Positions 1-64,000 are shown, counted from the stretch's first letter. The stretch: 64,000 nt of DNA from an uncultured Akkermansia sp. (GCA_947629715.1 CANRET010000004.1:1-64000); one strand, 5' to 3'. The notes: generated by a model not told the origin, from the sequence alone. Made by a program: numbers and translations.

Positions 1-3000
1 TCTGTGAGTCCGTGAGCGTCACACCCGACAGCGTCCAGTTCGCAGATTCCGCCAGGGAAACCGTCCCACTTGTCGCTCCTTCGCCCAAGCTCACGTTCTT
101 CAACGACGCCGATGCTTCCGTGGCGCTCAGATTGACAGATCTCCCCTCTTTCAGTTCCACGCTCACGGTCGAAGCATCCGCGCTCAACGTCAGCTCGCCG
201 CTGTCCTGAACTGTGATCGTGCCCGAGTACCCGCTCATGTCGGCGCCCACTTGCAGAGCGCCGTCACTCACCACGATGTTCCCCGAGCCGACCAGCGTGC
301 CGCTCGCATCCAGCTTCAAGGTCCCCGCCCCCTTCTTCGTGAGGGTATATGTTCCCACGTCCAGCTCCTTCATCAACGTCCATTCGGCGCAGTTTTCATT
401 TGTTGACGCCACCCACACGTCGATGCTTGTGTTCGTCTCAGCCTTAATATTCCAGTAAATCTTACTCCTCTCAGTCTCCGTCGCGTCTTGAGCCCCATTC
501 GTCCCCAACACCAATGCGGCATCGGCACTCACTCCTCGATCCGAAGCGTTGGAGCCGTCCCCTTTCAAGTGCAAGGTATTGCTGTGGTTGCCGGTGGTTT
601 TGCCAAGCACCCGACACTGTATCACCAACGAGCTGCCGTCCTCTACCCAAAAGTCCTCGACAACACCGATAGCATGGTCAGTCTCAATCCCCATCTCGCC
701 ATCGATAAACAATGTCGTTCCGGTCCCTTCATACGAGCGAAGTATCAGGTTTCCGATGGTCTGCCCCGGATGTGTGCCCTCACGGTTCCAGAAGAACGCC
801 CACAGGATGCCCGCTTGTGACATGCCATTCCGTAAAATTCCCGTACCCTCCAACACGATGGAGCCGGCCCCACTCGCGTAGTTATTGTTGCCCGAATTGG
901 TCAAATCCCAGTGGTTGTAATTCGCCGCATCTGATCCTCGCAGCACCAGTTCAGTTCCCGCCCCAAGCTCCATGTGCTTGAAGATGTATTTCTCACCACC
1001 ACTCGGCGCAGAGGTAATGACGAGCTTCGTCCCCTCACCCACCAGCGACAGGTTCTCAGAGTGTACGTACCCCGTGCCGGAAAGCGTGAGTTCAGCCGAG
1101 CCTCCTTCGCCGCCCACGGTCATTCTGCCCGTGGCAGCCAAGTTGCCGGATCCGGAGAAAACCCAACCGGTTCCCTGGCCCACTGTCACATTTTCCGGCG
1201 CCAGTTCTCCAACGAGTTCCACTTCTGTACTCACACCATCTCCGGGCATGAAGATCACATCACCCGTCCCGGTGAAAGCGGCTTCTTGTTGCGCGTCGTC
1301 TTTCCAATCCTTGTTCCCGCTCTCTGTATTCCATACATGACTCTCCGCCGTACCTGCCCAGTGCAAGCCCTTCAAATCCTCAAGAATGATGCTTCTGCCG
1401 TCTTCCGAGGGTTTCAGACGGGAACCGTAGGCCTCATTGACAAATTCCACGTGATCGGTCCAATGAGTACCATCCTCAAACAGTTGATACCCCTCCGCCT
1501 TTCCGCGCACGTGGTTCATAATAAACTCGTCCGTCAGCTCGATAAGCAACTTATTCTCAAAAGCTCCTCCGACTTTCAGCTTCAGGCCAGTGAGATCGCC
1601 TTTGAGACTCAACACGGAATCATTCCCCGACGACACTTCGAGATTTCCAAGCTCGAGCGTGCCGGTGGTCGCATACGTCTCCAGTCTGGCTCCGGCTCCC
1701 AAAGTAAGAGCGCTTAAAGAGACTTCGGGTTGAGTCTTACTCAATATCACGGTTCCTCCCGCTTCCACCTCCAGCGAACTTGCTGAAGTGGTAAGCTGTT
1801 CAATAGTGCATACGCCGGTTCCACCGACCGTCAAGGATTTTCCACTTATGTCCACCGATTGCAGCGTCCACGATGCATTCTCCCCCATTTGCAGCTTGGC
1901 GCTTTCTGGAGTCCCTCCCAGGGTCACGCTCTTCAAGGCGCCCGTACCGTTCAGGGTCAGCACGTTCGCATCCTCTGTTGCATTCTCCAGACTCACGCTC
2001 ACGTTCTCGGCATTCGCGCTCAGGGTCAGCCCGCTGCCGCCCTGAACTTTGATCGTGCCCGAGTACGCGCTCATGTCGGCGCCCACTTCCAAGGCGCCGG
2101 CGCTCACCGCGATGGCCCCCGATCCGGCAAGTGCGCCGCCCTCACCCAGCTTCAAGGTTCCATCCCCCGCCTTCGTGAGTTCATGTGTTCCCACGTCCAA
2201 CTTCTTCGTCAGCGTCCAGCTCCCCTCTGCCTCCACGGTAACCGTCCTGCTCGTGTCGCCTTCGCCGTCCAGACTCAAATTCTCCAACGAACCCGTACCG
2301 CCCAGGGTCAGCCCGCTGTTGTCCCAGACCTTGATCGTGCCCGAGTAACCGCTTATGTCTGCCCCCCCATCCACTTGCAAGGCGCCGGCGCTCACCACAA
2401 TATCTCCCGAGCCGACCAGCGAGCCGCCCTCACCCAGCTTCAACGTCCCCGTCCCCTTCTTCGTGAGAGTATATGTTCCCACGTTCAACTCCTTCATCAA
2501 TGTCCATTCGGCGCAGTTTTCATTTGTTGACGCCACCCACACGTCGATGCTTGTGTCCGACTCAGCCTTAATATTCCAGTAAATCTTACTCCTCTCAGTC
2601 TCCGTCGCGTCTTGAGCCCCATTCGTCCCCAACACCAATGCGGCATCGGCACTCACTCCTCGATCCGAAGCGTTGGAGCCGTCCCCTTTCAAGTGCAAGG
2701 TATTGCTGTGGTTGCCGGTGGTTTTGCCAAGCACCCGACACTGTATCACCAACGAGCTGCCGTCCTCTACCCAAAAGTCCTCGACAACACCGATAGCATG
2801 GTCAGTCTCAATCCCCATCTCGCCATCGATAAACAATGTCGTTCCGGTCCCTTCATACGAGCGAAGTATCAGGTTTCCGATGGTCTGCCCCGGATGTGTG
2901 CCCTCACGGTTCCAGAAGAACGCCCACAGGATGCCCGCTTGTGACATGCCATTCCGTAAAATTCCCGTACCCTCCAACACGATGGAGCCGGCCCCACTCG

Positions 3001-5677
3001 CGTAGTTATTGTTGCCCGAATTGGTCAAATCCCAGTGGTTGTAATTCGCCGCATCTGATCCTCGCAGCACCAGTTCAGTTCCCGCCCCAAGCTCCATGTG
3101 CTTGAAGATGTATTTCTCACCACCACTCGGTGCAGAGTCAATGACGAGCTTCGTCCCCTCACCCACCAGCGACAAACCATCGGAGTGCACCGCTCCCGTG
3201 CCGGAAAGCGTGAGTTCAGCCGAGCCGCTTTCGCTACCCACTCGTATTTGACCGTTCACGGTGATGGCTCCGCTCCCGGTGAATTTTGCCGTGATCCCCT
3301 TCTTAATGTTGAGATCCGTGCCAACCGTCAGCGCATTCTCGCCCGTCGCAAAGGTGTAGCTTTGAGTACCGCTCACCCCTTCCCCTCTCTCCACGATCAT
3401 GCCTGCCTCCAACGTAATCGCCTCCCCGAGAGTCACGGTGATCCCCCCCGTGTTCGTGCCGGCAAAGACTACATCTTTTTCCTGAGTAAATTGACTGTCG
3501 TGGTTGTCCCCCCAGACACTCTCCGTACTCGACCAAGTCATGCTCGGACCGTCGCCACTCCAGGTATTCGAGGAATCAACCTCAATCGTCAACACCCCAC
3601 TGGTATCCAGAGAGCATTTGTACCTGCCTTCCTTAAATTCTGTGTAGTCAGTTATGGCCGAAACCAAGTCCGACACGCCATCACCCGTGAACAATGTCAG
3701 TGTCTCGCCTGCATGTTCGTCAAACCACTCCTCCAGTCCGGTCAGCTCAAGCGTTAATTTTTGATTATGAGCGTTGAATGTGTCAACCTGCAACGTGGCA
3801 TAGTCGGAAGCGCTCAACGTCATGCAAAGCGTTGCTCCTCCGGCCTCATCCAACTCCAAGCTGCTGAGGCTATTCCCCGTCCCGCTCAGAATCAGTTTCG
3901 AGCCACTCTTCCTGGTCACGGTACTTCCCGCGTCCGATACCAGAGCGCCGCTCATGGTCAACGTTCCGCCCAGCTCCAACGTGCTGTTTCCTGTAACTTT
4001 GAGGTTCCTGCCAACGCCCCATTCCCCTTCGTCGGTCAACGTCAGCGTCCCTCCCCCGGTCACGCCGAAGCCGATGCCCTCGTCGATGCCCCCGGTCCAA
4101 TTTTTCTCGAACCAAACCTTGAAGTCTGTGACGCTCTTGCTCTTACTATCGGTTATCTTGTTGAGCAGATACACGGTGCCAAGCGCTCCTTCCAATTTCT
4201 TGAGCGATTGACCATAGCTCTCGTTGTTATGCGTCAGATCGCCTCCCACCGCCAGATCGCCCCCTAAGATAAGCCCTCCCCCCCAACCGACAGTCAGATT
4301 CCCGTTCAGTTCACCTCCTTGTTTCAGCACAATCACGCCGTTTGTTTCGAAGTTCCCCTTCGTCCCTTGAAGTTTTCCCTCCACAATCAACGTCGTATTG
4401 TGATCAGCCGCCGCACCATCCGTATAAAACGCCGGGTCGTCAACAGCATTCGAATCGAGGATCAGATTGCCTTTCACGATGAGGCAGGATCCCCCCGCCG
4501 CATTGTCCCTGTTGGCATAAGTTCCTTTTATCGTGAGATCCCCATCCACCTGGATGCAGACGTGATTACCATTCTTGGGAATAGTCAGCGATCCGTTCTC
4601 AATCGTAAGATCATGGACATGAACACTCCCGTTGAGAGTCTGTTGCGCACCGGCGATGGTCAAATCCAGCTTGCTGTCGGTATCAGCCCACCCGGTTGTG
4701 ACATTCTCAGCGTTGGCGTCTGTACCTATCATCCCATCGAACGTGTACGTTCCACTCCCGTTCAACTTCAATTCGGCGAAGCCTGCGCCCGTTCCTCCGG
4801 CAATAATTTTACCCCCGGCAGATGAATTCAAGCCATACACAGTGAGCGTCTTTGACGTTCCGAGAACCAAGGAGGGAGCTGCCCCGCCGTTACTGGCAAA
4901 GCCGAGCGTACCGGCGAGCTCACCGCCACCAAGCAACTCCACCGTGCCCTGCCCATACGCTTCGAAGAGAAGGTTGGCGCTCGAAGCGTCAAGAGCGGAA
5001 CTCAACTTCCCCTCTACCTTGAGCGTGCCGACAACATCTTCTCCCGTACTTTGCTGCACACTTACGAGCGTGTCCTCCTCGACCACGAGGTCACCGGTCA
5101 ACGTCATGGTGGCGCCCTTCACCCTCAACGTCCCCTCGAACGCACTGGGAGTGTCCTTCGCCTTGCCGCCCACGTGTACGTTGGCGTTGAGTGTCACGTC
5201 AGTGCCCTCAAAGAAAAGCATGGCATCTTTCACGTAGATGTCGTCGATCGTCGCCGTGGTCGTTCCGTCCCACCCCGAACCGTAGTGGAACATCCCGCCC
5301 GTGAACATCAGCGCCTTGATATGACCGCTCAGCGAAAGTTTACCGCCCTTCACTTCGTTGCCGGAGTTACTTTCCGTAATTTTGACGCTGATGCCCTCGC
5401 CATCTCCGCCCTGCAGGGTCACGGTGTCATTGTCTCCGAGGTTGCTGCTGTACGTGATCGTACCGCTTTCGGTGACGTTCAGGTCGCCGCTCGCTGGATA
5501 GTCTTGTCCCGTGATATCCGGCCAGGCAGCCTGAACCTGAGCATGGGACGCGAGGAAGACGGCCGCGATGCCTGAGGCGGAGGCGATGGTCGTGGGGATG
5601 GAAGCGGCGGGTAAGGCGGCCGCAGCAAGGCATGCCAGGAGAGCTCTGCGAAGGGAGGACGGAAGATGCAGTTTCAT
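1..5677 (-). CDS. Giant autotransporter-type beta-strand repeat surface protein, C-terminus off the left edge
   Basis: Minus-strand frame from ATG at 5677 is open to the window edge (so absent from the ORF track). Translation starts MKLHLPSSLRRALLACLAAAALPAASIPTT (signal peptide) followed by many G/T/S/L-rich repeats such as GTGTLKLGEGGSLVGSGDIVVSAGALQV and SGYSGTIKV. Confidence 0.88.
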   Translation of the reverse strand, partial: MKLHLPSSLRRALLACLAAAALPAASIPTTIASASGIAAVFLASHAQVQAAWPDITGQDYPASGDLNVTESGTITYSSNLGDNDTVTLQGGDGEGISVKITESNSGNEVKGGKLSLSGHIKALMFTGGMFHYGSGWDGTTTATIDDIYVKDAMLFFEGTDVTLNANVHVGGKAKDTPSAFEGTLRVKGATMTLTGDLVVEEDTLVSVQQSTGEDVVGTLKVEGKLSSALDASSANLLFEAYGQGTVELLGGGELAGTLGFASNGGAAPSLVLGTSKTLTVYGLNSSAGGKIIAGGTGAGFAELKLNGSGTYTFDGMIGTDANAENVTTGWADTDSKLDLTIAGAQQTLNGSVHVHDLTIENGSLTIPKNGNHVCIQVDGDLTIKGTYANRDNAAGGSCLIVKGNLILDSNAVDDPAFYTDGAAADHNTTLIVEGKLQGTKGNFETNGVIVLKQGGELNGNLTVGWGGGLILGGDLAVGGDLTHNNESYGQSLKKLEGALGTVYLLNKITDSKSKSVTDFKVWFEKNWTGGIDEGIGFGVTGGGTLTLTDEGEWGVGRNLKVTGNSTLELGGTLTMSGALVSDAGSTVTRKSGSKLILSGTGNSLSSLELDEAGGATLCMTLSASDYATLQVDTFNAHNQKLTLELTGLEEWFDEHAGETLTLFTGDGVSDLVSAITDYTEFKEGRYKCSLDTSGVLTIEVDSSNTWSGDGPSMTWSSTESVWGDNHDSQFTQEKDVVFAGTNTGGITVTLGEAITLEAGMIVERGEGVSGTQSYTFATGENALTVGTDLNIKKGITAKFTGSGAITVNGQIRVGSESGSAELTLSGTGAVHSDGLSLVGEGTKLVIDSAPSGGEKYIFKHMELGAGTELVLRGSDAANYNHWDLTNSGNNNYASGAGSIVLEGTGILRNGMSQAGILWAFFWNREGTHPGQTIGNLILRSYEGTGTTLFIDGEMGIETDHAIGVVEDFWVEDGSSLVIQCRVLGKTTGNHSNTLHLKGDGSNASDRGVSADAALVLGTNGAQDATETERSKIYWNIKAESDTSIDVWVASTNENCAEWTLMKELNVGTYTLTKKGTGTLKLGEGGSLVGSGDIVVSAGALQVDGGADISGYSGTIKVWDNSGLTLGGTGSLENLSLDGEGDTSRTVTVEAEGSWTLTKKLDVGTHELTKAGDGTLKLGEGGALAGSGAIAVSAGALEVGADMSAYSGTIKVQGGSGLTLSANAENVSVSLENATEDANVLTLNGTGALKSVTLGGTPESAKLQMGENASWTLQSVDISGKSLTVGGTGVCTIEQLTTSASSLEVEAGGTVILSKTQPEVSLSALTLGAGARLETYATTGTLELGNLEVSSGNDSVLSLKGDLTGLKLKVGGAFENKLLIELTDEFIMNHVRGKAEGYQLFEDGTHWTDHVEFVNEAYGSRLKPSEDGRSIILEDLKGLHWAGTAESHVWNTESGNKDWKDDAQQEAAFTGTGDVIFMPGDGVSTEVELVGELAPENVTVGQGTGWVFSGSGNLAATGRMTVGGEGGSAELTLSGTGYVHSENLSLVGEGTKLVITSAPSGGEKYIFKHMELGAGTELVLRGSDAANYNHWDLTNSGNNNYASGAGSIVLEGTGILRNGMSQAGILWAFFWNREGTHPGQTIGNLILRSYEGTGTTLFIDGEMGIETDHAIGVVEDFWVEDGSSLVIQCRVLGKTTGNHSNTLHLKGDGSNASDRGVSADAALVLGTNGAQDATETERSKIYWNIKAETNTSIDVWVASTNENCAEWTLMKELDVGTYTLTKKGAGTLKLDASGTLVGSGNIVVSDGALQVGADMSGYSGTITVQDSGELTLSADASTVSVELKEGRSVNLSATEASASLKNVSLGEGATSGTVSLAESANWTLSGVTLTDSQ
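437..1006. repeat. Copy A of exact 570-bp intragenic direct repeat (offset 2124 bp)
   Basis: Track ORFs 488..820, 549..881 and 712..981 are identical in three frames to 2612..2944, 2673..3005 and 2836..3105; edges compared by eye. Confidence 0.93.
2561..3130. repeat. Copy B of exact 570-bp intragenic direct repeat
   Basis: See copy A; the 2124-bp offset is divisible by 3, so the frame is preserved. Confidence 0.93.
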
Positions 5678-5766
5678 GACTGATTCTTTTAGGGGAGAAT
5701 GAGACAACAAAGCCGAGCCGATCTCGGATCACCGAAACCTGCCCGCCTCCGTTGTTCTGACAGCTT

Positions 5767-5785
5767 ATCTCTTTTCGAAAGAGAT
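5767..5785. repeat. Dyad repeat ATCTCTTTTCGAAAGAGAT, inverted partner of 6049..6067
   Basis: Exact reverse complement of 6049..6067 over 19 bp. Confidence 0.8.
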
Positions 5786-6048
5786 GCGCAGCTGATTCGG
5801 GTACAAAGCGTTCATAATCATCATATTTCACTGTTTCTGCTCATCTCTTTTTTCACGAGAAGGGAGGGCGTTTTTTTCGTGTCATACTTCATATTCAAGC
5901 CTTCGCAGAGACCGGCCGACTATCTCTTGGGGAAAGAAATTTCGGGTGTTTTTGACGTCTAACGGATTGATGATGAATGCCGGAGTTCCGGAAGGGGTGG
6001 CGGAGGCCTTGTCAAGGGGAAAAATTTTTTTTGAAAAAGATGCTGGAC

Positions 6049-6067
6049 ATCTCTTTCGAAAAGAGAT
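6049..6067. repeat. Dyad repeat ATCTCTTTCGAAAAGAGAT, inverted partner of 5767..5785
   Basis: Exact reverse complement of 5767..5785 over 19 bp; degenerate relatives at 5843..5861 and 5922..5940. Confidence 0.8.
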
Positions 6068-6268
6068 GCGCAAGGTTGTAAGCGGCGCCGTTGTCCGCTT
6101 TGAGACAGCGACTTGGGGATTTTTTTGTCCGGGAGAGGAAAAGGGAGGCTTGTCGGGGCGCGGCATTGCGTGAACGGCTTTGAGGAATTCGCGGTGCGGC
6201 GAGCTTGACCGCTGACAGCTCGTATGATAAGATGCCGAGTGCGGCTGCGGGGAGCGCCGCCATGAGCC

Positions 6269-8356
6269 GTGTATCTGAATCGCGAACTATCCTGGCTGGA
6301 GTTTAATCAACGTGTCCTGAATGAGGCGCGGCGTGGGGATTTGCCGTTGTTGGAGAGGTTAAAGTTTTTGGCGATATCGGCGAGCAACTTGGACGAATTT
6401 TTTCAGGTTCGCGTGGGCGGACTGATGCTGGTGGAGAGGGACGGCAAGGGGAAGCCGGACCCGGCAGGGCTGAGCGTCGGCGAGCAGTTGGAGCGCATTC
6501 GAGCGCGAGCGGAGAAGATGGTGCAGGAGCAGTATGCGCTGCTCAATGGAGAGTTGCTGCCGTTGATGCGCGAGGCTGGGGTGGCTCCGCTGGAGGTGAG
6601 AGAGCTTGATGAAGCGCAGAGAAGTAAGTTGGAGACGTATTTTCTGCAGGACATAGCGCCGCTGTTGACGCCGCTTGCCCTGGAAGTGGAAAACCCTCCG
6701 ACGCTCCCGAATCTGGATCTCATTGTCGGGGTGGAATTGGGGGAGGCGGGCAAGCAGGGGAGTCGCGTGGCGGCGGTTGTGCTGCCGAATTGTCTGCCCC
6801 GGCGCGTTCATGCCACGTGCTTGGGGCGGGACGGGTATGTGCTGCTGGAGGATTTGGCGGCGCAGTTCATCGGACGTCTTTTTGAAGGGGAGAGCATTCT
6901 GCACTGCGCGGCGTTGCGCGTGACGAGGAACGGGGATATTGCGGTGCAGGAAGAGGAGGGAGGCGACTTTGCCTGGGAGATGAGCCAGGCGCTCGTGGCG
7001 CGCAAGTTTTCGGACTGCGTGCGCGTTGAGATTGCGCAGGACGCGCCGGAGGCTTTTGCGGAGAGGCTGGCGCAACTGTTGCACGCGGAGGAAGCGAGCG
7101 TTTACCGCGTGCCGGGCTATCTTCGGATCGTGGACTTCGGGCGTATGGCGTTGGAACCGGGGCATGAGCTGCTCAAGGTGGAGGCGTGGTCGCCGTGTTA
7201 CCCGGCCAGCGTGGACCCGGATGTGTCGATGTTCGAAAACATAGCCCGAGGAGACATCCTCATCAATACCCCGTACGAGAGCTACGAGCCGGTGGTGAAG
7301 CTCGTGGAGGAAGCGGCCAAGGACGCCGATGTGCTTGCCATCAAGCAGGCGCTCTACCGCACGGCGCAAAATTCGCGATTCGTGGCTGCGCTGTGTCGCG
7401 CGGCCGAACTCGGCAAGCAGGTGACCGTGCTCGTGGAGCTCAAAGCGCGCTTTGATGAGGGGCGCAACCTTGCCCAGGCCGAGCAGTTGCAGCGCGCCGG
7501 GGTGCAGGTGGTGTATGGGGTGAAGGGGTACAAAACGCACGCCAAAGCGCTGCTGATCGTGCGGCGGGAGAATGGGGTTCTGCGGCGCTATTGCCACATC
7601 GGCACCGGAAATTACAACGAGGATACGGCGCGGCTTTACTCAGACGTTTCTCTTCTCACGGCGGATGACGACATCGGGGCCGACGTCTCCCAATTCTTCA
7701 ACAGCGTGACCGGACTCACGGCGATGCGACGCTTCCGAAAGCTTCAGCCATCGCCGGCGCTGATGAAGCCGCGACTGCTGGAGCTGATAGAAGAGGAAAC
7801 CAGGCGGGCGGAGCGCGGCGAATCGGCGAGCATTTTGGCCAAGATGAACTCGCTGAACGATGTGGAGATGATGGATGCGCTGGAGAAGGCGGCGGACGCC
7901 GGGGTGGAGATACGGCTGAATGTGCGGGGGATCTGCTGTTGGTATCCCGGCACGGAGAGAGGGCGCTCCCACACGCGCATTGTGAGCATCGTGGACCGTT
8001 ACCTGGAGCACGCGCGCATCTTCTGCTTTCACAACGGCGGCGAGCCGTTGGTGTATATCGCCAGTGCGGATTGGATGAGCCGCAATCTGGACCGCCGCGT
8101 GGAGCTGCTCACACCCATTGAGGACAAAAAACTCGCCCAACGTGCCATGAAGATTCTCGACGCCTGCTTCCGCGACAATACGCAGGCATCCGTCATGCAG
8201 GCGGACGGCGCCTACAAGCGAGTCGAGGAGACGCCCTCTTTCCGCATGCAGGCCTTTCTGCAACGGCAAGCGCGGCGGCACGCCCGCACCCGCGAGCGCA
8301 ACAGCCGCACTCTGCTGGAGCCTCATCTTCCCAAAAAATCGGATTTGACACCATGA
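6269..8356 (+). CDS. ppk1: Polyphosphate kinase 1 (GTG start)
   Basis: MYLNRELSWLEFNQRVLNEA...LAISASNLDEFFQVRVGG; C-terminal motifs YCHIGTGNYNEDTARLYSDVSLLT. Confidence 0.97.
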   Translation: MYLNRELSWLEFNQRVLNEARRGDLPLLERLKFLAISASNLDEFFQVRVGGLMLVERDGKGKPDPAGLSVGEQLERIRARAEKMVQEQYALLNGELLPLMREAGVAPLEVRELDEAQRSKLETYFLQDIAPLLTPLALEVENPPTLPNLDLIVGVELGEAGKQGSRVAAVVLPNCLPRRVHATCLGRDGYVLLEDLAAQFIGRLFEGESILHCAALRVTRNGDIAVQEEEGGDFAWEMSQALVARKFSDCVRVEIAQDAPEAFAERLAQLLHAEEASVYRVPGYLRIVDFGRMALEPGHELLKVEAWSPCYPASVDPDVSMFENIARGDILINTPYESYEPVVKLVEEAAKDADVLAIKQALYRTAQNSRFVAALCRAAELGKQVTVLVELKARFDEGRNLAQAEQLQRAGVQVVYGVKGYKTHAKALLIVRRENGVLRRYCHIGTGNYNEDTARLYSDVSLLTADDDIGADVSQFFNSVTGLTAMRRFRKLQPSPALMKPRLLELIEEETRRAERGESASILAKMNSLNDVEMMDALEKAADAGVEIRLNVRGICCWYPGTERGRSHTRIVSIVDRYLEHARIFCFHNGGEPLVYIASADWMSRNLDRRVELLTPIEDKKLAQRAMKILDACFRDNTQASVMQADGAYKRVEETPSFRMQAFLQRQARRHARTRERNSRTLLEPHLPKKSDLTP

Positions 8357-8904
8357 ATGCACTCTTTCACGGCTTTCGGCACTACGTCGATTTTCGCGGA
8401 CGTGACACACGATCGCAATTTTGGGGATTCGTGATTGCCACGCATCTCATCGGGATGATCTTATTGTTGCCGATGATGATGTCCATGGTGGATTGCTACA
8501 AGGCCATGCTGCAGGATCCGGCGATGATGGACGTGTTGGGGCGGGCGCTGGAGAGCGTAGCGGACCACGACGCGTTCACCCGCATCCTGGAGGAAGAATA
8601 CATGCCGCAGGCGGAACAATTTGCGGAGAATTACTACGCCGGTTCTGCGACCGCTTTTTCTCCGGCTTTTTTTGGGGCGATCCTGGGTGCGGCGTGGGGT
8701 GCGGCGATCCTCCTGCCCACGGCGGCTACGACAGTGCGGCGGTTGAGGGATGCCGGACAGAGTCCGTGGTGGGCGCTCGGACCGGTGGCTGCGCTTTTGC
8801 CCGTGGCGGCGGTGAGTTACGCGGGCATGTTGGTGAGCCTCGTTACGCTTGTGTTTTGCTGCTTGAGCAGCGCGAAGCGGGAGCCAGAGCAAAAACCTGC
8901 ATGA
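8353..8904 (+). CDS. DUF805 family membrane protein
   Basis: YVDFRGRDTRSQFWGFVIATHL and RLRDAGQSPWWAL are typical DUF805 motifs; 4-bp overlap with ppk1. Confidence 0.85.
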   Translation: MNALFHGFRHYVDFRGRDTRSQFWGFVIATHLIGMILLLPMMMSMVDCYKAMLQDPAMMDVLGRALESVADHDAFTRILEEEYMPQAEQFAENYYAGSATAFSPAFFGAILGAAWGAAILLPTAATTVRRLRDAGQSPWWALGPVAALLPVAAVSYAGMLVSLVTLVFCCLSSAKREPEQKPA

Positions 8905-9928
8905 AGCGCGGGAAGAGACGCCGCAGGGCGGTGTAGAGCAGGAGGGAAACAGCGAGGATGCACCAGGGAGCCATTGCCGCCTGGAGCGGAGTGAGCGTCC
9001 CGCCGTATTTTCCCGTGAGGATGACGCGCAGCCAGCGCAGCAGGATGAAGTGCGTGACGTACACGAAAAAGGCAGCCGATCCCCATTGCGCCGCGAAGTG
9101 GCAGAATCTCGGCAGGCAGCGTTCCGCCAGGCAGCCGATGCCGATGGTGGTCGCCACGCCCAGCAACACCAGGGCGCTGCTTTGCACCGGCGGGTAAAAG
9201 CCGGTGAAATACACCACGGGCAGCAGAAGAAGAGACCCCAGAACCGGCGCCCAGGCGTAGCTTCGTGCAAAGGCGGTGAGCCTCTCTCCGTCCGCGTGCC
9301 TTCGGATGAGCAGGCCTCCCATGTAGAAGCCCAGGGCAAGCACGCTCTCGTAAAGCCGGAAGGGGAGCCAGGCAATGCCGTGCCGCGCGTCGTGGTGGGA
9401 GGCGGCTGTTTCGCCATCCACTTGGCAGAGCACATCGCTTGCCGCGAAGGCGATGAGGATGACGCACAGCATGACTTTGGAGGGCATGCGCTGCAGGATG
9501 GGACTCACGAAGGCGAAAATGAGCAGTGTGCGCAGGAACCACAGAGGTACGTTGCTGAAATCCCAGTAGCACCAGGAGACAAGCCCCGTCTCACTGAACA
9601 GCAGACGCGGTGAAAGCCAGGTCCAATCGCCGTTTGCAAGTTGCGGCAGGTGCATGAGGGGCTGCAAGGCGACGATGGAAATCAGCGTCCAGAAAAGATA
9701 GGGAAAGAGCAGCTGCCTGGTGCGCTGCCAATCCACCCATTGCCCGACGGCGGCGCGATGGGTGAAGTAGCCCGCCATCAGGAAGAAGAAAAAGATGAGG
9801 CTGCGATAATTGAAAAGATCCGCAATGTAGGCGGGGAAGCCGTAATGACGGTCGCAGTGGCGGACGATCACGCAAAACGCCGTGTAGATGCGGCAGAAGT
9901 CAATCCACTCGATGCGTTTGGCGCTCAT
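8843..9928 (-). CDS. Acyltransferase 3 family membrane protein
   Basis: RIEWIDFCRIYTAFCVIVRHCDRHYGFPAYI...FFFFLMAGYF; multiple hydrophobic segments. Confidence 0.85.
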   Translation of the reverse strand: MSAKRIEWIDFCRIYTAFCVIVRHCDRHYGFPAYIADLFNYRSLIFFFFLMAGYFTHRAAVGQWVDWQRTRQLLFPYLFWTLISIVALQPLMHLPQLANGDWTWLSPRLLFSETGLVSWCYWDFSNVPLWFLRTLLIFAFVSPILQRMPSKVMLCVILIAFAASDVLCQVDGETAASHHDARHGIAWLPFRLYESVLALGFYMGGLLIRRHADGERLTAFARSYAWAPVLGSLLLLPVVYFTGFYPPVQSSALVLLGVATTIGIGCLAERCLPRFCHFAAQWGSAAFFVYVTHFILLRWLRVILTGKYGGTLTPLQAAMAPWCILAVSLLLYTALRRLFPRFMQVFALAPASRCSSSKTQA

Positions 9929-9949
9929 GGGCGGGAGACTCGAAAGGGC

Positions 9950-10813
9950 TTAATTGTTCGCGTCTCGCTCTTCCTCATCATCGTCCTCCTCGTTGTGCAC
10001 TTCGAGGGCGCGGCGCATTTTGCGGGTGAGGAAGGGACGCACGATGAGACCGTAGAGCAGGTAGCACAGGAAGAAGATGGCGGGGGCAATCCACGGAAAG
10101 CAGATGAGCGTTCCCACGGCGATGACAGCCAGCAGGATGGCGGTGATGGTGCCGCGCTTGCGGAAGGTGATGTGCTTGAAGCTCGGGTAGATCACGCGGC
10201 TCATCATGAGCAGGGAGACGAGAGTCATGGCGATGGCCATGAGGATTTGCCAGGGTTGGGCGATGACGAGGTTGCGGTTGGTGGTGATGTCAATCACCAG
10301 GTACATGGCGCTCACCACCACGCCGGCGGCCATGGGAACGGGAAGCCCTACGAAGTCGGAGCTTTGATTGGGCTTGCGCGGGGCGGACGCCATGCAGTTG
10401 AAGCGCGCCAGTCGCAATGCCGCGCAGAGCAGATAGAGCACCGCTATCCCATCCCCCAGGAAAGGCACGGGCAGCTGGAAAAGCACGGCCCGTGCCAGCA
10501 GCATGGCCGGGGCGATGCCGAAGGAGACGACATCCGCTATCGAGTCGAATTCGCGCCCGAAAGGTCCGTCCGCCCGGCAAAGCCGCGCCACACGACCGTC
10601 CAGCAGGTCAAACAAACACGCCGCGAATATCAGGTACGTGGCTTGCCTGTAGTACTCGAAAGCCTCCGGTGTGCCGGAGTCGAACTGCATGCCCTTGAAG
10701 ATGGTCAGGATGGAAAAAAATCCGCAGAGCAAATTGCCCGCCGTGAGCATGTTCGGGAGGACGGGTATTTTCGGTTCGTCCGGGTACTGCGGCGGAAAGG
10801 AGGGGGAGGTCAT
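9950..10813 (-). CDS. pssA: CDP-diacylglycerol--serine O-phosphatidyltransferase
   Basis: PNMLTAGNLLCGFFSILTIF and DLLDGRVARLCRADGPFGREFDSIADVVSFG (CDP-alcohol phosphatidyltransferase motif). Confidence 0.9.
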   Translation of the reverse strand: MTSPSFPPQYPDEPKIPVLPNMLTAGNLLCGFFSILTIFKGMQFDSGTPEAFEYYRQATYLIFAACLFDLLDGRVARLCRADGPFGREFDSIADVVSFGIAPAMLLARAVLFQLPVPFLGDGIAVLYLLCAALRLARFNCMASAPRKPNQSSDFVGLPVPMAAGVVVSAMYLVIDITTNRNLVIAQPWQILMAIAMTLVSLLMMSRVIYPSFKHITFRKRGTITAILLAVIAVGTLICFPWIAPAIFFLCYLLYGLIVRPFLTRKMRRALEVHNEEDDDEEERDANN

Positions 10814-10824
10814 GGTTATTCTAT

Positions 10825-12141
10825 CTAATTGACGAGAGATGCGATCCATTTAATCCACGCCATTACCGTGCTTGCTCGGCGTTTTATCGTTTCCTCACCG
10901 AGATTGGGAGTATGTTGAGCCATCACAGGAATAACGTCCTTACGCGAAATGTGACACCCATTATCTATGTACTTCTTGAACACATGAAAGAAAACGGGAT
11001 CTTGGAGAATACTTCTCGCAAGTTCTAATTTATTTTCTCTGAACGATAATGAGGCGATCCGCCTCCCTTTTTTTGTTAATTCAACGCACTTGCTTCCATT
11101 CTCTTTCTTGATATTAACTAATCCAAGATAGGCAGCAGCGTTTGCGTAATAATCGGCTTGCCTCATTGTAAAATCATAATTTTTTGCTATGATTTCATCC
11201 ATGGTGAGCTCTTCTCCTTTCTCGTATAAGGCTTGAAGCATATCCTCAATACGAACAAATGAATCTGCTTGCGGAAATGTTATTTTTGAACAATTTGTCT
11301 GTGGCTGAATGCTTAACAGTGAATCTATATCCGAAGTTGTTACGTCTAAAGGATATATCGTGTACGCTGTCGACTTTTCGCAATATACTGAATTGAGGTT
11401 GTCTTGTTCGGGAAAGTTAAAACGATATAGAAAGAAGTTTCCGTTTATATATTTGAGAAATATGGGTATAATGGCTTTCTTAACACTGTTCTTTTGAGAT
11501 ATATAGCGGTAGGGAAAATACAATTGCCTGGTGTTAAAATCCCGGCACTCATGATTTTTAGCCTCAATAATATAAATTGCACTCGGAGATTCATAAACAG
11601 CATCAATTTCTATTTGTGCTTTGTTAATACGAAGAGCGTATGATCTCTGCTGTCCGAGACCTCTTATATTGAAATCGAAGACACCGGTACCAAATCGGCC
11701 TGATATTGTAGGCAAGAACAGATCAGAAGGTTCTTCTTCGACGAAATCATGAATGATACCAGAAGCGAAAGCACAGGCGATGGCCGTTTGTTCGGACGTT
11801 ATTTCGGCGGGCGATGACGGCAACGTAACGTAATTGTTCGGTATTTCATGATAATTAGGTTTTTCTGTACAATCAGGCAACTTCGTGTACAGATCAAACT
11901 TGCCGAGCAAAAATGAATGTCGAGAAACAGGTAAAACACTTAATTTGTTTTCACAAAAAATTGCGGGAAGATTAGAAGAATGATCAAATTTGGTCATTAA
12001 GCGACATTCTTTATACTCATTAATTTTTGATGAAGAAAGAGGAATTGGTTCATCTTCAGATAATCTACTCTGGAGGCTTTCGTGCTCGATAAGTTCGCTC
12101 CACTTCCTTTCGATGAGAGACTGGTGATATCGGTTACCCAT
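10825..12141 (-). CDS. Putative type II restriction endonuclease (PD-(D/E)XK type)
   Basis: Adjacent to a D12-class methyltransferase; candidate nuclease motif IEIDAVYESPSAIYIIEAKN; AT-rich relative to flanks. Confidence 0.75.
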   Translation of the reverse strand: MGNRYHQSLIERKWSELIEHESLQSRLSEDEPIPLSSSKINEYKECRLMTKFDHSSNLPAIFCENKLSVLPVSRHSFLLGKFDLYTKLPDCTEKPNYHEIPNNYVTLPSSPAEITSEQTAIACAFASGIIHDFVEEEPSDLFLPTISGRFGTGVFDFNIRGLGQQRSYALRINKAQIEIDAVYESPSAIYIIEAKNHECRDFNTRQLYFPYRYISQKNSVKKAIIPIFLKYINGNFFLYRFNFPEQDNLNSVYCEKSTAYTIYPLDVTTSDIDSLLSIQPQTNCSKITFPQADSFVRIEDMLQALYEKGEELTMDEIIAKNYDFTMRQADYYANAAAYLGLVNIKKENGSKCVELTKKGRRIASLSFRENKLELARSILQDPVFFHVFKKYIDNGCHISRKDVIPVMAQHTPNLGEETIKRRASTVMAWIKWIASLVN

Positions 12142-12146
12142 GATAA

Positions 12147-13004
12147 TTAAAAATTGGTTACAACAAGCTCCGTCATGGTACCGCGCGAATTGGGGGAAGC
12201 CGCAATTGCTCGGGGGGCGCGAACTTTGTGAATTTTATACTCGTGATAAAGTTCACGAATTAACGAGCAATCGGAGTTTGAGAGCATAAAAAACGCTTCT
12301 TGTTCCGCAATTGTGTCACAAAATTTCTTCAGTTTGGTTTGCTCCTCATACGAAAAGCCTCCAGGATTATAACCTGTAAAGTTTGATGTTTGAGATACTG
12401 GAGCATAGGGTGGATCCAAGTAGACCAGAGTTCCTTTTCTAATATACGGAAGTGTATCACAATAATTTCCGTTTAGAATCGTAACGTCGCTTTGATTCAA
12501 ATACTCTGATATAGCACAAACCTTTGAGTACTCGCGGTAATTGGGACTCTTGTAATAACCGTATGGCACATTAAAAAAACCTTGAGAATTAACACGATAC
12601 AAGCCGTTAAAACACGTTTTATTCAAATAAATGATACGAGCAGCTCTTTCTATGACTGAAAGCTTCGCAAATGACGGAGACCGATCAATATCACGAATCT
12701 TGTAGAAATGTTCGACTGAGTTGATATGTTTATCCAATTCCAAGAGTAGCTCCTTTGGGTTGTTGCGTACCACCTTATACACATTGATAAGCTCCGCATT
12801 CAAATCATTAATAACAGCTTTTTTTGGTTGGATCGAGAGCAACATGCCACCCGCTCCAACAAATGGTTCAACATAATTATTAATTTGATCGAGCGGGGGC
12901 ATTAAATTACATAAAATTGGGGCAAGAGCACGCTTCCCACCAACCCACTTGAGCAGGGGTGAAATGAACTTTTTCGGAGAGTTAGGGAAAATGGGTTGCA
13001 TCAT
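12147..13004 (-). CDS. D12-class N6-adenine DNA methyltransferase (Dam-like)
   Basis: LLKWVGGKRALAPIL, VEPFVGAGGMLLS, TLVYLDPPYAPVSQTSNFTGYNPGGFSYEEQ (DPPY motif). Confidence 0.94.
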   Translation of the reverse strand: MMQPIFPNSPKKFISPLLKWVGGKRALAPILCNLMPPLDQINNYVEPFVGAGGMLLSIQPKKAVINDLNAELINVYKVVRNNPKELLLELDKHINSVEHFYKIRDIDRSPSFAKLSVIERAARIIYLNKTCFNGLYRVNSQGFFNVPYGYYKSPNYREYSKVCAISEYLNQSDVTILNGNYCDTLPYIRKGTLVYLDPPYAPVSQTSNFTGYNPGGFSYEEQTKLKKFCDTIAEQEAFFMLSNSDCSLIRELYHEYKIHKVRAPRAIAASPNSRGTMTELVVTNF

Positions 13005-13041
13005 AGCTTTCTCTCTGCTTTATTCTACCATGCTATCCGTA

Positions 13042-15846
13042 TTATGCAAGCAGTTGCTTTGCTCGTAATAGCAACTCATCTTTTGCCGAGTGGTCACTGC
13101 CGGAGCCGCGTGCCATGTCGGCCTTGCCGCCGCCTTTACCGGAGACGATGGGAGCGAGCGAGCGGATCAAATCGCCGGCGGCGAGTCCGACGGCTTGCGC
13201 CTCTTCTCCGCAGTAGGCGCCGAGGGAGAGAGACGCGCCGTCATCGGTCACCAAAAAGGCGGCTCCTGTGTAGTGACGCTTGCGCAGACCGTTGAAAAGC
13301 TCGGTGAGCAGGTCGGCGCCGCCGTCCGCGCAGAGCACGAGGCGTGAGCCGGTGAGTTGCTCGCTGAGCAAGGAATCCGCCAGGCTTGCCGCAGCGGCGG
13401 AGCGCGCTTTCCTGAGTCGTTTGTCCGCCTCTGACGCGGCCTCCTTCAAGGTGGTCACGTAGGCGAAGAATTGGTCGAGCAGACGGTTGATCGTGCGGAT
13501 GTCGCGCGCAGCGAGAGCCTTCACGGCGGGCTGCTCGTCATTGGACGGAACAGGGACGGCGGGTTGCCCGAGATCGGTGAGTTTACCGTTGGCGGAGATC
13601 AGTTTTTCCAGCGCATCCTTGCATTCCGGCAAGCGGCTCTCGATCATCTCGCGTACGGCGGCATAGCCCGCATCGCCGCAAGAAGCCTCAATGCGCCGTA
13701 CGCCACTGGCAATGGCTCCCTCGCTGCGAATCTTAAAGAAGCCGATTTGGCGGGTGGAGTGCACGTGCGTGCCGCCGCAGAGTTCCATGGATACGCCGTC
13801 GAACGCGCCGTCCGTCCCTCCCATTTGGACGAGACGAACGGTGTCGCCGTACTTATCGCCGAAAAATTGGCAGACTTCTTTGTGTTGGCGGATTTCGCTC
13901 ATGGGGTGCTCGGCGGCGGAAACCGGCAAATCCTGAGCGATCCAATCATTGACGAGTTCCTCCACGCGGCGCAACTGTTCTTTGGAAATGGGCGAGCTGT
14001 TGACGTCGAAGCGCAGGCGGGAGGACTCCACGAGGGAACCTTGTTGCGCCACGTCCTCGCTCACCACCGTGCGCAGGGCGCGGTGCATCAGGTGCGTGGC
14101 GCTGTGGTGCGCCTCGACGGCACGGCGAACATCCGAATCAACGGAGAGCATGACTTCATCTCCGACTTTCGGCTGTAAGCCGTCCTGCAGGGAGATGAGA
14201 TGCGCGCGGGCATTGCCGATTTGCTGCACGCCGAGCACGGGGCAGGAATCCCCGCCGAGCGTCAGAGTGCCGAGGTCGCTCACCTGTCCGCCCATTTCGG
14301 CGTAGAAAGGCGTGACATCCGTGATGACGAAGAGCAAGCCGTCCTGTTCATGAAGTTCGGTGACCTTGGCGGCGGCGGAGTCCTGCTCATAGCCCACGAA
14401 GCGGGTTGTCTGCGCAGTTTTGATGTCAAGGGCGCGCACTACCTGCTTCTTGCGGGCCGCCTTGGCGCGTTGCCGTTGCTCTTCCATAAGTTCTTCGAAG
14501 CGAGCGGCGTCCACGCTGAGCCCTCGCTCGCGTGCCATGAGCTGGGTGAGATCGATGGGAAAGCCGTACGTGTCGTACAGCTTGAAGGCGAATTCGCCGG
14601 AGACCGAACCCGCAGCGGCAATTTCTTTGTCGAAGAGTTCCAGCCCGCGATCCAGGGTCTCATTGAAGCTTGTTTCCTCGCGCAGCAAGGTTTCTTTGAT
14701 GGTGGCACTGCGTTCGCGAAGCTCCGGGAAGACGTCGCCCATCTCCGCCGCCAGCGTGTCCACCAGTTCGGAGAGGAAGGGACGGGTGAGACCGAGGGCT
14801 CGCCCGTAGCGCACGGCGCGGCGCAGGATGCGGCGCAGCACGTAGTTGCGTCCGTTATTGCCGGGGAGAATGCCGTCCGCAATGGAGAAGGAGAGCGTAC
14901 GGATATGGTCGGCTATCACGCGGAACGCGACGCTCTGCTTGAGGGTTTCCTGTTGCTCGGGGGAGGCATCCTGCGGGTAGAGGTCGGCGTAAGTCTGTCC
15001 GGAAATCTCCTCGAGCTTGGCGAAGATGGGACGGAACACGTCCGTGCTGTAATTGGAAACCCGGCGGGAGAAGTCGGTGAAGTTTTTGGTGCACTGCATC
15101 ATGGCGCAGGCGCGCTCGAAGCCCATGCCCGTGTCCACGTGGCAGGCGGGAAGGTTGCGGAAAGAGCCGTCTTTTTCCGCGTTGTACTGGATGAACACGA
15201 GATTCCATATCTCGATGCATTGGTCACTGCCGGCATTCACGAGCGAACCTTGCGTGTCGCCCGACGGGGTGAGATCCACGTGCAGCTCCGAGCAGGGGCC
15301 GCAGGGACCCGTCTCGCCCATCATCCAAAAGTTGTCGTGCGCATTGCCGTTCACCACATGCACTTTCGGATCCAGTCCCTTCGCGGCAAAGAGCGCCGCC
15401 CAGGCATCATACGCCTCCTGGTCAAATTCCCCGGGGTCGCCTTCGCTCGGGGCGTACACTGTGGCGTACAGACGTTCCACGGGGAAGCCCCAGCGTTCCA
15501 CGATGAGTTCCCACGCCCAGGCGATGGCCTCTTTCTTGAAATAGTCGCCGAAGGACCAGTTGCCCAGCATTTCAAAGAAGGTGTGGTGGTAGGAGTCCTG
15601 ACCGACGTCTTCGAGGTCGTTGTGCTTGCCCCCGGCGCGGATGCATTTCTGCGTATCCGCTGCACGTGCGGGACTCCACGGCGGGGTCCATACCCCCAGG
15701 AAGTATGGGACAAATTGATTCATCCCCGCATTGGTGAAGAGCAGACCCGGACTCTGCGGCATAAGCGATGCCGAAGGTACGATGGCGTGCTGCTTTTCCT
15801 TGAAAAAATCAAAAAAACTCTGCCGGATCTGAGCGGATGTCATCAT
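13042..15846 (-). CDS. alaS: Alanyl-tRNA synthetase
   Basis: MTSAQIRQSFFDFFKEKQHAIVPSASLMP...HNDLEDVGQDSYHHTFFEMLGNWSFGDYFKKEAI...HSATHLMHRALR...ELCGGTHV. Confidence 0.98.
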   Translation of the reverse strand: MMTSAQIRQSFFDFFKEKQHAIVPSASLMPQSPGLLFTNAGMNQFVPYFLGVWTPPWSPARAADTQKCIRAGGKHNDLEDVGQDSYHHTFFEMLGNWSFGDYFKKEAIAWAWELIVERWGFPVERLYATVYAPSEGDPGEFDQEAYDAWAALFAAKGLDPKVHVVNGNAHDNFWMMGETGPCGPCSELHVDLTPSGDTQGSLVNAGSDQCIEIWNLVFIQYNAEKDGSFRNLPACHVDTGMGFERACAMMQCTKNFTDFSRRVSNYSTDVFRPIFAKLEEISGQTYADLYPQDASPEQQETLKQSVAFRVIADHIRTLSFSIADGILPGNNGRNYVLRRILRRAVRYGRALGLTRPFLSELVDTLAAEMGDVFPELRERSATIKETLLREETSFNETLDRGLELFDKEIAAAGSVSGEFAFKLYDTYGFPIDLTQLMARERGLSVDAARFEELMEEQRQRAKAARKKQVVRALDIKTAQTTRFVGYEQDSAAAKVTELHEQDGLLFVITDVTPFYAEMGGQVSDLGTLTLGGDSCPVLGVQQIGNARAHLISLQDGLQPKVGDEVMLSVDSDVRRAVEAHHSATHLMHRALRTVVSEDVAQQGSLVESSRLRFDVNSSPISKEQLRRVEELVNDWIAQDLPVSAAEHPMSEIRQHKEVCQFFGDKYGDTVRLVQMGGTDGAFDGVSMELCGGTHVHSTRQIGFFKIRSEGAIASGVRRIEASCGDAGYAAVREMIESRLPECKDALEKLISANGKLTDLGQPAVPVPSNDEQPAVKALAARDIRTINRLLDQFFAYVTTLKEAASEADKRLRKARSAAAASLADSLLSEQLTGSRLVLCADGGADLLTELFNGLRKRHYTGAAFLVTDDGASLSLGAYCGEEAQAVGLAAGDLIRSLAPIVSGKGGGKADMARGSGSDHSAKDELLLRAKQLLA

Positions 15847-15963
15847 AGTCTGTTTTCTTTCGACCTTCCCGAGGTTTCTCGCATGCGCTAAGCTTACATG
15901 CTTCCCCCCGTTTTGTCAATGCGTTTGCCTTGCCTTTTCCTGCATCCATGGTATGATGAGAGC

Positions 15964-16413
15964 ATGTACCGCATCTGCAAGATCATCGAGTTGGAAAGCG
16001 GGCATCTGCTTTCCAAGCACCCGGGCAATTGTCAGTTTCCGCACGGGCACACTCGCAGCGTTGAATTGACTTTTACCGCCGAGACTTTGGATGATCATGA
16101 CATGGTGATGGATTTCAAGGCGATTCGCGAGATGCTCGGCGACTTTTTAGAGCAGTTCGACCACGCACTGTGCATGAACACGGACGATCCGCACTACGAC
16201 GACTTTCGTCGCGCGTACGGGGAACGCATCATCCCTTTTGACCACAGCGATCCCACGAGTGAGGCCATGGCTCGCGCCGTCTTTTGCCACGCAAAACAAG
16301 CTCTCAGTCGGGCGCAAGCTGACGGCGGCGTCTATCCCGTGCGAAGTTGCGTGAAACTGGGGCGCGTGCGCGTGTGGGAAACAAGCTCAACGTGGGCGGA
16401 ATACTGCGAATAA
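15964..16413 (+). CDS. queD: 6-carboxy-5,6,7,8-tetrahydropterin synthase
   Basis: MYRICKIIELESGHLLSKHPGNCQFPHGHTRSVELTF...DFLEQFDHALCMN...SVKLGRVRVWET-like C-terminus. Confidence 0.93.
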   Translation: MYRICKIIELESGHLLSKHPGNCQFPHGHTRSVELTFTAETLDDHDMVMDFKAIREMLGDFLEQFDHALCMNTDDPHYDDFRRAYGERIIPFDHSDPTSEAMARAVFCHAKQALSRAQADGGVYPVRSCVKLGRVRVWETSSTWAEYCE

Positions 16414-16430
16414 CGAGCTTCTTTCACTTC

Positions 16431-17081
16431 ATGGACCTCATCTGGCTCACGCGGGATCGGAACCGTGACCTCATCATCTACATGCTCGGTTGGGCGGCCA
16501 CGCCGAACGCCGTGCATCACATCGCCACTCCCCGCTACGATGTGCTCGCCTGCTGCCACTACATGTCTCTTCAACCCTTGCGCGCAGCAGATTTTGCGCA
16601 CTACCGCCGCATTTATCTTTTTGCCTGGTCCTTCGGCGTGTGGGTGGCGGAACAGTGCTGCCGGGAGCTGCCTCTCTTCCGTGCCGTTGCGCTGAACGGA
16701 ACACCTTTCCCCGTATCGGAGAAATACGGGATGAGGTTGCGCGTCGTGCTGCGCGCCATGCAAATGCAAGCCCGCTCCGGAGGAGGTTCGCAAACGATTT
16801 CCGCAGATGCGGCGCGTTCCATGCCGCCCGGTCCTTACCCGGATCGCAGTGCGGGGGAAAAGGCGGATGAATTGATGTATCTCGCGCAGTGCAGCAGAGA
16901 ATCGTCATCCGCCTGTCTCAGGTGGGATGCCGCGTACATTGCGGAACATGACGAGATCTTTCCGCCGGAGAGGATGGAGGCGTACTGGAGCAGCGTGGGA
17001 CTCGGCGTTCGCATTCCCGGTTTTCACTACCCGTTTGCCGACCCGAGGATCGTTACCTCCCACCTTGAACCGAGGTCATGA
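16431..17081 (+). CDS. DUF452 / BioG-like alpha/beta hydrolase (putative pimeloyl-ACP methyl esterase)
   Basis: MDLIWLTRDRNRDLIIYMLGWAATPNAVHHI...YRRIYLFAWSFGVWVAEQ...AVALNGTPFPVSEKYG. Confidence 0.75.
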   Translation: MDLIWLTRDRNRDLIIYMLGWAATPNAVHHIATPRYDVLACCHYMSLQPLRAADFAHYRRIYLFAWSFGVWVAEQCCRELPLFRAVALNGTPFPVSEKYGMRLRVVLRAMQMQARSGGGSQTISADAARSMPPGPYPDRSAGEKADELMYLAQCSRESSSACLRWDAAYIAEHDEIFPPERMEAYWSSVGLGVRIPGFHYPFADPRIVTSHLEPRS

Positions 17082-17193
17082 CTCGTTTTGATCTCGCCGC
17101 AGCGCGCTTTTATGCACACCGCACCCACGATGCTGCAAAAAAAAGGTTGCCAAACATGTCATTTCGGAGTACCCTAAGGGCTCGAAGGTTGAT

Positions 17194-18567
17194 ATGGACG
17201 AGAGTACACAAGAAGGAGCTGTTGCCTTTGACCTTTCGGAGTTGACGGATTTTCAATTCGGACCGGATTGGGCACGCTCGCAGGGAAGTTCTTTGCTGAC
17301 AGGTTTTACGACGACGTCTGCGGAGCGTTCTTCTCGCCGCACGGGAGGCAGAGGAGACAGGGGAGATGCGCGCCGCAAGGGCGGCAGGGACGAGCGAGTT
17401 TCACGGGGAGGACAGCGGGGGCGTTCCGAGCGACGAATGCAGTCCCGTGGGCCGCGGAAGGATGAGCCGCAGCGGCAGCTTCCGCAACCGGCGGAGGGGC
17501 TGCGGGTGGAAGTGCGTCCCAGTGACCCGATTCTCACCATATTTGCCACGGAGATCCAGCGTCAGAAGCGCGCGCACTCGCTGCTGGATCTGGCGCGCGT
17601 GGTGATGGCCAAAAACGACCGCTACGATCTCGTCTTCATGAAGCAGGAGGGCGGTCCGATGCTCATTCACTCCAAACGCGAGGACGGCTCATGCTGGCTC
17701 ACGCAGGCGGAGGCTTTGGCGTACTTGCACCAGGCTCCGTGGTTCGGCGAGCTGTACACTGCTGAACAGGTGCAGGAGGAGCAGCCGAAAGGCGCTTTTA
17801 CGGGCATTGCTGTCTGCTCGCTCGGCAAAGAAGTCATCGGTCCCGTCAACTGGCACGGTTACCAGCCGGCGCTGACTCATTTGTACAAGACCAAATATTC
17901 GTCGATGCCTTTGGCTGCTTTCCGCGCCGCCATCACTGTCAACAAGGATGAAGAGGCCGTGCAAAAGTGGCTTGCCGAGGCTTCGGTGCGTACCGTGTGG
18001 CATCCCGCTCGGGAAGGGGAACAGGACAAACGGCTCGGTACCGCGAAGGAGGTGGAGGAGGACTTTTTGGAGCATCATTTCAACGATATTTACGAGACGG
18101 TGGAAAAGGTCTTTATCAACGGCTCCGTGCCCTTGAAAAATCTCTCTCCCGGCCTGGCGGCTCACATGTCCATTCTCTCCGGCAGGCACCGTCGCTTCCC
18201 GCAAATTCTGATACCGAACTTGTGCCACGGGCTGGCGCGTCATCGCATGCCGATTTACAAGTGGAACGGACATCACTACACCGGGCCGAGCCGCATCCGC
18301 TCCGTGCCGGAGGGGACTGTGCTGGCCGACCGCATGTCGAGCATACTCAACTGGAGCAAGGAAAACTCCGGCAAAAAGGTGGACGCCATGTTTGCGGAGC
18401 TTTCCGGCGTACCGGTCGGCACAGATGAAGAGAGCAAGCAAGCTGCGGCAGACGCCTACGCTCCTTACACGGCCGATATGATCTGGCTGATGGAGCAGGG
18501 CTTCATCCTTGTGACCAATGACAATTCCGTATGGTTCCCGAAGGGGAAGGTTGCTCCTGCGACGTGA
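17194..18567 (+). CDS. Hypothetical protein with RG-rich N-terminal region
   Basis: Single 457-aa ORF; RRTGGRGDRGDARRKGGRDERVSRGGQRGRSERR segment followed by a globular-looking region; possible promoter TTGCCA-17-TACCCT at 17147..17175. Confidence 0.85.
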   Translation: MDESTQEGAVAFDLSELTDFQFGPDWARSQGSSLLTGFTTTSAERSSRRTGGRGDRGDARRKGGRDERVSRGGQRGRSERRMQSRGPRKDEPQRQLPQPAEGLRVEVRPSDPILTIFATEIQRQKRAHSLLDLARVVMAKNDRYDLVFMKQEGGPMLIHSKREDGSCWLTQAEALAYLHQAPWFGELYTAEQVQEEQPKGAFTGIAVCSLGKEVIGPVNWHGYQPALTHLYKTKYSSMPLAAFRAAITVNKDEEAVQKWLAEASVRTVWHPAREGEQDKRLGTAKEVEEDFLEHHFNDIYETVEKVFINGSVPLKNLSPGLAAHMSILSGRHRRFPQILIPNLCHGLARHRMPIYKWNGHHYTGPSRIRSVPEGTVLADRMSSILNWSKENSGKKVDAMFAELSGVPVGTDEESKQAAADAYAPYTADMIWLMEQGFILVTNDNSVWFPKGKVAPAT

Positions 18568-18579
18568 GACCGCAGCGCA

Positions 18580-18990
18580 TTAGTCGGCCCAGTTCCACTC
18601 GATGATTTTGGGAATGTCCGGGTGGATTGAATTCCCGACGGGGCAGGATGCCACGGCTGCCTCAACCATGGTGCGTTGCTGGGGCGAGAGGGGGCAGGGC
18701 ACCGTGATGGAAAAACGGAGGCTGCCGACGCCCTGCTTGCCTTCGGCGCACGCGGCGCAAATGCTGATCCCCTGCGTCGGGAATCCTTTTCTGCGACCGG
18801 TGAAGGAAATCATGCTCAACATGCAGGACGCCACGGTGGCTGCCAGCAGCTCGCCGGGGGAAGGGTACTCTCCCATGCCGCCCAGATCGGTCGAAACGTC
18901 CGTGTTCATCTCCGGATGCGTCGGTTTGTCAAACTCCGTGCGGCAGCGCATGTTGTTGTCCACTACGGTTCGTGAAGTGTAATTGCTCAT
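18580..18990 (-). CDS. OsmC family protein
   Basis: PSPGELLAATVASCMLSMISFTGRRKG and CPVGNSIHPDI motifs. Confidence 0.88.
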   Translation of the reverse strand: MSNYTSRTVVDNNMRCRTEFDKPTHPEMNTDVSTDLGGMGEYPSPGELLAATVASCMLSMISFTGRRKGFPTQGISICAACAEGKQGVGSLRFSITVPCPLSPQQRTMVEAAVASCPVGNSIHPDIPKIIEWNWAD

Positions 18991-19133
18991 GTCGGCATTG
19001 TAAAACGCGATTGCGGTAAAGTCAACCTGAGTTTCCACCTGTCAGGACAAATGCCTTTTGCAAGGGTTTGCTCTGTGAGTCACACTAACTTTGCTTGAAG
19101 TGCGGGGCAAAGTATGTCAGGCTTGGAGGCGCC

Positions 19134-19349
19134 ATGTCTCACCTGTTTACGATCACCTTTCGTTGCGGTGCGAAACTGTTTGAACGACTGGAGAAATTTG
19201 TCCTGGAGCGCAACATCGACCGCACTTCTGCCATCAAGCTGGCTCTGCACTATTATCTGAATCGGGCGAGCTGTTCTGAGGAAATCCCCGAGCAACCCTG
19301 CATTCTCGATGAATCTGCTGAGGATATCGGACGCCGAGCGTTTGAGTGA
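19134..19349 (+). CDS. Small protein, possible ribbon-helix-helix type
   Basis: MSHLFTITFRCGAKLFERLEKFVLERNIDRTSAIKLALHYYLNRA resembles an RHH fold; 71 aa. Confidence 0.5.
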   Translation: MSHLFTITFRCGAKLFERLEKFVLERNIDRTSAIKLALHYYLNRASCSEEIPEQPCILDESAEDIGRRAFE

Positions 19350-19399
19350 CGGCTTTCAATCGGATCGCCGGATGCGGCGCCGGGTGCGCAGGCTGACCC

Positions 19400-20005
19400 T
19401 CATTCCGCCTTGCCGTCTTCTCGAGAAGACAGCATCGCTTCGACGTATTTGGCAAGCATGTCCCATTCTACGTTGACGAGCGTTCCCGGGGCGTAAGCAG
19501 GCATGATGGTGCATCGCCATGTGTGCGGAGTGATCCAGAATTCCAGCTCGGATTTCTCACGGTCGATGGCAGCAATGGTAAGAGACACGCCATCGATGGA
19601 GACGCTCCCCTTGTCGATCACGTAGCGCAGGTCGGGGACGCGCACGCGGAGCATGTGATCCTGCCCAACGGGGGTGATGCTGACGAGTTCACCGGTGGTG
19701 TCAATATGCCCGGAAACGAAGTGGCCGCCGAGCCGTGAGGAGGGGAGCATGGCCCTCTCCAGATTGCAGAGCGAGCCGACGCGAAGTTGTCCGAGCGAGG
19801 TGACGCGCAGCGTCTGACTGAGCAGATCAAAGCTCGCCACGCCCTGCTGCACGGCATCCACGGTGAGGCAACATCCGTTCACCGCAACGGAATCCCCCAG
19901 GGCGATTTCATCGGCGAAAGGCAGTTCGATGTCGTAGCGCGCGCCGCCCTGGAGGGGAGTGCAGCCGATCACTCGTCCCGTGCCTTCTACTAATCCCGTA
20001 AACAT
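19400..20005 (-). CDS. ribE: Riboflavin synthase, alpha subunit
   Basis: MFTGLVEGTGRVIGC...DSVAVNGCCLTVDAV...GGHFVSGHIDTTGEL...SVSIDGVSLTIA. Confidence 0.96.
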   Translation of the reverse strand: MFTGLVEGTGRVIGCTPLQGGARYDIELPFADEIALGDSVAVNGCCLTVDAVQQGVASFDLLSQTLRVTSLGQLRVGSLCNLERAMLPSSRLGGHFVSGHIDTTGELVSITPVGQDHMLRVRVPDLRYVIDKGSVSIDGVSLTIAAIDREKSELEFWITPHTWRCTIMPAYAPGTLVNVEWDMLAKYVEAMLSSREDGKAE

Positions 20006-20007
20006 GG

Positions 20008-21945
20008 TCAGAATAAAGTGAACATGAGGAACATAATCACCGTGGGCAGGAGAGCCCACACGAAGAGGAGTCCGGCACTGATGCCCGACTTGAAGTATTT
20101 GCTCAGAATCGCTTGTCCTGCGGGGTTGGGGGCATTGGCGATGACGGTGAGTCCGCCGCCTGTCACCGCGCCGGCCACCACGGCGTATTTGATGGCCTCC
20201 GGCAGATTCGGCACCGTGCTGGAAAGGAAGGTGACCGAGGCGTTGTCGTTGAAAGCGGTGAGCACGCTCGCCACGCCCATGGTTGCTTCAGCTCCGAACT
20301 CTGCAAGAGCCTGCAGCACCGGCTGCATCCACCAGCCCTGCACCCCGCCCAGAATAAGCAGGCCTGCCAGGAAGAAGGCTACCAGCAAGGGCACCTTGAT
20401 GGAAAAAGTGTTCTGATATTGCGGCGTTGCCATGGTGAATCCCAGGAAGAACATGAAGCCTCCCAGGAAGATTGCCGGATGGTGCGCGAAGGTGACGGTC
20501 CACGCCAGGAAAAGGAGGGAGATCGCGTACACCCATAACGGGATGACGTCCTGCCGGTCCTCCCACGAAGTAGGTACCGAACCGTCCACGGTGGCATTCT
20601 GCCGCTGCACTTCGGCGAGACGCTTGAATTCTTTGGTAAAGAGCAGGAAGTAGATGAGATTGGCCAATACGATGCCTGTCATCGCCTTCCACCCGAAGTG
20701 CGTGAACATGTGCGCCATGTTCCAATCCCACTTGCCCGCAACCATCACGATGGGAGGCGCAGCAAAGTGCGTGAGCGTGCCGCCCACGGATACGTTCACG
20801 AAAAGCAGGGCTATCGTAGCATAGCACAGCATGACGCTGGGACGCAATTGGTAGAACTTCTTTCCCAGCAGAATGGCGGAGAGCGTCATGGCCGCCGGCT
20901 CAGTGATGAAGGAACCCAACAGCGGGGCAATGCACAGCACCGATATCCACCATGCTGCCGGCGACCCATTGCCCAGCGAGGCTCCGAGTTTGAGCGTATT
21001 TTCCGCCAGACGGTAAATGGGGCGCGACGAGGCGATGACCATGATCACTGCCACGAAGAGCGGCTCGGTAAAGCTGGTGTCCCGGTCGATGTAGCGCAAA
21101 AAATCCTCCAGCGAGTAGTAATGCTGGCATACGAAGGCGAAAGGCACGATCCACAGCCCGAACACCACTTCGACTTCGCCGAAAAAGTGGCACAGGGTGG
21201 ACGCAAAAGAAACCGGCACGCGTTGCTCCGGATGTAAAATGCGGAAGTTCTCCTCGCGCAGCTTTTGTTTGTAGCGTTTTTCCAGTTTGTGCGCCCATCT
21301 TTGAAACACGGGCACCATGAAGGTGTGGATGATGGCGAGCAGGAACACGAGCGTGGCCGCCAGATTGAACTGATCGACCTGCACGCGGTGCGTGAGCTTC
21401 TGCCACAAGCCCATTCCCTCTTCTTCTGCGGCATATACGGAAAGAGGCACCGGGAAGCGGCTGTATTGGTTGCCGCCTCCCGTGTAGTGATGCGTCCACG
21501 CCGGCGCCGAGCTCCCGCTGTTCGAGCTTTCTACGATTTTGCCGCAATCCGGACACATTCTGCCTTCGATCGGCGGCACAAAGCGAACTTTCATGCGCGC
21601 GTGGTCCGGCACACTGTGTCCGTCGTACGCATGGTGCGGGTACGCAAGGTATTTGCGAAGGGATTCCGCGCTCATGGCGGAGGCGGCGTCACGCAACGCC
21701 GGACGCACCTTCTCCGGCGTCGAAAACTCAGCCAGGATCTGCTCTTTAAGCTGTTCCTCCGTTGCGGGAGGGGCAACTGCATCAGTCCCCTTTTCGGCCG
21801 CTGCGGAAGCAGACGTCGGCTGATCCTTCTCAGACTGCGCCGCTTGCTCAATTTGTGCAGCGGGAGCGTCTGCTTCTTTCCCTCGCGCCGGCCAAGCCAA
21901 ATCCATCAACATCACCAGCGCAAATAATGAGAGCATCTTTTTCAT
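20008..21945 (-). CDS. Putative Na+/H+ antiporter family membrane protein
   Basis: Multi-pass protein: LLGSFITEPAAMTLSAILL, NVSVGGTLTHFAAPPIVMVA, AFNDNASVTFLSSTVP, NAPNPAGQAIL; N-terminal signal peptide and CPDCGK segment. Confidence 0.8.
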   Translation of the reverse strand: MKKMLSLFALVMLMDLAWPARGKEADAPAAQIEQAAQSEKDQPTSASAAAEKGTDAVAPPATEEQLKEQILAEFSTPEKVRPALRDAASAMSAESLRKYLAYPHHAYDGHSVPDHARMKVRFVPPIEGRMCPDCGKIVESSNSGSSAPAWTHHYTGGGNQYSRFPVPLSVYAAEEEGMGLWQKLTHRVQVDQFNLAATLVFLLAIIHTFMVPVFQRWAHKLEKRYKQKLREENFRILHPEQRVPVSFASTLCHFFGEVEVVFGLWIVPFAFVCQHYYSLEDFLRYIDRDTSFTEPLFVAVIMVIASSRPIYRLAENTLKLGASLGNGSPAAWWISVLCIAPLLGSFITEPAAMTLSAILLGKKFYQLRPSVMLCYATIALLFVNVSVGGTLTHFAAPPIVMVAGKWDWNMAHMFTHFGWKAMTGIVLANLIYFLLFTKEFKRLAEVQRQNATVDGSVPTSWEDRQDVIPLWVYAISLLFLAWTVTFAHHPAIFLGGFMFFLGFTMATPQYQNTFSIKVPLLVAFFLAGLLILGGVQGWWMQPVLQALAEFGAEATMGVASVLTAFNDNASVTFLSSTVPNLPEAIKYAVVAGAVTGGGLTVIANAPNPAGQAILSKYFKSGISAGLLFVWALLPTVIMFLMFTLF

Positions 21946-21976
21946 GGCGGCTTCAGGATGGAGCATGAATGCTATC

Positions 21977-21998
21977 GGAACATTACCATATATGTTCC
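21977..21998. promoter_or_regulatory. Inverted repeat GGAACAT-N8-ATGTTCC upstream of the antiporter gene
   Basis: Perfect 7-bp arms with an 8-bp spacer, about 32 bp upstream of the 21945 start. Confidence 0.5.
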
Positions 21999-22152
21999 GG
22001 GATGAAAAGCCCAAATTTTGTCCCTGGCGGAGCAAATCATTTACGATGGGCGATATGGGAAATTCGGCAGCCTTGCCGGAAGGCGAATGAGCGCGTGAAA
22101 AAAGCGCAAAGTTATGTGATTTCTGCTTGCATATCCGGAGGAAGGTGCGAAA

Positions 22153-23823
22153 ATGAGGCAAATGAGCGATGACGAGGAGAAAGCGGGACTTCATGGGCAA
22201 AAGGTCCCCAATGTCTTTCGTTGGGAGATGGTGCGCAAGGCGTTACGCGCGGCAGAGGAGGGCGTGTATTGCTGGGATATTCAGGAAGGGCAAATTTACT
22301 ACACGGAGCAGTGTCTGCGCATGATGGGCTGCCCGGCGGATGTCCTGGCTCCCAACATCTTCACGGATACGGAAGCTGTGATCCATGAGGAAGACTGCGG
22401 CTTCTTTCGGACAGCCGTTCAAAAGTATATGGGCAACCCGGGCACAGCTCCGCTGAGGGTGGAAGCGCGGTTGATGCGGTTGGGGACGCGCGGATGGAAG
22501 TGGATACGCGTCAATGGCTTATTGGAACGCGACAAGGACAAGAATCCGCTTCGCCTGGTGGGCGTGTGGGTGGACATCACGCGCCGCAAGATGGCGGATA
22601 TGCACGCCATGGAGGATCGCGATCTCTTTCGCACGCTCATCAATTACCTGCCTGACAACATCTATTTCAAGAACAAAGAATCCCGCTTCATTTTGGCGAA
22701 TGAGGCAACAGCACGCAAAATGGGAGTGGCCACTCCTTCCGACTTGATCGGTTGTCGCGACACCAACTTTTTTTCCGATGAGACCACGGAGATCGCCCGG
22801 CGTGAGGAGCTTGAAATCATGCGCACAGGCGTACCCATTACCAACCGCGTGCATCGCGAAAAATGGAAAGGAGGCAAAGATTCCTGGTGCAAGCTTTCCA
22901 AATTCCCCTGGTACGCCGCAGATGGCAGCATCAAGGGGATTGTCGGCATTTCATCGGATGTCACGGAGCTTGTGAGAACGCAGCACCGTTTCCGCAGTCT
23001 AGCGGAGCAGCTCGATGAGCGCAACAAAGCTCTCGAAAAAGAAATCAGCCTTGCACGCGGCATTCAGCAGGCTCTTCAGCCGGAACGCATCCCGCCGCGC
23101 GAGTGGGCGCAGGGAGATGTGAAGCGGCGAGCCAGGTTTTACCACGTGTACCGTCCCAGCGTGGGGGTGGCAGGGGATTGTTTCCATGTGTTCCCCGTGG
23201 GAGAATCCGCCGTCGGTATGCTCATCTGCGATGTGATGGGGCACGGCGTGCGCGCTGCTCTCATCACTACCATGCTGCGCGGGCTCATGGAACAGGTTGC
23301 CGGGCTGGCGGATACGCCGGCCCTCTTGCTCTCCTCGCTCAATCGTCAACTCTGCGCCATTTTCACCAAGGCGAACATCACCATGTTTGCCTCGGCTTGC
23401 TATTTGTACCTGGATTTGCAAAAACGGCGTCTTACTCTCTCCGGAGCGGGTCATCCGGCGCCCATCGTGGTAACGCGTGAGGGAGAGCCCGTGCTGCCGC
23501 CGCTTCCGCGCTCTCCGGCGCTCGGGCTTGTCGAAACCGCCATGTATCGCGAGTGCGAGCTGCATTTGGAGGACGGCATGAAAGTGATTCTCTACACCGA
23601 TGGGCTGACGGAGGCGCGCAATGCCGCCGGAGACGAGTACGGCGTGCATCGCGTGATGGAACGCATGGCCGCTCGCAAGCCCGCCCATGTGGCGGATGTG
23701 ATTATTGACACCCTCGTCGGCATGAGGGACTTCACGAAGTCGGAGGAGCAGGACGACGATATTTGCCTGCTCGGCGTGGAGTTTTCCGAGACGCGAGGGC
23801 AGGCTGATCCGCCAGAAGTTTGA
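22153..23823 (+). CDS. PAS domain-containing SpoIIE/PP2C-type serine phosphatase
   Basis: PAS-like repeats, then LEKEISLARGIQQALQP...GDCFHVFPVGESAVGMLICDVMGHGVRAALITTMLR...LYTDGLTEARNAAGDEYG. Confidence 0.92.
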   Translation: MRQMSDDEEKAGLHGQKVPNVFRWEMVRKALRAAEEGVYCWDIQEGQIYYTEQCLRMMGCPADVLAPNIFTDTEAVIHEEDCGFFRTAVQKYMGNPGTAPLRVEARLMRLGTRGWKWIRVNGLLERDKDKNPLRLVGVWVDITRRKMADMHAMEDRDLFRTLINYLPDNIYFKNKESRFILANEATARKMGVATPSDLIGCRDTNFFSDETTEIARREELEIMRTGVPITNRVHREKWKGGKDSWCKLSKFPWYAADGSIKGIVGISSDVTELVRTQHRFRSLAEQLDERNKALEKEISLARGIQQALQPERIPPREWAQGDVKRRARFYHVYRPSVGVAGDCFHVFPVGESAVGMLICDVMGHGVRAALITTMLRGLMEQVAGLADTPALLLSSLNRQLCAIFTKANITMFASACYLYLDLQKRRLTLSGAGHPAPIVVTREGEPVLPPLPRSPALGLVETAMYRECELHLEDGMKVILYTDGLTEARNAAGDEYGVHRVMERMAARKPAHVADVIIDTLVGMRDFTKSEEQDDDICLLGVEFSETRGQADPPEV

Positions 23824-24799
23824 GTACGAGTTTACGATCCGGGGAGGCCATGGGCACGGAGCTCAGCCGGTCGGCGGGGACGAAACGTTCGGTTGGTTCA
23901 AGGGGTAGTTCATTCACGGCGCGGTGCAGATGGCGCGTGACTTTGTAGCGAGTTATGGCGTAAGTTTGATCGCAGATGCGGGGCAGTTTTTGCGCGACGT
24001 CCCGCGGACGTTGGGGCAGTCTGTACATGCCGGCATGGCGTGCATCGGCGGGCTGTTGTTGCATGAGCAGACCGCGCGTCGTGAAGAGCCAGATATCCCA
24101 ATGCTCAATTTGGGTGATTTGTTGTTTTGCCGCCTTGACCGGGAGATTTTCCGGATGTTCTGCACGGCACAGTGTGCGCACGGGGCAGAGTTCGCACCGC
24201 GGCTTTCCGGGGGTGCAAATAGTTTGACCGAGTTCCATGAGAGCGGAGTTGTACGCTCGCGGGTTGGTGCGGTGCAGCAGCTGTGTCGCTCGCGCCTCCG
24301 CCGCGCGCTGACCTGCCGCAGTGTCGATGGGCGTGCGGTCATCATAGAGGCGGGCAAGGACGCGTGCCACGTTGGCATCGACCAATGCAGCGGGTTTGTT
24401 GTAGGCAAAGCTGAGCACCGCTGCTGAGGTGTATTTTCCGATACCCGGCAGGGCCAGGAGTTCCTCTGCCTCGCGCGGGAAGACGCCGTCGTGCTTTTCG
24501 CAGATGGCTCGGGCGGTTGCTTGCAGCGCGCGTACACGCCGGTAGTACCCCAGCCCTTCCCAGGAGAGGAGGGCTTCTTGTTCGTCTGCCCGGGCCAGGT
24601 GCGCCGGGGTGGGGTAACGTTGCATCCACGTCTCATAGCGAGCCAGCACGGTGGGGATGGTCGTTTGCTGCAGCATGACCTCGCTCACCAAAATGGCCCA
24701 GGGATCGGTCGTGCGCCGCCAGGGGTAATCGCGCCCGCACTGCATAAACCAGTCCACGAGCGCTTGCGCAAACTCCCCCGTGGCATCAGCTTTCCTCAT
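23732..24799 (-). CDS. mutY: A/G-specific adenine glycosylase
   Basis: YPWRRTTDPWAILVSEVMLQQT, LLALPGIGKYTSAAVLSFAY, 4Fe-4S cysteines CTPGKPRCELCPVRTLC. Alternative start at 24835. Confidence 0.95.
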   Translation of the reverse strand: MRKADATGEFAQALVDWFMQCGRDYPWRRTTDPWAILVSEVMLQQTTIPTVLARYETWMQRYPTPAHLARADEQEALLSWEGLGYYRRVRALQATARAICEKHDGVFPREAEELLALPGIGKYTSAAVLSFAYNKPAALVDANVARVLARLYDDRTPIDTAAGQRAAEARATQLLHRTNPRAYNSALMELGQTICTPGKPRCELCPVRTLCRAEHPENLPVKAAKQQITQIEHWDIWLFTTRGLLMQQQPADARHAGMYRLPQRPRDVAQKLPRICDQTYAITRYKVTRHLHRAVNELPLEPTERFVPADRLSSVPMASPDRKLVLKLLADQPALASRKTPRRAGKYRRPAPPTS

Positions 24800-26636
24800 G
24801 AGTCGTGTCGGTCGTGTAGATGGATATGTCAGCATCCTTGCAGCCCAGCAGTTGTCGGGCCCGCATCAAAGCGCGGCGCGTGGACATGTTCGGGTTCTTC
24901 GGCTCAAGCAGGAAGAAGTTGCTTTCCCCCTTTCGTGCGCCTTGTTGCAGCAGTTCAAGCAGACCGCTTTTGCGGAGGATGCGGTACACTTCCCTGCTGG
25001 CCCCGGAGAGGATGAGGTGGCGGCCCTTTTCCCGCGTAAAGCGCAACAGCTCTTCCAGCGCGCACACGGAGGTGGCGTCCAGGTTGTGAGCGTTGCGCAT
25101 GCGCAGAATGATGACGGCAAGGGACGGATCCTCTGCAATGCGCGCCACTTGTTTGCGGAACAGGTCCGCCGCGCCGAAGAAGAGATTGCCTTCCACATGC
25201 ACGATGGAGATCTGCGGGAGCCTCTGCGCGGTATCGCTCACCTGCAGCAGGGCGCCTCGGTCATCCAAAGTGTATTCCACAAGTTCCGGTTTTGCGGCCT
25301 TGCGAAGGAAGAGGGAGACGGAGATGACAACGCCGATGAAGATGGCTAGATGCAGCGGCAGCATGAGGGCGGCAATGAAGGTGACGACCAGCGCTACCGC
25401 ATCCCCCGGGGTGGAACGGAAGCAGATGCGCAGCAGTTTTCGATCGAACAGAGAAATCGCATTCGCCAGAACAAGGGCGGCCAGAACGCTGTGCGGAATG
25501 CAGGATATGAGCGGCGCATTCGCCAGGATAAAGGTGATGCCAAGACAGATCAACCCGCAGTAAATTCCTGAAAAGCGTGTGGCTGCCCCGGATTTGTAAT
25601 TGAGCATCGAGCGCGTGAGCGAGGCCGAGCAGGGAAGGGACGTGGTGAAAGCGGAGCCGATGTTGGCCATGCCTACGGCAAAGGTGTCCTGATTCAAATT
25701 GAGCGGTTCGCCGGTTTTGGCGGAGATGGTTTTGCTCATCACGGTCTGCTCCAGCGTGGAGAGAAAGGCCACACCGATGGCAATGGGCAGTAGTTCGGCA
25801 AGATTTTGCGCCGCTGCGCTCATGGACGGGGGGGTGCACACGAGATCGCTCATGGTGAAGTCGCGCAGCATGCGTACGTGTTCGAAGGCCCCTCCGAACA
25901 TCGGCGAACTCAGCGCCATGTTCACCAAACTCATCAGCACGAGAATGGCGGCAAAGGTCGGCAGACACTTCATGTAGCGTTTCAGAGGAATAAAGAGCAG
26001 AAGGGACGCTGCGCCCAGGGCCATGGGTTGCCACTGCGCCTTGTCCAGATTCTCCCAAATGGCGCAGATCATAGAGAAAAACGAGCTTCCGGCGTCCACA
26101 TCGTGAATGCCCATCACGTAGCGCAGTTGGGAGGCGATGATGAGCGTTGCCGCACCCGTAATGTACCCTACCAGCACGCTTCGGCTCACAAATTGCAGCA
26201 TCTCCGTGGCCTTCACAAAGGCGCCCAGCACGCACAAAGCCCCTGCCATGAAGACAATGAGAGGAACAAAAATTTGCGGATTGCTCCGGATGGTCGGCGA
26301 GGCTGCCATCATGAAGCTTGCCAACATGAAAGCTGTGGCGTTGCTGGGGCCGCTTACCGTGAGGGAACAACGGGTGAACAGCGGCGCCAGGAAGGTGCCC
26401 ACCGTTGCCGCCATGATGCCGTAGATGCTGTCAAGCCCTGCCATGGCGGCAAAAGCCATTCCCTGCGGCAGACCCACGAGAGCCACATCCGTGGCAGCTT
26501 TCAGATCGTGTCCGGCCTTGTTCCAAGTGTAGTCAACAAACCCGTGACGCAGGACAAGGGGATCGATTCTGCCTTGCTGCAGAAATCGGCGCAAGCCTCG
26601 CCATCCCAAACGCGCACTGTGTAGCAAGGTTCCCAT
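24786..26636 (-). CDS. SulP family inorganic anion transporter with STAS domain
   Basis: DLKAATDVALVGLPQGMAFAAMAGLDSIYGIMAATVGTFLAPLF...SGPSNATAF; C-terminal STAS-like region. Confidence 0.93.
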   Translation of the reverse strand: MGTLLHSARLGWRGLRRFLQQGRIDPLVLRHGFVDYTWNKAGHDLKAATDVALVGLPQGMAFAAMAGLDSIYGIMAATVGTFLAPLFTRCSLTVSGPSNATAFMLASFMMAASPTIRSNPQIFVPLIVFMAGALCVLGAFVKATEMLQFVSRSVLVGYITGAATLIIASQLRYVMGIHDVDAGSSFFSMICAIWENLDKAQWQPMALGAASLLLFIPLKRYMKCLPTFAAILVLMSLVNMALSSPMFGGAFEHVRMLRDFTMSDLVCTPPSMSAAAQNLAELLPIAIGVAFLSTLEQTVMSKTISAKTGEPLNLNQDTFAVGMANIGSAFTTSLPCSASLTRSMLNYKSGAATRFSGIYCGLICLGITFILANAPLISCIPHSVLAALVLANAISLFDRKLLRICFRSTPGDAVALVVTFIAALMLPLHLAIFIGVVISVSLFLRKAAKPELVEYTLDDRGALLQVSDTAQRLPQISIVHVEGNLFFGAADLFRKQVARIAEDPSLAVIILRMRNAHNLDATSVCALEELLRFTREKGRHLILSGASREVYRILRKSGLLELLQQGARKGESNFFLLEPKNPNMSTRRALMRARQLLGCKDADISIYTTDTTHEES

Positions 26637-26911
26637 GCTGACGAAATTCTACCACATGGACTGCCCTTGTCAAGCGGGGCTTTGGAGCGAACGCCGGGAG
26701 TTGTGCGGTCGCCTGTTTACGGTTTGAGATTTGGAAAATCGGCGCGTTTGAGCGAGGAGATTAAAACTCTCGTTCCTCCTGTTCGGAAGTCTTCCCTGAT
26801 GTCCGAGAGGCTGAGTTCTCCATTGGGACAGGCGTCCGGATGAGAGCGCTGAAATGAGAGCTTGTCAATTGTGGCGTTATGCAGCAGAATAGGGGGAGAG
26901 GAAAAAGGATC

Positions 26912-28126
26912 ATGGAGCAGATCATTATCCATGTGGATATGGATGCGTTTTTCGCCTCTGTGGAAGTGCGGGACAACCCTGTACTGCGCGGAAAGCCTCT
27001 GATTATTGGTTCCCTGCCCCGGGAGCGCGGGGTGGTGGCGACGTGCAGTTACGAGGCGCGCAAGTATGGCGTGCATTCCGCCATGAACATTAAGGAAGCG
27101 TACAGACTGTGTCCGCACGGCATCTACATGCACCCGAACATTGACAAGTACCGGGCGGTATCTGCGCAGCTTCGTGAGATATGGGGAGCCTATTGCAGCG
27201 TTGCAGAGACCATAGCGTTGGATGAGGCTTATCTGGACGTGACAGCTCAAGCCGGAAATCTTGAGGGGGCGCGTAAAATCGCGAAGGTTATCAAACAACG
27301 CACCAAAGAGGAGTTGGGATTGACATGTTCCGTCGGCGTGGCTTATTCCAAGACAGCCGCAAAGACGGCGAGCGAAGAAAAAAAGCCCGATGGATATTTC
27401 GAGATACCTACGGCGCAGGACTTTGTGAACCTGATTATTGATCGCGACGTGCGCGTCATCTACACGGTGGGGGAACGAACGGCGCGGAAGCTGAACGCGG
27501 AGGGCATACGAACGGTACGCGATGTTCGGGAGAACAGCGAAATGGTCATTCGCCTGCTCGGCAAGCAAGGACAGTGGATTACGAGGCTCGCCCTCGGCAT
27601 TGATGAACGCAAGGTCACGCCCGGCCGTCCTCAGGATGCCAAGTCCATCAGCCGCGAGGTCACTTTCCAGGAGGATGTCCGCAGCTTTGAGTTGCTCAAG
27701 GATGTCCTGGTCTTGCTCGCTCTGTGCGTAGAGCGGCGAATCCGGAGACACGAGTTGCACGGCGACGGCGTGACCCTGAAACTCACTTATGCGGATATGA
27801 AAGGGATCTCACGCTCTCGGAGTCCGGCGGAATGCGATTCTGCCGCCTCAATTTACCGGGAGGCGGTTCGGCTGTTGGGGAAAGTGGAGAAACGTCCTGT
27901 ACGACTGATTGGCGTGGGCGTGTATCATTTATCCGCCGGAGAGAAACGTCAACTTGTCATGGAGAATCTCCTGTCAGAGGCCGTGGATGGGCGGGGTTCG
28001 GAAATGAAGAAATTGCTCGATGCGCTGCAAAAGCGCTATGGGTTGGACTTTGCGGGGCATCTTGAGCAGATTTTTCACATGGACGTACTCCATAAAACGG
28101 TGGAGTATATGAGGAAGCGCTCCTGA
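26912..28126 (+). CDS. dinB: DNA polymerase IV (Y-family)
   Basis: IIHVDMDAFFASVEVRDNP, VVATCSYEARKYGVHSAMN, ALDEAYLDVT, CSVGVAYSKTAAKTASEEKKPDG. Confidence 0.95.
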   Translation: MEQIIIHVDMDAFFASVEVRDNPVLRGKPLIIGSLPRERGVVATCSYEARKYGVHSAMNIKEAYRLCPHGIYMHPNIDKYRAVSAQLREIWGAYCSVAETIALDEAYLDVTAQAGNLEGARKIAKVIKQRTKEELGLTCSVGVAYSKTAAKTASEEKKPDGYFEIPTAQDFVNLIIDRDVRVIYTVGERTARKLNAEGIRTVRDVRENSEMVIRLLGKQGQWITRLALGIDERKVTPGRPQDAKSISREVTFQEDVRSFELLKDVLVLLALCVERRIRRHELHGDGVTLKLTYADMKGISRSRSPAECDSAASIYREAVRLLGKVEKRPVRLIGVGVYHLSAGEKRQLVMENLLSEAVDGRGSEMKKLLDALQKRYGLDFAGHLEQIFHMDVLHKTVEYMRKRS

Positions 28127-28135
28127 TTGCGGCGC

Positions 28136-28160
28136 AAAAAAGGCTTGCCTGTGGCAAGCC
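28136..28160 (-). terminator. Rho-independent terminator downstream of tRNA-Leu
   Basis: Minus strand GGCTTGCC-ACA-GGCAAGCC followed by TTTTTT. Confidence 0.8.
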
Positions 28161-28175
28161 CCAAGTCAGAATTGC

Positions 28176-28257
28176 TACGCACGAGAGGACTCGAACCTCC
28201 ACGGAGTTACCCACTAGAACCTGAAACTAGCGCGTCTACCAATTCCGCCACGTGCGC
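28176..28257 (-). tRNA. tRNA-Leu (anticodon CAG)
   Basis: Minus strand GCGCACGTGGCGGAATTGGTAGACGCGCTAGTTTCAGGTTCTAG...GGAGGTTCGAGTCCTCTCGTGCGTA; long variable arm, no encoded CCA. Confidence 0.88.
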
Positions 28258-28336
28258 GTGGCGCAATGCTGCAGGGCGTATTGAAGCATACCTCGCCCGC
28301 AGATGCAAGACTAAAGTGAGAGCGGATCGGATTTTT

Positions 28337-29128
28337 TCACGCGTGCGATTCCGCCGCCATGCCCTGCTTATTCAGCCACGGGGCGAGAAAGGCGGCAGGG
28401 CTGCCCCCGTTGCGGATATGTTGAAGGAGAGCTGTGCCGATAACGGCGGCGTCCGGACGGGCATCGGAGGGCAGGGCGTCAAGCTGTTCCGGCACGCGCA
28501 GGCCGAAGCCGAGCGCGAGGGGGACGTCAAAGACAGAGCGTGCACGGCGGATGGTGTCGGCTACGGCTTCCACATGCTCATTCACGCCGCCGGTGGTGCC
28601 GAGTACGGAGACGATATATACGTATTCCTGCGAGTAGGGGGCGTATTGCTTCATCCGCTCGGTGGTGGTGTTGGGACCGACGAGAGTGATGAGAGTGAGT
28701 CTGTGCGGGGCAATTGCTTCGCGAAATTCCGGAGTTTCCTCCAAGGGGAGATCAGGCACGATGAAGCCACTCACGCCGACGGCGGCGCAATCGGCAGCCA
28801 GACGTTCCAGGCCGTACTGCACAAAGGGGTTCATGTATCCCATCAACACCAGTTTGGATCGGAAGGATCCCTTGCGCGCACGCAAGCCCTCAATCACCCA
28901 GTCGAGCGTCATGTTCTGTGCAAGCGCCCGGCGACTGATATCCTCGATGACCGGTCCGTCTGCCACGGGGTCGGAAAAAGGGATGCCGATTTCAATGATG
29001 TCTGCGCCGGAGGCACCTACTTGCGCCAATGTTTCCCAGAAAGCGTTCTGAGAAGGAAAACCGGCGGTGATGAAGGGGATGATGGCGCAACGTCCGCTCT
29101 TTTTGGCTGCTAGAATGGTCTCTTTCAT
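28337..29128 (-). CDS. trpA: Tryptophan synthase alpha chain
   Basis: IIPFITAGFPSQ...GADIIEIGIPFSDPVADGPVI...LMGYMNPFVQYG...GFIVPDLPLEE. Confidence 0.97.
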   Translation of the reverse strand: MKETILAAKKSGRCAIIPFITAGFPSQNAFWETLAQVGASGADIIEIGIPFSDPVADGPVIEDISRRALAQNMTLDWVIEGLRARKGSFRSKLVLMGYMNPFVQYGLERLAADCAAVGVSGFIVPDLPLEETPEFREAIAPHRLTLITLVGPNTTTERMKQYAPYSQEYVYIVSVLGTTGGVNEHVEAVADTIRRARSVFDVPLALGFGLRVPEQLDALPSDARPDAAVIGTALLQHIRNGGSPAAFLAPWLNKQGMAAESHA

Positions 29129-29138
29129 TTCAGGCAAA

Positions 29139-30332
29139 TCAGTCGAGTTTGATGTAATGCATAGCGTGGGCAAGATCTTTGTCGCCACGACCGGAGAGGT
29201 TCACGAGCAGCTTGCTGCCGGGGGCGAAGTCTCCGGCGTGTGCGAATACCCAGGCCAGAGCATGAGAGCTTTCCAACGCCGGGATGATGCCCTCGGTCTC
29301 GGAGAGCTTACGGAAGGCTGCGAGCGCCTCGTGATCGTACGCCACGGCGTAATGCACGCGTCCGATTTCGTGCAGGTACACGTGTTCAGGTCCCACACCG
29401 GGGTAGTCCAGTCCGGCGGAAATGGAGGACGATTCGCAGATCTGTCCGTGAGCATCCTGCAGCAGGTTCATGCGTGCGCCGTGCAACACGCCGGGCGTGC
29501 CGAGGTTGATGGCAGCGGAGTTTTCGCAGCCCGGTTCACCCGTGCCTCCGGCTTCTACGCCGATGAGTTTCACCGTTTCATCCTGCACGAAGGGGTGCAG
29601 GATGCCGATGGCGTTTGATCCGCCGCCCACGCAGGCCACTACGGCATCCGGCAGTCCGCCCGTGCGGGTTATCATCTGAGCGCGAGCTTCGATGCCAATC
29701 ACCTTCTGCAGCTCGCGTACCAGCGTAGGGAAGGGGTGCGGACCCGCCGCCGTGCCGAAGACGTACATGGTGTCAGCCTGGTGTGAAATCCAGTAGCGCA
29801 AGGCTTCGTTAATGGCGTCCTTGAGCGTGCACGAGCCGCTTTGCACCGCTGTTACTTGCGCGCCGAGCAGTTTCATACGCTGTACATTCGGAGCCTGGCG
29901 CTCCACGTCTTTCGCTCCCATGAACACCGTGCATTGAAGTCCGAACTTCGCGGCAGCCGTTGCCGTGGCCACACCGTGCTGCCCCGCCCCTGTTTCAGCA
30001 ATCACGTGCGTCTTGCCCATCATCTTTGCGAGCAGAGCCTGTCCCAGAGCGTTGTTAATCTTGTGCGCACCCGTATGCAGCAGATCTTCCCGTTTCAGGA
30101 AGAGCTCAACGCCGAGTTCCCTGGAGAGGCGATCGCAGCGGGTGATGGGCGTGGGACGTCCGCAGTATTCCGCCAACAGATCTTTGAGGCGTGATTGATA
30201 CTCCGTACCCGGCAAAATTTCCGCAAGGGCTTTCTCCACTTCCAGAAGCGGCGGCATCAGCGTCTCCGGCACATAACGTCCACCGTATTCTCCAAAGTAC
30301 CCCGGTCGATTCAGATGCGGCAGTTTTTTCAT
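29139..30332 (-). CDS. trpB: Tryptophan synthase beta chain
   Basis: GYFGEYGGRYVPETLMPPL, LKREDLLHTGAHKINNALGQALLA, AETGAGQHGVATATAAA. Confidence 0.98.
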   Translation of the reverse strand: MKKLPHLNRPGYFGEYGGRYVPETLMPPLLEVEKALAEILPGTEYQSRLKDLLAEYCGRPTPITRCDRLSRELGVELFLKREDLLHTGAHKINNALGQALLAKMMGKTHVIAETGAGQHGVATATAAAKFGLQCTVFMGAKDVERQAPNVQRMKLLGAQVTAVQSGSCTLKDAINEALRYWISHQADTMYVFGTAAGPHPFPTLVRELQKVIGIEARAQMITRTGGLPDAVVACVGGGSNAIGILHPFVQDETVKLIGVEAGGTGEPGCENSAAINLGTPGVLHGARMNLLQDAHGQICESSSISAGLDYPGVGPEHVYLHEIGRVHYAVAYDHEALAAFRKLSETEGIIPALESSHALAWVFAHAGDFAPGSKLLVNLSGRGDKDLAHAMHYIKLD

Positions 30333-30351
30333 GGCGTGTGAAGTCGCGCGC

Positions 30352-30380
30352 ATTATAGCACAGCCCGTTCTGCGCCGCAA
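30352..30380 (-). promoter_or_regulatory. Predicted trpB promoter
   Basis: Minus strand TTGCGG, 17-bp spacer, TATAAT. Confidence 0.65.
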
Positions 30381-30387
30381 GTGCGGC

Positions 30388-30416
30388 TTGCAGAAACTCA
30401 TCGGTCGTGGTACAAT
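30388..30416 (+). promoter_or_regulatory. Predicted promoter of the TerC-family gene
   Basis: TTGCAG, 17-bp spacer, TACAAT; the expected start site coincides with the ATG at 30423. Confidence 0.6.
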
Positions 30417-30422
30417 GCCGCC

Positions 30423-31280
30423 ATGCCGACCGTGGATATGTTGATGACGTGGATGGGGGTGGAGAATTTGCCTGCTTTCCTGAGTGCGAGCGGGAAGGTC
30501 ATTGTGGGCTTGATTCTGATTGAAGGGTTGTTGTCGGTGGATAATGCATTAGGCATTGCGGCTATGGCATCGCATTTGCCCAAGAATCAGCAGAAAGCCG
30601 CGCTGAGGTGGGGACTGCTGGGGGCGTATCTTTTTCGTGGCATTGCGCTGGCGTTGGTGGCATGGCTTATGCACAACGAGTGGGTGAAGTGGTTCGGCGC
30701 ACTCTACCTCATCTACCTGGCTGCCGCCCACCTGCAGCTGCACCCCTCTCAGAAAAAGAGAAGCGATCTCTCCGCGCGCACAATCGGCAAGGGTTTCCTC
30801 ACGACCGTGTGCAGTATTGAACTGATGGACCTTTCGCTCTCCCTGGATAACGTGGTGGCGGCGGTCGGCATGGTGAACGGCGTGCGCGAAATCCCGGAGC
30901 GCTTGCACATCTGGGTGGTTTGCATCGGCGTGTTCATCGGCATTGCGGCGTTGCGAGTGGTGGCCGGCTGGTGCATCGGACTCATCGAACGCTTTCCGGT
31001 GCTCAAGTACACCGCCTTTTTGCTGGTGGGGTTTGTGGGGACGGCGTTGTGTGCGGAGATGGGGCTGGAACTCGCCGACATGGAATGGCACATGGGAATT
31101 GATGTGAAGTTTTACAGCATCGCAAGCATTGTCCTGCTCAGCTTGCTCTACGACCGCTGGGGCGCCCTTCATCGCTTGCTGCACCCGCCGGTGCGTGTGT
31201 TCCGCGCTTGCTGCACCGGCTTTGTCTTTTGCGTGGAGAGCATCTTGATGCCTTGGAAACGTTTTTCGCACCGCCCGTAA
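30423..31280 (+). CDS. TerC/Alx family integral membrane protein
   Basis: LIEGLLSVDNALGIAAMASHLP...IELMDLSLSLDNVVAAVGMVNG duplicated acidic TM motifs. Confidence 0.85.
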   Translation: MPTVDMLMTWMGVENLPAFLSASGKVIVGLILIEGLLSVDNALGIAAMASHLPKNQQKAALRWGLLGAYLFRGIALALVAWLMHNEWVKWFGALYLIYLAAAHLQLHPSQKKRSDLSARTIGKGFLTTVCSIELMDLSLSLDNVVAAVGMVNGVREIPERLHIWVVCIGVFIGIAALRVVAGWCIGLIERFPVLKYTAFLLVGFVGTALCAEMGLELADMEWHMGIDVKFYSIASIVLLSLLYDRWGALHRLLHPPVRVFRACCTGFVFCVESILMPWKRFSHRP

Positions 31281-31284
31281 AAAT

Positions 31285-32373
31285 ATGACTGCCCCCAACG
31301 AATCCCCGCAGCTTACTGTCGCCCTTGTACGCGCCGCACTCACCACGGTGAAGTACCCCGGATTTTCTCGCGATATCGTCTCTTTCGGGTTAGTGAAGGA
31401 TGTGCGGGTGACGCCCACCGGGGAAGTCACCATCGACTTGGTGGTGGAAAGCGCCAACTCCGACGTCCCGCGCTACATCTACGAAAGCGTGATGGGGACG
31501 GTGAAGGAGCTGCCCGGCCTCAGCAAGTTGGACGTCAATATCGAGCACCACGCTCCGCAACCCAAGAAAAATCCCGCGGCCAACGATGACCCCGCTGCTT
31601 GGAAGTCCTCGGTGCCGGGCGTCAAACACGTCATTGCCGTGGCTTCCGGCAAGGGGGGCGTAGGCAAGAGCACCGTGTCTGCCAATTTGGCCGTGGCTCT
31701 TGCTCGCCTCGGCTACCGCACGGGGCTGTTGGACCTCGATATATACGGCCCCTCCATGGCGCTGATGTTCGGCACCAAAGAGCGTCCCGGCTGCTCGGAC
31801 AAGGAACAGTTTCTGCCGGTGGAAGTAGCGGGCATCAAACTGCTCTCCATGGGGTTGTTGGTTGATGAAGATGCGCCGGTAGCTGTACGCGGGCCACTTG
31901 CCACGCGCTACGTGCAGCAGTTTTTGCGCGATGTGGAGTGGGGCGGACTGGACTTCCTCATTCTCGACCTGCCCCCCGGCACCGGCGATATTCAACTCAC
32001 CATCGTGCAGACGGTCGATCTGGCAGGCGCCGTCATCGTCACCACGCCACAAGAGGTTGCACTGATCGATGCACGCAAAGCCGTTGGACTCTTCAACCGG
32101 GTGAACACGCCCATCCTCGGCATTATCGAGAACATGAGCTACTTCGTCTGCCCCAGCGATGAACTGGTGTACCACATCTTCGGTGAAGGAGGCGGGGAGG
32201 CGGAAGCGCAAAAGCTCGGCGTGCCGCTGCTTGGCAAGATACCGTTGGACATTGACACGCGCGCTGCCGGAGATGCAGGGAAGCCCATCGCCCTGCAAGA
32301 CCCGGGAAAATCACAGGTGGCCGCCGCTTTCAGCGCCGTGGCATCTGCCCTGGCATCGGTGTTGGGGGAATGA
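31285..32373 (+). CDS. mrp: Mrp/NBP35 family iron-sulfur carrier P-loop ATPase
   Basis: VIAVASGKGGVGKSTVSANLAVALA, DIYGPSMALMFG, LDFLILDLPPGTGDIQLTIVQ. Confidence 0.95.
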   Translation: MTAPNESPQLTVALVRAALTTVKYPGFSRDIVSFGLVKDVRVTPTGEVTIDLVVESANSDVPRYIYESVMGTVKELPGLSKLDVNIEHHAPQPKKNPAANDDPAAWKSSVPGVKHVIAVASGKGGVGKSTVSANLAVALARLGYRTGLLDLDIYGPSMALMFGTKERPGCSDKEQFLPVEVAGIKLLSMGLLVDEDAPVAVRGPLATRYVQQFLRDVEWGGLDFLILDLPPGTGDIQLTIVQTVDLAGAVIVTTPQEVALIDARKAVGLFNRVNTPILGIIENMSYFVCPSDELVYHIFGEGGGEAEAQKLGVPLLGKIPLDIDTRAAGDAGKPIALQDPGKSQVAAAFSAVASALASVLGE

Positions 32374-32379
32374 CGTTGC

Positions 32380-33645
32380 TCAGCGCTCCTCTGCGTCATC
32401 CTCTTCATCGTCATCGGCAGATTGGAGTGAGGGGTGGACGTAGAGGATGCCGTTCCTCTCATCAAAATCAAGGAGGTACTTTGAGTCGGTCTCGGGCGCG
32501 GTGTAGGTATAGGATTCTCCCTGCTTTTTCCAACCGGCGTCCAACAAGTCACGTTCAAATCGCTCGGTTGGCTTCTTTGTCAAACAGAGCAGCAAGATGT
32601 CTTTTTGCGGACACTCGCAAGAGCTCGAAACGTCCAGTGAGGACGCGGGGACGTTGTACCTCTCCTCCACCTGCTCCCCGTTGATTTCGTGGAGTCTGCC
32701 CACGACGTACAGCTCAGTGTTCTGTTTGTCGCCTAAAAGCACAGCCATCTTATTCCCTGAGCCATATACAAACAACGCGTCCTTTCCGAGACGCCGCCAT
32801 CCTGCCGCCTCCAGAGCGCAATAAAAATCCTCCGTGGGCGCCGTCTTCAGCCGCAGGATAAGATTTTCGGTATCATCGCCCCCACCATGGCGCAAGCATA
32901 GCTCCACCTGCAATTTTTCGAAGGGGATATGCAGATCTTTTTCCACGTCCTGAGCACTTACCACACGGCCGATGGGTACGATGACAATCTCATGATCCAA
33001 GTCAGTGTAACACAGCATCAGGAGCTTGCTTCCTTCGACCCGTTCGTAAATGTGTCCTCCCTTTTGTTGCCACCCGGCGGCTTGCAGAGCTTCAAAAAAA
33101 TCCTTTCCCGGCGCAGTGTTCAGCTGTATATGGAAGAATTCATAATTCTTATCCCTACTACTGCGACTTTCAATGCACAGCGCGCCAGGCAGCATCCGGA
33201 GCGGCACATGCAATTTTTCCATGCGATCCGGTCCCACGACTCGCCCACTCAAATACACCGAGAGCATATGATCTTTCTCGTAATAAAAAAGTTTCCACTC
33301 TTGGCGATTCTTTACAAGGTTGAACATAGTATCGATACCGTGGAATTGTTGCCATCCGGCAGCTTTCAAGTCGCTGTAGAATTGCCCTGAGGGCGTTTCC
33401 TTCAGCCAAATATGCGCATCGTTGTCGCCAGCCACGCACCGGTCAATTTGCAGCGATCCGCACGGCACATGCCGATGCTGCTCTATCCATTCCGCACTCA
33501 CCGCTTCCTGTCGTTCTTGCTTTACCTCAGGCGCCACGAGCAAGCTTGTTATTGCTGACAGTACGCAAAACGCGGCAGTCAATGCGCCGAGCGTGTAAAT
33601 TGCCATGACCCACGTCGATGGTTTTTGCGCCTCCCTTTTTTGCAT
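32380..33645 (-). CDS. Hypothetical membrane-anchored protein with four ~85-aa internal repeats
   Basis: N-terminal TM; repeated pattern (T/K)xP(S/G/T)xxFxxDLxAAGWxx: IWLKETPSGQFYSDLKAAGW, IQLNTAPGKDFFEALQAAGW, LRLKTAPTEDFYCALEAAGW, LCLTKKPTERFERDLLDAGW. Confidence 0.85.
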   Translation of the reverse strand: MQKREAQKPSTWVMAIYTLGALTAAFCVLSAITSLLVAPEVKQERQEAVSAEWIEQHRHVPCGSLQIDRCVAGDNDAHIWLKETPSGQFYSDLKAAGWQQFHGIDTMFNLVKNRQEWKLFYYEKDHMLSVYLSGRVVGPDRMEKLHVPLRMLPGALCIESRSSRDKNYEFFHIQLNTAPGKDFFEALQAAGWQQKGGHIYERVEGSKLLMLCYTDLDHEIVIVPIGRVVSAQDVEKDLHIPFEKLQVELCLRHGGGDDTENLILRLKTAPTEDFYCALEAAGWRRLGKDALFVYGSGNKMAVLLGDKQNTELYVVGRLHEINGEQVEERYNVPASSLDVSSSCECPQKDILLLCLTKKPTERFERDLLDAGWKKQGESYTYTAPETDSKYLLDFDERNGILYVHPSLQSADDDEEDDAEER

Positions 33646-33786
33646 ATTTCCAGTGTATCATGTCACTGTAACTGATGCAAGCGATTAGCATTACTGCTCA
33701 GGGCAAACGCATTTGAACAGGAGGCAAACGGGAATTGGTAAACCTCGCACGTCGATTACTTCGTGCTTAATCGCGGCATTGAGAGA

Positions 33787-35112
33787 TTAATCCCAGAGGG
33801 TGGGAGAAGGAGAAAAGCGGCGCGGGGCAAGGGCGCAGAGAGCTGCGAAGAGTTCCAACCAGCAGAGGAACCATGTGCAGATGCTCATCCATAAATCCAA
33901 ACGGTACGAGAGCCAGGCGAGCAGCCAGATGCCTGCCAGTCCGGCGATCATGAGCGTGAGCCGCGCCAAACCGGTCATGGCGGGTAAAAATTGCAACGCG
34001 AGAAGAGCGAGGATTCCCAGAATAACGCGTCCTGCCGTCGTGGCTTGCAGCGGAGTGAGACGCAAAAAATGCGCTTGCTCAGGGGTCGTACAGGGAAGGT
34101 ATGTCGTGTGTTCTTGAGCCAGGAGACAAGAAATTGTGGCGGCAATCAGCTCGCCGCGTTCGGTTGGCGGATTGGAGGGCGAGGGGCGGAACACCACAGC
34201 TGCGTCCGCTTTTTTGTCAGTGGTCGGGGGATTGTCGGGGGAGCGCAGGGCTTCGTTCAATGGGAGCATAGTGGCGTTTGCAGCGCCCAGCGGGGTGCGA
34301 CCGTGGGAATCAAGAGGTATGATGCGTTCGCCGAGGCGCAGAGAATGCCCGAAGTGGACTTGCAGATCCGACGGTCTGAGCCCCAGACATCGCAGCGCCA
34401 CGCGCAACGGCAGCGTGGGCAGTACTGCCCCGTTCCAGCTGGTAAGCAGGGGGAGTGACAGTCTGCGTTGCTGAGCGTCTTCGCGACTCAGCAATTCATC
34501 TTCTACGAAGTCAGGCGTGAGTGTGACCACGTGATCCGTGGGGTGGGGCAAGTGGTAGGGGTACACCATATTGGCCGTGGGGATGCCGGATGGATCTCCG
34601 CGCAGACATTCGGAGGGGATGATGGAATCGCGGAGAACTTGAGGGATCGCCTGGGCCTGGGCTGCGTTACGGGCTTGCAAACCGATGCAGAAGAACTGAA
34701 CTGACGAGAGCGAGTATTCCAGCATGCGGTGTACGGTTTCGTTCTCCTCATCATCCCATACAAGCGGCGTGGAAAGGGCGACATGACGGACGCCATGGCA
34801 GGTGGCCAGGCAGTTGAGAATCGTGGCCAGCTCCTGCAATTTGGGATTCGGCACGGGAGAGGTGTCCAAATCCGAATCCCACACCGTGCAATAGACCTTG
34901 GCGTATTCCGGCATGCGGCGTGGGGTGAGCGTTTTGGAAGTGCGTGGATCCTGTCCGGGGAACAGGAGGCGCAGAGGTCTGCCGGGCTGTTCGGCGCAGG
35001 CGCGGTACAGAGCGGTATCCGCCCGGTGTAGTCCGGGTATGGTGAGGCAGGCTGTGCCGACCAGCACGACGAGCCAGAAAAGAAGAACTACGAGATGACG
35101 GATGCGATGCAT
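33787..35112 (-). CDS. Hypothetical membrane protein, CHASE2-like topology
   Basis: N-terminal TM, long extracytoplasmic region, three C-terminal hydrophobic segments; no recognised output domain. Confidence 0.7.
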   Translation of the reverse strand: MHRIRHLVVLLFWLVVLVGTACLTIPGLHRADTALYRACAEQPGRPLRLLFPGQDPRTSKTLTPRRMPEYAKVYCTVWDSDLDTSPVPNPKLQELATILNCLATCHGVRHVALSTPLVWDDEENETVHRMLEYSLSSVQFFCIGLQARNAAQAQAIPQVLRDSIIPSECLRGDPSGIPTANMVYPYHLPHPTDHVVTLTPDFVEDELLSREDAQQRRLSLPLLTSWNGAVLPTLPLRVALRCLGLRPSDLQVHFGHSLRLGERIIPLDSHGRTPLGAANATMLPLNEALRSPDNPPTTDKKADAAVVFRPSPSNPPTERGELIAATISCLLAQEHTTYLPCTTPEQAHFLRLTPLQATTAGRVILGILALLALQFLPAMTGLARLTLMIAGLAGIWLLAWLSYRLDLWMSICTWFLCWLELFAALCALAPRRFSPSPTLWD

Positions 35113-36071
35113 GCTGCGAGGGGGTGAGCCGGTGAACGAGCGGGCACGCTTGCGCAGAGGTCGCGCAAGATGCGCAGACCGGAGGGAATGAGCTGCAGGT
35201 ACCACGAGCGGTGGAGGTTGTAGCCGATATTGGCAAAGGCCCCCAATGCTTGCATGAGTCGTTGTAGCGCGCAGGCCTGCAACAGGAGCGGATGGGTGGG
35301 AGGTCCGGGAAGTTCGGAGAGGGCGTGGAGCAACTTCTCGCGCTCGTCTTGCGCCAGGTCAACGTAGGGGTCGTACAGCAGGGAAGCGACGTCATACTCC
35401 GGCAAGCCGAGACGCATTCCTTGAAAATCAATGCAAAAAGCCTCTCCGTTGTGGATGATGACATTCTGACTTTGAAAGTCCCGGTGGATAGGGAAGCGAG
35501 GCTGTTCGGAGAGAAAATCGGCGATTTGTCGGCATGCCGGGAGAGTGTGAAAAGAGGTTGCGGCAGAGTGATGCAGGTGATGTCCCAGCAAATGTTCAGC
35601 GAAGTACCTTTGCTCCCATGAGTAAAGTTCTGTATCAAAAGGAGGTTGAAGTTCCCAAGTGGGGGATACGTTGTGGAAACTTTGCATGGTGCGCAGAGCT
35701 GATCGGTAAGCATCCATGCGTTCTTCTCGTGAGGCGTTGCGCAGACTGAGCAGACTCCGCTCCCCGAGATCCTCCGCCAGGCACGCGCCGCTGCCGTCGT
35801 CGTACTCACGTGATGCGTATATCTCCGGGACCCGTACTCCGGCGGCGCGCAGTCCGAGAGCCGCCGGAAGAAAGGAAGCGTTGTCCGGACGTTCGCGGGT
35901 CCAGTAGATGCCGATGATTCCCGAACAGGCGGGCAGCGCGCAACGCATGATACAGCGACCGGAGGCTCCCTCCGCCACAAGCTGCAAAGTGTGCGGCGGC
36001 ACATCTGTCAGCGTATGCTCGGCCATCAGCTTAGCAAGGGCAAGCCGCCCGGTGGATGAGAGGTCGTGCAT
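35088..36071 (-). CDS. APH-family phosphotransferase (AmgK-like sugar kinase)
   Basis: FPIHRDFQSQNVIIHNGEAFCIDFQGMRLGLPEYDVASLLYDPYVDL motif. Confidence 0.85.
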   Translation of the reverse strand: MHDLSSTGRLALAKLMAEHTLTDVPPHTLQLVAEGASGRCIMRCALPACSGIIGIYWTRERPDNASFLPAALGLRAAGVRVPEIYASREYDDGSGACLAEDLGERSLLSLRNASREERMDAYRSALRTMQSFHNVSPTWELQPPFDTELYSWEQRYFAEHLLGHHLHHSAATSFHTLPACRQIADFLSEQPRFPIHRDFQSQNVIIHNGEAFCIDFQGMRLGLPEYDVASLLYDPYVDLAQDEREKLLHALSELPGPPTHPLLLQACALQRLMQALGAFANIGYNLHRSWYLQLIPSGLRILRDLCASVPARSPAHPLAACIASVIS

Positions 36072-36091
36072 GGTGAAGACAGAGATGTCCC

Positions 36092-36613
36092 TCAGAGTTT
36101 GAAGAAGTTAAGCCCCTCTGCTTGCTCTTGTTTTTCAGGGGATGGTTCCGGAGATTTCGGCTGATGATCGGACTCGGCGGAACTCTGTGACTGCGGAACG
36201 GTCTTTTGGAAGGGCGGGGGTGTGGCGAAGGGGGAAGAAGTTTCGCTTTTTTGTTCTTCTGGTTGCGGATCGGACCGGAAAGGACGCGACGGCGGTAAAT
36301 CCTGTCCGTCAAGGCGGAAGTAGGAAGCCTTTTGTTCTTTATGGGCGTCTGCCGACTGAGGAGCTGTTCCACGTTCAAGCGGGGCTTCGAGGATGTCTTC
36401 TTCCGCAGGCGTTGCAACATGACGGCGGTCCAAACGGATGTCTATCAATACGAGGAGCACAGCTGCCACAGCCAGCGGCCAGGCACAGACAAGGAGTCCA
36501 TCCAAGTAGGACGGCAGTTCGAGCGCAGGAGTTTGGGCAATGAAGATGCCGCACTTGATGCATCCGGACAGAAAGAAAAAGAGAGCGATGGCGATAACAA
36601 CAAACAATGACAT
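36092..36613 (-). CDS. Hypothetical protein with N-terminal TM segments and Pro/Ser/Gln-rich tail
   Basis: MSLFVVIAIALFFFLSGCIKCGIFIA...; low-complexity C-terminus. Confidence 0.65.
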   Translation of the reverse strand: MSLFVVIAIALFFFLSGCIKCGIFIAQTPALELPSYLDGLLVCAWPLAVAAVLLVLIDIRLDRRHVATPAEEDILEAPLERGTAPQSADAHKEQKASYFRLDGQDLPPSRPFRSDPQPEEQKSETSSPFATPPPFQKTVPQSQSSAESDHQPKSPEPSPEKQEQAEGLNFFKL

Positions 36614-36842
36614 GCAAGCATTCTACAGCATGGGTGCGTCCAGGTCAAGCCACAGTAAACGCCTTTGAAAAATGCCGCAGCCTGTTTTCGATTTACGGGA
36701 GGTCCGACAGTTGCAAGAGAGCTTGAACAAAAGCGGCCTTGCCCGGGGGTGAGTGGGCAATGAGGTTCACGCAAATCAACAGACGATCCATGAAGTTCGT
36801 GCGCCTTGACTCTCACTTGCCGGTTTTTTATTGCCGATGAGC

Positions 36843-36875
36843 AAAAAAAATCCCCGCAGAGAAAACCTGCGGGGA
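36843..36875 (-). terminator. Rho-independent terminator
   Basis: Minus strand TCCCCGCAG-N7-CTGCGGGGA followed by TTTTTTTT, downstream of the gene ending at 36904. Confidence 0.85.
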
Positions 36876-36903
36876 ATGAGCAACAGAGCTGGGAAGCTCC
36901 CGA

Positions 36904-37335
36904 TCAATCAATGCTGCGGCGAGAGTAGTGGTACTTGCTCTGGAAGCCGAGCTCCTCCGGGAACTCAGAAAAACCGGACCAAGTGTTGTATTCCTTAAGT
37001 CCGCTGCGACCGCAGCTCCCCTGATAAGGAGGACGGTAAGTGCACTTGTAGGTGGGGGCCCAGAAGGTCACAAGCTCGTAGAAACCGTAGCCTATGCGCG
37101 TGAATGTGCGAGAGAAGCCCTCCACGACACCTGCGGAGTAGCCTGCGTAGTCGCCCTCGCGATCCTGCCAACGCAGCACGGTGACGGGTATCTCTTCAAT
37201 GCCCCAGACGATATTGCCAACGGCGCGACCGAGCTTACGGGTTGCTGTGTACTCAGAGGCAGGGGGCGCCTGAATATCGCCATAGACGGCGCCGCCCATC
37301 GCCAAAAGCAGAACTGAGAGAAGAATGCGCTTCAT
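36904..37335 (-). CDS. TIGR04073-like putative exosortase system-associated protein
   Basis: MKRILLSVLLLAMGGAVYGDIQAPPASEYTATRKLGRAVGNIVWGIEEIPVTVLR...GVVEGFSRTFTRIGYGFYELVTF; signal peptide. Confidence 0.75.
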   Translation of the reverse strand: MKRILLSVLLLAMGGAVYGDIQAPPASEYTATRKLGRAVGNIVWGIEEIPVTVLRWQDREGDYAGYSAGVVEGFSRTFTRIGYGFYELVTFWAPTYKCTYRPPYQGSCGRSGLKEYNTWSGFSEFPEELGFQSKYHYSRRSID

Positions 37336-37539
37336 GGTAACAGGACATTTAGCATATTCGTGTGGAGGTTGCAAGCAAAAAAAGTCATTTTTTTCGCATT
37401 TTCCGGAGAAATAAAAGAAATCGTGCGCGAAGAACAGGGAAGCCGCCCGGATGCAATGAGTTGCCAAAGCGCCGTCCGAATCGGCTCGGGGAGCTTCTTT
37501 TGCGTTGCTAACGGAGGCGTGACGTGGTAATGTAGGCGC

Positions 37540-38457
37540 ATGCGAATTGCGATATTGGGAGCGGGGGCGATTGGAAGCTACTACGGTGCGCGTCTGGCTG
37601 AAGCCGGTCACGAGGTGTGTTTTATCATGCGCTCTGCGTGCGAGACGGTCAAGGAGCGCGGGTTGAGCATCACATCGGTGGATGGGGATGTGCGGCTGCC
37701 ACGGGTGCATGCTGTGCGTAAACCGGCGGAATGCGGACCTGCAGATTTGGTGGTGGTAGCATGGAAGACCTGCTGCAATGACCTGTTTCCCGCTGCTCTG
37801 CCGCCGCTGTTGCACGAGGGTACTCGGGTTCTGACTCTCCAGAACGGCATGGGCAATGTGGAACTCATCGGTCGCGTGGCTCCCGAGAATTGTGTGTACA
37901 TGGGGCTTTGCTTTGTGTGCTGCATGGTGAAGGAGCCGGGATGCATTACGCACTTGGAGGGGGGAGACATTCAATTTGCGCCGCTGACGCCCACGGAGGA
38001 AGGACTGCGCGGGGCGCAGGAGTTAGCGGAGCTCTTCTCTCGCGCGAAGATACGCACATCGGCCTTCAAGTTCACGGAGCAAGTGCTCTGGAGCAAACTT
38101 ACATGGAATATCCCCTTCAATGGTCTCTGCCTGGCGCACGGCGGCATAAACGTGGTGGAGCTTTTTGCGATGCCCGGTCAACAAGAGCGCGCGAGGGGCA
38201 TCATTGATGAGGTGTGCCTGACGGCGAAGATGCGGGGTTATCCGACACCGGAGGGGATTGCAGACAAGCAGATGTATCGCACGGCGCACATGGGTCCATT
38301 TGTGCCGAGCAGCGCGGTAGATTACAATTTGGGACGTCCGGTGGAGTATGAAGCGATATGGGGAGAGCCCCTCAGGCGAGCAAAGGAAGTGAATGCGCCG
38401 GTTCCTTTGTGGGAAGAGCTTTGTCGCGATATTCGAGAGCGTTTGGGGATGGATTGA
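37540..38457 (+). CDS. panE: 2-dehydropantoate 2-reductase
   Basis: MRIAILGAGAIGSYYGARLAEAGHEV...LTLQNGMGNVE...WSKLTWNIPFNGL. Confidence 0.88.
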   Translation: MRIAILGAGAIGSYYGARLAEAGHEVCFIMRSACETVKERGLSITSVDGDVRLPRVHAVRKPAECGPADLVVVAWKTCCNDLFPAALPPLLHEGTRVLTLQNGMGNVELIGRVAPENCVYMGLCFVCCMVKEPGCITHLEGGDIQFAPLTPTEEGLRGAQELAELFSRAKIRTSAFKFTEQVLWSKLTWNIPFNGLCLAHGGINVVELFAMPGQQERARGIIDEVCLTAKMRGYPTPEGIADKQMYRTAHMGPFVPSSAVDYNLGRPVEYEAIWGEPLRRAKEVNAPVPLWEELCRDIRERLGMD

Positions 38458-38469
38458 TAGCACAGGACG

Positions 38470-39423
38470 ATGCGCATGCTATTACCAGGAAAGGCGATGC
38501 TGCGGTTCATCATGTGCCTGTTTATCCTGGCTGCCGGTGGGGCGTTGTGGCAGCCGCTTGACAGGAGCTTGACGGAGGCGGAAAAGAAAGCTCACCTGCA
38601 ACCGGAGCATCGCCCTGTATTATTGGGGCGGGATGCGCTCGGTGAGCAGCTTTCCTTCTTCTTGCTCGGCGGGCTGCGCAGTTTGGCAGCCGAGGTGATG
38701 GTGCTGGATGCCACAACGGCGTGGGCCAAGCGAGATTGGCCGTTGGCGGAGAGGCGCTGGCAGATGGTGACTACTCTCAATCCGAGTCGTCCGAATTATT
38801 GGATCAATGCTGCACGCGATATGGCCATCAATGCGGCAGCGTACGCCATCAACAATGAGCAGCTCGATGATCGCGAGCGGGTTGTGCTCTCCAAATCGTA
38901 CTTTGATCGTGGCCTTAAGTTTTTGGAGGACGGCCTAGCGCATCATCCGGACTCCGCCTTGCTCTACATCAGCTTGGGAGATACGTATGCTGATCTCAAT
39001 CGATTTCCCTCGTTTGCGCAAGCGGCAGCAGCATATCACCGAGCTGTGCAGCTTGGGGCCTCCGGTCTCTACCGGCGCCAGGAGTTTTACAACCTGTGCC
39101 GCATTCGCGGACGCGAGCGGGAAGCGTGGGAATTGGGACGCAAGTTGTATGAAAGCCCGTCGCAGCGCGTGCCTTCACTGCTCTGTTTGCTTTTTGTGCT
39201 GCAGCAGAAGCTGGACGTGCCGTTGAACCAGAGACTGAGTCCTGAACAGCTCTTCGGCAGTGCGGAAAAGGCACGCCGTGATTTAGCGCGCTTCCGGAAT
39301 AATTCTCTGCGTTTCCCTGTTCAGGGAATCAGGGAGTATCTGCACGGCGCGGACGCCTCTGCGCGTTGGCACGAGCGCGCGGGTGGGCCTCGGTGTACAC
39401 CTCTTTCATGCGCGTTTTCGTGA
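38470..39423 (+). CDS. Hypothetical TPR-like protein with signal anchor
   Basis: N-terminal hydrophobic segment; helical repeats FLEDGLAHHPDSALLYISLGDTYADLNRF. Confidence 0.75.
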   Translation: MRMLLPGKAMLRFIMCLFILAAGGALWQPLDRSLTEAEKKAHLQPEHRPVLLGRDALGEQLSFFLLGGLRSLAAEVMVLDATTAWAKRDWPLAERRWQMVTTLNPSRPNYWINAARDMAINAAAYAINNEQLDDRERVVLSKSYFDRGLKFLEDGLAHHPDSALLYISLGDTYADLNRFPSFAQAAAAYHRAVQLGASGLYRRQEFYNLCRIRGREREAWELGRKLYESPSQRVPSLLCLLFVLQQKLDVPLNQRLSPEQLFGSAEKARRDLARFRNNSLRFPVQGIREYLHGADASARWHERAGGPRCTPLSCAFS

Positions 39424-40285
39424 CATGCGTGTAGATTTGTGTGGTGGAGAGAGAAGCATGCCCGAGAAGTTCCTGCACGGCGCGGAGGTCGGCGCCGGCA
39501 TCCAGCATGTGGGTGGCAAAGGTGTGGCGAAGTTTGTGCGGGGAGATATGAAAGGGGATGTTTGAGAGACGCAGGTACTTATCGAGCATGAGCTGAATGC
39601 TGCGTCCCGTGAGTCGCTTTCCGAGGCGACTGATAAAGAGGGGCATGACCCCGCTGATGCCGGCCATTTCCCGGTATTTGCGCAGAGCCTCGCGAGCGTA
39701 GTCGCCCACGGGGATGATCCGCACTTTGCGGCCTTTGCCGACTACGCGCAGGCAGTCCTCGCCGTCCGGCAGAGCGTTTGCATTCAGGCTCACAAGCTCG
39801 CTGAGGCGCATGCCGCAGGAGTAGAAAAGTTCGAGAATGGCAGCATCGCGATAGGGCAGCCAGGGCGGACTCTTTTTGTCCAAAGGGGCGAGGAAAGGCA
39901 TGCCGAGCAGCTCTTCCATTTGCTTGAGATTGAGGTGGACGGGCAGAGGGTGGCGCGCCCGGGGCAGGGCGACTTCGTCGAGAGGATTGACCGATGTTTC
40001 GCCATAGCGCACCAGGTAATTGTAGAATGAGCGCAACGCGGCGAAACGCAGACGGATTGTGGAGGATTGGAGCTGCTGCTCCATGGCGAGGTAGAGCCAG
40101 CTCCGAAAGCTCTGCGGCGTGCAGGTTTGCCAAGAGGAGAATCGCTCTCCCATCCATTCCCGAAATTGGGAGAGGGAGCGGCGGTAGGAGTCCATGGTGA
40201 GGGGCGAAGCGTTGCGCTCCGCCCTCATATAGCGGATGAAACGTTCTACGCATTCATCCGTGGGTTTGTCGGACCGGGTCTCCAT
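39329..40285 (-). CDS. Tyrosine recombinase XerC/XerD
   Basis: LFYSCGMRLSELVSL, HKLRHTFATHMLDAGADLRAVQELLGHASLSTTQIYTHV (catalytic R, HxxR, H and Y). Confidence 0.94.
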   Translation of the reverse strand: METRSDKPTDECVERFIRYMRAERNASPLTMDSYRRSLSQFREWMGERFSSWQTCTPQSFRSWLYLAMEQQLQSSTIRLRFAALRSFYNYLVRYGETSVNPLDEVALPRARHPLPVHLNLKQMEELLGMPFLAPLDKKSPPWLPYRDAAILELFYSCGMRLSELVSLNANALPDGEDCLRVVGKGRKVRIIPVGDYAREALRKYREMAGISGVMPLFISRLGKRLTGRSIQLMLDKYLRLSNIPFHISPHKLRHTFATHMLDAGADLRAVQELLGHASLSTTQIYTHVTKTRMKEVYTEAHPRARANAQRRPRRADTP

Positions 40286-40303
40286 GAACGGGATTGAAGA
40301 AAA

Positions 40304-40933
40304 TCAGCCGTGCAGCAGTTTGCGTCCACGCACCAGATAATGCAATCCGCTCCATGCTGTGAGCAGCACGCTGCCCCACAGAAAAAAAGCGCGGCACCAC
40401 ACGCCCCCATCTCCGATGGAGAGAAAACGCAGCGGTTGCGGGGCGTTGCCTCCGTACGCCAAGTGAAAGAGGCAAGCGATGCAGAAGCCGAGTTGCAACC
40501 CGGTTTTCCACTTGCCGGTGAGGTCCGCCGCCATAGCCTCGCCCTTCAGCGCGGCGAGTTGGCGCAGGCCCGTTACTAAAAACTCTCGGAACAGGATGAG
40601 AATCGTCACCCAAAATGGGCACATGTCCACAGAACTCAAGTACACGAAAGCGGCGCACACAAGAATTTTATCCGCCAGCGGATCGAGCAGCTTGCCCAGA
40701 TTGGTGACAAGACCGTATTTGCGGGCAAGATGCCCGTCGAGAAAATCGCTAATGGCTCCTGTGATGAAAACCCAAAGGGCAATGCAGGCGGGCAGCGACA
40801 GAGGCGCAAACCATGTGGTGAGCGGAGCGGATTCGGCAGCGGCAGAGGACGCCGTATCTCCCACAGCAAGAGTTACGGTGAAGATGAGAACCATGACCAA
40901 GCGCGTCAAGGTGATGCTGTTGGGTAAATTCAT
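40304..40933 (-). CDS. pgsA: CDP-diacylglycerol--glycerol-3-phosphate 3-phosphatidyltransferase
   Basis: MNLPNSITLTRLVMVL and SDFLDGHLARKYGLVTNLGKLLDPLADKIL. Confidence 0.93.
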   Translation of the reverse strand: MNLPNSITLTRLVMVLIFTVTLAVGDTASSAAAESAPLTTWFAPLSLPACIALWVFITGAISDFLDGHLARKYGLVTNLGKLLDPLADKILVCAAFVYLSSVDMCPFWVTILILFREFLVTGLRQLAALKGEAMAADLTGKWKTGLQLGFCIACLFHLAYGGNAPQPLRFLSIGDGGVWCRAFFLWGSVLLTAWSGLHYLVRGRKLLHG

Positions 40934-41041
40934 CGCCTTTCCTTATAGCTTGAGGAGGGAATTTCCGCAAGTCCAAAACATGTCAGAGCAATCACATCGG
41001 ACCATGCGATTGTCTAATTTTCGCCGGGTCAAAAATTAGAC

Positions 41042-41070
41042 TTGAGCCACAGAGAGCAATTCGCTACAAT
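41042..41070 (+). promoter_or_regulatory. Predicted tRNA-Ser promoter
   Basis: TTGAGC, 17-bp spacer, TACAAT, 26 bp upstream of the tRNA. Confidence 0.6.
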
Positions 41071-41096
41071 ACCGCCGTGCTTTTGCGCCGAGTGAT

Positions 41097-41181
41097 GGAT
41101 GGGTGGCAGAGCGGTTGAATGCAGCGGTCTTGAAAACCGCCGAAGGGGAACCTTCCGTGGGTTCGAATCCCACCCCATCCG
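41097..41181 (+). tRNA. tRNA-Ser (anticodon TGA)
   Basis: GGATGGGTGGCAGAGCGGTTGAATGCAGCGGTCTTGAAAACCGCC...GTGGGTTCGAATCCCACCCCATCCG; acceptor GGATGGG/CCCATCC pairs. Confidence 0.95.
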
Positions 41182-41220
41182 CTTTTGTTGGGGGGGGTAA
41201 ATGGGCTTGCGACCGGGGCT

Positions 41221-41769
41221 TTACGCGAAGAAGTTTTTGGCGTGTTGCAGGATGATGTCCGCGACTTGGGAGGCTTTCAGCTCGGAAGAATTGATGCGGA
41301 CGTGGGCTGTTTGCTCATAAAGAGGATTGCGGGTGGCAATGAGTTCACGGAGTTTAGCTTCGCGATCGGTGTTGCACAGGAGAGGACGATTTTGAGCGCG
41401 GACAGTGCGGGCGAGGAGGTTGGGCAAGTCAACGTCCAGCCAGACGACGAGGCCGAGGAGACGCAAGATGGAGCGATTCTTCGGGTGCAGAACAATGCCT
41501 CCGCCGGTAGCAATGATGCCGGAAGAGCGGGGAGAAGGATGATCGCGCAGATAGGAGAGCAGAGTCGTTTCAAGCGCTCGGAAATGGGATTCGCCTCGTT
41601 CGGCGAAAATGCGTGGAATTTCCATGCCCACTTGCTCTTCAATGAGCAAATCGGTATCCAGAAAGGGCAGTCCGGTGGCACGGCTCAGCTCACGACCAAC
41701 GGTGGACTTACCGCAGCCCATCAGACCGATGAGTACAATGGAACGACCGCAAGGAACCGGTGATTTCAT
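41221..41769 (-). CDS. aroK: Shikimate kinase
   Basis: IVLIGLMGCGKSTVGRELSRATGLPFLDTDLLIE...IIATGGGIVLHPKN. Confidence 0.93.
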   Translation of the reverse strand: MKSPVPCGRSIVLIGLMGCGKSTVGRELSRATGLPFLDTDLLIEEQVGMEIPRIFAERGESHFRALETTLLSYLRDHPSPRSSGIIATGGGIVLHPKNRSILRLLGLVVWLDVDLPNLLARTVRAQNRPLLCNTDREAKLRELIATRNPLYEQTAHVRINSSELKASQVADIILQHAKNFFA

Positions 41770-41772
41770 TGC

Positions 41773-42600
41773 TTAATCCGGCAGGGAGATTACACCCTCG
41801 AACACTACCACCGCCGGGCCGGTAAGCGTGATGTGGCGGTAGGAGCCGTCTGCCATTTTTTCAAATTCCACGGAGAGAGTGCAACCACCCGCGACATCCA
41901 ACTGAATGGGGGAGGAGACTCCGGTAAGCTCGGCATGCAACAGGGCAGTGGCGGTCATGCCGGTGCCGCAGGCGAGGGTCTCGGCCTCCACACCGCGCTC
42001 GTAGGTGCGCAATTTGAGGTGCTGAGGTGCAAGTACGCGGGCAAAGTTGGCATTAGCTCCGGCGGGAGCGAAGGCTTCGTGGTAGCGCAGGTGTGCGCCG
42101 AGCTTCATGATGTCGATGTCCTCCACGTTGTCTAAGAAAGCCACAGCATGGGGCACGCCGGTGTTCACGAAATGGACGGGAGTCGGCAGGATTTCCGAGG
42201 ACGGGATGGCATGCAGCTTCATGTCTTTGGGATCGGTGAGCTGAATGGTGATGGAGCCATCGGCATGCACGTGACCGTGGATGATGCCGGCGAGGGTTTC
42301 AAAGCGCAAGTCGGGAGAGGATGAGTCGGTAAGTTGGTGCACAAAAGCGGTGAAGCAGCGTGCGCCGTTGCCGCACATTTCGGCCTCGCCGCCATCGGAG
42401 TTGTAGTAGCGCATGCGCACTTCGCCTCCGGCGGCAGCCGGTTCTACGGCAATGAGACCATCCCCTCCGATGCCGAAGCGGCGATCGCAAAGATGGGCAA
42501 TTGCCTCCTTGGTAAGCAGGGGAGAAAGAGAGAGATCGCGGTTATCGACCATCACAAAGTCGTTACCCGCGCCGGTCATCTTGGTGAAATGCAATTTCAT
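41773..42600 (-). CDS. dapF: Diaminopimelate epimerase
   Basis: MKLHFTKMTGAGNDFVMVDNRD, EMCGNGARCF, ERGVEAETLACGTGMTA. Confidence 0.97.
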   Translation of the reverse strand: MKLHFTKMTGAGNDFVMVDNRDLSLSPLLTKEAIAHLCDRRFGIGGDGLIAVEPAAAGGEVRMRYYNSDGGEAEMCGNGARCFTAFVHQLTDSSSPDLRFETLAGIIHGHVHADGSITIQLTDPKDMKLHAIPSSEILPTPVHFVNTGVPHAVAFLDNVEDIDIMKLGAHLRYHEAFAPAGANANFARVLAPQHLKLRTYERGVEAETLACGTGMTATALLHAELTGVSSPIQLDVAGGCTLSVEFEKMADGSYRHITLTGPAVVVFEGVISLPD

Positions 42601-42692
42601 AAGCAGTGTGGTTAAGGGATAAGAGACGCGCAGTTTACGTTGGTCAGTGACATCGGACTGTAAAAGTGCGCGCGGCGACGTCGGGAGGGGCG

Positions 42693-43514
42693 TCAGAAAG
42701 TGAAGGTTGCACCCATGCGCACTTCGTGCCAGCGCATGGTGCCGGTCTTAAACTTCATGTCATAGGGGTAGCCATATTTAGCATCAGGCCTAGCGGTGGA
42801 GCCTCGGTACTGGTACCCCACGAAGAGCATGGCGTTGCGGGAGATGGGGAAGCAGAGATTTACGTAACCGGCGTAGATCATGCCGACAGCGGTGTCTCTT
42901 TTGCCGCAGTCCCACGGGTTATCATAATAGGGATCGCTCCAGCCATAGCCGAATTCCGTCTCGATGCTTTGCACATCCAGACCGCATTTAGCGCCCAGCT
43001 GCAACTCGCAAAAGCGGCTCAAACGCTGTGAAAATCGGTAGCCCAGAGCCAGCGTGACAGAAGAACGGTCATAGCTGTCCGTCCATGGATACGGACCTCC
43101 TTCGCCCGGCGGAGGGGTTACCCAGAAGTTTTCGTCATCGCCGCCCCCGGCAAAGCCGATGGAGAGTGTGACAGCCTGGCGGTCGGTGAGATAGTAGGCG
43201 CCTTCCAACTCGAAGCCGAGCATGTCGCATGCGTAAGAATTGTCCGGACAGGCTTTGAAGCCGTAGTTCACGGACAGATTGAATTCGTAGTTGGCAGAAT
43301 CCATGTAGCGAGGGTAGCGTTGCACGGAGGGTTGATGCTTCGGACCTGCATAAGCAGGGGACTCGGCAGCGGAAGGGGCCGTGCGTTTCGGCGCGGCATA
43401 GGCCGGGTTTTGTACCGGACCGCCCACGGCGGAGTCGTACACAATGGGATAATCCGGCAAGGGCGCGGCAGCGGCAACGCTTGCCAGCAGACAGCTTATC
43501 AGAGCTTTTTTCAT
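42693..43514 (-). CDS. Putative outer-membrane beta-barrel protein
   Basis: Signal peptide MKKALISCLLASVAAAAP; alternating hydrophobic/aromatic strands; ends in GATFTF. Confidence 0.7.
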   Translation of the reverse strand: MKKALISCLLASVAAAAPLPDYPIVYDSAVGGPVQNPAYAAPKRTAPSAAESPAYAGPKHQPSVQRYPRYMDSANYEFNLSVNYGFKACPDNSYACDMLGFELEGAYYLTDRQAVTLSIGFAGGGDDENFWVTPPPGEGGPYPWTDSYDRSSVTLALGYRFSQRLSRFCELQLGAKCGLDVQSIETEFGYGWSDPYYDNPWDCGKRDTAVGMIYAGYVNLCFPISRNAMLFVGYQYRGSTARPDAKYGYPYDMKFKTGTMRWHEVRMGATFTF

Positions 43515-43547
43515 GGCGCGAATCACAAGTTGCAGGGAAGGTGAAAA

Positions 43548-44003
43548 TTATTCGCGACGCCTCGCGTTATCCTCCATCTTGTAGCGTTGGATGTAGTTGG
43601 CGGGTACAAAGTGATTGCACATGCCCGAACCGTTGAATTGGGAGGTATAGGCGACCACATGGTCTTTCTCGAACGTAAGGCGCAGGACGGCGACCTGGGG
43701 TATGGCGCTCACGTGTTCGTAGGGCGGCACAAAGGTGGAGTGGACGCCGCCGCGCGAATCAACCCAGGAATCGGCACGGCCGGGCACAACATAATTCGTC
43801 ATGTAGGTGCCATTGTACGCCCATTCCATCACTTTCGTGGAGCCTTGTTCGTAGATGTGAGTCGGTGCGCCGAGTATGGAGACCACTTGAGCGCTGCCCA
43901 ATCCCACGAGTTCCTGGCAAAAGCGCTCGTTGTAGCAGGTCGTGCACGCAGAGAAAGCCCACGGAAGGATAACCGCAGCGAGAAAGAGAAGTTTCTTACG
44001 CAT
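43548..44003 (-). CDS. Putative lipoprotein
   Basis: MRKKLLFLAAVILPWAFSACTTC has a lipobox-like site. Confidence 0.75.
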   Translation of the reverse strand: MRKKLLFLAAVILPWAFSACTTCYNERFCQELVGLGSAQVVSILGAPTHIYEQGSTKVMEWAYNGTYMTNYVVPGRADSWVDSRGGVHSTFVPPYEHVSAIPQVAVLRLTFEKDHVVAYTSQFNGSGMCNHFVPANYIQRYKMEDNARRRE

Positions 44004-44095
44004 GGGATCATTCTACGCCATGCCGCGTGCCACTGCAAGAAAAAAGGCTTGCCAAGAGAAGCCGATATGCTAGTCTTATGGGCAGATATGGACCA

Positions 44096-45334
44096 ATGAG
44101 GCGATTGCTGAACATGATAGGGATTGCGATGATTGGGAGCGCATGGGGGCAATATTTTGAGCCTCCTCCCATGAATCCGGATCCTGTGGCAGATAGCGTA
44201 TCTGCGGAGCTGTCGGCAACCGGCGCCGCCGTTCAGGACTTACCGGAGAACGACAATACACAACCGGTTCCTCGTGAAAAGACAAGAGTGGCGGTTCTGG
44301 GGTACCACAACTTCAGTGATACAAAGCCTGTAACGGAGATGCTCATGCGCACTTCGGAGTTTCGCCGCCAGATGGAGCATATTCGCAAAACGGGGTTAAG
44401 GGTGATCAGCATGAAAGAGTTTTTGGACTGGCGGCTGGGCAATTTGCGACTGCCGGCGAAATGCGTGCTCATTACATTGGATGACGGTTGGCGCAGCGTG
44501 TACACGGATGCCTACCCTATCCTGAAAGAATACGGCTATCCCTTCACGCTGTTTCTCTACACCAAGTATTTGACCGGGCGGGGAGACAGCATGACCCCGG
44601 CGATGATCCGCGAAATGCAGCAGAACGGCGCGACTGTCGGGAGCCATTCCACAAGCCACTACTACCCGAGCAGATGGAAAACGGAGCGTGAGCTCGGAGA
44701 GCAAGCCTTTTCAGCGTTGATGGACGTAGAAATGGGAGATTCCTTCAGGAAGTTGGGAGAACTGTTCGGTCCAATCAATGTGTACTGTTACCCGGGCGGG
44801 TACGTGACACCGGAGATGGTGAATCAACTGCCGCGTTATGGCTATGTAGCCGCCTTTACCGTGGTAGCGGGGAAGGTAGGGGTTCATGAGGACGTGTTGC
44901 AAGTGCACCGCTACATGATCTTCGGAACGGATGACTCCATTTTCCAACGTGCGGTGGATTTTTCTCTGCACAAGGGAGACTTGCAGCGGACGGTCAAGGC
45001 GCGGCGCAATTCTCCCCCTCCGCCTTTTCCGGTGTACCCGGCGCCGAATGCCGAGGCGAGCGAAGATCTGTCTGTTATTTCCGCGCAGATGGGAGCGGTG
45101 CCGAACATCGACCTGTCGAGCGTGCAGATGGTGGTGAGCGGGTACGGTCGCGTGCCGTCCAAGATTGAGTCATCCTCCGGCACGGTGCAGTGGAGTCCGC
45201 CATTGCGCTTTTACCAACAGCCGGTCACTGTCATTGTGAGCTGGAAGAGTACGGACGGTTCAACACACAAGGCATCCTGGTCCTTCCAGTTACGGCGCAG
45301 TATAGATACACACTATGAATCGCAAAACGAATAA
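44096..45334 (+). CDS. Polysaccharide deacetylase family protein
   Basis: VAVLGYHNFSD, KCVLITLDDGWRSVYTDAYPILKEYGYPFTLFL, VGSHSTSHYY (NodB-type motifs). Alternative start 44078. Confidence 0.9.
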   Translation: MRRLLNMIGIAMIGSAWGQYFEPPPMNPDPVADSVSAELSATGAAVQDLPENDNTQPVPREKTRVAVLGYHNFSDTKPVTEMLMRTSEFRRQMEHIRKTGLRVISMKEFLDWRLGNLRLPAKCVLITLDDGWRSVYTDAYPILKEYGYPFTLFLYTKYLTGRGDSMTPAMIREMQQNGATVGSHSTSHYYPSRWKTERELGEQAFSALMDVEMGDSFRKLGELFGPINVYCYPGGYVTPEMVNQLPRYGYVAAFTVVAGKVGVHEDVLQVHRYMIFGTDDSIFQRAVDFSLHKGDLQRTVKARRNSPPPPFPVYPAPNAEASEDLSVISAQMGAVPNIDLSSVQMVVSGYGRVPSKIESSSGTVQWSPPLRFYQQPVTVIVSWKSTDGSTHKASWSFQLRRSIDTHYESQNE

Positions 45335-45776
45335 GACACCCCGACCGGAGGTGCAGGGATCCCCGGCGCCGAAGAGTAAGAACGGCGCAAACGCTCCGCA
45401 ACAGACTCCGGCGAAACAATCCCCAAAAACACGCACCGGCAAAGTCAAGGCAGCGGTGGATGCTCTTCCCGCTTACCCCGCACCTGAAACCGTGGGCGGA
45501 CACGAACCGCCGGGCAAGACGCGCAGACGCTCCCACAACCGCCGCCGTAAGGATGATGCTGCATCCTCCGAGCAGCTTGCTCCATTGCACCCGATGGTGG
45601 ATGCGGAGAAATTGGCCGCACACGCGTGGAAAATTTTTAAGGGAGAGGTGACAGAAGAGGGGCTGGCGCTTATGGACGATTCCACTGCTGCAGAAACTGC
45701 TCGGCGCGCTTTTCGCGTAGCAGAACTCTTCCTCATTGAGGCCGCTGCTCATCGTCCCGAGGACGAGCGTCCCTGA
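45315..45776 (+). CDS. Hypothetical protein with basic, Pro-rich N-terminus
   Basis: ORF overlapping the end of the deacetylase gene by 20 bp. Confidence 0.6.
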   Translation: MNRKTNKTPRPEVQGSPAPKSKNGANAPQQTPAKQSPKTRTGKVKAAVDALPAYPAPETVGGHEPPGKTRRRSHNRRRKDDAASSEQLAPLHPMVDAEKLAAHAWKIFKGEVTEEGLALMDDSTAAETARRAFRVAELFLIEAAAHRPEDERP

Positions 45777-45812
45777 CTTGCCGCATTTTAGTGAACCCCG
45801 ACTGACAGGCGT

Positions 45813-46244
45813 ATGCGTTCGATTGTGCGTTGGTGGTTGATTGCTTCAGTTGTAAGCGCGCTGACAGTCGGCGTGTGTGTGTTGCTTTGGCCGAAAGAGG
45901 ATCCGAGGGAATTGGTTCTCGGGGAGTGGCGCGAGCAGAGTATGCGCGTGCGGGTCGAGGTCTTGCCGGTCGCGGCAAAGTGGCGCGGTATGGGGCACGG
46001 CACACTGCGCTACGAGTGGCTGCAGACCGAGAACTCTCCGTACCGAGCGCTTTTGAAACGCCGTGACCGGAGCGTGCAGGTCAATGTGCGCTTTGTGGAT
46101 AGGGATAGCATGATTGTGGAGCCGGACATTTGGGAAATGCTTCCCGAAAACGCACGAGAAATGCTCAGTGACATCAACCTCCGGCATGGTCGCCCGGAGA
46201 AGGAATTTCGATTACTGCTGCGTCGTGAAGAAGAGAGTAAATAA
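45813..46244 (+). CDS. Hypothetical protein with N-terminal signal anchor
   Basis: MRSIVRWWLIASVVSALTVGVCVLLWPKEDPRELVLGEWREQ. Confidence 0.7.
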   Translation: MRSIVRWWLIASVVSALTVGVCVLLWPKEDPRELVLGEWREQSMRVRVEVLPVAAKWRGMGHGTLRYEWLQTENSPYRALLKRRDRSVQVNVRFVDRDSMIVEPDIWEMLPENAREMLSDINLRHGRPEKEFRLLLRREEESK

Positions 46245-47511
46245 TCTTGAACCGCAGCCCGTGGAAATCATGGCGCCGGCAGGTTCTTTCGAGAGTTTGG
46301 CGGCGGCCCTGCGTGCGGGGGCTGACAGCGTGTACTTCGGCGTGGGCGAGCTCAATATGCGCGCTCGCGCTGCTTCGAATTTTACGGTACATGACCTTCG
46401 AAAGGTAGCGCGCTTGTGCCATAGCTGTGGTGCACGAGCTTATCTTACTTGCAACGTGGTGGTGTATGATGAGGAACTGAACGGGATGCAGGAGCTGTTG
46501 CGAGCGGCGAAAGCGGCAGGCGTGGATGCGGTCATAGCGGCGGACATGTCAGTCATTCGATTTGCACGCAGCATCGGCATGGAGGTGCATATTTCCGTGC
46601 AGGCGAATGTGAGCAACATTGAGGCGTTGAGAGCTTATGCAGAGTACGCCGATGTGGTGGTGCCGGCACGAGAGTTGTCGTTGAGTCGCATACGCAGAAT
46701 GGTGCAAGCTGTGCAAAGCGAGCCGATTTGCGGTCCGAGCGGGAAGCCTCTGCGCATTGAGCTTTTTGCGCACGGGGCTCTTTGCATCGCCATCTCCGGC
46801 AAGTGCGGCATGAGTCTTGCAGCGCATAACCACAGCGCTAACCGTGGAGATTGCTACCAGCTATGCCGCCGTCGTTACCGCGCCGTGGATATCGAGACCG
46901 GTTTTGAGTTGGATGTGGACAATCAGTACATCATGTCTCCTGCGGATCTCTGTACAATTCGCGTACTCGATCAGCTTCTGGAGGCCGGGGCCTCCGTGTT
47001 GAAACTGGAAGGGCGAGGGCGCTCTGCAGCGTACGTGAGCGTTGTCACCTCCGTGTACCGCGAGGCTGCGCAGGCATGGGCACGGGGGGCGTGGAATGAG
47101 CGACAGGTTCAGGTGTGGGAAGAGCGGCTTCGCGGTGTGTTTAATCGCTCCTTCTGGCACGGAGGCTATTATTTGGCGGAGGATTGGGCGGTATGGAGCG
47201 GCGCGCCCGGGAGTCAGGCGACCGAACAGCGCCGTTTCTTGGGTACAGTGCGCAAGTTTTATCCCCGTGCAGGGGTGGCGGAGATTTTCCTGAATGCCGA
47301 TGATTTGCAAATCGGCAGCGCTATTGAAATTACCGGACCCACCACCGGATTTGTTCGCCACACCGTCACCGACATGCGCTGCGACGATGCGTCGGGACAC
47401 GCCCAATCGGTTACCCTCGCTCTCAAGGGGACAAACGTGCTCATCCGCCTTTCGGACAAGGTGCGTCATGGCGACAAAGTGTACCACGTAGAGCCAAGGC
47501 GGCTCGGGTAA
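46225..47511 (+). CDS. Peptidase U32 family protein (GTG start proposed)
   Basis: VEIMAPAGSFESLAAALRAGADSVYFGVGELNMRARA...FAHGALCIAISGKCGMS...NRGDCYQLCRRRY. Confidence 0.93.
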   Translation: MKKRVNNLEPQPVEIMAPAGSFESLAAALRAGADSVYFGVGELNMRARAASNFTVHDLRKVARLCHSCGARAYLTCNVVVYDEELNGMQELLRAAKAAGVDAVIAADMSVIRFARSIGMEVHISVQANVSNIEALRAYAEYADVVVPARELSLSRIRRMVQAVQSEPICGPSGKPLRIELFAHGALCIAISGKCGMSLAAHNHSANRGDCYQLCRRRYRAVDIETGFELDVDNQYIMSPADLCTIRVLDQLLEAGASVLKLEGRGRSAAYVSVVTSVYREAAQAWARGAWNERQVQVWEERLRGVFNRSFWHGGYYLAEDWAVWSGAPGSQATEQRRFLGTVRKFYPRAGVAEIFLNADDLQIGSAIEITGPTTGFVRHTVTDMRCDDASGHAQSVTLALKGTNVLIRLSDKVRHGDKVYHVEPRRLG

Positions 47512-47570
47512 TCGTCATGCGGGAGCAGTCGTGCGGCAAAGTGAGATTTTGCGTGCGATCATTTGGCGCT

Positions 47571-48557
47571 TCATTTCTCGTTCTGCCTACGATGCCAGCG
47601 GGAAGCCAAATACGAACACACCATGAGCTGCACTTGGTGAAATACCATGAGCGGCAGTAGCAAATTGTTGTCCAGTTTCCCAAAAATAGCCAACATCATG
47701 GGCGCACCCACCGCCAGGCTTTTTTTGGATCCGCAGAAGAGGATGGCAATGCTGTCCGCATGATCAAAGTGCAGCATACGACACACGGTCCAAATGATGA
47801 GTTGGATGATGCTCAGCAGGATCAGGGAAGCAATGATAAGTCCCCCCAACTGCGTCCATGAAAGTCGCTCCCAATAGCCTTGTGCTGTCGCAGCGGAGAA
47901 GGAAGTGTACACCACCAGCCAGATGGTGAGACGGTCGTTGGCGGCGATGAGCGAGCGGTGTTGATCGGCCCAGGACTTCAAGGGGCGTTGCAGCCACTGC
48001 CCCAAGGCAAAGGGCAGGAGTATCTGACAGCTGATAGTGAGGACAGCGTCCATTCCCGCTTGAGCGCCTTGAATGTGGTCCATTGAGAAGAGCAATCCCA
48101 CCAACAGGGGCGTGAGCGCCACACCGAAGAGACTGGATAGCGAAGCTGAGCACACTGCCGCAGGCACATTGCCGCCCGCTATTGATGTGAACGCGATGCT
48201 GCTCTGTACTGTGGAAGGAAGGCATGCTACGTACAGCAACCCGGAAAAAAGCGAGGCGCCTGCCAGAGGTTCCAATGCCCCACGCCCCAGCCACACGACG
48301 ATCGGAAACAGCACAAAGGTAGAGAGCAGTGTCAAACTCTGCAATCGCCAATGCAGTATGCCTTCCATCACCGAACGCCGCGATAACTTTACCCCGTACA
48401 GGAAGAATAGCAGTACGATTGCCGCCTGAGTGAGCCATTCAAACCCCGCGGCTATTCCTCCACGGCAGGGGATGAACAAGCCCAGCAGGATACTCAGGAT
48501 GATGCCGATGGTGAAGGCGTCCGGCATCAAGTTGAGCCTGTGCGCAGCGTGAGCCAT
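47571..48557 (-). CDS. Bile acid:sodium symporter family protein
   Basis: LTQAAIVLLFFLYGVKLSRRSVMEGI...CLPSTVQSSIAFTSIAGGNVPAAVCSASLSSL. Confidence 0.85.
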   Translation of the reverse strand: MAHAAHRLNLMPDAFTIGIILSILLGLFIPCRGGIAAGFEWLTQAAIVLLFFLYGVKLSRRSVMEGILHWRLQSLTLLSTFVLFPIVVWLGRGALEPLAGASLFSGLLYVACLPSTVQSSIAFTSIAGGNVPAAVCSASLSSLFGVALTPLLVGLLFSMDHIQGAQAGMDAVLTISCQILLPFALGQWLQRPLKSWADQHRSLIAANDRLTIWLVVYTSFSAATAQGYWERLSWTQLGGLIIASLILLSIIQLIIWTVCRMLHFDHADSIAILFCGSKKSLAVGAPMMLAIFGKLDNNLLLPLMVFHQVQLMVCSYLASRWHRRQNEK

Positions 48558-48560
48558 GGG

Positions 48561-51419
48561 CTATTTTCGCGGCGGAAATTCGTAGGTGACGCGTCCTGAA
48601 GAAAAACTGAACACGAGGTAGGCTTCAAATTTCCTTCCGCTCTTATGGCTCACAAAGTCTTTGATCAGCGCTGTTTTGCCCTTGCTGAGCAGATCATTCA
48701 CCAGTTTGGCATCCAGCGCCACTCCGCACATTTCTTTGGCAATAAGAAGAGGTTTGCGATTTTTGCCGATCGTGACACCTTCTACGCACCAAGCCTCCTG
48801 AGTTTCCAGCAGACGGTGTTCTCCTTTTCCCTTGACAACAACGGGACCATGATTCACGGCTTTCGACAAATCCATGGCAGCTTCCGCTTTGGGCGTTCGT
48901 CCCTTTTTTCGATCCTTGTCCGGAGCTTTTTCGCGAGGCGGGAACTCGAATCCTATGCCCCCGCGGTCTTCATCCAGCTTCAGGAAGGCATCGAAAGCCT
49001 TGTGAGTTCGTTGCGAGACAAATCCCGAGATCAATTCGCTCTTGCCGCACTCGAGTACGCGTTTGAGAGTTTCCTGTTCAATCTGCTTACCTAAAATCAC
49101 GCGCGACGCGCTGAAGCCTTTTTTCTTATCGGCGGTGCGAGTAAACTCCGGGATACTCCACTGCTTTTCATTCTCGAAAAGCTCCAACTCACCGCGATTC
49201 AACACCTTGACTTTGCCGAGAGATTGCAGATCTGCAGCGGTCGGAGGCGTGACATTTTCCTCTTCGTTGTCAAAATAAAATTCGACCTTCCAAGTGCCCT
49301 TCGATGTCTCAGGACGTACAAGCCGCAAGCCGGCGCGGAACTTTTTCCCAAAGCGAGAACGGAATCCGTCTGTTACAGGCAACTCGCCCTTGCTGATGAG
49401 TTGCGCAAACTGCTCATCATTCAAACTCAGTCCGGCGTGAATGCGGCGCATGTGAAAATCGCAATGTTTGCAGACCACAGAATCCACTCGACTTTCCAAT
49501 CCCTTTTTCTTGCACGCGGGACACGTCACGTCGAGATCTTCATGCTTTCCTCCTTTCATATAATCGCGTACGGCTCCGACGATCTCGGCGGTGTACGCGC
49601 GTATATCGCGCATAAAATCCTTGCGCTTCAGCTTCCCGTTTTCCATCTGCTTGAGGCGGTACTCCCACTCGCCGGTGAGTTCCGGACTGGAGAGCGTGCT
49701 CAATCCGATCTTGCTGAGCAAATCGATGAGATCCATGCCACGGCGCGTGGCCACCAGATCCTTGCCATCGCGTGCGATATATTCCTGGGCCAGCAAACCC
49801 TCAATAATCGCCGCGCGCGTGGCAGGGGTCCCCAGCCCTCGCTCCTTCATGGCAGAAGCCAGTTCATCGTCTTCCACAAGCTTGCCGGCATTTTCCATTG
49901 CCGTGAGCAAGGTGGCTTCCGTGTAAGGCGCCGGCGGTTTTGTGGCGTCTTCCACCGTTTCCACTGCGGTCGCTCTTACTTCTTCCCCCGGATCGAGACA
50001 ACACAGGTCATCTTTTTTCTTGCGTTCAGTATGATACAGCGCACGCCATCCCGCGCTGAGCAGCACCCGCCCATGCGCGTAAAAATAATCTTTCCCGGCC
50101 GGAGTGGCAATGACGGTCATGCGCTCCGTATCTTCAAACTCTGCGTTCGGCATAAAAACTCCGAGAAAACGCTGTACCACCAGATGAAAGATGCGCGCCG
50201 CATCTCCGCTCAGGTTCACCAACTTGCCGGTTGGAATGATAGCAAAGTGATCGCTCACTTTAGAGCTGTCGAATACGCGTTTGCTCGGGCGAATGCCATG
50301 CGCATCCAATATCCCTTTCGCATGCTCTGCGTACTCCGGCAGGTGATTTGCTATCTCCTGCACCGTGCGCGTCGCAACTTTCATGTAATCATTCGGGAGA
50401 AACTTCGAATCGGTGCGCGGGTACGTCAAAACTTTGTGCTTTTCATAGCACTCCTGCGCCAGTTGAAGCGTTCGACTCGCCGAAAATCCGAAGCGATTGC
50501 TTGCCTCTTTCTGCAGAGAGGTGAGGTCAAAAAGCAGCGGCGCCGGCATGCTCACCGGCTTCTTCTTCTCCTCCACTTTTCCCTTCTTTCCCTTGCACCG
50601 AGCCGCTATGGCAGCAGCCTCTTCGGCGTTCCATATGCGTTCCCGTGTGCGCTGAGGCGCCTTGTCATCTTTCTTCAGTGAGGGATTGATCCATTTGGCT
50701 GTGTAGCTGCCCTTTCGTGCTGCAAACTCTGCGTGCACTTCATAATAGGTTTCCGGAACAAACGCCAGAGCTTCTTTCTGGCGCACGGCCAAAATTGCCA
50801 GCGTCGGCGTCTGGACACGTCCGGTCGGCGTCACATGGAATCCTCCGGCGGCTGATTGCAGCACGGTGAGCGCCCGTGTGCTGTTGAGCCCCACCAACCA
50901 GTCGGACTCCGAGCGGCATACTGCGGCATCCGCCAAATGGAGCATCTCCTCATTCTGCTTGAGATGCTGCCATGCCTCTAAAATTGCGTCGTCTGTCATG
51001 CTCTGCATCCACAGACGATACAGCGGCTTCTTGATGCCTCCGAAACGGATGATGTTGCGGAAAATCAGCTCTCCTTCGCGCCCGGCATCGCATGCATTCA
51101 CCAGAGATTCGACCTCTTTGCTGCGGGCCGCCTTGAGTATTTTTTTTAACTTATCCGCTGACCTGCCGATGGGTTCCAATTCCATCACATCCGGCATCAC
51201 CGGCAGGTATTCCATCTTCCACGGCAGGCTTTTTCCATCTTCGGTCTGCGGCTTTTTCTGCTCCACCAAGTGACCAACGGCTGAGGTGATGATGAGCTTC
51301 TCGTTCGAAAAACCGCCGACGGATTCGTCTTTCTTGAATTTGCCATACTTCTTCCCGAGCACCCGCGCCAAATCTGACGCCACACTCGGCTTCTCCGCGA
51401 TGATGAGTTGTCTTGCCAT
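48561..51419 (-). CDS. topB: DNA topoisomerase III-type (type IA) with two C-terminal repeats
   Basis: MARQLIIAEKPSVASDLARVLGKKYG...NACDAGREGELIFRNI...LTYPRTDSKFLP; C-terminal repeats ending EFPPRE and EFPPRK. Confidence 0.94.
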   Translation of the reverse strand: MARQLIIAEKPSVASDLARVLGKKYGKFKKDESVGGFSNEKLIITSAVGHLVEQKKPQTEDGKSLPWKMEYLPVMPDVMELEPIGRSADKLKKILKAARSKEVESLVNACDAGREGELIFRNIIRFGGIKKPLYRLWMQSMTDDAILEAWQHLKQNEEMLHLADAAVCRSESDWLVGLNSTRALTVLQSAAGGFHVTPTGRVQTPTLAILAVRQKEALAFVPETYYEVHAEFAARKGSYTAKWINPSLKKDDKAPQRTRERIWNAEEAAAIAARCKGKKGKVEEKKKPVSMPAPLLFDLTSLQKEASNRFGFSASRTLQLAQECYEKHKVLTYPRTDSKFLPNDYMKVATRTVQEIANHLPEYAEHAKGILDAHGIRPSKRVFDSSKVSDHFAIIPTGKLVNLSGDAARIFHLVVQRFLGVFMPNAEFEDTERMTVIATPAGKDYFYAHGRVLLSAGWRALYHTERKKKDDLCCLDPGEEVRATAVETVEDATKPPAPYTEATLLTAMENAGKLVEDDELASAMKERGLGTPATRAAIIEGLLAQEYIARDGKDLVATRRGMDLIDLLSKIGLSTLSSPELTGEWEYRLKQMENGKLKRKDFMRDIRAYTAEIVGAVRDYMKGGKHEDLDVTCPACKKKGLESRVDSVVCKHCDFHMRRIHAGLSLNDEQFAQLISKGELPVTDGFRSRFGKKFRAGLRLVRPETSKGTWKVEFYFDNEEENVTPPTAADLQSLGKVKVLNRGELELFENEKQWSIPEFTRTADKKKGFSASRVILGKQIEQETLKRVLECGKSELISGFVSQRTHKAFDAFLKLDEDRGGIGFEFPPREKAPDKDRKKGRTPKAEAAMDLSKAVNHGPVVVKGKGEHRLLETQEAWCVEGVTIGKNRKPLLIAKEMCGVALDAKLVNDLLSKGKTALIKDFVSHKSGRKFEAYLVFSFSSGRVTYEFPPRK

Positions 51420-51674
51420 AGAAACGTCCGAAAAACTTCCTTACAGGAAACCCCATTCATCCTGACTCGTCAAGCTTCAAGTGTGGCATACGGAGTGGAC
51501 GCATTTTGGCGGGCAAAGCCGCATTGCCTCAAAAATAAAGTCACCGAAGGGACGCACCGAACGGAAAATGAGCAAGCACGCAAGAATAGAACCGCTTTCC
51601 GCGGATTGTCATTCGACTGTTGAGCAGCATGAAAACGCTGAGCAGCTACGTGGGAACGAAAGGCTGACTCCTCC

Positions 51675-53888
51675 TCACTCCTTCGCGCCGTGCTCCTTGA
51701 GGAGTTGGATGATGTCAGCCCTCAGCTTCTTTTCTTTTGCAAGCTGCAAGATGGATTTGCCGGTGTTGTTTTTGTGTGACACGTCCGCTCCGGCATCGAG
51801 GAAGGAGGCGACGTCCTCTGCAGTAGCAGTAGCTCCGCGATCGGCGATAAAGAGCATGAGTGCGCTGTTGCCCTGTTCATCGGTTGCGTTGGGGTCTGCT
51901 CCACTCTCGAGAAGCACCTTGGGAGCGTAGCGCCCCTGATAGCTCATTTTTTCACATTTCTGGATTTGGATGAGGGCGTGTTGAAGGTCGGCGCCGGCAT
52001 CCGCAAAGACGCGAACGAGTTTTTTCAGTTCTTCCACGTCGGGGGCGTTGTGGCGGCCCGTCCCATCGGTCCACCCTACCATCTTGGTGAAAATATCCTT
52101 CGGTACACGGGCTCCGGCTTGAATGAATACCTCAGCTGCTTCAGCAGTCATGGGCAGTGAGTTGAGCGGGAAGTCTTTTCCTTCCACCTTGAGTCCTGCG
52201 TCCAGAAGGCGCCGGGCAATGCGTTTGCCCAGTCCTCCGCAGCGAACCAGCGTGCGCTCATCATTCGCGGTCGCACCGTGGTCGATCAGGAGGAGGGCCA
52301 ACTCTTCGGCGACGCCAACCGGGTAATGCACACAGTCAAGAGCCGTCAGAGCGTCTTCGCTCGCTTTTGCCCCTGCTTTCAAAAGCATCTGCACGACGGT
52401 GAGCGCCTCTTTGCCTGCTTCCGGGATGAGCTTGTCAGGGTCGGCCATTTGTACGTCTCTCAGCCCCAGGATGTAGTTCAGCGGTGGTTCGGGGTTCACT
52501 CGCTTGTCGTTTGTATAAGGCGCGTTCACGTCGATACCGGCGTCGATGCAGCGTTTCACGAGCTTCGCGTACAGCTCGATGTCTCTTTTGTCTTTCGCGC
52601 GAAATTGAGAGAGGGCTATGGCATGCAAGAGGCTGCGTCCTTTTTCGTCCGTCAACCGCGCCCCCTTATCGAGGAGTTGCTCACAGGCGACCATCAGATT
52701 CTCACGTGCAGCGAGGAAGAGGACGGGTTCGCCGTTGCTTGTCATGTTTGGGTCAGCCCCGGCATCCAGAAGAGCCGGAATGACTCCGGAGCAGTCACGA
52801 TCATCTATTGCCTCCTGGAGCATTTTGTTTTTGTCAATCTTCAGCCCTGCTTTGAGCAAAATGCGTAGTTTCTCCGCGTCCCCGGCATACAGGGTTTGAT
52901 GGGTCACTTTCTCCACAGTCGTTTGATTCGTGAGGTCGAGCTTGCCCATCTTGAGCAGCATGGATGCTGTCTTTGCCGAAAAGGGGAAGTCGAGCAATTG
53001 CTCATCATTTGCCAGCTCCGGATTCTTTTCGATGCACTGCTTGAGTAGTTCGTTATTATTCATCAGCAATGCGTAGCGCATGAGACTCTTCGGTTCCATT
53101 TTCTGCGGTTCGGGGTCGAGTCCTAGGCTGATGGCGAGCCGCAGCGTGTCTCTTCCATCGGCGTCGACTTTCCCATCCAAGAGAGGGCTGTTGGCTGCCA
53201 CGTCCGTTTTCAGGTTCACTCCTTTTCGCACCATCAACGCTATCATGCATGAAACCGCTCCTGTGTCCCCGGTGATGTTCAATGGCACATTCTTCAGTGA
53301 GTCGACGCTTTGCAGCATTTGAATCGCTTTGGGGAAGCTCTTGCCATCGGGGGAACCTGAGCCGTGGAATGCGGCGACAATAGCTGCCGCGTCCGGACTT
53401 CCGATTCGCTGCTTTTCCTCCGAGGTCAGCGGCTTCGCTTCACACGCGTGGAGCAGGGCGCCGCTCCAATTTGATTCGAATTCTTCTCCTTGCCTCTCGC
53501 GGTATTGGTTCAGCAAATCCCCCGCCACCTTTCCCTTCTTGCTCTTGATAGAGGCATCCGCGCCTTTTGCTACAAGCCAGCAGACGGCGAGACGGTTGTT
53601 TTGCGCCGCGGCGTGCATGAGGGCAGTCTGCCCGAGCTTGTCCACGGCATTCACGTCGCCGCCTTCTTCGATCGCCTTGAGCTTTTGGAGCAGGGAGGCG
53701 ACCTTCTTCTGCTCCTTGCTGAGCTTGGCGCCCTTTGCCTGCTTCCCCGTGCCTGCCGGGAAGAGGAGCTCCACTCCCTGCTGCGGAACAGCCGCCGGTT
53801 CCTTTTCCTGCCCGCTCGCCATGCCCAGACTCATCAGCACGCCGACGAGTAAGCATGTTGTAAACAGCTTACAATAAGATAATAACAA
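51675..53888 (-). CDS. Secreted ankyrin-repeat protein, paralog 1 (TTG start; start uncertain)
   Basis: Signal-like N-terminus; PQQGVELLFPAGTGKQAKGAKLSKEQKKVASLLQKLKAIEEGGDVNAVDKLGQTALMHAAAQ; many ankyrin motifs; ends LLKEHGAKE. Confidence 0.88.
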   Translation of the reverse strand: MLLSYCKLFTTCLLVGVLMSLGMASGQEKEPAAVPQQGVELLFPAGTGKQAKGAKLSKEQKKVASLLQKLKAIEEGGDVNAVDKLGQTALMHAAAQNNRLAVCWLVAKGADASIKSKKGKVAGDLLNQYRERQGEEFESNWSGALLHACEAKPLTSEEKQRIGSPDAAAIVAAFHGSGSPDGKSFPKAIQMLQSVDSLKNVPLNITGDTGAVSCMIALMVRKGVNLKTDVAANSPLLDGKVDADGRDTLRLAISLGLDPEPQKMEPKSLMRYALLMNNNELLKQCIEKNPELANDEQLLDFPFSAKTASMLLKMGKLDLTNQTTVEKVTHQTLYAGDAEKLRILLKAGLKIDKNKMLQEAIDDRDCSGVIPALLDAGADPNMTSNGEPVLFLAARENLMVACEQLLDKGARLTDEKGRSLLHAIALSQFRAKDKRDIELYAKLVKRCIDAGIDVNAPYTNDKRVNPEPPLNYILGLRDVQMADPDKLIPEAGKEALTVVQMLLKAGAKASEDALTALDCVHYPVGVAEELALLLIDHGATANDERTLVRCGGLGKRIARRLLDAGLKVEGKDFPLNSLPMTAEAAEVFIQAGARVPKDIFTKMVGWTDGTGRHNAPDVEELKKLVRVFADAGADLQHALIQIQKCEKMSYQGRYAPKVLLESGADPNATDEQGNSALMLFIADRGATATAEDVASFLDAGADVSHKNNTGKSILQLAKEKKLRADIIQLLKEHGAKE

Positions 53889-53936
53889 ATACGGGGGGGG
53901 TAACGACGGATTTCATAGGGATGTGGACTACGGGAA

Positions 53937-54110
53937 GTAATGTTAATCTACCATACCACGCCAAGCGAGGCAAGAGAAATAACAGGTGAATAATAAAAAA
54001 TCGCCGGGAAGAGAACATAAAATGTCCAAAAACGACAATAAATCTTGTCCAAAATCAACAATAAATTTTATCGAAAACGCATAATAAAAATTGTCCAAAA
54101 TAGATAAAAA
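53937..54110. repeat. Intergenic region with about four ~23-bp TGTCCAAAA-type repeat units, related to 57949..58070
   Basis: ATAAAATGTCCAAAAACGACA / ATAAATCTTGTCCAAAATCAACA / ATAAATTTTATCGAAAACGCATA / ATAAAAATTGTCCAAAATAGATA. Confidence 0.75.
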
Positions 54111-54114
54111 TGGA

Positions 54115-54142
54115 TTGACATAGCAGGTAAGATTCGTAAAAT
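54115..54142 (+). promoter_or_regulatory. Predicted promoter of the AAA/DUF4143 gene
   Basis: TTGACA, 16-bp spacer, TAAAAT. Confidence 0.65.
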
Positions 54143-54161
54143 GAATGATAAAGGGAAGCAA

Positions 54162-55439
54162 ATGAGAAGAAGAGAATACAGAGCGAGAGTAGCGGATGAA
54201 ATGTTGAAGCGAAAGCTGGAGTCGAGTGGAGCGGTGTTGGTGGAGGGCGCAAAGTGGTGCGGGAAGACGACGACAGCGGCGCAAGTAGCGCGGAGCGAGC
54301 TGTACTTCAACAACCCGGACATGAGGGGGAATATCAGCGACCTGCTGCATACAGCGCCGCGCAGGCTACTGCGGGGGGAAGTCCCCATGTTGCTGGATGA
54401 ATGGCAGCAGGAGCCTAGCGTATGGGATGCGGTGAGGTTTGAGGTGGATCAACGGGGGGAGCCCGGTCAATTCATTCTCACGGGGTCTGCGGTGCCGGCG
54501 GATATGTCGCAGGTGCAGCATTCGGGAACGGGGCGCGTTGCGCGCGTGAAGATGCGTCCGATGTCGCTCTTTGAATCGGGTGAATCGTCGGGCGAGGTGT
54601 CGTTGACAGCACTGTTTGACGGGGCACGGGAAGTGGAGGGTAAGCGAGAGATGGGGCTGGAGGAACTGGCTTACCTGATATCGCGTGGCGGATGGCCGGG
54701 AGCTCTTGGCTTATCCTCCTCCGCTGCATTGGATACGGCCTTGAATTATTACGAGGGGGTGGTGAACACAGATATGTCGCGTGTGGATGGGGTGCGGCGT
54801 AGCCCGGATCGGGTGAGGGCTTTGCTGCGGGCGTACGCGCGATCGATAGGGACACAGACCGCTCTCGCCCGGATGGCGGCAACCCTCGGCGCGGGAGAGC
54901 CCCATCCACCGGCCGTGGCGACCGTGGCAGATTACGTGGAGGCTCTGCGGAAAATCTTTGTGATTGAAGAAGCGGAAAATTGGACGCCGCTGCTGAGGTC
55001 CCGCATCCCCATGCGGAAATCGCCCACGCGCTATTTTACGGACCCCTCTATCGCGCTGGCAGCCCTCGGTGCGGGGCCGGAGCAGTTGATGCAGGATCCG
55101 GCATCCATGGGACTCTTTTTCGAGAACATGGCGATACGCGATCTACGCGTGTATGCGGAGGCTCTCCGGGGCGAGGTGCATCATTTTCTGGACAAGAATG
55201 GTTTGGAGGTGGATGCCCTGATATGCTTGCGGAACGGTCAGTACGGACTCGTGGAGATTAAATTGGGCGGGTACAAGGCGGATGAAGGGGCCGCCACCCT
55301 CCTCAAGTTTGCCGGCAAGGTGGACACCCGGCACGCTCCCGCTCCCTCCTTCCTGATGGTCCTCATCGGTGTGGGAACTTACGCCTACCGCCGCGACGAT
55401 GGCGTGCTCGTTGTGCCGCTCAGCACGCTGCGTCCGTAA
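54162..55439 (+). CDS. AAA family ATPase with DUF4143 domain
   Basis: LESSGAVLVEGAKWCGKTTTAAQVARSELYFNNPD...MLLDEWQQEPSVWDAVRFEVD...QFILTGSAVPAD...FFENMAIRDLRVYAEALRGEVHHFLDKNGLEVDALI. Start at 54162 preferred over 54141. Confidence 0.9.
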   Translation: MRRREYRARVADEMLKRKLESSGAVLVEGAKWCGKTTTAAQVARSELYFNNPDMRGNISDLLHTAPRRLLRGEVPMLLDEWQQEPSVWDAVRFEVDQRGEPGQFILTGSAVPADMSQVQHSGTGRVARVKMRPMSLFESGESSGEVSLTALFDGAREVEGKREMGLEELAYLISRGGWPGALGLSSSAALDTALNYYEGVVNTDMSRVDGVRRSPDRVRALLRAYARSIGTQTALARMAATLGAGEPHPPAVATVADYVEALRKIFVIEEAENWTPLLRSRIPMRKSPTRYFTDPSIALAALGAGPEQLMQDPASMGLFFENMAIRDLRVYAEALRGEVHHFLDKNGLEVDALICLRNGQYGLVEIKLGGYKADEGAATLLKFAGKVDTRHAPAPSFLMVLIGVGTYAYRRDDGVLVVPLSTLRP

Positions 55440-55450
55440 CCCATACCTCC

Positions 55451-57928
55451 TCACTCCTTCGCACCGTGCTTCTTGAGGAGCTTCACAAATTCGTCGGAAT
55501 TCTTCTCCTGAGCGATTTGCAAGGCGGTCTTACCGTTCTTGTTTTTGATGTTTGGGTCAGCTCCCGCGTCCAGCAGGAGTGAGAGTACCTCTTGATGTCC
55601 GTCATACCCCTGTCCCTTTTGGCAAACGAGCATGAGGGCCGTGTTGCCTTCTTTATCCTGTAAATTGACATTGACGCCGGCCTTGATGAAGCTCTTGGTA
55701 ATTTTCGGGTCCGGAGGAGTCATAAGACTGAGAAAAATGTAATTATCATTGTGTTTGTTTTCATATTTCTCATTCGGATCCGCTCCGACAGCCAGGCATG
55801 CAGCTATTCCTGCGGCATCCCCAGCACCGCCCCAAATACAGTTCATGGTTGGCTTCGCACCCGCATCACGCATGATTTTTGCAGCTTCTGTAAGTTCTTC
55901 CTGGGTTAATTTCGGGGGCTGACCAGCTGTAGGTGAGGATGGTATGGTAGCAAATTTTAATTTTTTGAATAAGTCCTTGGGAACACTGGCGCCGGCCTCA
56001 AGCATTGCGCGCATATCCTTGGGCTTGGCGAGAAGGAGATCTCCGACCATTTTCGCCCCTCGCTGTTGCAGATACTTTGCAATATCGGAGCGACCGTGCT
56101 GCAGCGTGATACCCAGTGCACACAGTTTAACGCCATCTCCCAGGAGACCTTTATTCTCTACAAGAGCATTGGGGTCGGCGCCATTGTCGAGAAGCTGTTT
56201 GGCGATGTTTTTGCTCATCCATGCAAAGTGCATCAGGGGTGTGTAGCCGTTTTCAACGTTTGAAGATGGGAGTTTTGCTCCATGTTTAAGCAGGAAAAGA
56301 GTAAGTTTCTTGGTGGGAAGGCACTGCAGCACATCGTCCTCCATGGGGACTCCGTGTTTAAGAAGCATTTTGACTATATGGTAATTGCCTGAGCCTACGG
56401 CCAGCTTGAGAATACTTAACCCATTCTTGGGTGTTGCCTTGGTATCTGCTCCCTTTTGCAGAAGAAGACGTACTACTTTCAGATTTCCCTGAGCAACGGC
56501 GGAATACAGGGCGGTTTGACCATCATAGAGTGTTCCGGGAGCCACCCAACGTGTATTTACCTGAGCTCCCTTGCTCAGCAGGTGACTCACCGCTTGCTCA
56601 CCATATCTCGTGGCAGCAAGAACCAAGGGAGGGAGACCGGATTTCTCCCCGCTACCGACGGCGTTGACATCCGCCCCTGCTTCGATCAGCGCATCGATTA
56701 CTTCCGGATCATAGGCTTGATCCTCCATGTGTGAACAAGTATAGGAATGCTCCTCCATGTCAGCAGTCAGAAGATTCGGTTGTTCGTGGAGAACCGGGAG
56801 GGGAGCTCCTGCAGCCGCCAGCGCGCGGATTCCTGCTGCGCTCCGGCGTCCACTATTGAGGATATCCTGAATGAAGCACTCTTTCGAATCTTTATACAAT
56901 CCGTCCCATGTGAGTTTTGGGTCAAGTCCAGCATCAATGAGAACTTGCAGTGTTTCCGACGTGCCGAGACCGGCAATGATTTGACTTGCTTGCAAGCGAT
57001 TTCGGACTAGGTCCGGGTGTTCCGTCACGACCTTGCGCAAGGCGTCAGCATCATCCAACAGCATGGCAATCCCCGCTTGCGAGAGTGCATCGTCATTGCC
57101 GAGCTTGATGTTCAAAGCCATCAGAAGGAGAGCTAGTTCAGGCCTCAAATTAGACTCAGTCCATGTAACACCTTTGTTTACGTTGGTAACGACTTCATGT
57201 CCGCCGCTACTGCCGACAGTGACGCATCCATGCCCCCATGCACGTTGCCCTTCGGTGACGAGACTGTACCCGTGTCTCGAAAGCAAGGTCGCGAGGAGAG
57301 GATCGAGGGCAGGGCGTTGGATTCCCTCCATGAGAGAGAGGGAAGACCCCGATCTCAACAGTTGCGTCAACAATTTCAGACTTTTTGGTGAATCTTTTCC
57401 TCCACATTGACGAATCAATTCGAGAAATGCGCCACGGTCTGTCGAGCGATCCTCTTGCAATTGTTTTTCCTCCTCAGCTGAAAGCGGTTGCTTATCCACG
57501 CAGCAGGCTTTTAGAAAAGCCTGCAAGCTCTTGTCTTTTGCTAACTCTGCCGCTGTTTTTCCTTGCTGACTCTTCATTGTGGCGTCCGCGCCTTTCACCA
57601 CGAGCCAGCAGACGGCAAGTTTGTTACCCTGCTCGGCGGCGTGCATCAGCGCCGTCTGCCCATGCTCGTCCACGGCATTCACCTCGTCGCCCTTCTCGAT
57701 GTCCTTGAGTTTTTGGAGCAGGGAAGACTCTTCCATGCTGAGATTGGCATCCCCTGCCTGCTTTCCCGTGCCCGCCGGGAAGAGGAACTCTACCCCCTGC
57801 TGCGGAGCCTTTTCCTCCGCTCCCATTGTCCCGGCGAGCATCAGAACGCCCATCAGGATAAAAACAACAAAACGCTTGTAATGAGTTAATGACAGAAAAT
57901 CAAAAGGGAGAATAGAAGAAGAGTTCAT
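55451..57928 (-). CDS. Secreted ankyrin-repeat protein, paralog 2
   Basis: APQQGVEFLFPAGTGKQAGDANLSMEESSLLQKLKDIEKGDEVNAVDEHGQTALMHAAEQGNKLAVCWLVVKGADATMKSQQGKTA; ends LLKKHGAKE. Confidence 0.9.
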   Translation of the reverse strand: MNSSSILPFDFLSLTHYKRFVVFILMGVLMLAGTMGAEEKAPQQGVEFLFPAGTGKQAGDANLSMEESSLLQKLKDIEKGDEVNAVDEHGQTALMHAAEQGNKLAVCWLVVKGADATMKSQQGKTAAELAKDKSLQAFLKACCVDKQPLSAEEEKQLQEDRSTDRGAFLELIRQCGGKDSPKSLKLLTQLLRSGSSLSLMEGIQRPALDPLLATLLSRHGYSLVTEGQRAWGHGCVTVGSSGGHEVVTNVNKGVTWTESNLRPELALLLMALNIKLGNDDALSQAGIAMLLDDADALRKVVTEHPDLVRNRLQASQIIAGLGTSETLQVLIDAGLDPKLTWDGLYKDSKECFIQDILNSGRRSAAGIRALAAAGAPLPVLHEQPNLLTADMEEHSYTCSHMEDQAYDPEVIDALIEAGADVNAVGSGEKSGLPPLVLAATRYGEQAVSHLLSKGAQVNTRWVAPGTLYDGQTALYSAVAQGNLKVVRLLLQKGADTKATPKNGLSILKLAVGSGNYHIVKMLLKHGVPMEDDVLQCLPTKKLTLFLLKHGAKLPSSNVENGYTPLMHFAWMSKNIAKQLLDNGADPNALVENKGLLGDGVKLCALGITLQHGRSDIAKYLQQRGAKMVGDLLLAKPKDMRAMLEAGASVPKDLFKKLKFATIPSSPTAGQPPKLTQEELTEAAKIMRDAGAKPTMNCIWGGAGDAAGIAACLAVGADPNEKYENKHNDNYIFLSLMTPPDPKITKSFIKAGVNVNLQDKEGNTALMLVCQKGQGYDGHQEVLSLLLDAGADPNIKNKNGKTALQIAQEKNSDEFVKLLKKHGAKE

Positions 57929-57948
57929 TGTGACGTTTGGGTGGAGAG

Positions 57949-58070
57949 TAATGTCAATTTATCATGACTCGTCGAGCGAAGCAAGGAAAATAGCAGATGG
58001 ACGATAAAAATCGTCAGGAATGGGAGATAAAATATCCAAAAAGGATAACAAAACTTGTCCAAAATTGTGG
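57949..58070. repeat. Intergenic region related to 53937..54056
   Basis: GTCAATTTATCATGACTCGTCGAGCGAAGCAAGGAAAATAGCAG...GATAAAATATCCAAAAAGGATAACAAAACTTGTCCAAAATTG aligns with 53937..54056 by eye. Confidence 0.7.
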
Positions 58071-58399
58071 AGAGCAAAGATTGGGAGTGTCTGTGTCCCT
58101 GAGGAAAGGAGGAAGTTTTTCAGGACGGAGCCATCCTGATGCGATGAGGAGCATGAGGCGAGTGAGCCTGTGTCGGCGAGACCTACCTGCCGGGGAGCTG
58201 GAGAAGGAAATGAGATTCTTAAGAAAAATTAAATTTTTTTGACCCCCAGCGGGTAGTGGTTGGGGCAGGGGAGAAGGAGGGGAGGAAAAGTTGGAATGAA
58301 GGGGGAAGAGGGGAGAAGAAGCGAGCAAACCACCGACAGGTGAGTCGGAATGCGGTCGGAAGCCGAGAGGGACAAGAGGCAGGTAAACATGGGACTCAG

Positions 58400-58750
58400 G
58401 TGATTGAATTGATAACGAATAATATGGAATGGAGTGCGGGGGAAGTAGCCGAGCTGTATCGCAGGCGTTGGGATATCGAAAGTTTTTTCAAAATACTCAA
58501 GCAACACCTCAATATTAAGAGCTTCGTAGGGACATGCGAGCAGGCTGTGAGATCACAGATATGGGTAGCCATGATTGCCTATTTACTCGTGAAAGTGCTC
58601 AAGCGACGCGCTTCGCATCGGTGGTCGCTGGGAGGATTGGTTCACTACCTACGAATATCACTACTGAGCACGCAGAACCTATTTTCGTGGCTAAACCAAC
58701 CGTATGACATGGCTGGGACGGAAGAGGTTTTAGTGCTCAATAGCACGTAA
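58400..58750 (+). pseudogene. C-terminal remnant of an IS4-type (DDE) transposase
   Basis: VIELITNNMEWSAGEVAELYRRRWDIESFFKILKQHLNIKSFVGTCEQAVRSQIWVAMIAYLLVKVLKRR; N-terminal catalytic part missing. Confidence 0.85.
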
Positions 58751-58792
58751 AGTTTTATGGATTTGCCCAAAAATCGCCAACTCCTACTATCA

Positions 58793-60911
58793 TCATGCTT
58801 CCCTCCCATGAATTACATTTTCTTGGGACGGATGTGGATTCGACCCCGTTTTGAAAAATGCACGAAAAAACGCGTCTTCTTTCACGATTCCCCACTCGTC
58901 ACTGTGGTCTTTTTTTGTCCATGCCATGAGCTCCGGTTTGAAACCGTGCTGTTTGAGGATTTGGATGATGTCAACGTAGTCCTCGCAGAGTTTGGCAGGA
59001 AACTGGCTATGACTTGCCTGGCTAAGGTCGGACAGGATACGATCTGTCATGTCCTTGGGGATGCGGGCGCCGAGCTTCAGCAGCGGCTCGATTTTCTCCG
59101 GATCCACGACCCGGAGTTCTCCGGGGTCGATTCCCTTTTCCTTGAGCAACTTCACGACCTCCACCGCACCTTCCTTCATCGCGAGGCTCATGGCGGAGTC
59201 CTTGGAGTCCTCTTCCTCTACGCACACGGTCGGATCCACTCCGGCGTCCAGCAGACGCTTGGCAATCTTGCCGCCCCAAATACCGTTGATCATGAGGGTG
59301 GTCCATCCGGTGGGCGGCCAGTTCTGTTTACTTTTCGCTAGCGGGTCGGCGCCGGCGTCGAGCAGCATGAGGGCTAACTTTTCCCGTCTGGCGGGGGATA
59401 TCTCCGGTCTTAGTTCCTCAGCGAGGATGTCCTTGGGTACGTCCGCTCCCGCCTTGATCAACTGCTCCACCATGTGCAGGATGTCCGCCTCGATTTTCCC
59501 ACTGACGCGGTGAATGTAATCTTCGTCAAAATCTGCTCTAAGTCCGCCGCAAGCGGCATAGTAAATTGACTCCATTCCCCGCAGAATCTTTGGCGTGCAC
59601 ATCGGCTCCGGCGTCCAGCAGACGTTTCACGATCTCGGTGCGATGTGTAGCATTTTCCTTCCCCCCTGCGGAATTAGCGGCTGCCATCAGCGGAGTCATG
59701 CCGTAGGGTTCTTTTTGATCGTCTTTCGCCTTTTTACCCGGTGTATTGGGGTTAGCTCCGTGGGCGAGGAGCAGTTTCACATCCGTAAGGTTAACCTCGT
59801 CTGCTGCTTGATGAAGAAGTGTTGCAGAGTTTTCGTACGATAGTTTTGAGTTGATGCCGGTGTTCAGTGTCACCGGCAATGTGTTCACATCAGTCTTGGC
59901 TCCGGCATCAATGAGAGCGAGGATAAAGCTTGCGCTTTTGTAGTCATCCTGCTTCGTTGCCTTTTCCAAAATTTTGTCCGGCTCCCGGAGCGTCGCGCCC
60001 GCCTTGAGAAGCGTTTCCAGCATGGCCCCGTCGCCCTTTTTGATGACCGCCTCCATGAGCTTTTCGTTCTTGGCGTCCAGTCCGGCGTCCAGCAGAGCTT
60101 GCAGCATTTTTGCATCGGAGATGGAAGAAAATAATTCCTGGTTTTGGAGCAGAGACGAATCTTGTTTCAGGAGCGCGAGTACGGTTTCTTTTTGCTTCAG
60201 TTGAAGCGCGATCCTCATCTGCAGCCCGGGATCAACAATGCCTGTCCTCACCCCGAGCGCGCGGAGGAGTTGCAGCGGTTCCGCTTTTGCGCTGGAGAGG
60301 TCCTCCGGGAGAACGAACTTTCGTGCGCCGATGCGGTAAAGCAAGGCAAGTTTGATGGGACCTCCCTGAAAATACTCCATCTTCCATTCCGCTTTTTTAA
60401 GACTACTGAAATCTTTTGCCGCACGCAGTTGGGAAACCACACTTGCTTCCTTTTCGTATTCTGAAGAGAAGGAGTTTTTCTCAATTTTCCCCGGAATATT
60501 CAGTTGATAGGCGTACATGTCACGCGCTTCCTGGCGGCTCAGCGGCTGTTTTTCCTTCTCGAGCGCTGTCAGGAATTCGCGCATGTCTCCGTGAGCCACG
60601 TTGCCCGCCGTCTTGCCTTTCTCGCTTTTGAGTGAAGCATCCGCGCCCTTCGCTACGAGCCAGCAGACGGCAAGACGATTGCCCTGCGCGGCGGCGTGCA
60701 TGAGGGCGGTCTGTCCGTGTTTGTTCACGGCATTCACGTTGCCGCCCCTTTCAATCGCCTTGAGCTTTTGGAGCAGGGAAGCCGCCTTCTTCTGTTCCTT
60801 GTTGAGCTTGGCGTCCTTCGCCTGCTTCCCCGTACCTGCCGGGAAGAGTGTGGATTGCAAAATTAAATGCAACAGGTTCTTGGCACCAAAAAGGGGCGCC
60901 ATGAAGTTCAA
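58793..60911 (-). pseudogene. Degraded ankyrin-repeat paralog 3 (frameshift, signal peptide lost)
   Basis: ORFs 59538..60911 and 58793..59602 are consecutive parts of one ankyrin protein in different frames; LFPAGTGKQAKDAKLNKEQKKAASLLQKLKAIERGG matches paralogs but the sequence upstream differs. Confidence 0.8.
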
Positions 60912-61079
60912 AGCATGCTGGAGTCATTCCGTTCAAAACAACCAAGCGAAATTCGCAAAATACGATGCTGTGGCGCTGTGGAGGGAAAGTTTCACGGCGC
61001 GTCAGCTTGAAGGGCCACAAATGATGCTGGGACGGGCCACACCTCAGAGGGATCGTAAATGGGCAATCGCCTCGAGAGG

Positions 61080-62465
61080 TCAGGGCTGCGTAGCGCCGAT
61101 ATGATCTGTCCCTACCTCGCCATACAGGGTGAAGCCGGTGCATTCACGGATGGTAACGGGCACTATTTCGCCCACTTTGACCGTTCCCTGTTCAATAATC
61201 ACAGGCTTGTTCTGGGATGTGCGTCCCTGCAAGCGGTTGGCGTTGGTCTTGCTGGGACCGTCCACGAGGATGATCTGCCGGGAACCTACGAGAGCCATAT
61301 TGCGCGCGATGGCAATACGGTTAACGGTGTCAAGCAGGTCGTGATTGCGAGCTTCTTTCTCGCGCAGGCATACTTGGTCCGGCATATCAGCCGCCGGTGT
61401 GCCGCGTCTCGGAGAATACTGGAAGATAAAGGCATTGTCGAACTTGATTTGCTCCACTGCGGATTTGGTGAGCAGGTAATCTTCCTGAGTTTCTCCGGGA
61501 AAGCCTACGATGACATCCGTGGTGATGGCCAAATCCGGTCGGGCAGTCCGCATGGCTTCGCAGAGGGCCATGTACTTCTCCTGGCGGTAGGGACGTTTCA
61601 TCAGCCGCAAGATACGGTCGCTTCCGCTCTGCATGGGGAAGTGGATATGGCTGCAGAGCTTCGGCAGATAGGAGAAAGCCTGCACCAGATCTTCGCGGAA
61701 ACCGATGGGGTGCGGAGACGTGAAGCGGATGCGCTCCAGGCCCTCCACCTCGTGCACGGCTTCCAGCAGTCGCACAAAAGCGCCCCGACCTTCCGCCACC
61801 GGTTCATGGCGACCGTAGCGGTTTACAATCTGCCCGAGCAGTGTCACTTCCTTCACGCCGTTATCCACCAGACGGCGCACTTCGTCAAGGATATCTGCTG
61901 CCGGTCTGCTTCGTTCTTCCCCGCGTGTGAAAGGTACGATGCAGTAGGAGCAGCGCATTTCGCACCCCTGCATGATGGAGACAAAAGCCGAACATGAGGA
62001 GCGCACCGGCAGGTGATCGCGAATGCGGTTATGGGCATCCTGCAGGTCATCCGCCTCGCATATCTGCGCCCCCTTGAGACGCACGCCATGTTGCGGATTC
62101 GCCATGCGTTCCTTCAGCAGGGCGTCGCACAATGGGAAGACGCGGTGATAGCAGCGTGTGCCAGTCACGACGTCCAACCGAGGCACGGCGTCGAAAAGTT
62201 CGCGCGTTTTGCTCTGCACCATGCAGCCCATAAAACCGAACACTATCCACGGGCGTTCGGATGCCTTCGAGCAGAGCAAGCCCATTTTCCCGAGAGCCTT
62301 CAGCTCTGCCTTCTCGCGTACGGAGCAGGTGTTGATAAGCACCACATCCGCGTCCTGTTCGGATTCCGCCAGCTTGTATCCTCCCGCCAGGAACATGGCG
62401 GCTACCTGCTCGGAGTCACGCTCGTTCATCTGGCAGCCGTAAGTTTTAATATAGACGGAAGGCAT
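61080..62465 (-). CDS. miaB: tRNA-2-methylthio-N6-dimethylallyladenosine synthase
   Basis: MPSVYIKTYGCQMNERDSEQVAAMFLAGGYKL, QGCEMRCSYCIVPFTRGEERSRP (radical SAM CxxxCxxC), C-terminal TRAM-like region. Confidence 0.96.
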   Translation of the reverse strand: MPSVYIKTYGCQMNERDSEQVAAMFLAGGYKLAESEQDADVVLINTCSVREKAELKALGKMGLLCSKASERPWIVFGFMGCMVQSKTRELFDAVPRLDVVTGTRCYHRVFPLCDALLKERMANPQHGVRLKGAQICEADDLQDAHNRIRDHLPVRSSCSAFVSIMQGCEMRCSYCIVPFTRGEERSRPAADILDEVRRLVDNGVKEVTLLGQIVNRYGRHEPVAEGRGAFVRLLEAVHEVEGLERIRFTSPHPIGFREDLVQAFSYLPKLCSHIHFPMQSGSDRILRLMKRPYRQEKYMALCEAMRTARPDLAITTDVIVGFPGETQEDYLLTKSAVEQIKFDNAFIFQYSPRRGTPAADMPDQVCLREKEARNHDLLDTVNRIAIARNMALVGSRQIILVDGPSKTNANRLQGRTSQNKPVIIEQGTVKVGEIVPVTIRECTGFTLYGEVGTDHIGATQP

Positions 62466-62472
62466 GGCAGTA

Positions 62473-63129
62473 TCAGGCTTCATAAGTTGTGGGATCGGGC
62501 ACACCGCTTGCAAGGAAAGCCTCTCGCCTCTCCCGACATGTGCCGCAGCGTCCGCAATGTCGCTCGCCGCCGCAATAGCAGGAATACGTGTGAGAAAAGT
62601 CCACACCGAGTTGCGCGCCCAGTTCCACAATCTGTGCCTTGCTCATGGATATGAAGGGCCGCAGCAACTGCACGCCCGCGTAACTTCCCAGCTCGATGGC
62701 ACGAGACATGGCTTGCATGAAGGATTCACGGCAATCCGGATAGATGGCGTGGTCGCCCGAGTGCGCGGCGATCACCACCCCCTGAGCGCCGCAGCTCTCC
62801 GCGATACCGGCCGCCACGGAAAGAAAAATGCCGTTGCGAAAGGGCACCACGGTGGCACGCATATTTTGCTCGTCATATTCGCCGGCGGGTATCGCGGACG
62901 CCCCGCTCAGCAATGCACTGGACAGGTGAGGCGCGAGAGCTGAAAGATCGACTACGCGATGAGGAATATTCAACGTGCGAGCCTGACGTTCTGCACAGGC
63001 CAACTCACGGTCGGCATGGTTGGAACCGTAGCGGAAAGAGAGCGCCGCTATCGGCTCATGTTCGCGTGCTGCCCAGTGCAGAGCCGTGGCGGAATCCACG
63101 CCGCCGGAGAGGAGAATGAGGCATTTCAT
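62473..63129 (-). CDS. queC: 7-cyano-7-deazaguanine synthase
   Basis: MKCLILLSGGVDSATALHWA, FRYGSNHADRELACAERQA, CYCGGERHCGRCGTCRERREAF. Confidence 0.96.
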   Translation of the reverse strand: MKCLILLSGGVDSATALHWAAREHEPIAALSFRYGSNHADRELACAERQARTLNIPHRVVDLSALAPHLSSALLSGASAIPAGEYDEQNMRATVVPFRNGIFLSVAAGIAESCGAQGVVIAAHSGDHAIYPDCRESFMQAMSRAIELGSYAGVQLLRPFISMSKAQIVELGAQLGVDFSHTYSCYCGGERHCGRCGTCRERREAFLASGVPDPTTYEA

Positions 63130-63146
63130 AGGGCGTTTTTCGGCAA

Positions 63147-63563
63147 TCAGGCCGGGCGGTTTTCAGGGTTGTGTTCTGCCGAGGTGGTAAGCCGAATGCC
63201 GCCACGTGGTGAGAAACGGCCGACTACGCGCATCCAGCGCGGTTGCACTGCGGCGGTCAAGTCGTCCAATATGCGGTTGATCACCTGTTCATTGAAGGCG
63301 GGATAATTGCGAAAAGAAACGAGGTAGTACTTCAAGCTTTTGGTTTCCAGCACGCGTTCTGCCGGCACGTAAGAAATGCTCAGCGAACAGCTGTCCGGCT
63401 GCCCTGTCACAGGGCAGAGAGAAGAGAACTCCTCCGTTTCCAGCGTCACCACGTAGGTTCGCTGCGGACTGCGGTTGGGGAAGGTCTCCAATTTTGCTTC
63501 ATCCGGGGAGGCGAAAAACTCGCTGTGCCTGCCCAACAAGGAGAGTTTTTGTTCTTGATCCAT
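63147..63563 (-). CDS. queF: NADPH-dependent 7-cyano-7-deazaguanine reductase
   Basis: FSSLCPVTGQPDSCSLSISYVPAERVLETKSLKYYLVSFRNYPAFNEQVINRILDDL. Confidence 0.96.
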   Translation of the reverse strand: MDQEQKLSLLGRHSEFFASPDEAKLETFPNRSPQRTYVVTLETEEFSSLCPVTGQPDSCSLSISYVPAERVLETKSLKYYLVSFRNYPAFNEQVINRILDDLTAAVQPRWMRVVGRFSPRGGIRLTTSAEHNPENRPA

Positions 63564-63569
63564 GGCGCT

Positions 63570-64000
63570 TCAAAGCTTGATGAGTTGATACGAATCGCGT
63601 CCGTCCTTCATGCCCCAGCCGAGCTCTGCCAAACGGGCGCGCAGGGCATCCGACTTCGCCCAATCTTTGGAGAGGCGAGCTTGCCAGCGCTGATCTGCAA
63701 GCGTTTTCACCTCTTCCGGCGCTTCCGGTTGTTCTTCCTCCGGCGGCGGAAGCGTTAACCCCAGCGCTTCGATCATGAAACGCAGTGCGCTGCGTGCGGA
63801 ATGGGCCTCCTGAGGACTCAGTTCCGAGGTTTTCAGGCTATGCAGCGCGCTGAAGACATGTCCCAGCGCTTCGGGCGTATTAAGATCGTCCAGCAGACTT
63901 TGCCAAGCGGGGGCAAAAACGCCGAGTTGAGGAGGATTCTTCACCAGTTCACGGTAGGAGGGGACTGCTTTATCGCCGGCTCGTTCCGCGAGGGCAGCGT
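63570..64000 (-). CDS. cysS: Cysteinyl-tRNA synthetase, C-terminal part (N-terminus off the right edge)
   Basis: LLDDLNTPEALGHVFSALHSL...RWQARLSKDWAKSDALRARLAELGWGMKDGRDSYQL; frame open to the window edge. Confidence 0.88.
   Translation of the reverse strand, partial: AALAERAGDKAVPSYRELVKNPPQLGVFAPAWQSLLDDLNTPEALGHVFSALHSLKTSELSPQEAHSARSALRFMIEALGLTLPPPEEEQPEAPEEVKTLADQRWQARLSKDWAKSDALRARLAELGWGMKDGRDSYQLIKL

What the first reader, a model, noticed from the sequence alone, without database searches (positions are those of the whole stretch)
51675..60911. Locus of three paralogous secreted ankyrin proteins interleaved with an AAA/DUF4143 ATPase
All three share a distinctive N-terminal block (LFPAGTGKQAxxAxLxxEQKKxASLLQKLKxIExGxxVNAVxxxGQTALMHAAxQxNxLAVCWLVxKGADA). 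They appear to have arisen by tandem duplication that also copied upstream DNA. Exported ankyrin proteins next to a DUF4143 ATPase of unknown function are candidates for an uncharacterised host-interaction, inter-bacterial or defence-related module.
Basis: partly seen in the sequence, partly recalled or inferred. Interest (0 to 1): 0.66.

Follow-up and report, generated by a model that had tools for sequence, protein, structure and literature searches.

The report
Poly-C switched secreted ankyrin gene family
In a group of gut Akkermansia (sampled, by their names, from rabbits), dozens of genes for exported ankyrin, Sel1 and outer-membrane proteins start with the same run of 8-11 cytosines inside the export signal, so gaining or losing one cytosine should switch each protein on or off; this is a family-wide version of the phase switching known from Neisseria.

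Summary
Gene A (51675-53888, -) and gene B (55451-57928, -) are intact exported ankyrin proteins. Copy C is a wreck: it has no promoter or signal peptide and is frameshifted. Gene A's probable start (ATG at 53916) is followed 16 nt later by C8, which throws the signal peptide out of frame; B has lost the tract and reads through. The same leader (ATG, 5-6 codons, TA, C7-C11, spacer, TTGTTATTA) heads 82 genes in 12 of 76 Akkermansia genomes. It sits in front of unrelated exported bodies: two ankyrin types, two Sel1 types and an outer-membrane beta-barrel. In the deposited consensus 12 of 82 are in frame, yet bodies out of frame in both genomes compared evolve under purifying selection (omega mostly 0.2-0.4). 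Near-identical genes differ in tract length, and one locus carries C9 and C11 in the same assembly. Promoter modules and bodies are reshuffled at the tract. Best reading: a multi-locus contingency family switched by slipped-strand mispairing. The DUF4143 link recurs in three more genomes but is absent from most family loci, so it is probably a passenger. The window block is a 9.6-kb insertion between topoisomerase III and MiaB.

The parts
53945..53973 (-). Promoter-like site of gene A: TTGCCT, 17 nt, TAGATT, about 30 nt upstream of the ATG
   Evidence: Read; the same kind of -10 box lies 33-41 nt before the ATG in most leaders.
53914..53916 (-). Probable true start codon (ATG) of gene A; the frame stops after 15 codons with C8
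   Evidence: an ATG lies 16 or 19 nt before the tract in 77 of 82 leaders.
53893..53900 (-). Poly-C tract (C8) of gene A; C7 or C10 would join ATG and body
51675..53888 (-). Gene A body: rest of signal peptide, FPAGTGK block, ankyrin repeats; out of frame with the ATG as deposited
   Evidence: 86% aa identity with a G008 gene under a different promoter class.
54023..54100 (.). 23-nt tandem repeat (3.4 copies) between gene A and DUF4143; a related copy lies upstream of gene B
   Evidence: role unknown.
54141..55439 (+). AAA_14/DUF4143 ATPase (432 aa) with ExD..ExK nuclease-like motif; matches PADLOC PDC-S01
   Evidence: 94-95% identical copies beside ankyrins in G078, G081, G084.
55451..57928 (-). 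Gene B: ankyrin paralogue without tract, ATG in frame ('locked on')
57956..57984 (-). Promoter-like site of gene B: TTGCTT, 17 nt, TAAATT
   Evidence: Read.
58256..58750 (+). Remnant of a DDE transposase (PF01609)
58793..60850 (-). Copy C: ankyrin pseudogene, leader lost, frame broken near 59540-59600
51491..61115 (.). 9.6-kb insertion between topoisomerase III and MiaB; 115-540 nt in relatives

Best explanation
Gene A belongs to a family of phase-variable (contingency) genes. Each gene starts at an ATG followed 5-6 codons later by a poly-C tract inside the region encoding the signal peptide. Slipped-strand mispairing changes the tract by one C. One length in three joins the ATG to signal peptide and body, so the protein is made and exported; the other two end in stops after 10-20 codons. 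With about 8-11 such genes per well-sampled genome, each cell shows its own subset of exported ankyrin, Sel1 or outer-membrane proteins. The shared leader is also where homologous recombination swaps promoters and bodies or deletes whole genes. Shown: the leader, its distribution, frame states, differing tract lengths including two lengths at one locus in one assembly, purifying selection on out-of-frame bodies, and promoter/body shuffling. Inferred: reversible switching in the living cell, export by Sec, and a role at the cell envelope in contact with host, mucus, phage or competitors. DUF4143 is probably a passenger.
For: The leader pattern occurs in 12 of 76 genus genomes; the reversed-pattern control gave one hit in all. 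Of 82 leaders, 73 have C>=8, against 31 other C/G runs >=8 in 1.23 Mb of fetched loci. The ATG-to-tract distance is 1 mod 3 in 77 of 82 and in 17 of 20 upstream classes, so ATG to tract is read as codons. Both wrong frames stop after 10-20 codons. Bodies stay open to over 1200 aa, and cross-genome pairs have omega 0.15-0.50 even when out of frame on both sides. Near-identical genes differ in tract length: C11/C8 (99% aa), C10 on/C9 off (98%), C7/C8 (97%); C10 on/C9 off with an otherwise identical leader. One locus carries C9 on contig C58 and C11 on contig C37 of the same genome, aligned by a contiguous C8 locus in G085. In 28 of 39 pairs with >=85% identical bodies the upstream classes differ; two 2.6-kb gains or losses end at leaders. 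Precedent: a G9 tract in A. muciniphila Amuc_1413 slipped to G10 in culture and abolished mucus binding (PMC13055324).
Against: No reads, expression or protein data: all states are assembly consensus. Only 12 of 82 are in frame, fewer than one third (p=2e-4; copies are related, so p is optimistic); this needs mostly-off populations, or another route to expression. TTG follows the tract in 75 of 82 copies, so an internal start cannot be excluded. SPAdes contigs from repeat families can be chimeric, which could mimic some promoter swaps. The signal peptide was judged by eye.
Confidence: 0.83

Rival explanations
1. The tract is a fixed RNA-level device: RNA polymerase or the ribosome slips on it, so a fraction of product is always made whatever the DNA length, without heritable switching.
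For: Explains intact bodies under purifying selection behind out-of-frame leaders, and the shortage of in-frame alleles.
Against: Near-identical genes differ in tract length and one locus shows two lengths in one assembly; in A. muciniphila a G9 tract changed length in the DNA and the phenotype followed (PMC13055324).
Confidence: 0.12
2. Translation starts at the TTG just after the tract; the tract and the upstream ATG are untranslated and only affect expression level.
For: TTG is present in 75 of 82 and would give a short classical signal peptide.
Against: Seven family members lack any in-frame start within 8 codons after the tract; no ribosome-binding-like sequence precedes the TTG in any copy (but only 1 of 81 ATGs has one either); the ATG-to-tract spacing keeps to 1 mod 3, which an untranslated segment would not need.
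Confidence: 0.08
3. The poly-C leader is mainly a recombination joint that shuffles promoters and bodies; frame changes are a by-product.
For: 28 of 39 near-identical body pairs sit under different upstream classes and two gene gains or losses end at leaders.
Against: Does not explain why ATG-to-tract spacing is frame-conserved or why the run itself stays pure (C>=7 in 79 of 82) while neighbouring bases change. Compatible with the main explanation as a second function.
Confidence: 0.1
4. Ankyrins and DUF4143 form one functional module (host interaction or defence).
For: Divergent ankyrin/DUF4143 pair in four genomes, a second DUF4143 subtype beside the outer-membrane protein in four, DUF4143 3' remnants beside ankyrins elsewhere; PDC-S01 matches.
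Against: Almost all family ankyrins have no intact DUF4143 neighbour; 8 of 8 diverged members of the same subfamily are elsewhere; DUF4143 is frequent in the genus without the family.
Confidence: 0.1

Closest known systems
Neisseria opa genes (opacity outer-membrane proteins)
   Same: Multigene family; repeat in the leader-peptide coding region; on/off by frame through slipped-strand mispairing; much diversity from recombination between loci (PMC3960869).
   Different: Repeat is CTCTT, not poly-C; the proteins are one beta-barrel family. Here one leader serves unrelated ankyrin, Sel1 and barrel proteins; no sequence relation.
Neisseria pilC1 poly-G tract
   Same: Single-nucleotide tract; G10 to G9 truncates the protein, on to off (PMC5231331).
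   Different: One or two genes, unrelated protein.
Amuc_1413 G9 tract of Akkermansia muciniphila
   Same: Same genus; homopolymer of similar length; length change seen in culture with loss of mucus binding; G8/G9/G10 among genomes (PMC13055324).
   Different: A single exopolysaccharide gene with the tract tens of codons into the reading frame; no family, no shared leader.
Akkermansia cps1 capsule inverton
   Same: Phase-variable surface trait in the same genus (PMC13343947).
   Different: Switches by inversion of a DNA element next to the locus, not by tract length.
PADLOC PDC-S01 (AAA_14/DUF4143 candidate defence protein)
   Same: The neighbouring ATPase matches it at 2e-61.
   Different: Candidate family only; its link to the ankyrin genes is not general.

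Membership tests
Simple-sequence contingency locus | Pure simple-sequence repeat in the 5' coding region, long enough to slip | tested here: met
   C>=8 in 73 of 82, C>=7 in 79 of 82.
Simple-sequence contingency locus | Other lengths put the gene out of frame with an early stop | tested here: met
   Off peptides 10-20 aa.
Simple-sequence contingency locus | Tract length differs between alleles or within a population | tested here: met
   Near-identical gene pairs and C9/C11 at one locus in one assembly; within-population evidence is a single locus.
Simple-sequence contingency locus | Out-of-frame gene remains functional (selection on the body) | tested here: met
   omega 0.15-0.50 over 55 pairs.
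Simple-sequence contingency locus | Reversible on/off of expression observed | not testable with these tools
   Needs culture, reads or proteomics.
Opa family | CTCTT repeat and Opa-type barrel | tested here: not met
   Repeat is poly-C; A and B are ankyrin proteins; only body type 3 is a barrel (PF13505).
Type IV-secreted ankyrin effectors (Legionella Ank) | Match to the effector family above its cut-off | tested here: not met
   AnkH, AnkY, AnkG and AnkX models score 22-33 bits against cut-offs of 500-1400; the N-terminus looks like a Sec signal.
AAA_14/DUF4143 ATPases, PADLOC PDC-S01 | Profile match of the neighbouring ATPase | tested here: met
   PF13635 95 bits, PF13173 58 bits; PDC-S01 206 bits.
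Ankyrin-DUF4143 module | Synteny conserved across the family | tested here: not met
   Adjacent in four genomes for one subtype; 0 of 8 for diverged members; absent at most family loci.

The most novel reading that the evidence does not exclude
A portable phase-switch: one short leader (ATG, poly-C, first half of the signal peptide) has been placed in front of structurally unrelated exported proteins and behind some twenty upstream sequence classes, and recombination at this joint keeps re-pairing promoters with bodies. The lineage would then vary which proteins are on, how strongly each is transcribed, and which genes it holds.
Probability: 0.5. Interest if true: 0.75.

Novelty: new variant of a known kind. 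Interest (0 to 1): 0.62.

Why it matters
Akkermansia is a central gut symbiont. Its phase variation described so far is by an invertible element (capsule) and one poly-G gene. A whole repertoire of switchable exported repeat proteins in one clade would mean that each cell presents a different combination of envelope or secreted ankyrins, as Neisseria does with Opa. It also makes annotation misleading: most of these genes would be called with a wrong start or as non-exported. The claim is cheap to test, because tract-length counts in existing reads would confirm or refute it.

Tried and rejected
(1) 'DUF4143 association is unique to this genome': first inferred on three sister genomes, then withdrawn when searches found 94-95% identical copies beside ankyrins in G078, G081 and G084. 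(2) Phage or mobile-virus origin: no relative of the N-terminal block in viral contigs. (3) RNA element: only two tRNAs in the window. (4) Contig breaks as proof of tract polymorphism: 4 of 81 tracts lie within 100 nt of a contig end against 1.25 expected, too weak. The L127/L047 break starts exactly after the tract, which simple length polymorphism would not give; not used. (5) Solved-structure match for DUF4143: none. (7) Structure prediction was not run, because ankyrin, Sel1 and barrel assignments were clear from Pfam.

Full report
WHAT IS IN THE WINDOW. Two intact ankyrin genes (A 51675-53888 -, B 55451-57928 -) flank an AAA_14/DUF4143 gene (54141-55439 +). A third copy (58793-60850 -) starts abruptly inside the conserved block, without promoter, start or signal peptide, and its body is split over two frames. 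A transposase remnant lies at 58256-58750. The three copies share a 245-nt block; A and B also share upstream DNA.

THE LEADER. Reading upstream of the listed TTG start of A gives ATG AAA TCC GTC GTT A, then C8, then GTAT TTG TTA TTA TCT TAT TGT AAG. The same arrangement was found upstream of nearly every family copy in four genomes. A search for ACCCCCCC-N(1-9)-TNNTTATTR over 76 genomes of the genus hit 12 genomes and none of the other 64; the reversed-pattern control gave one hit in total. After fetching these loci, 82 leaders were parsed. Tracts are C7-C11 in 79; 73 have C>=8, against 31 other C/G runs of that length in 1.23 Mb of fetched loci. Close relatives in a named collection all come from MAGs titled 'uncultured Akkermansia sp. 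isolate Lapin-...'; 'lapin' is French for rabbit, so the host is inferred from the name. The contigs are SPAdes NODE contigs, which suggests short-read data.

WHAT THE LEADER HEADS. Five body types: FPAGTGK ankyrins; a second ankyrin type (LFHGK); two Sel1-repeat types; and an outer-membrane beta-barrel (PF13505, E 4e-8 in L086; a second member scores just below the cut-off). Nearly all begin with LLLxxxK/R followed by a hydrophobic core, judged by eye to be a Sec signal peptide.

FRAME. The distance from ATG to tract is 16 or 19 nt in 77 of 82 (1 mod 3), and 1 mod 3 in 17 of 20 upstream sequence classes. Tract and spacer after it vary without regard to frame. In the deposited sequences 12 are in frame (for example L025, L028_9317, L107_8537, L116, L120) and 70 are not; off frames stop after 10-20 codons. 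Gene A is off (C8; on at C7 or C10). Gene B has lost the tract and is in frame.

OFF GENES ARE NOT DEAD. For 55 reciprocal-best cross-genome pairs, omega (Nei-Gojobori, own script) is 0.15-0.50, including pairs out of frame on both sides. Bodies stay open to over 1200 aa. So they must be expressed some of the time.

TRACT LENGTHS MOVE. Genes 97-99% identical in protein have different tracts: L026 C11 / L133 C8; L107_8537 C10 on / L123 C9 off; L091 C7 / L109 C8. L051 C10 on and L053 C9 off have otherwise identical leaders. In genome G016 the two sides of one locus were assembled as contigs C58 and C37, which overlap across the tract with C9 and C11; their order is given by a contiguous locus in G085 with C8. 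This is the nearest thing here to within-population variation, and it rests on one locus.

SHUFFLING. Upstream regions fall into about 20 classes by identity, though most share a TTGCNT / TRRTARANT promoter-like pair at a fixed distance from the ATG. In 28 of 39 pairs with >=85% identical bodies the upstream classes differ. L107 holds [promoter 2][type-2 body][promoter 3][type-1 body], where L123 holds [promoter 2][type-1 body]; L106 against L132 is a second case; both differences of about 2.6 kb end at leaders. Gene A itself is a mosaic: its body is closest to a G008 gene (89% DNA identity), while its 5' block, upstream DNA and DUF4143 are closest to G081/G078 (88-89%). Chimeric assembly may explain some cases, but hardly a majority of pairs across many contigs.

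THE LOCUS IS AN INSERTION. Topoisomerase III and MiaB are 115-540 nt apart in G078, G079, G080, G081 and G084; in the window they are separated by the whole block.

DUF4143. The window's protein has copies at 94-95% identity beside leader-ankyrins in G078, G081 and G084. A second subtype lies next to the leader-headed barrel gene in four genomes. Remnants of the DUF4143 3' end sit beside further ankyrins. Diverged members of the same subfamily are elsewhere (0 of 8 adjacent), and most family genes have no such neighbour. The protein carries an ExD..ExK nuclease-like motif and matches PADLOC's candidate PDC-S01. I read it as a passenger, or at most an occasional partner.

MECHANISM AND STATUS. 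Shown: leader, distribution, frames, selection, length differences, shuffling. From the literature: homopolymer slippage acts in this genus (Amuc_1413, G9 to G10 in culture, with loss of mucus binding; PMC13055324); Opa uses a repeat in the leader peptide plus recombination between loci (PMC3960869); pilC1 uses poly-G (PMC5231331). Inferred: in vivo switching, export, and an envelope or host-facing role. The low share of in-frame alleles (12 of 82) is the main unexplained point: it may reflect mostly-off populations, or some leak by slippage or internal starts.

NOVELTY. Contingency loci by homopolymers are known, and one is known in Akkermansia. New here are the family scale, the exported ankyrin/Sel1/barrel bodies under one leader, and the leader as the joint where promoters and bodies are re-paired. 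I found no paper describing it, within a library of open-access papers only.

Noticed in passing
window 158-2670: Direct repeats of 225 nt (3 copies) and 300 nt (2 copies, 93%) at the start of the window, in a stretch of strongly negative GC skew; three ORFs tested there have no Pfam match.
   Followed up: partly
window 10825-13004: Low-GC stretch (48-51%) with a DUF6996/DUF6997/DUF7226 protein and a second ORF behind it; looks like an acquired two-gene system, not identified.
   Followed up: partly
window 54023-54100: 23-nt tandem repeat (3.4 copies, TGTCCAAAAACGACAATAAA) between gene A and DUF4143, with a related copy upstream of gene B; a possible regulatory site.
   Followed up: no
L044 5449: C11 tract outside the leader family; may mark another switchable gene.
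   Followed up: no
G080:C12:37738-39093 and G082:C16:15170-16537: MiaB matches with one in-frame TGA each; pseudogenes or assembly errors.
   Followed up: no
L086 4436-5689 and L091 2103-3356: A conserved porin-like gene stands divergent from the leader-headed beta-barrel gene in both genomes.
   Followed up: no
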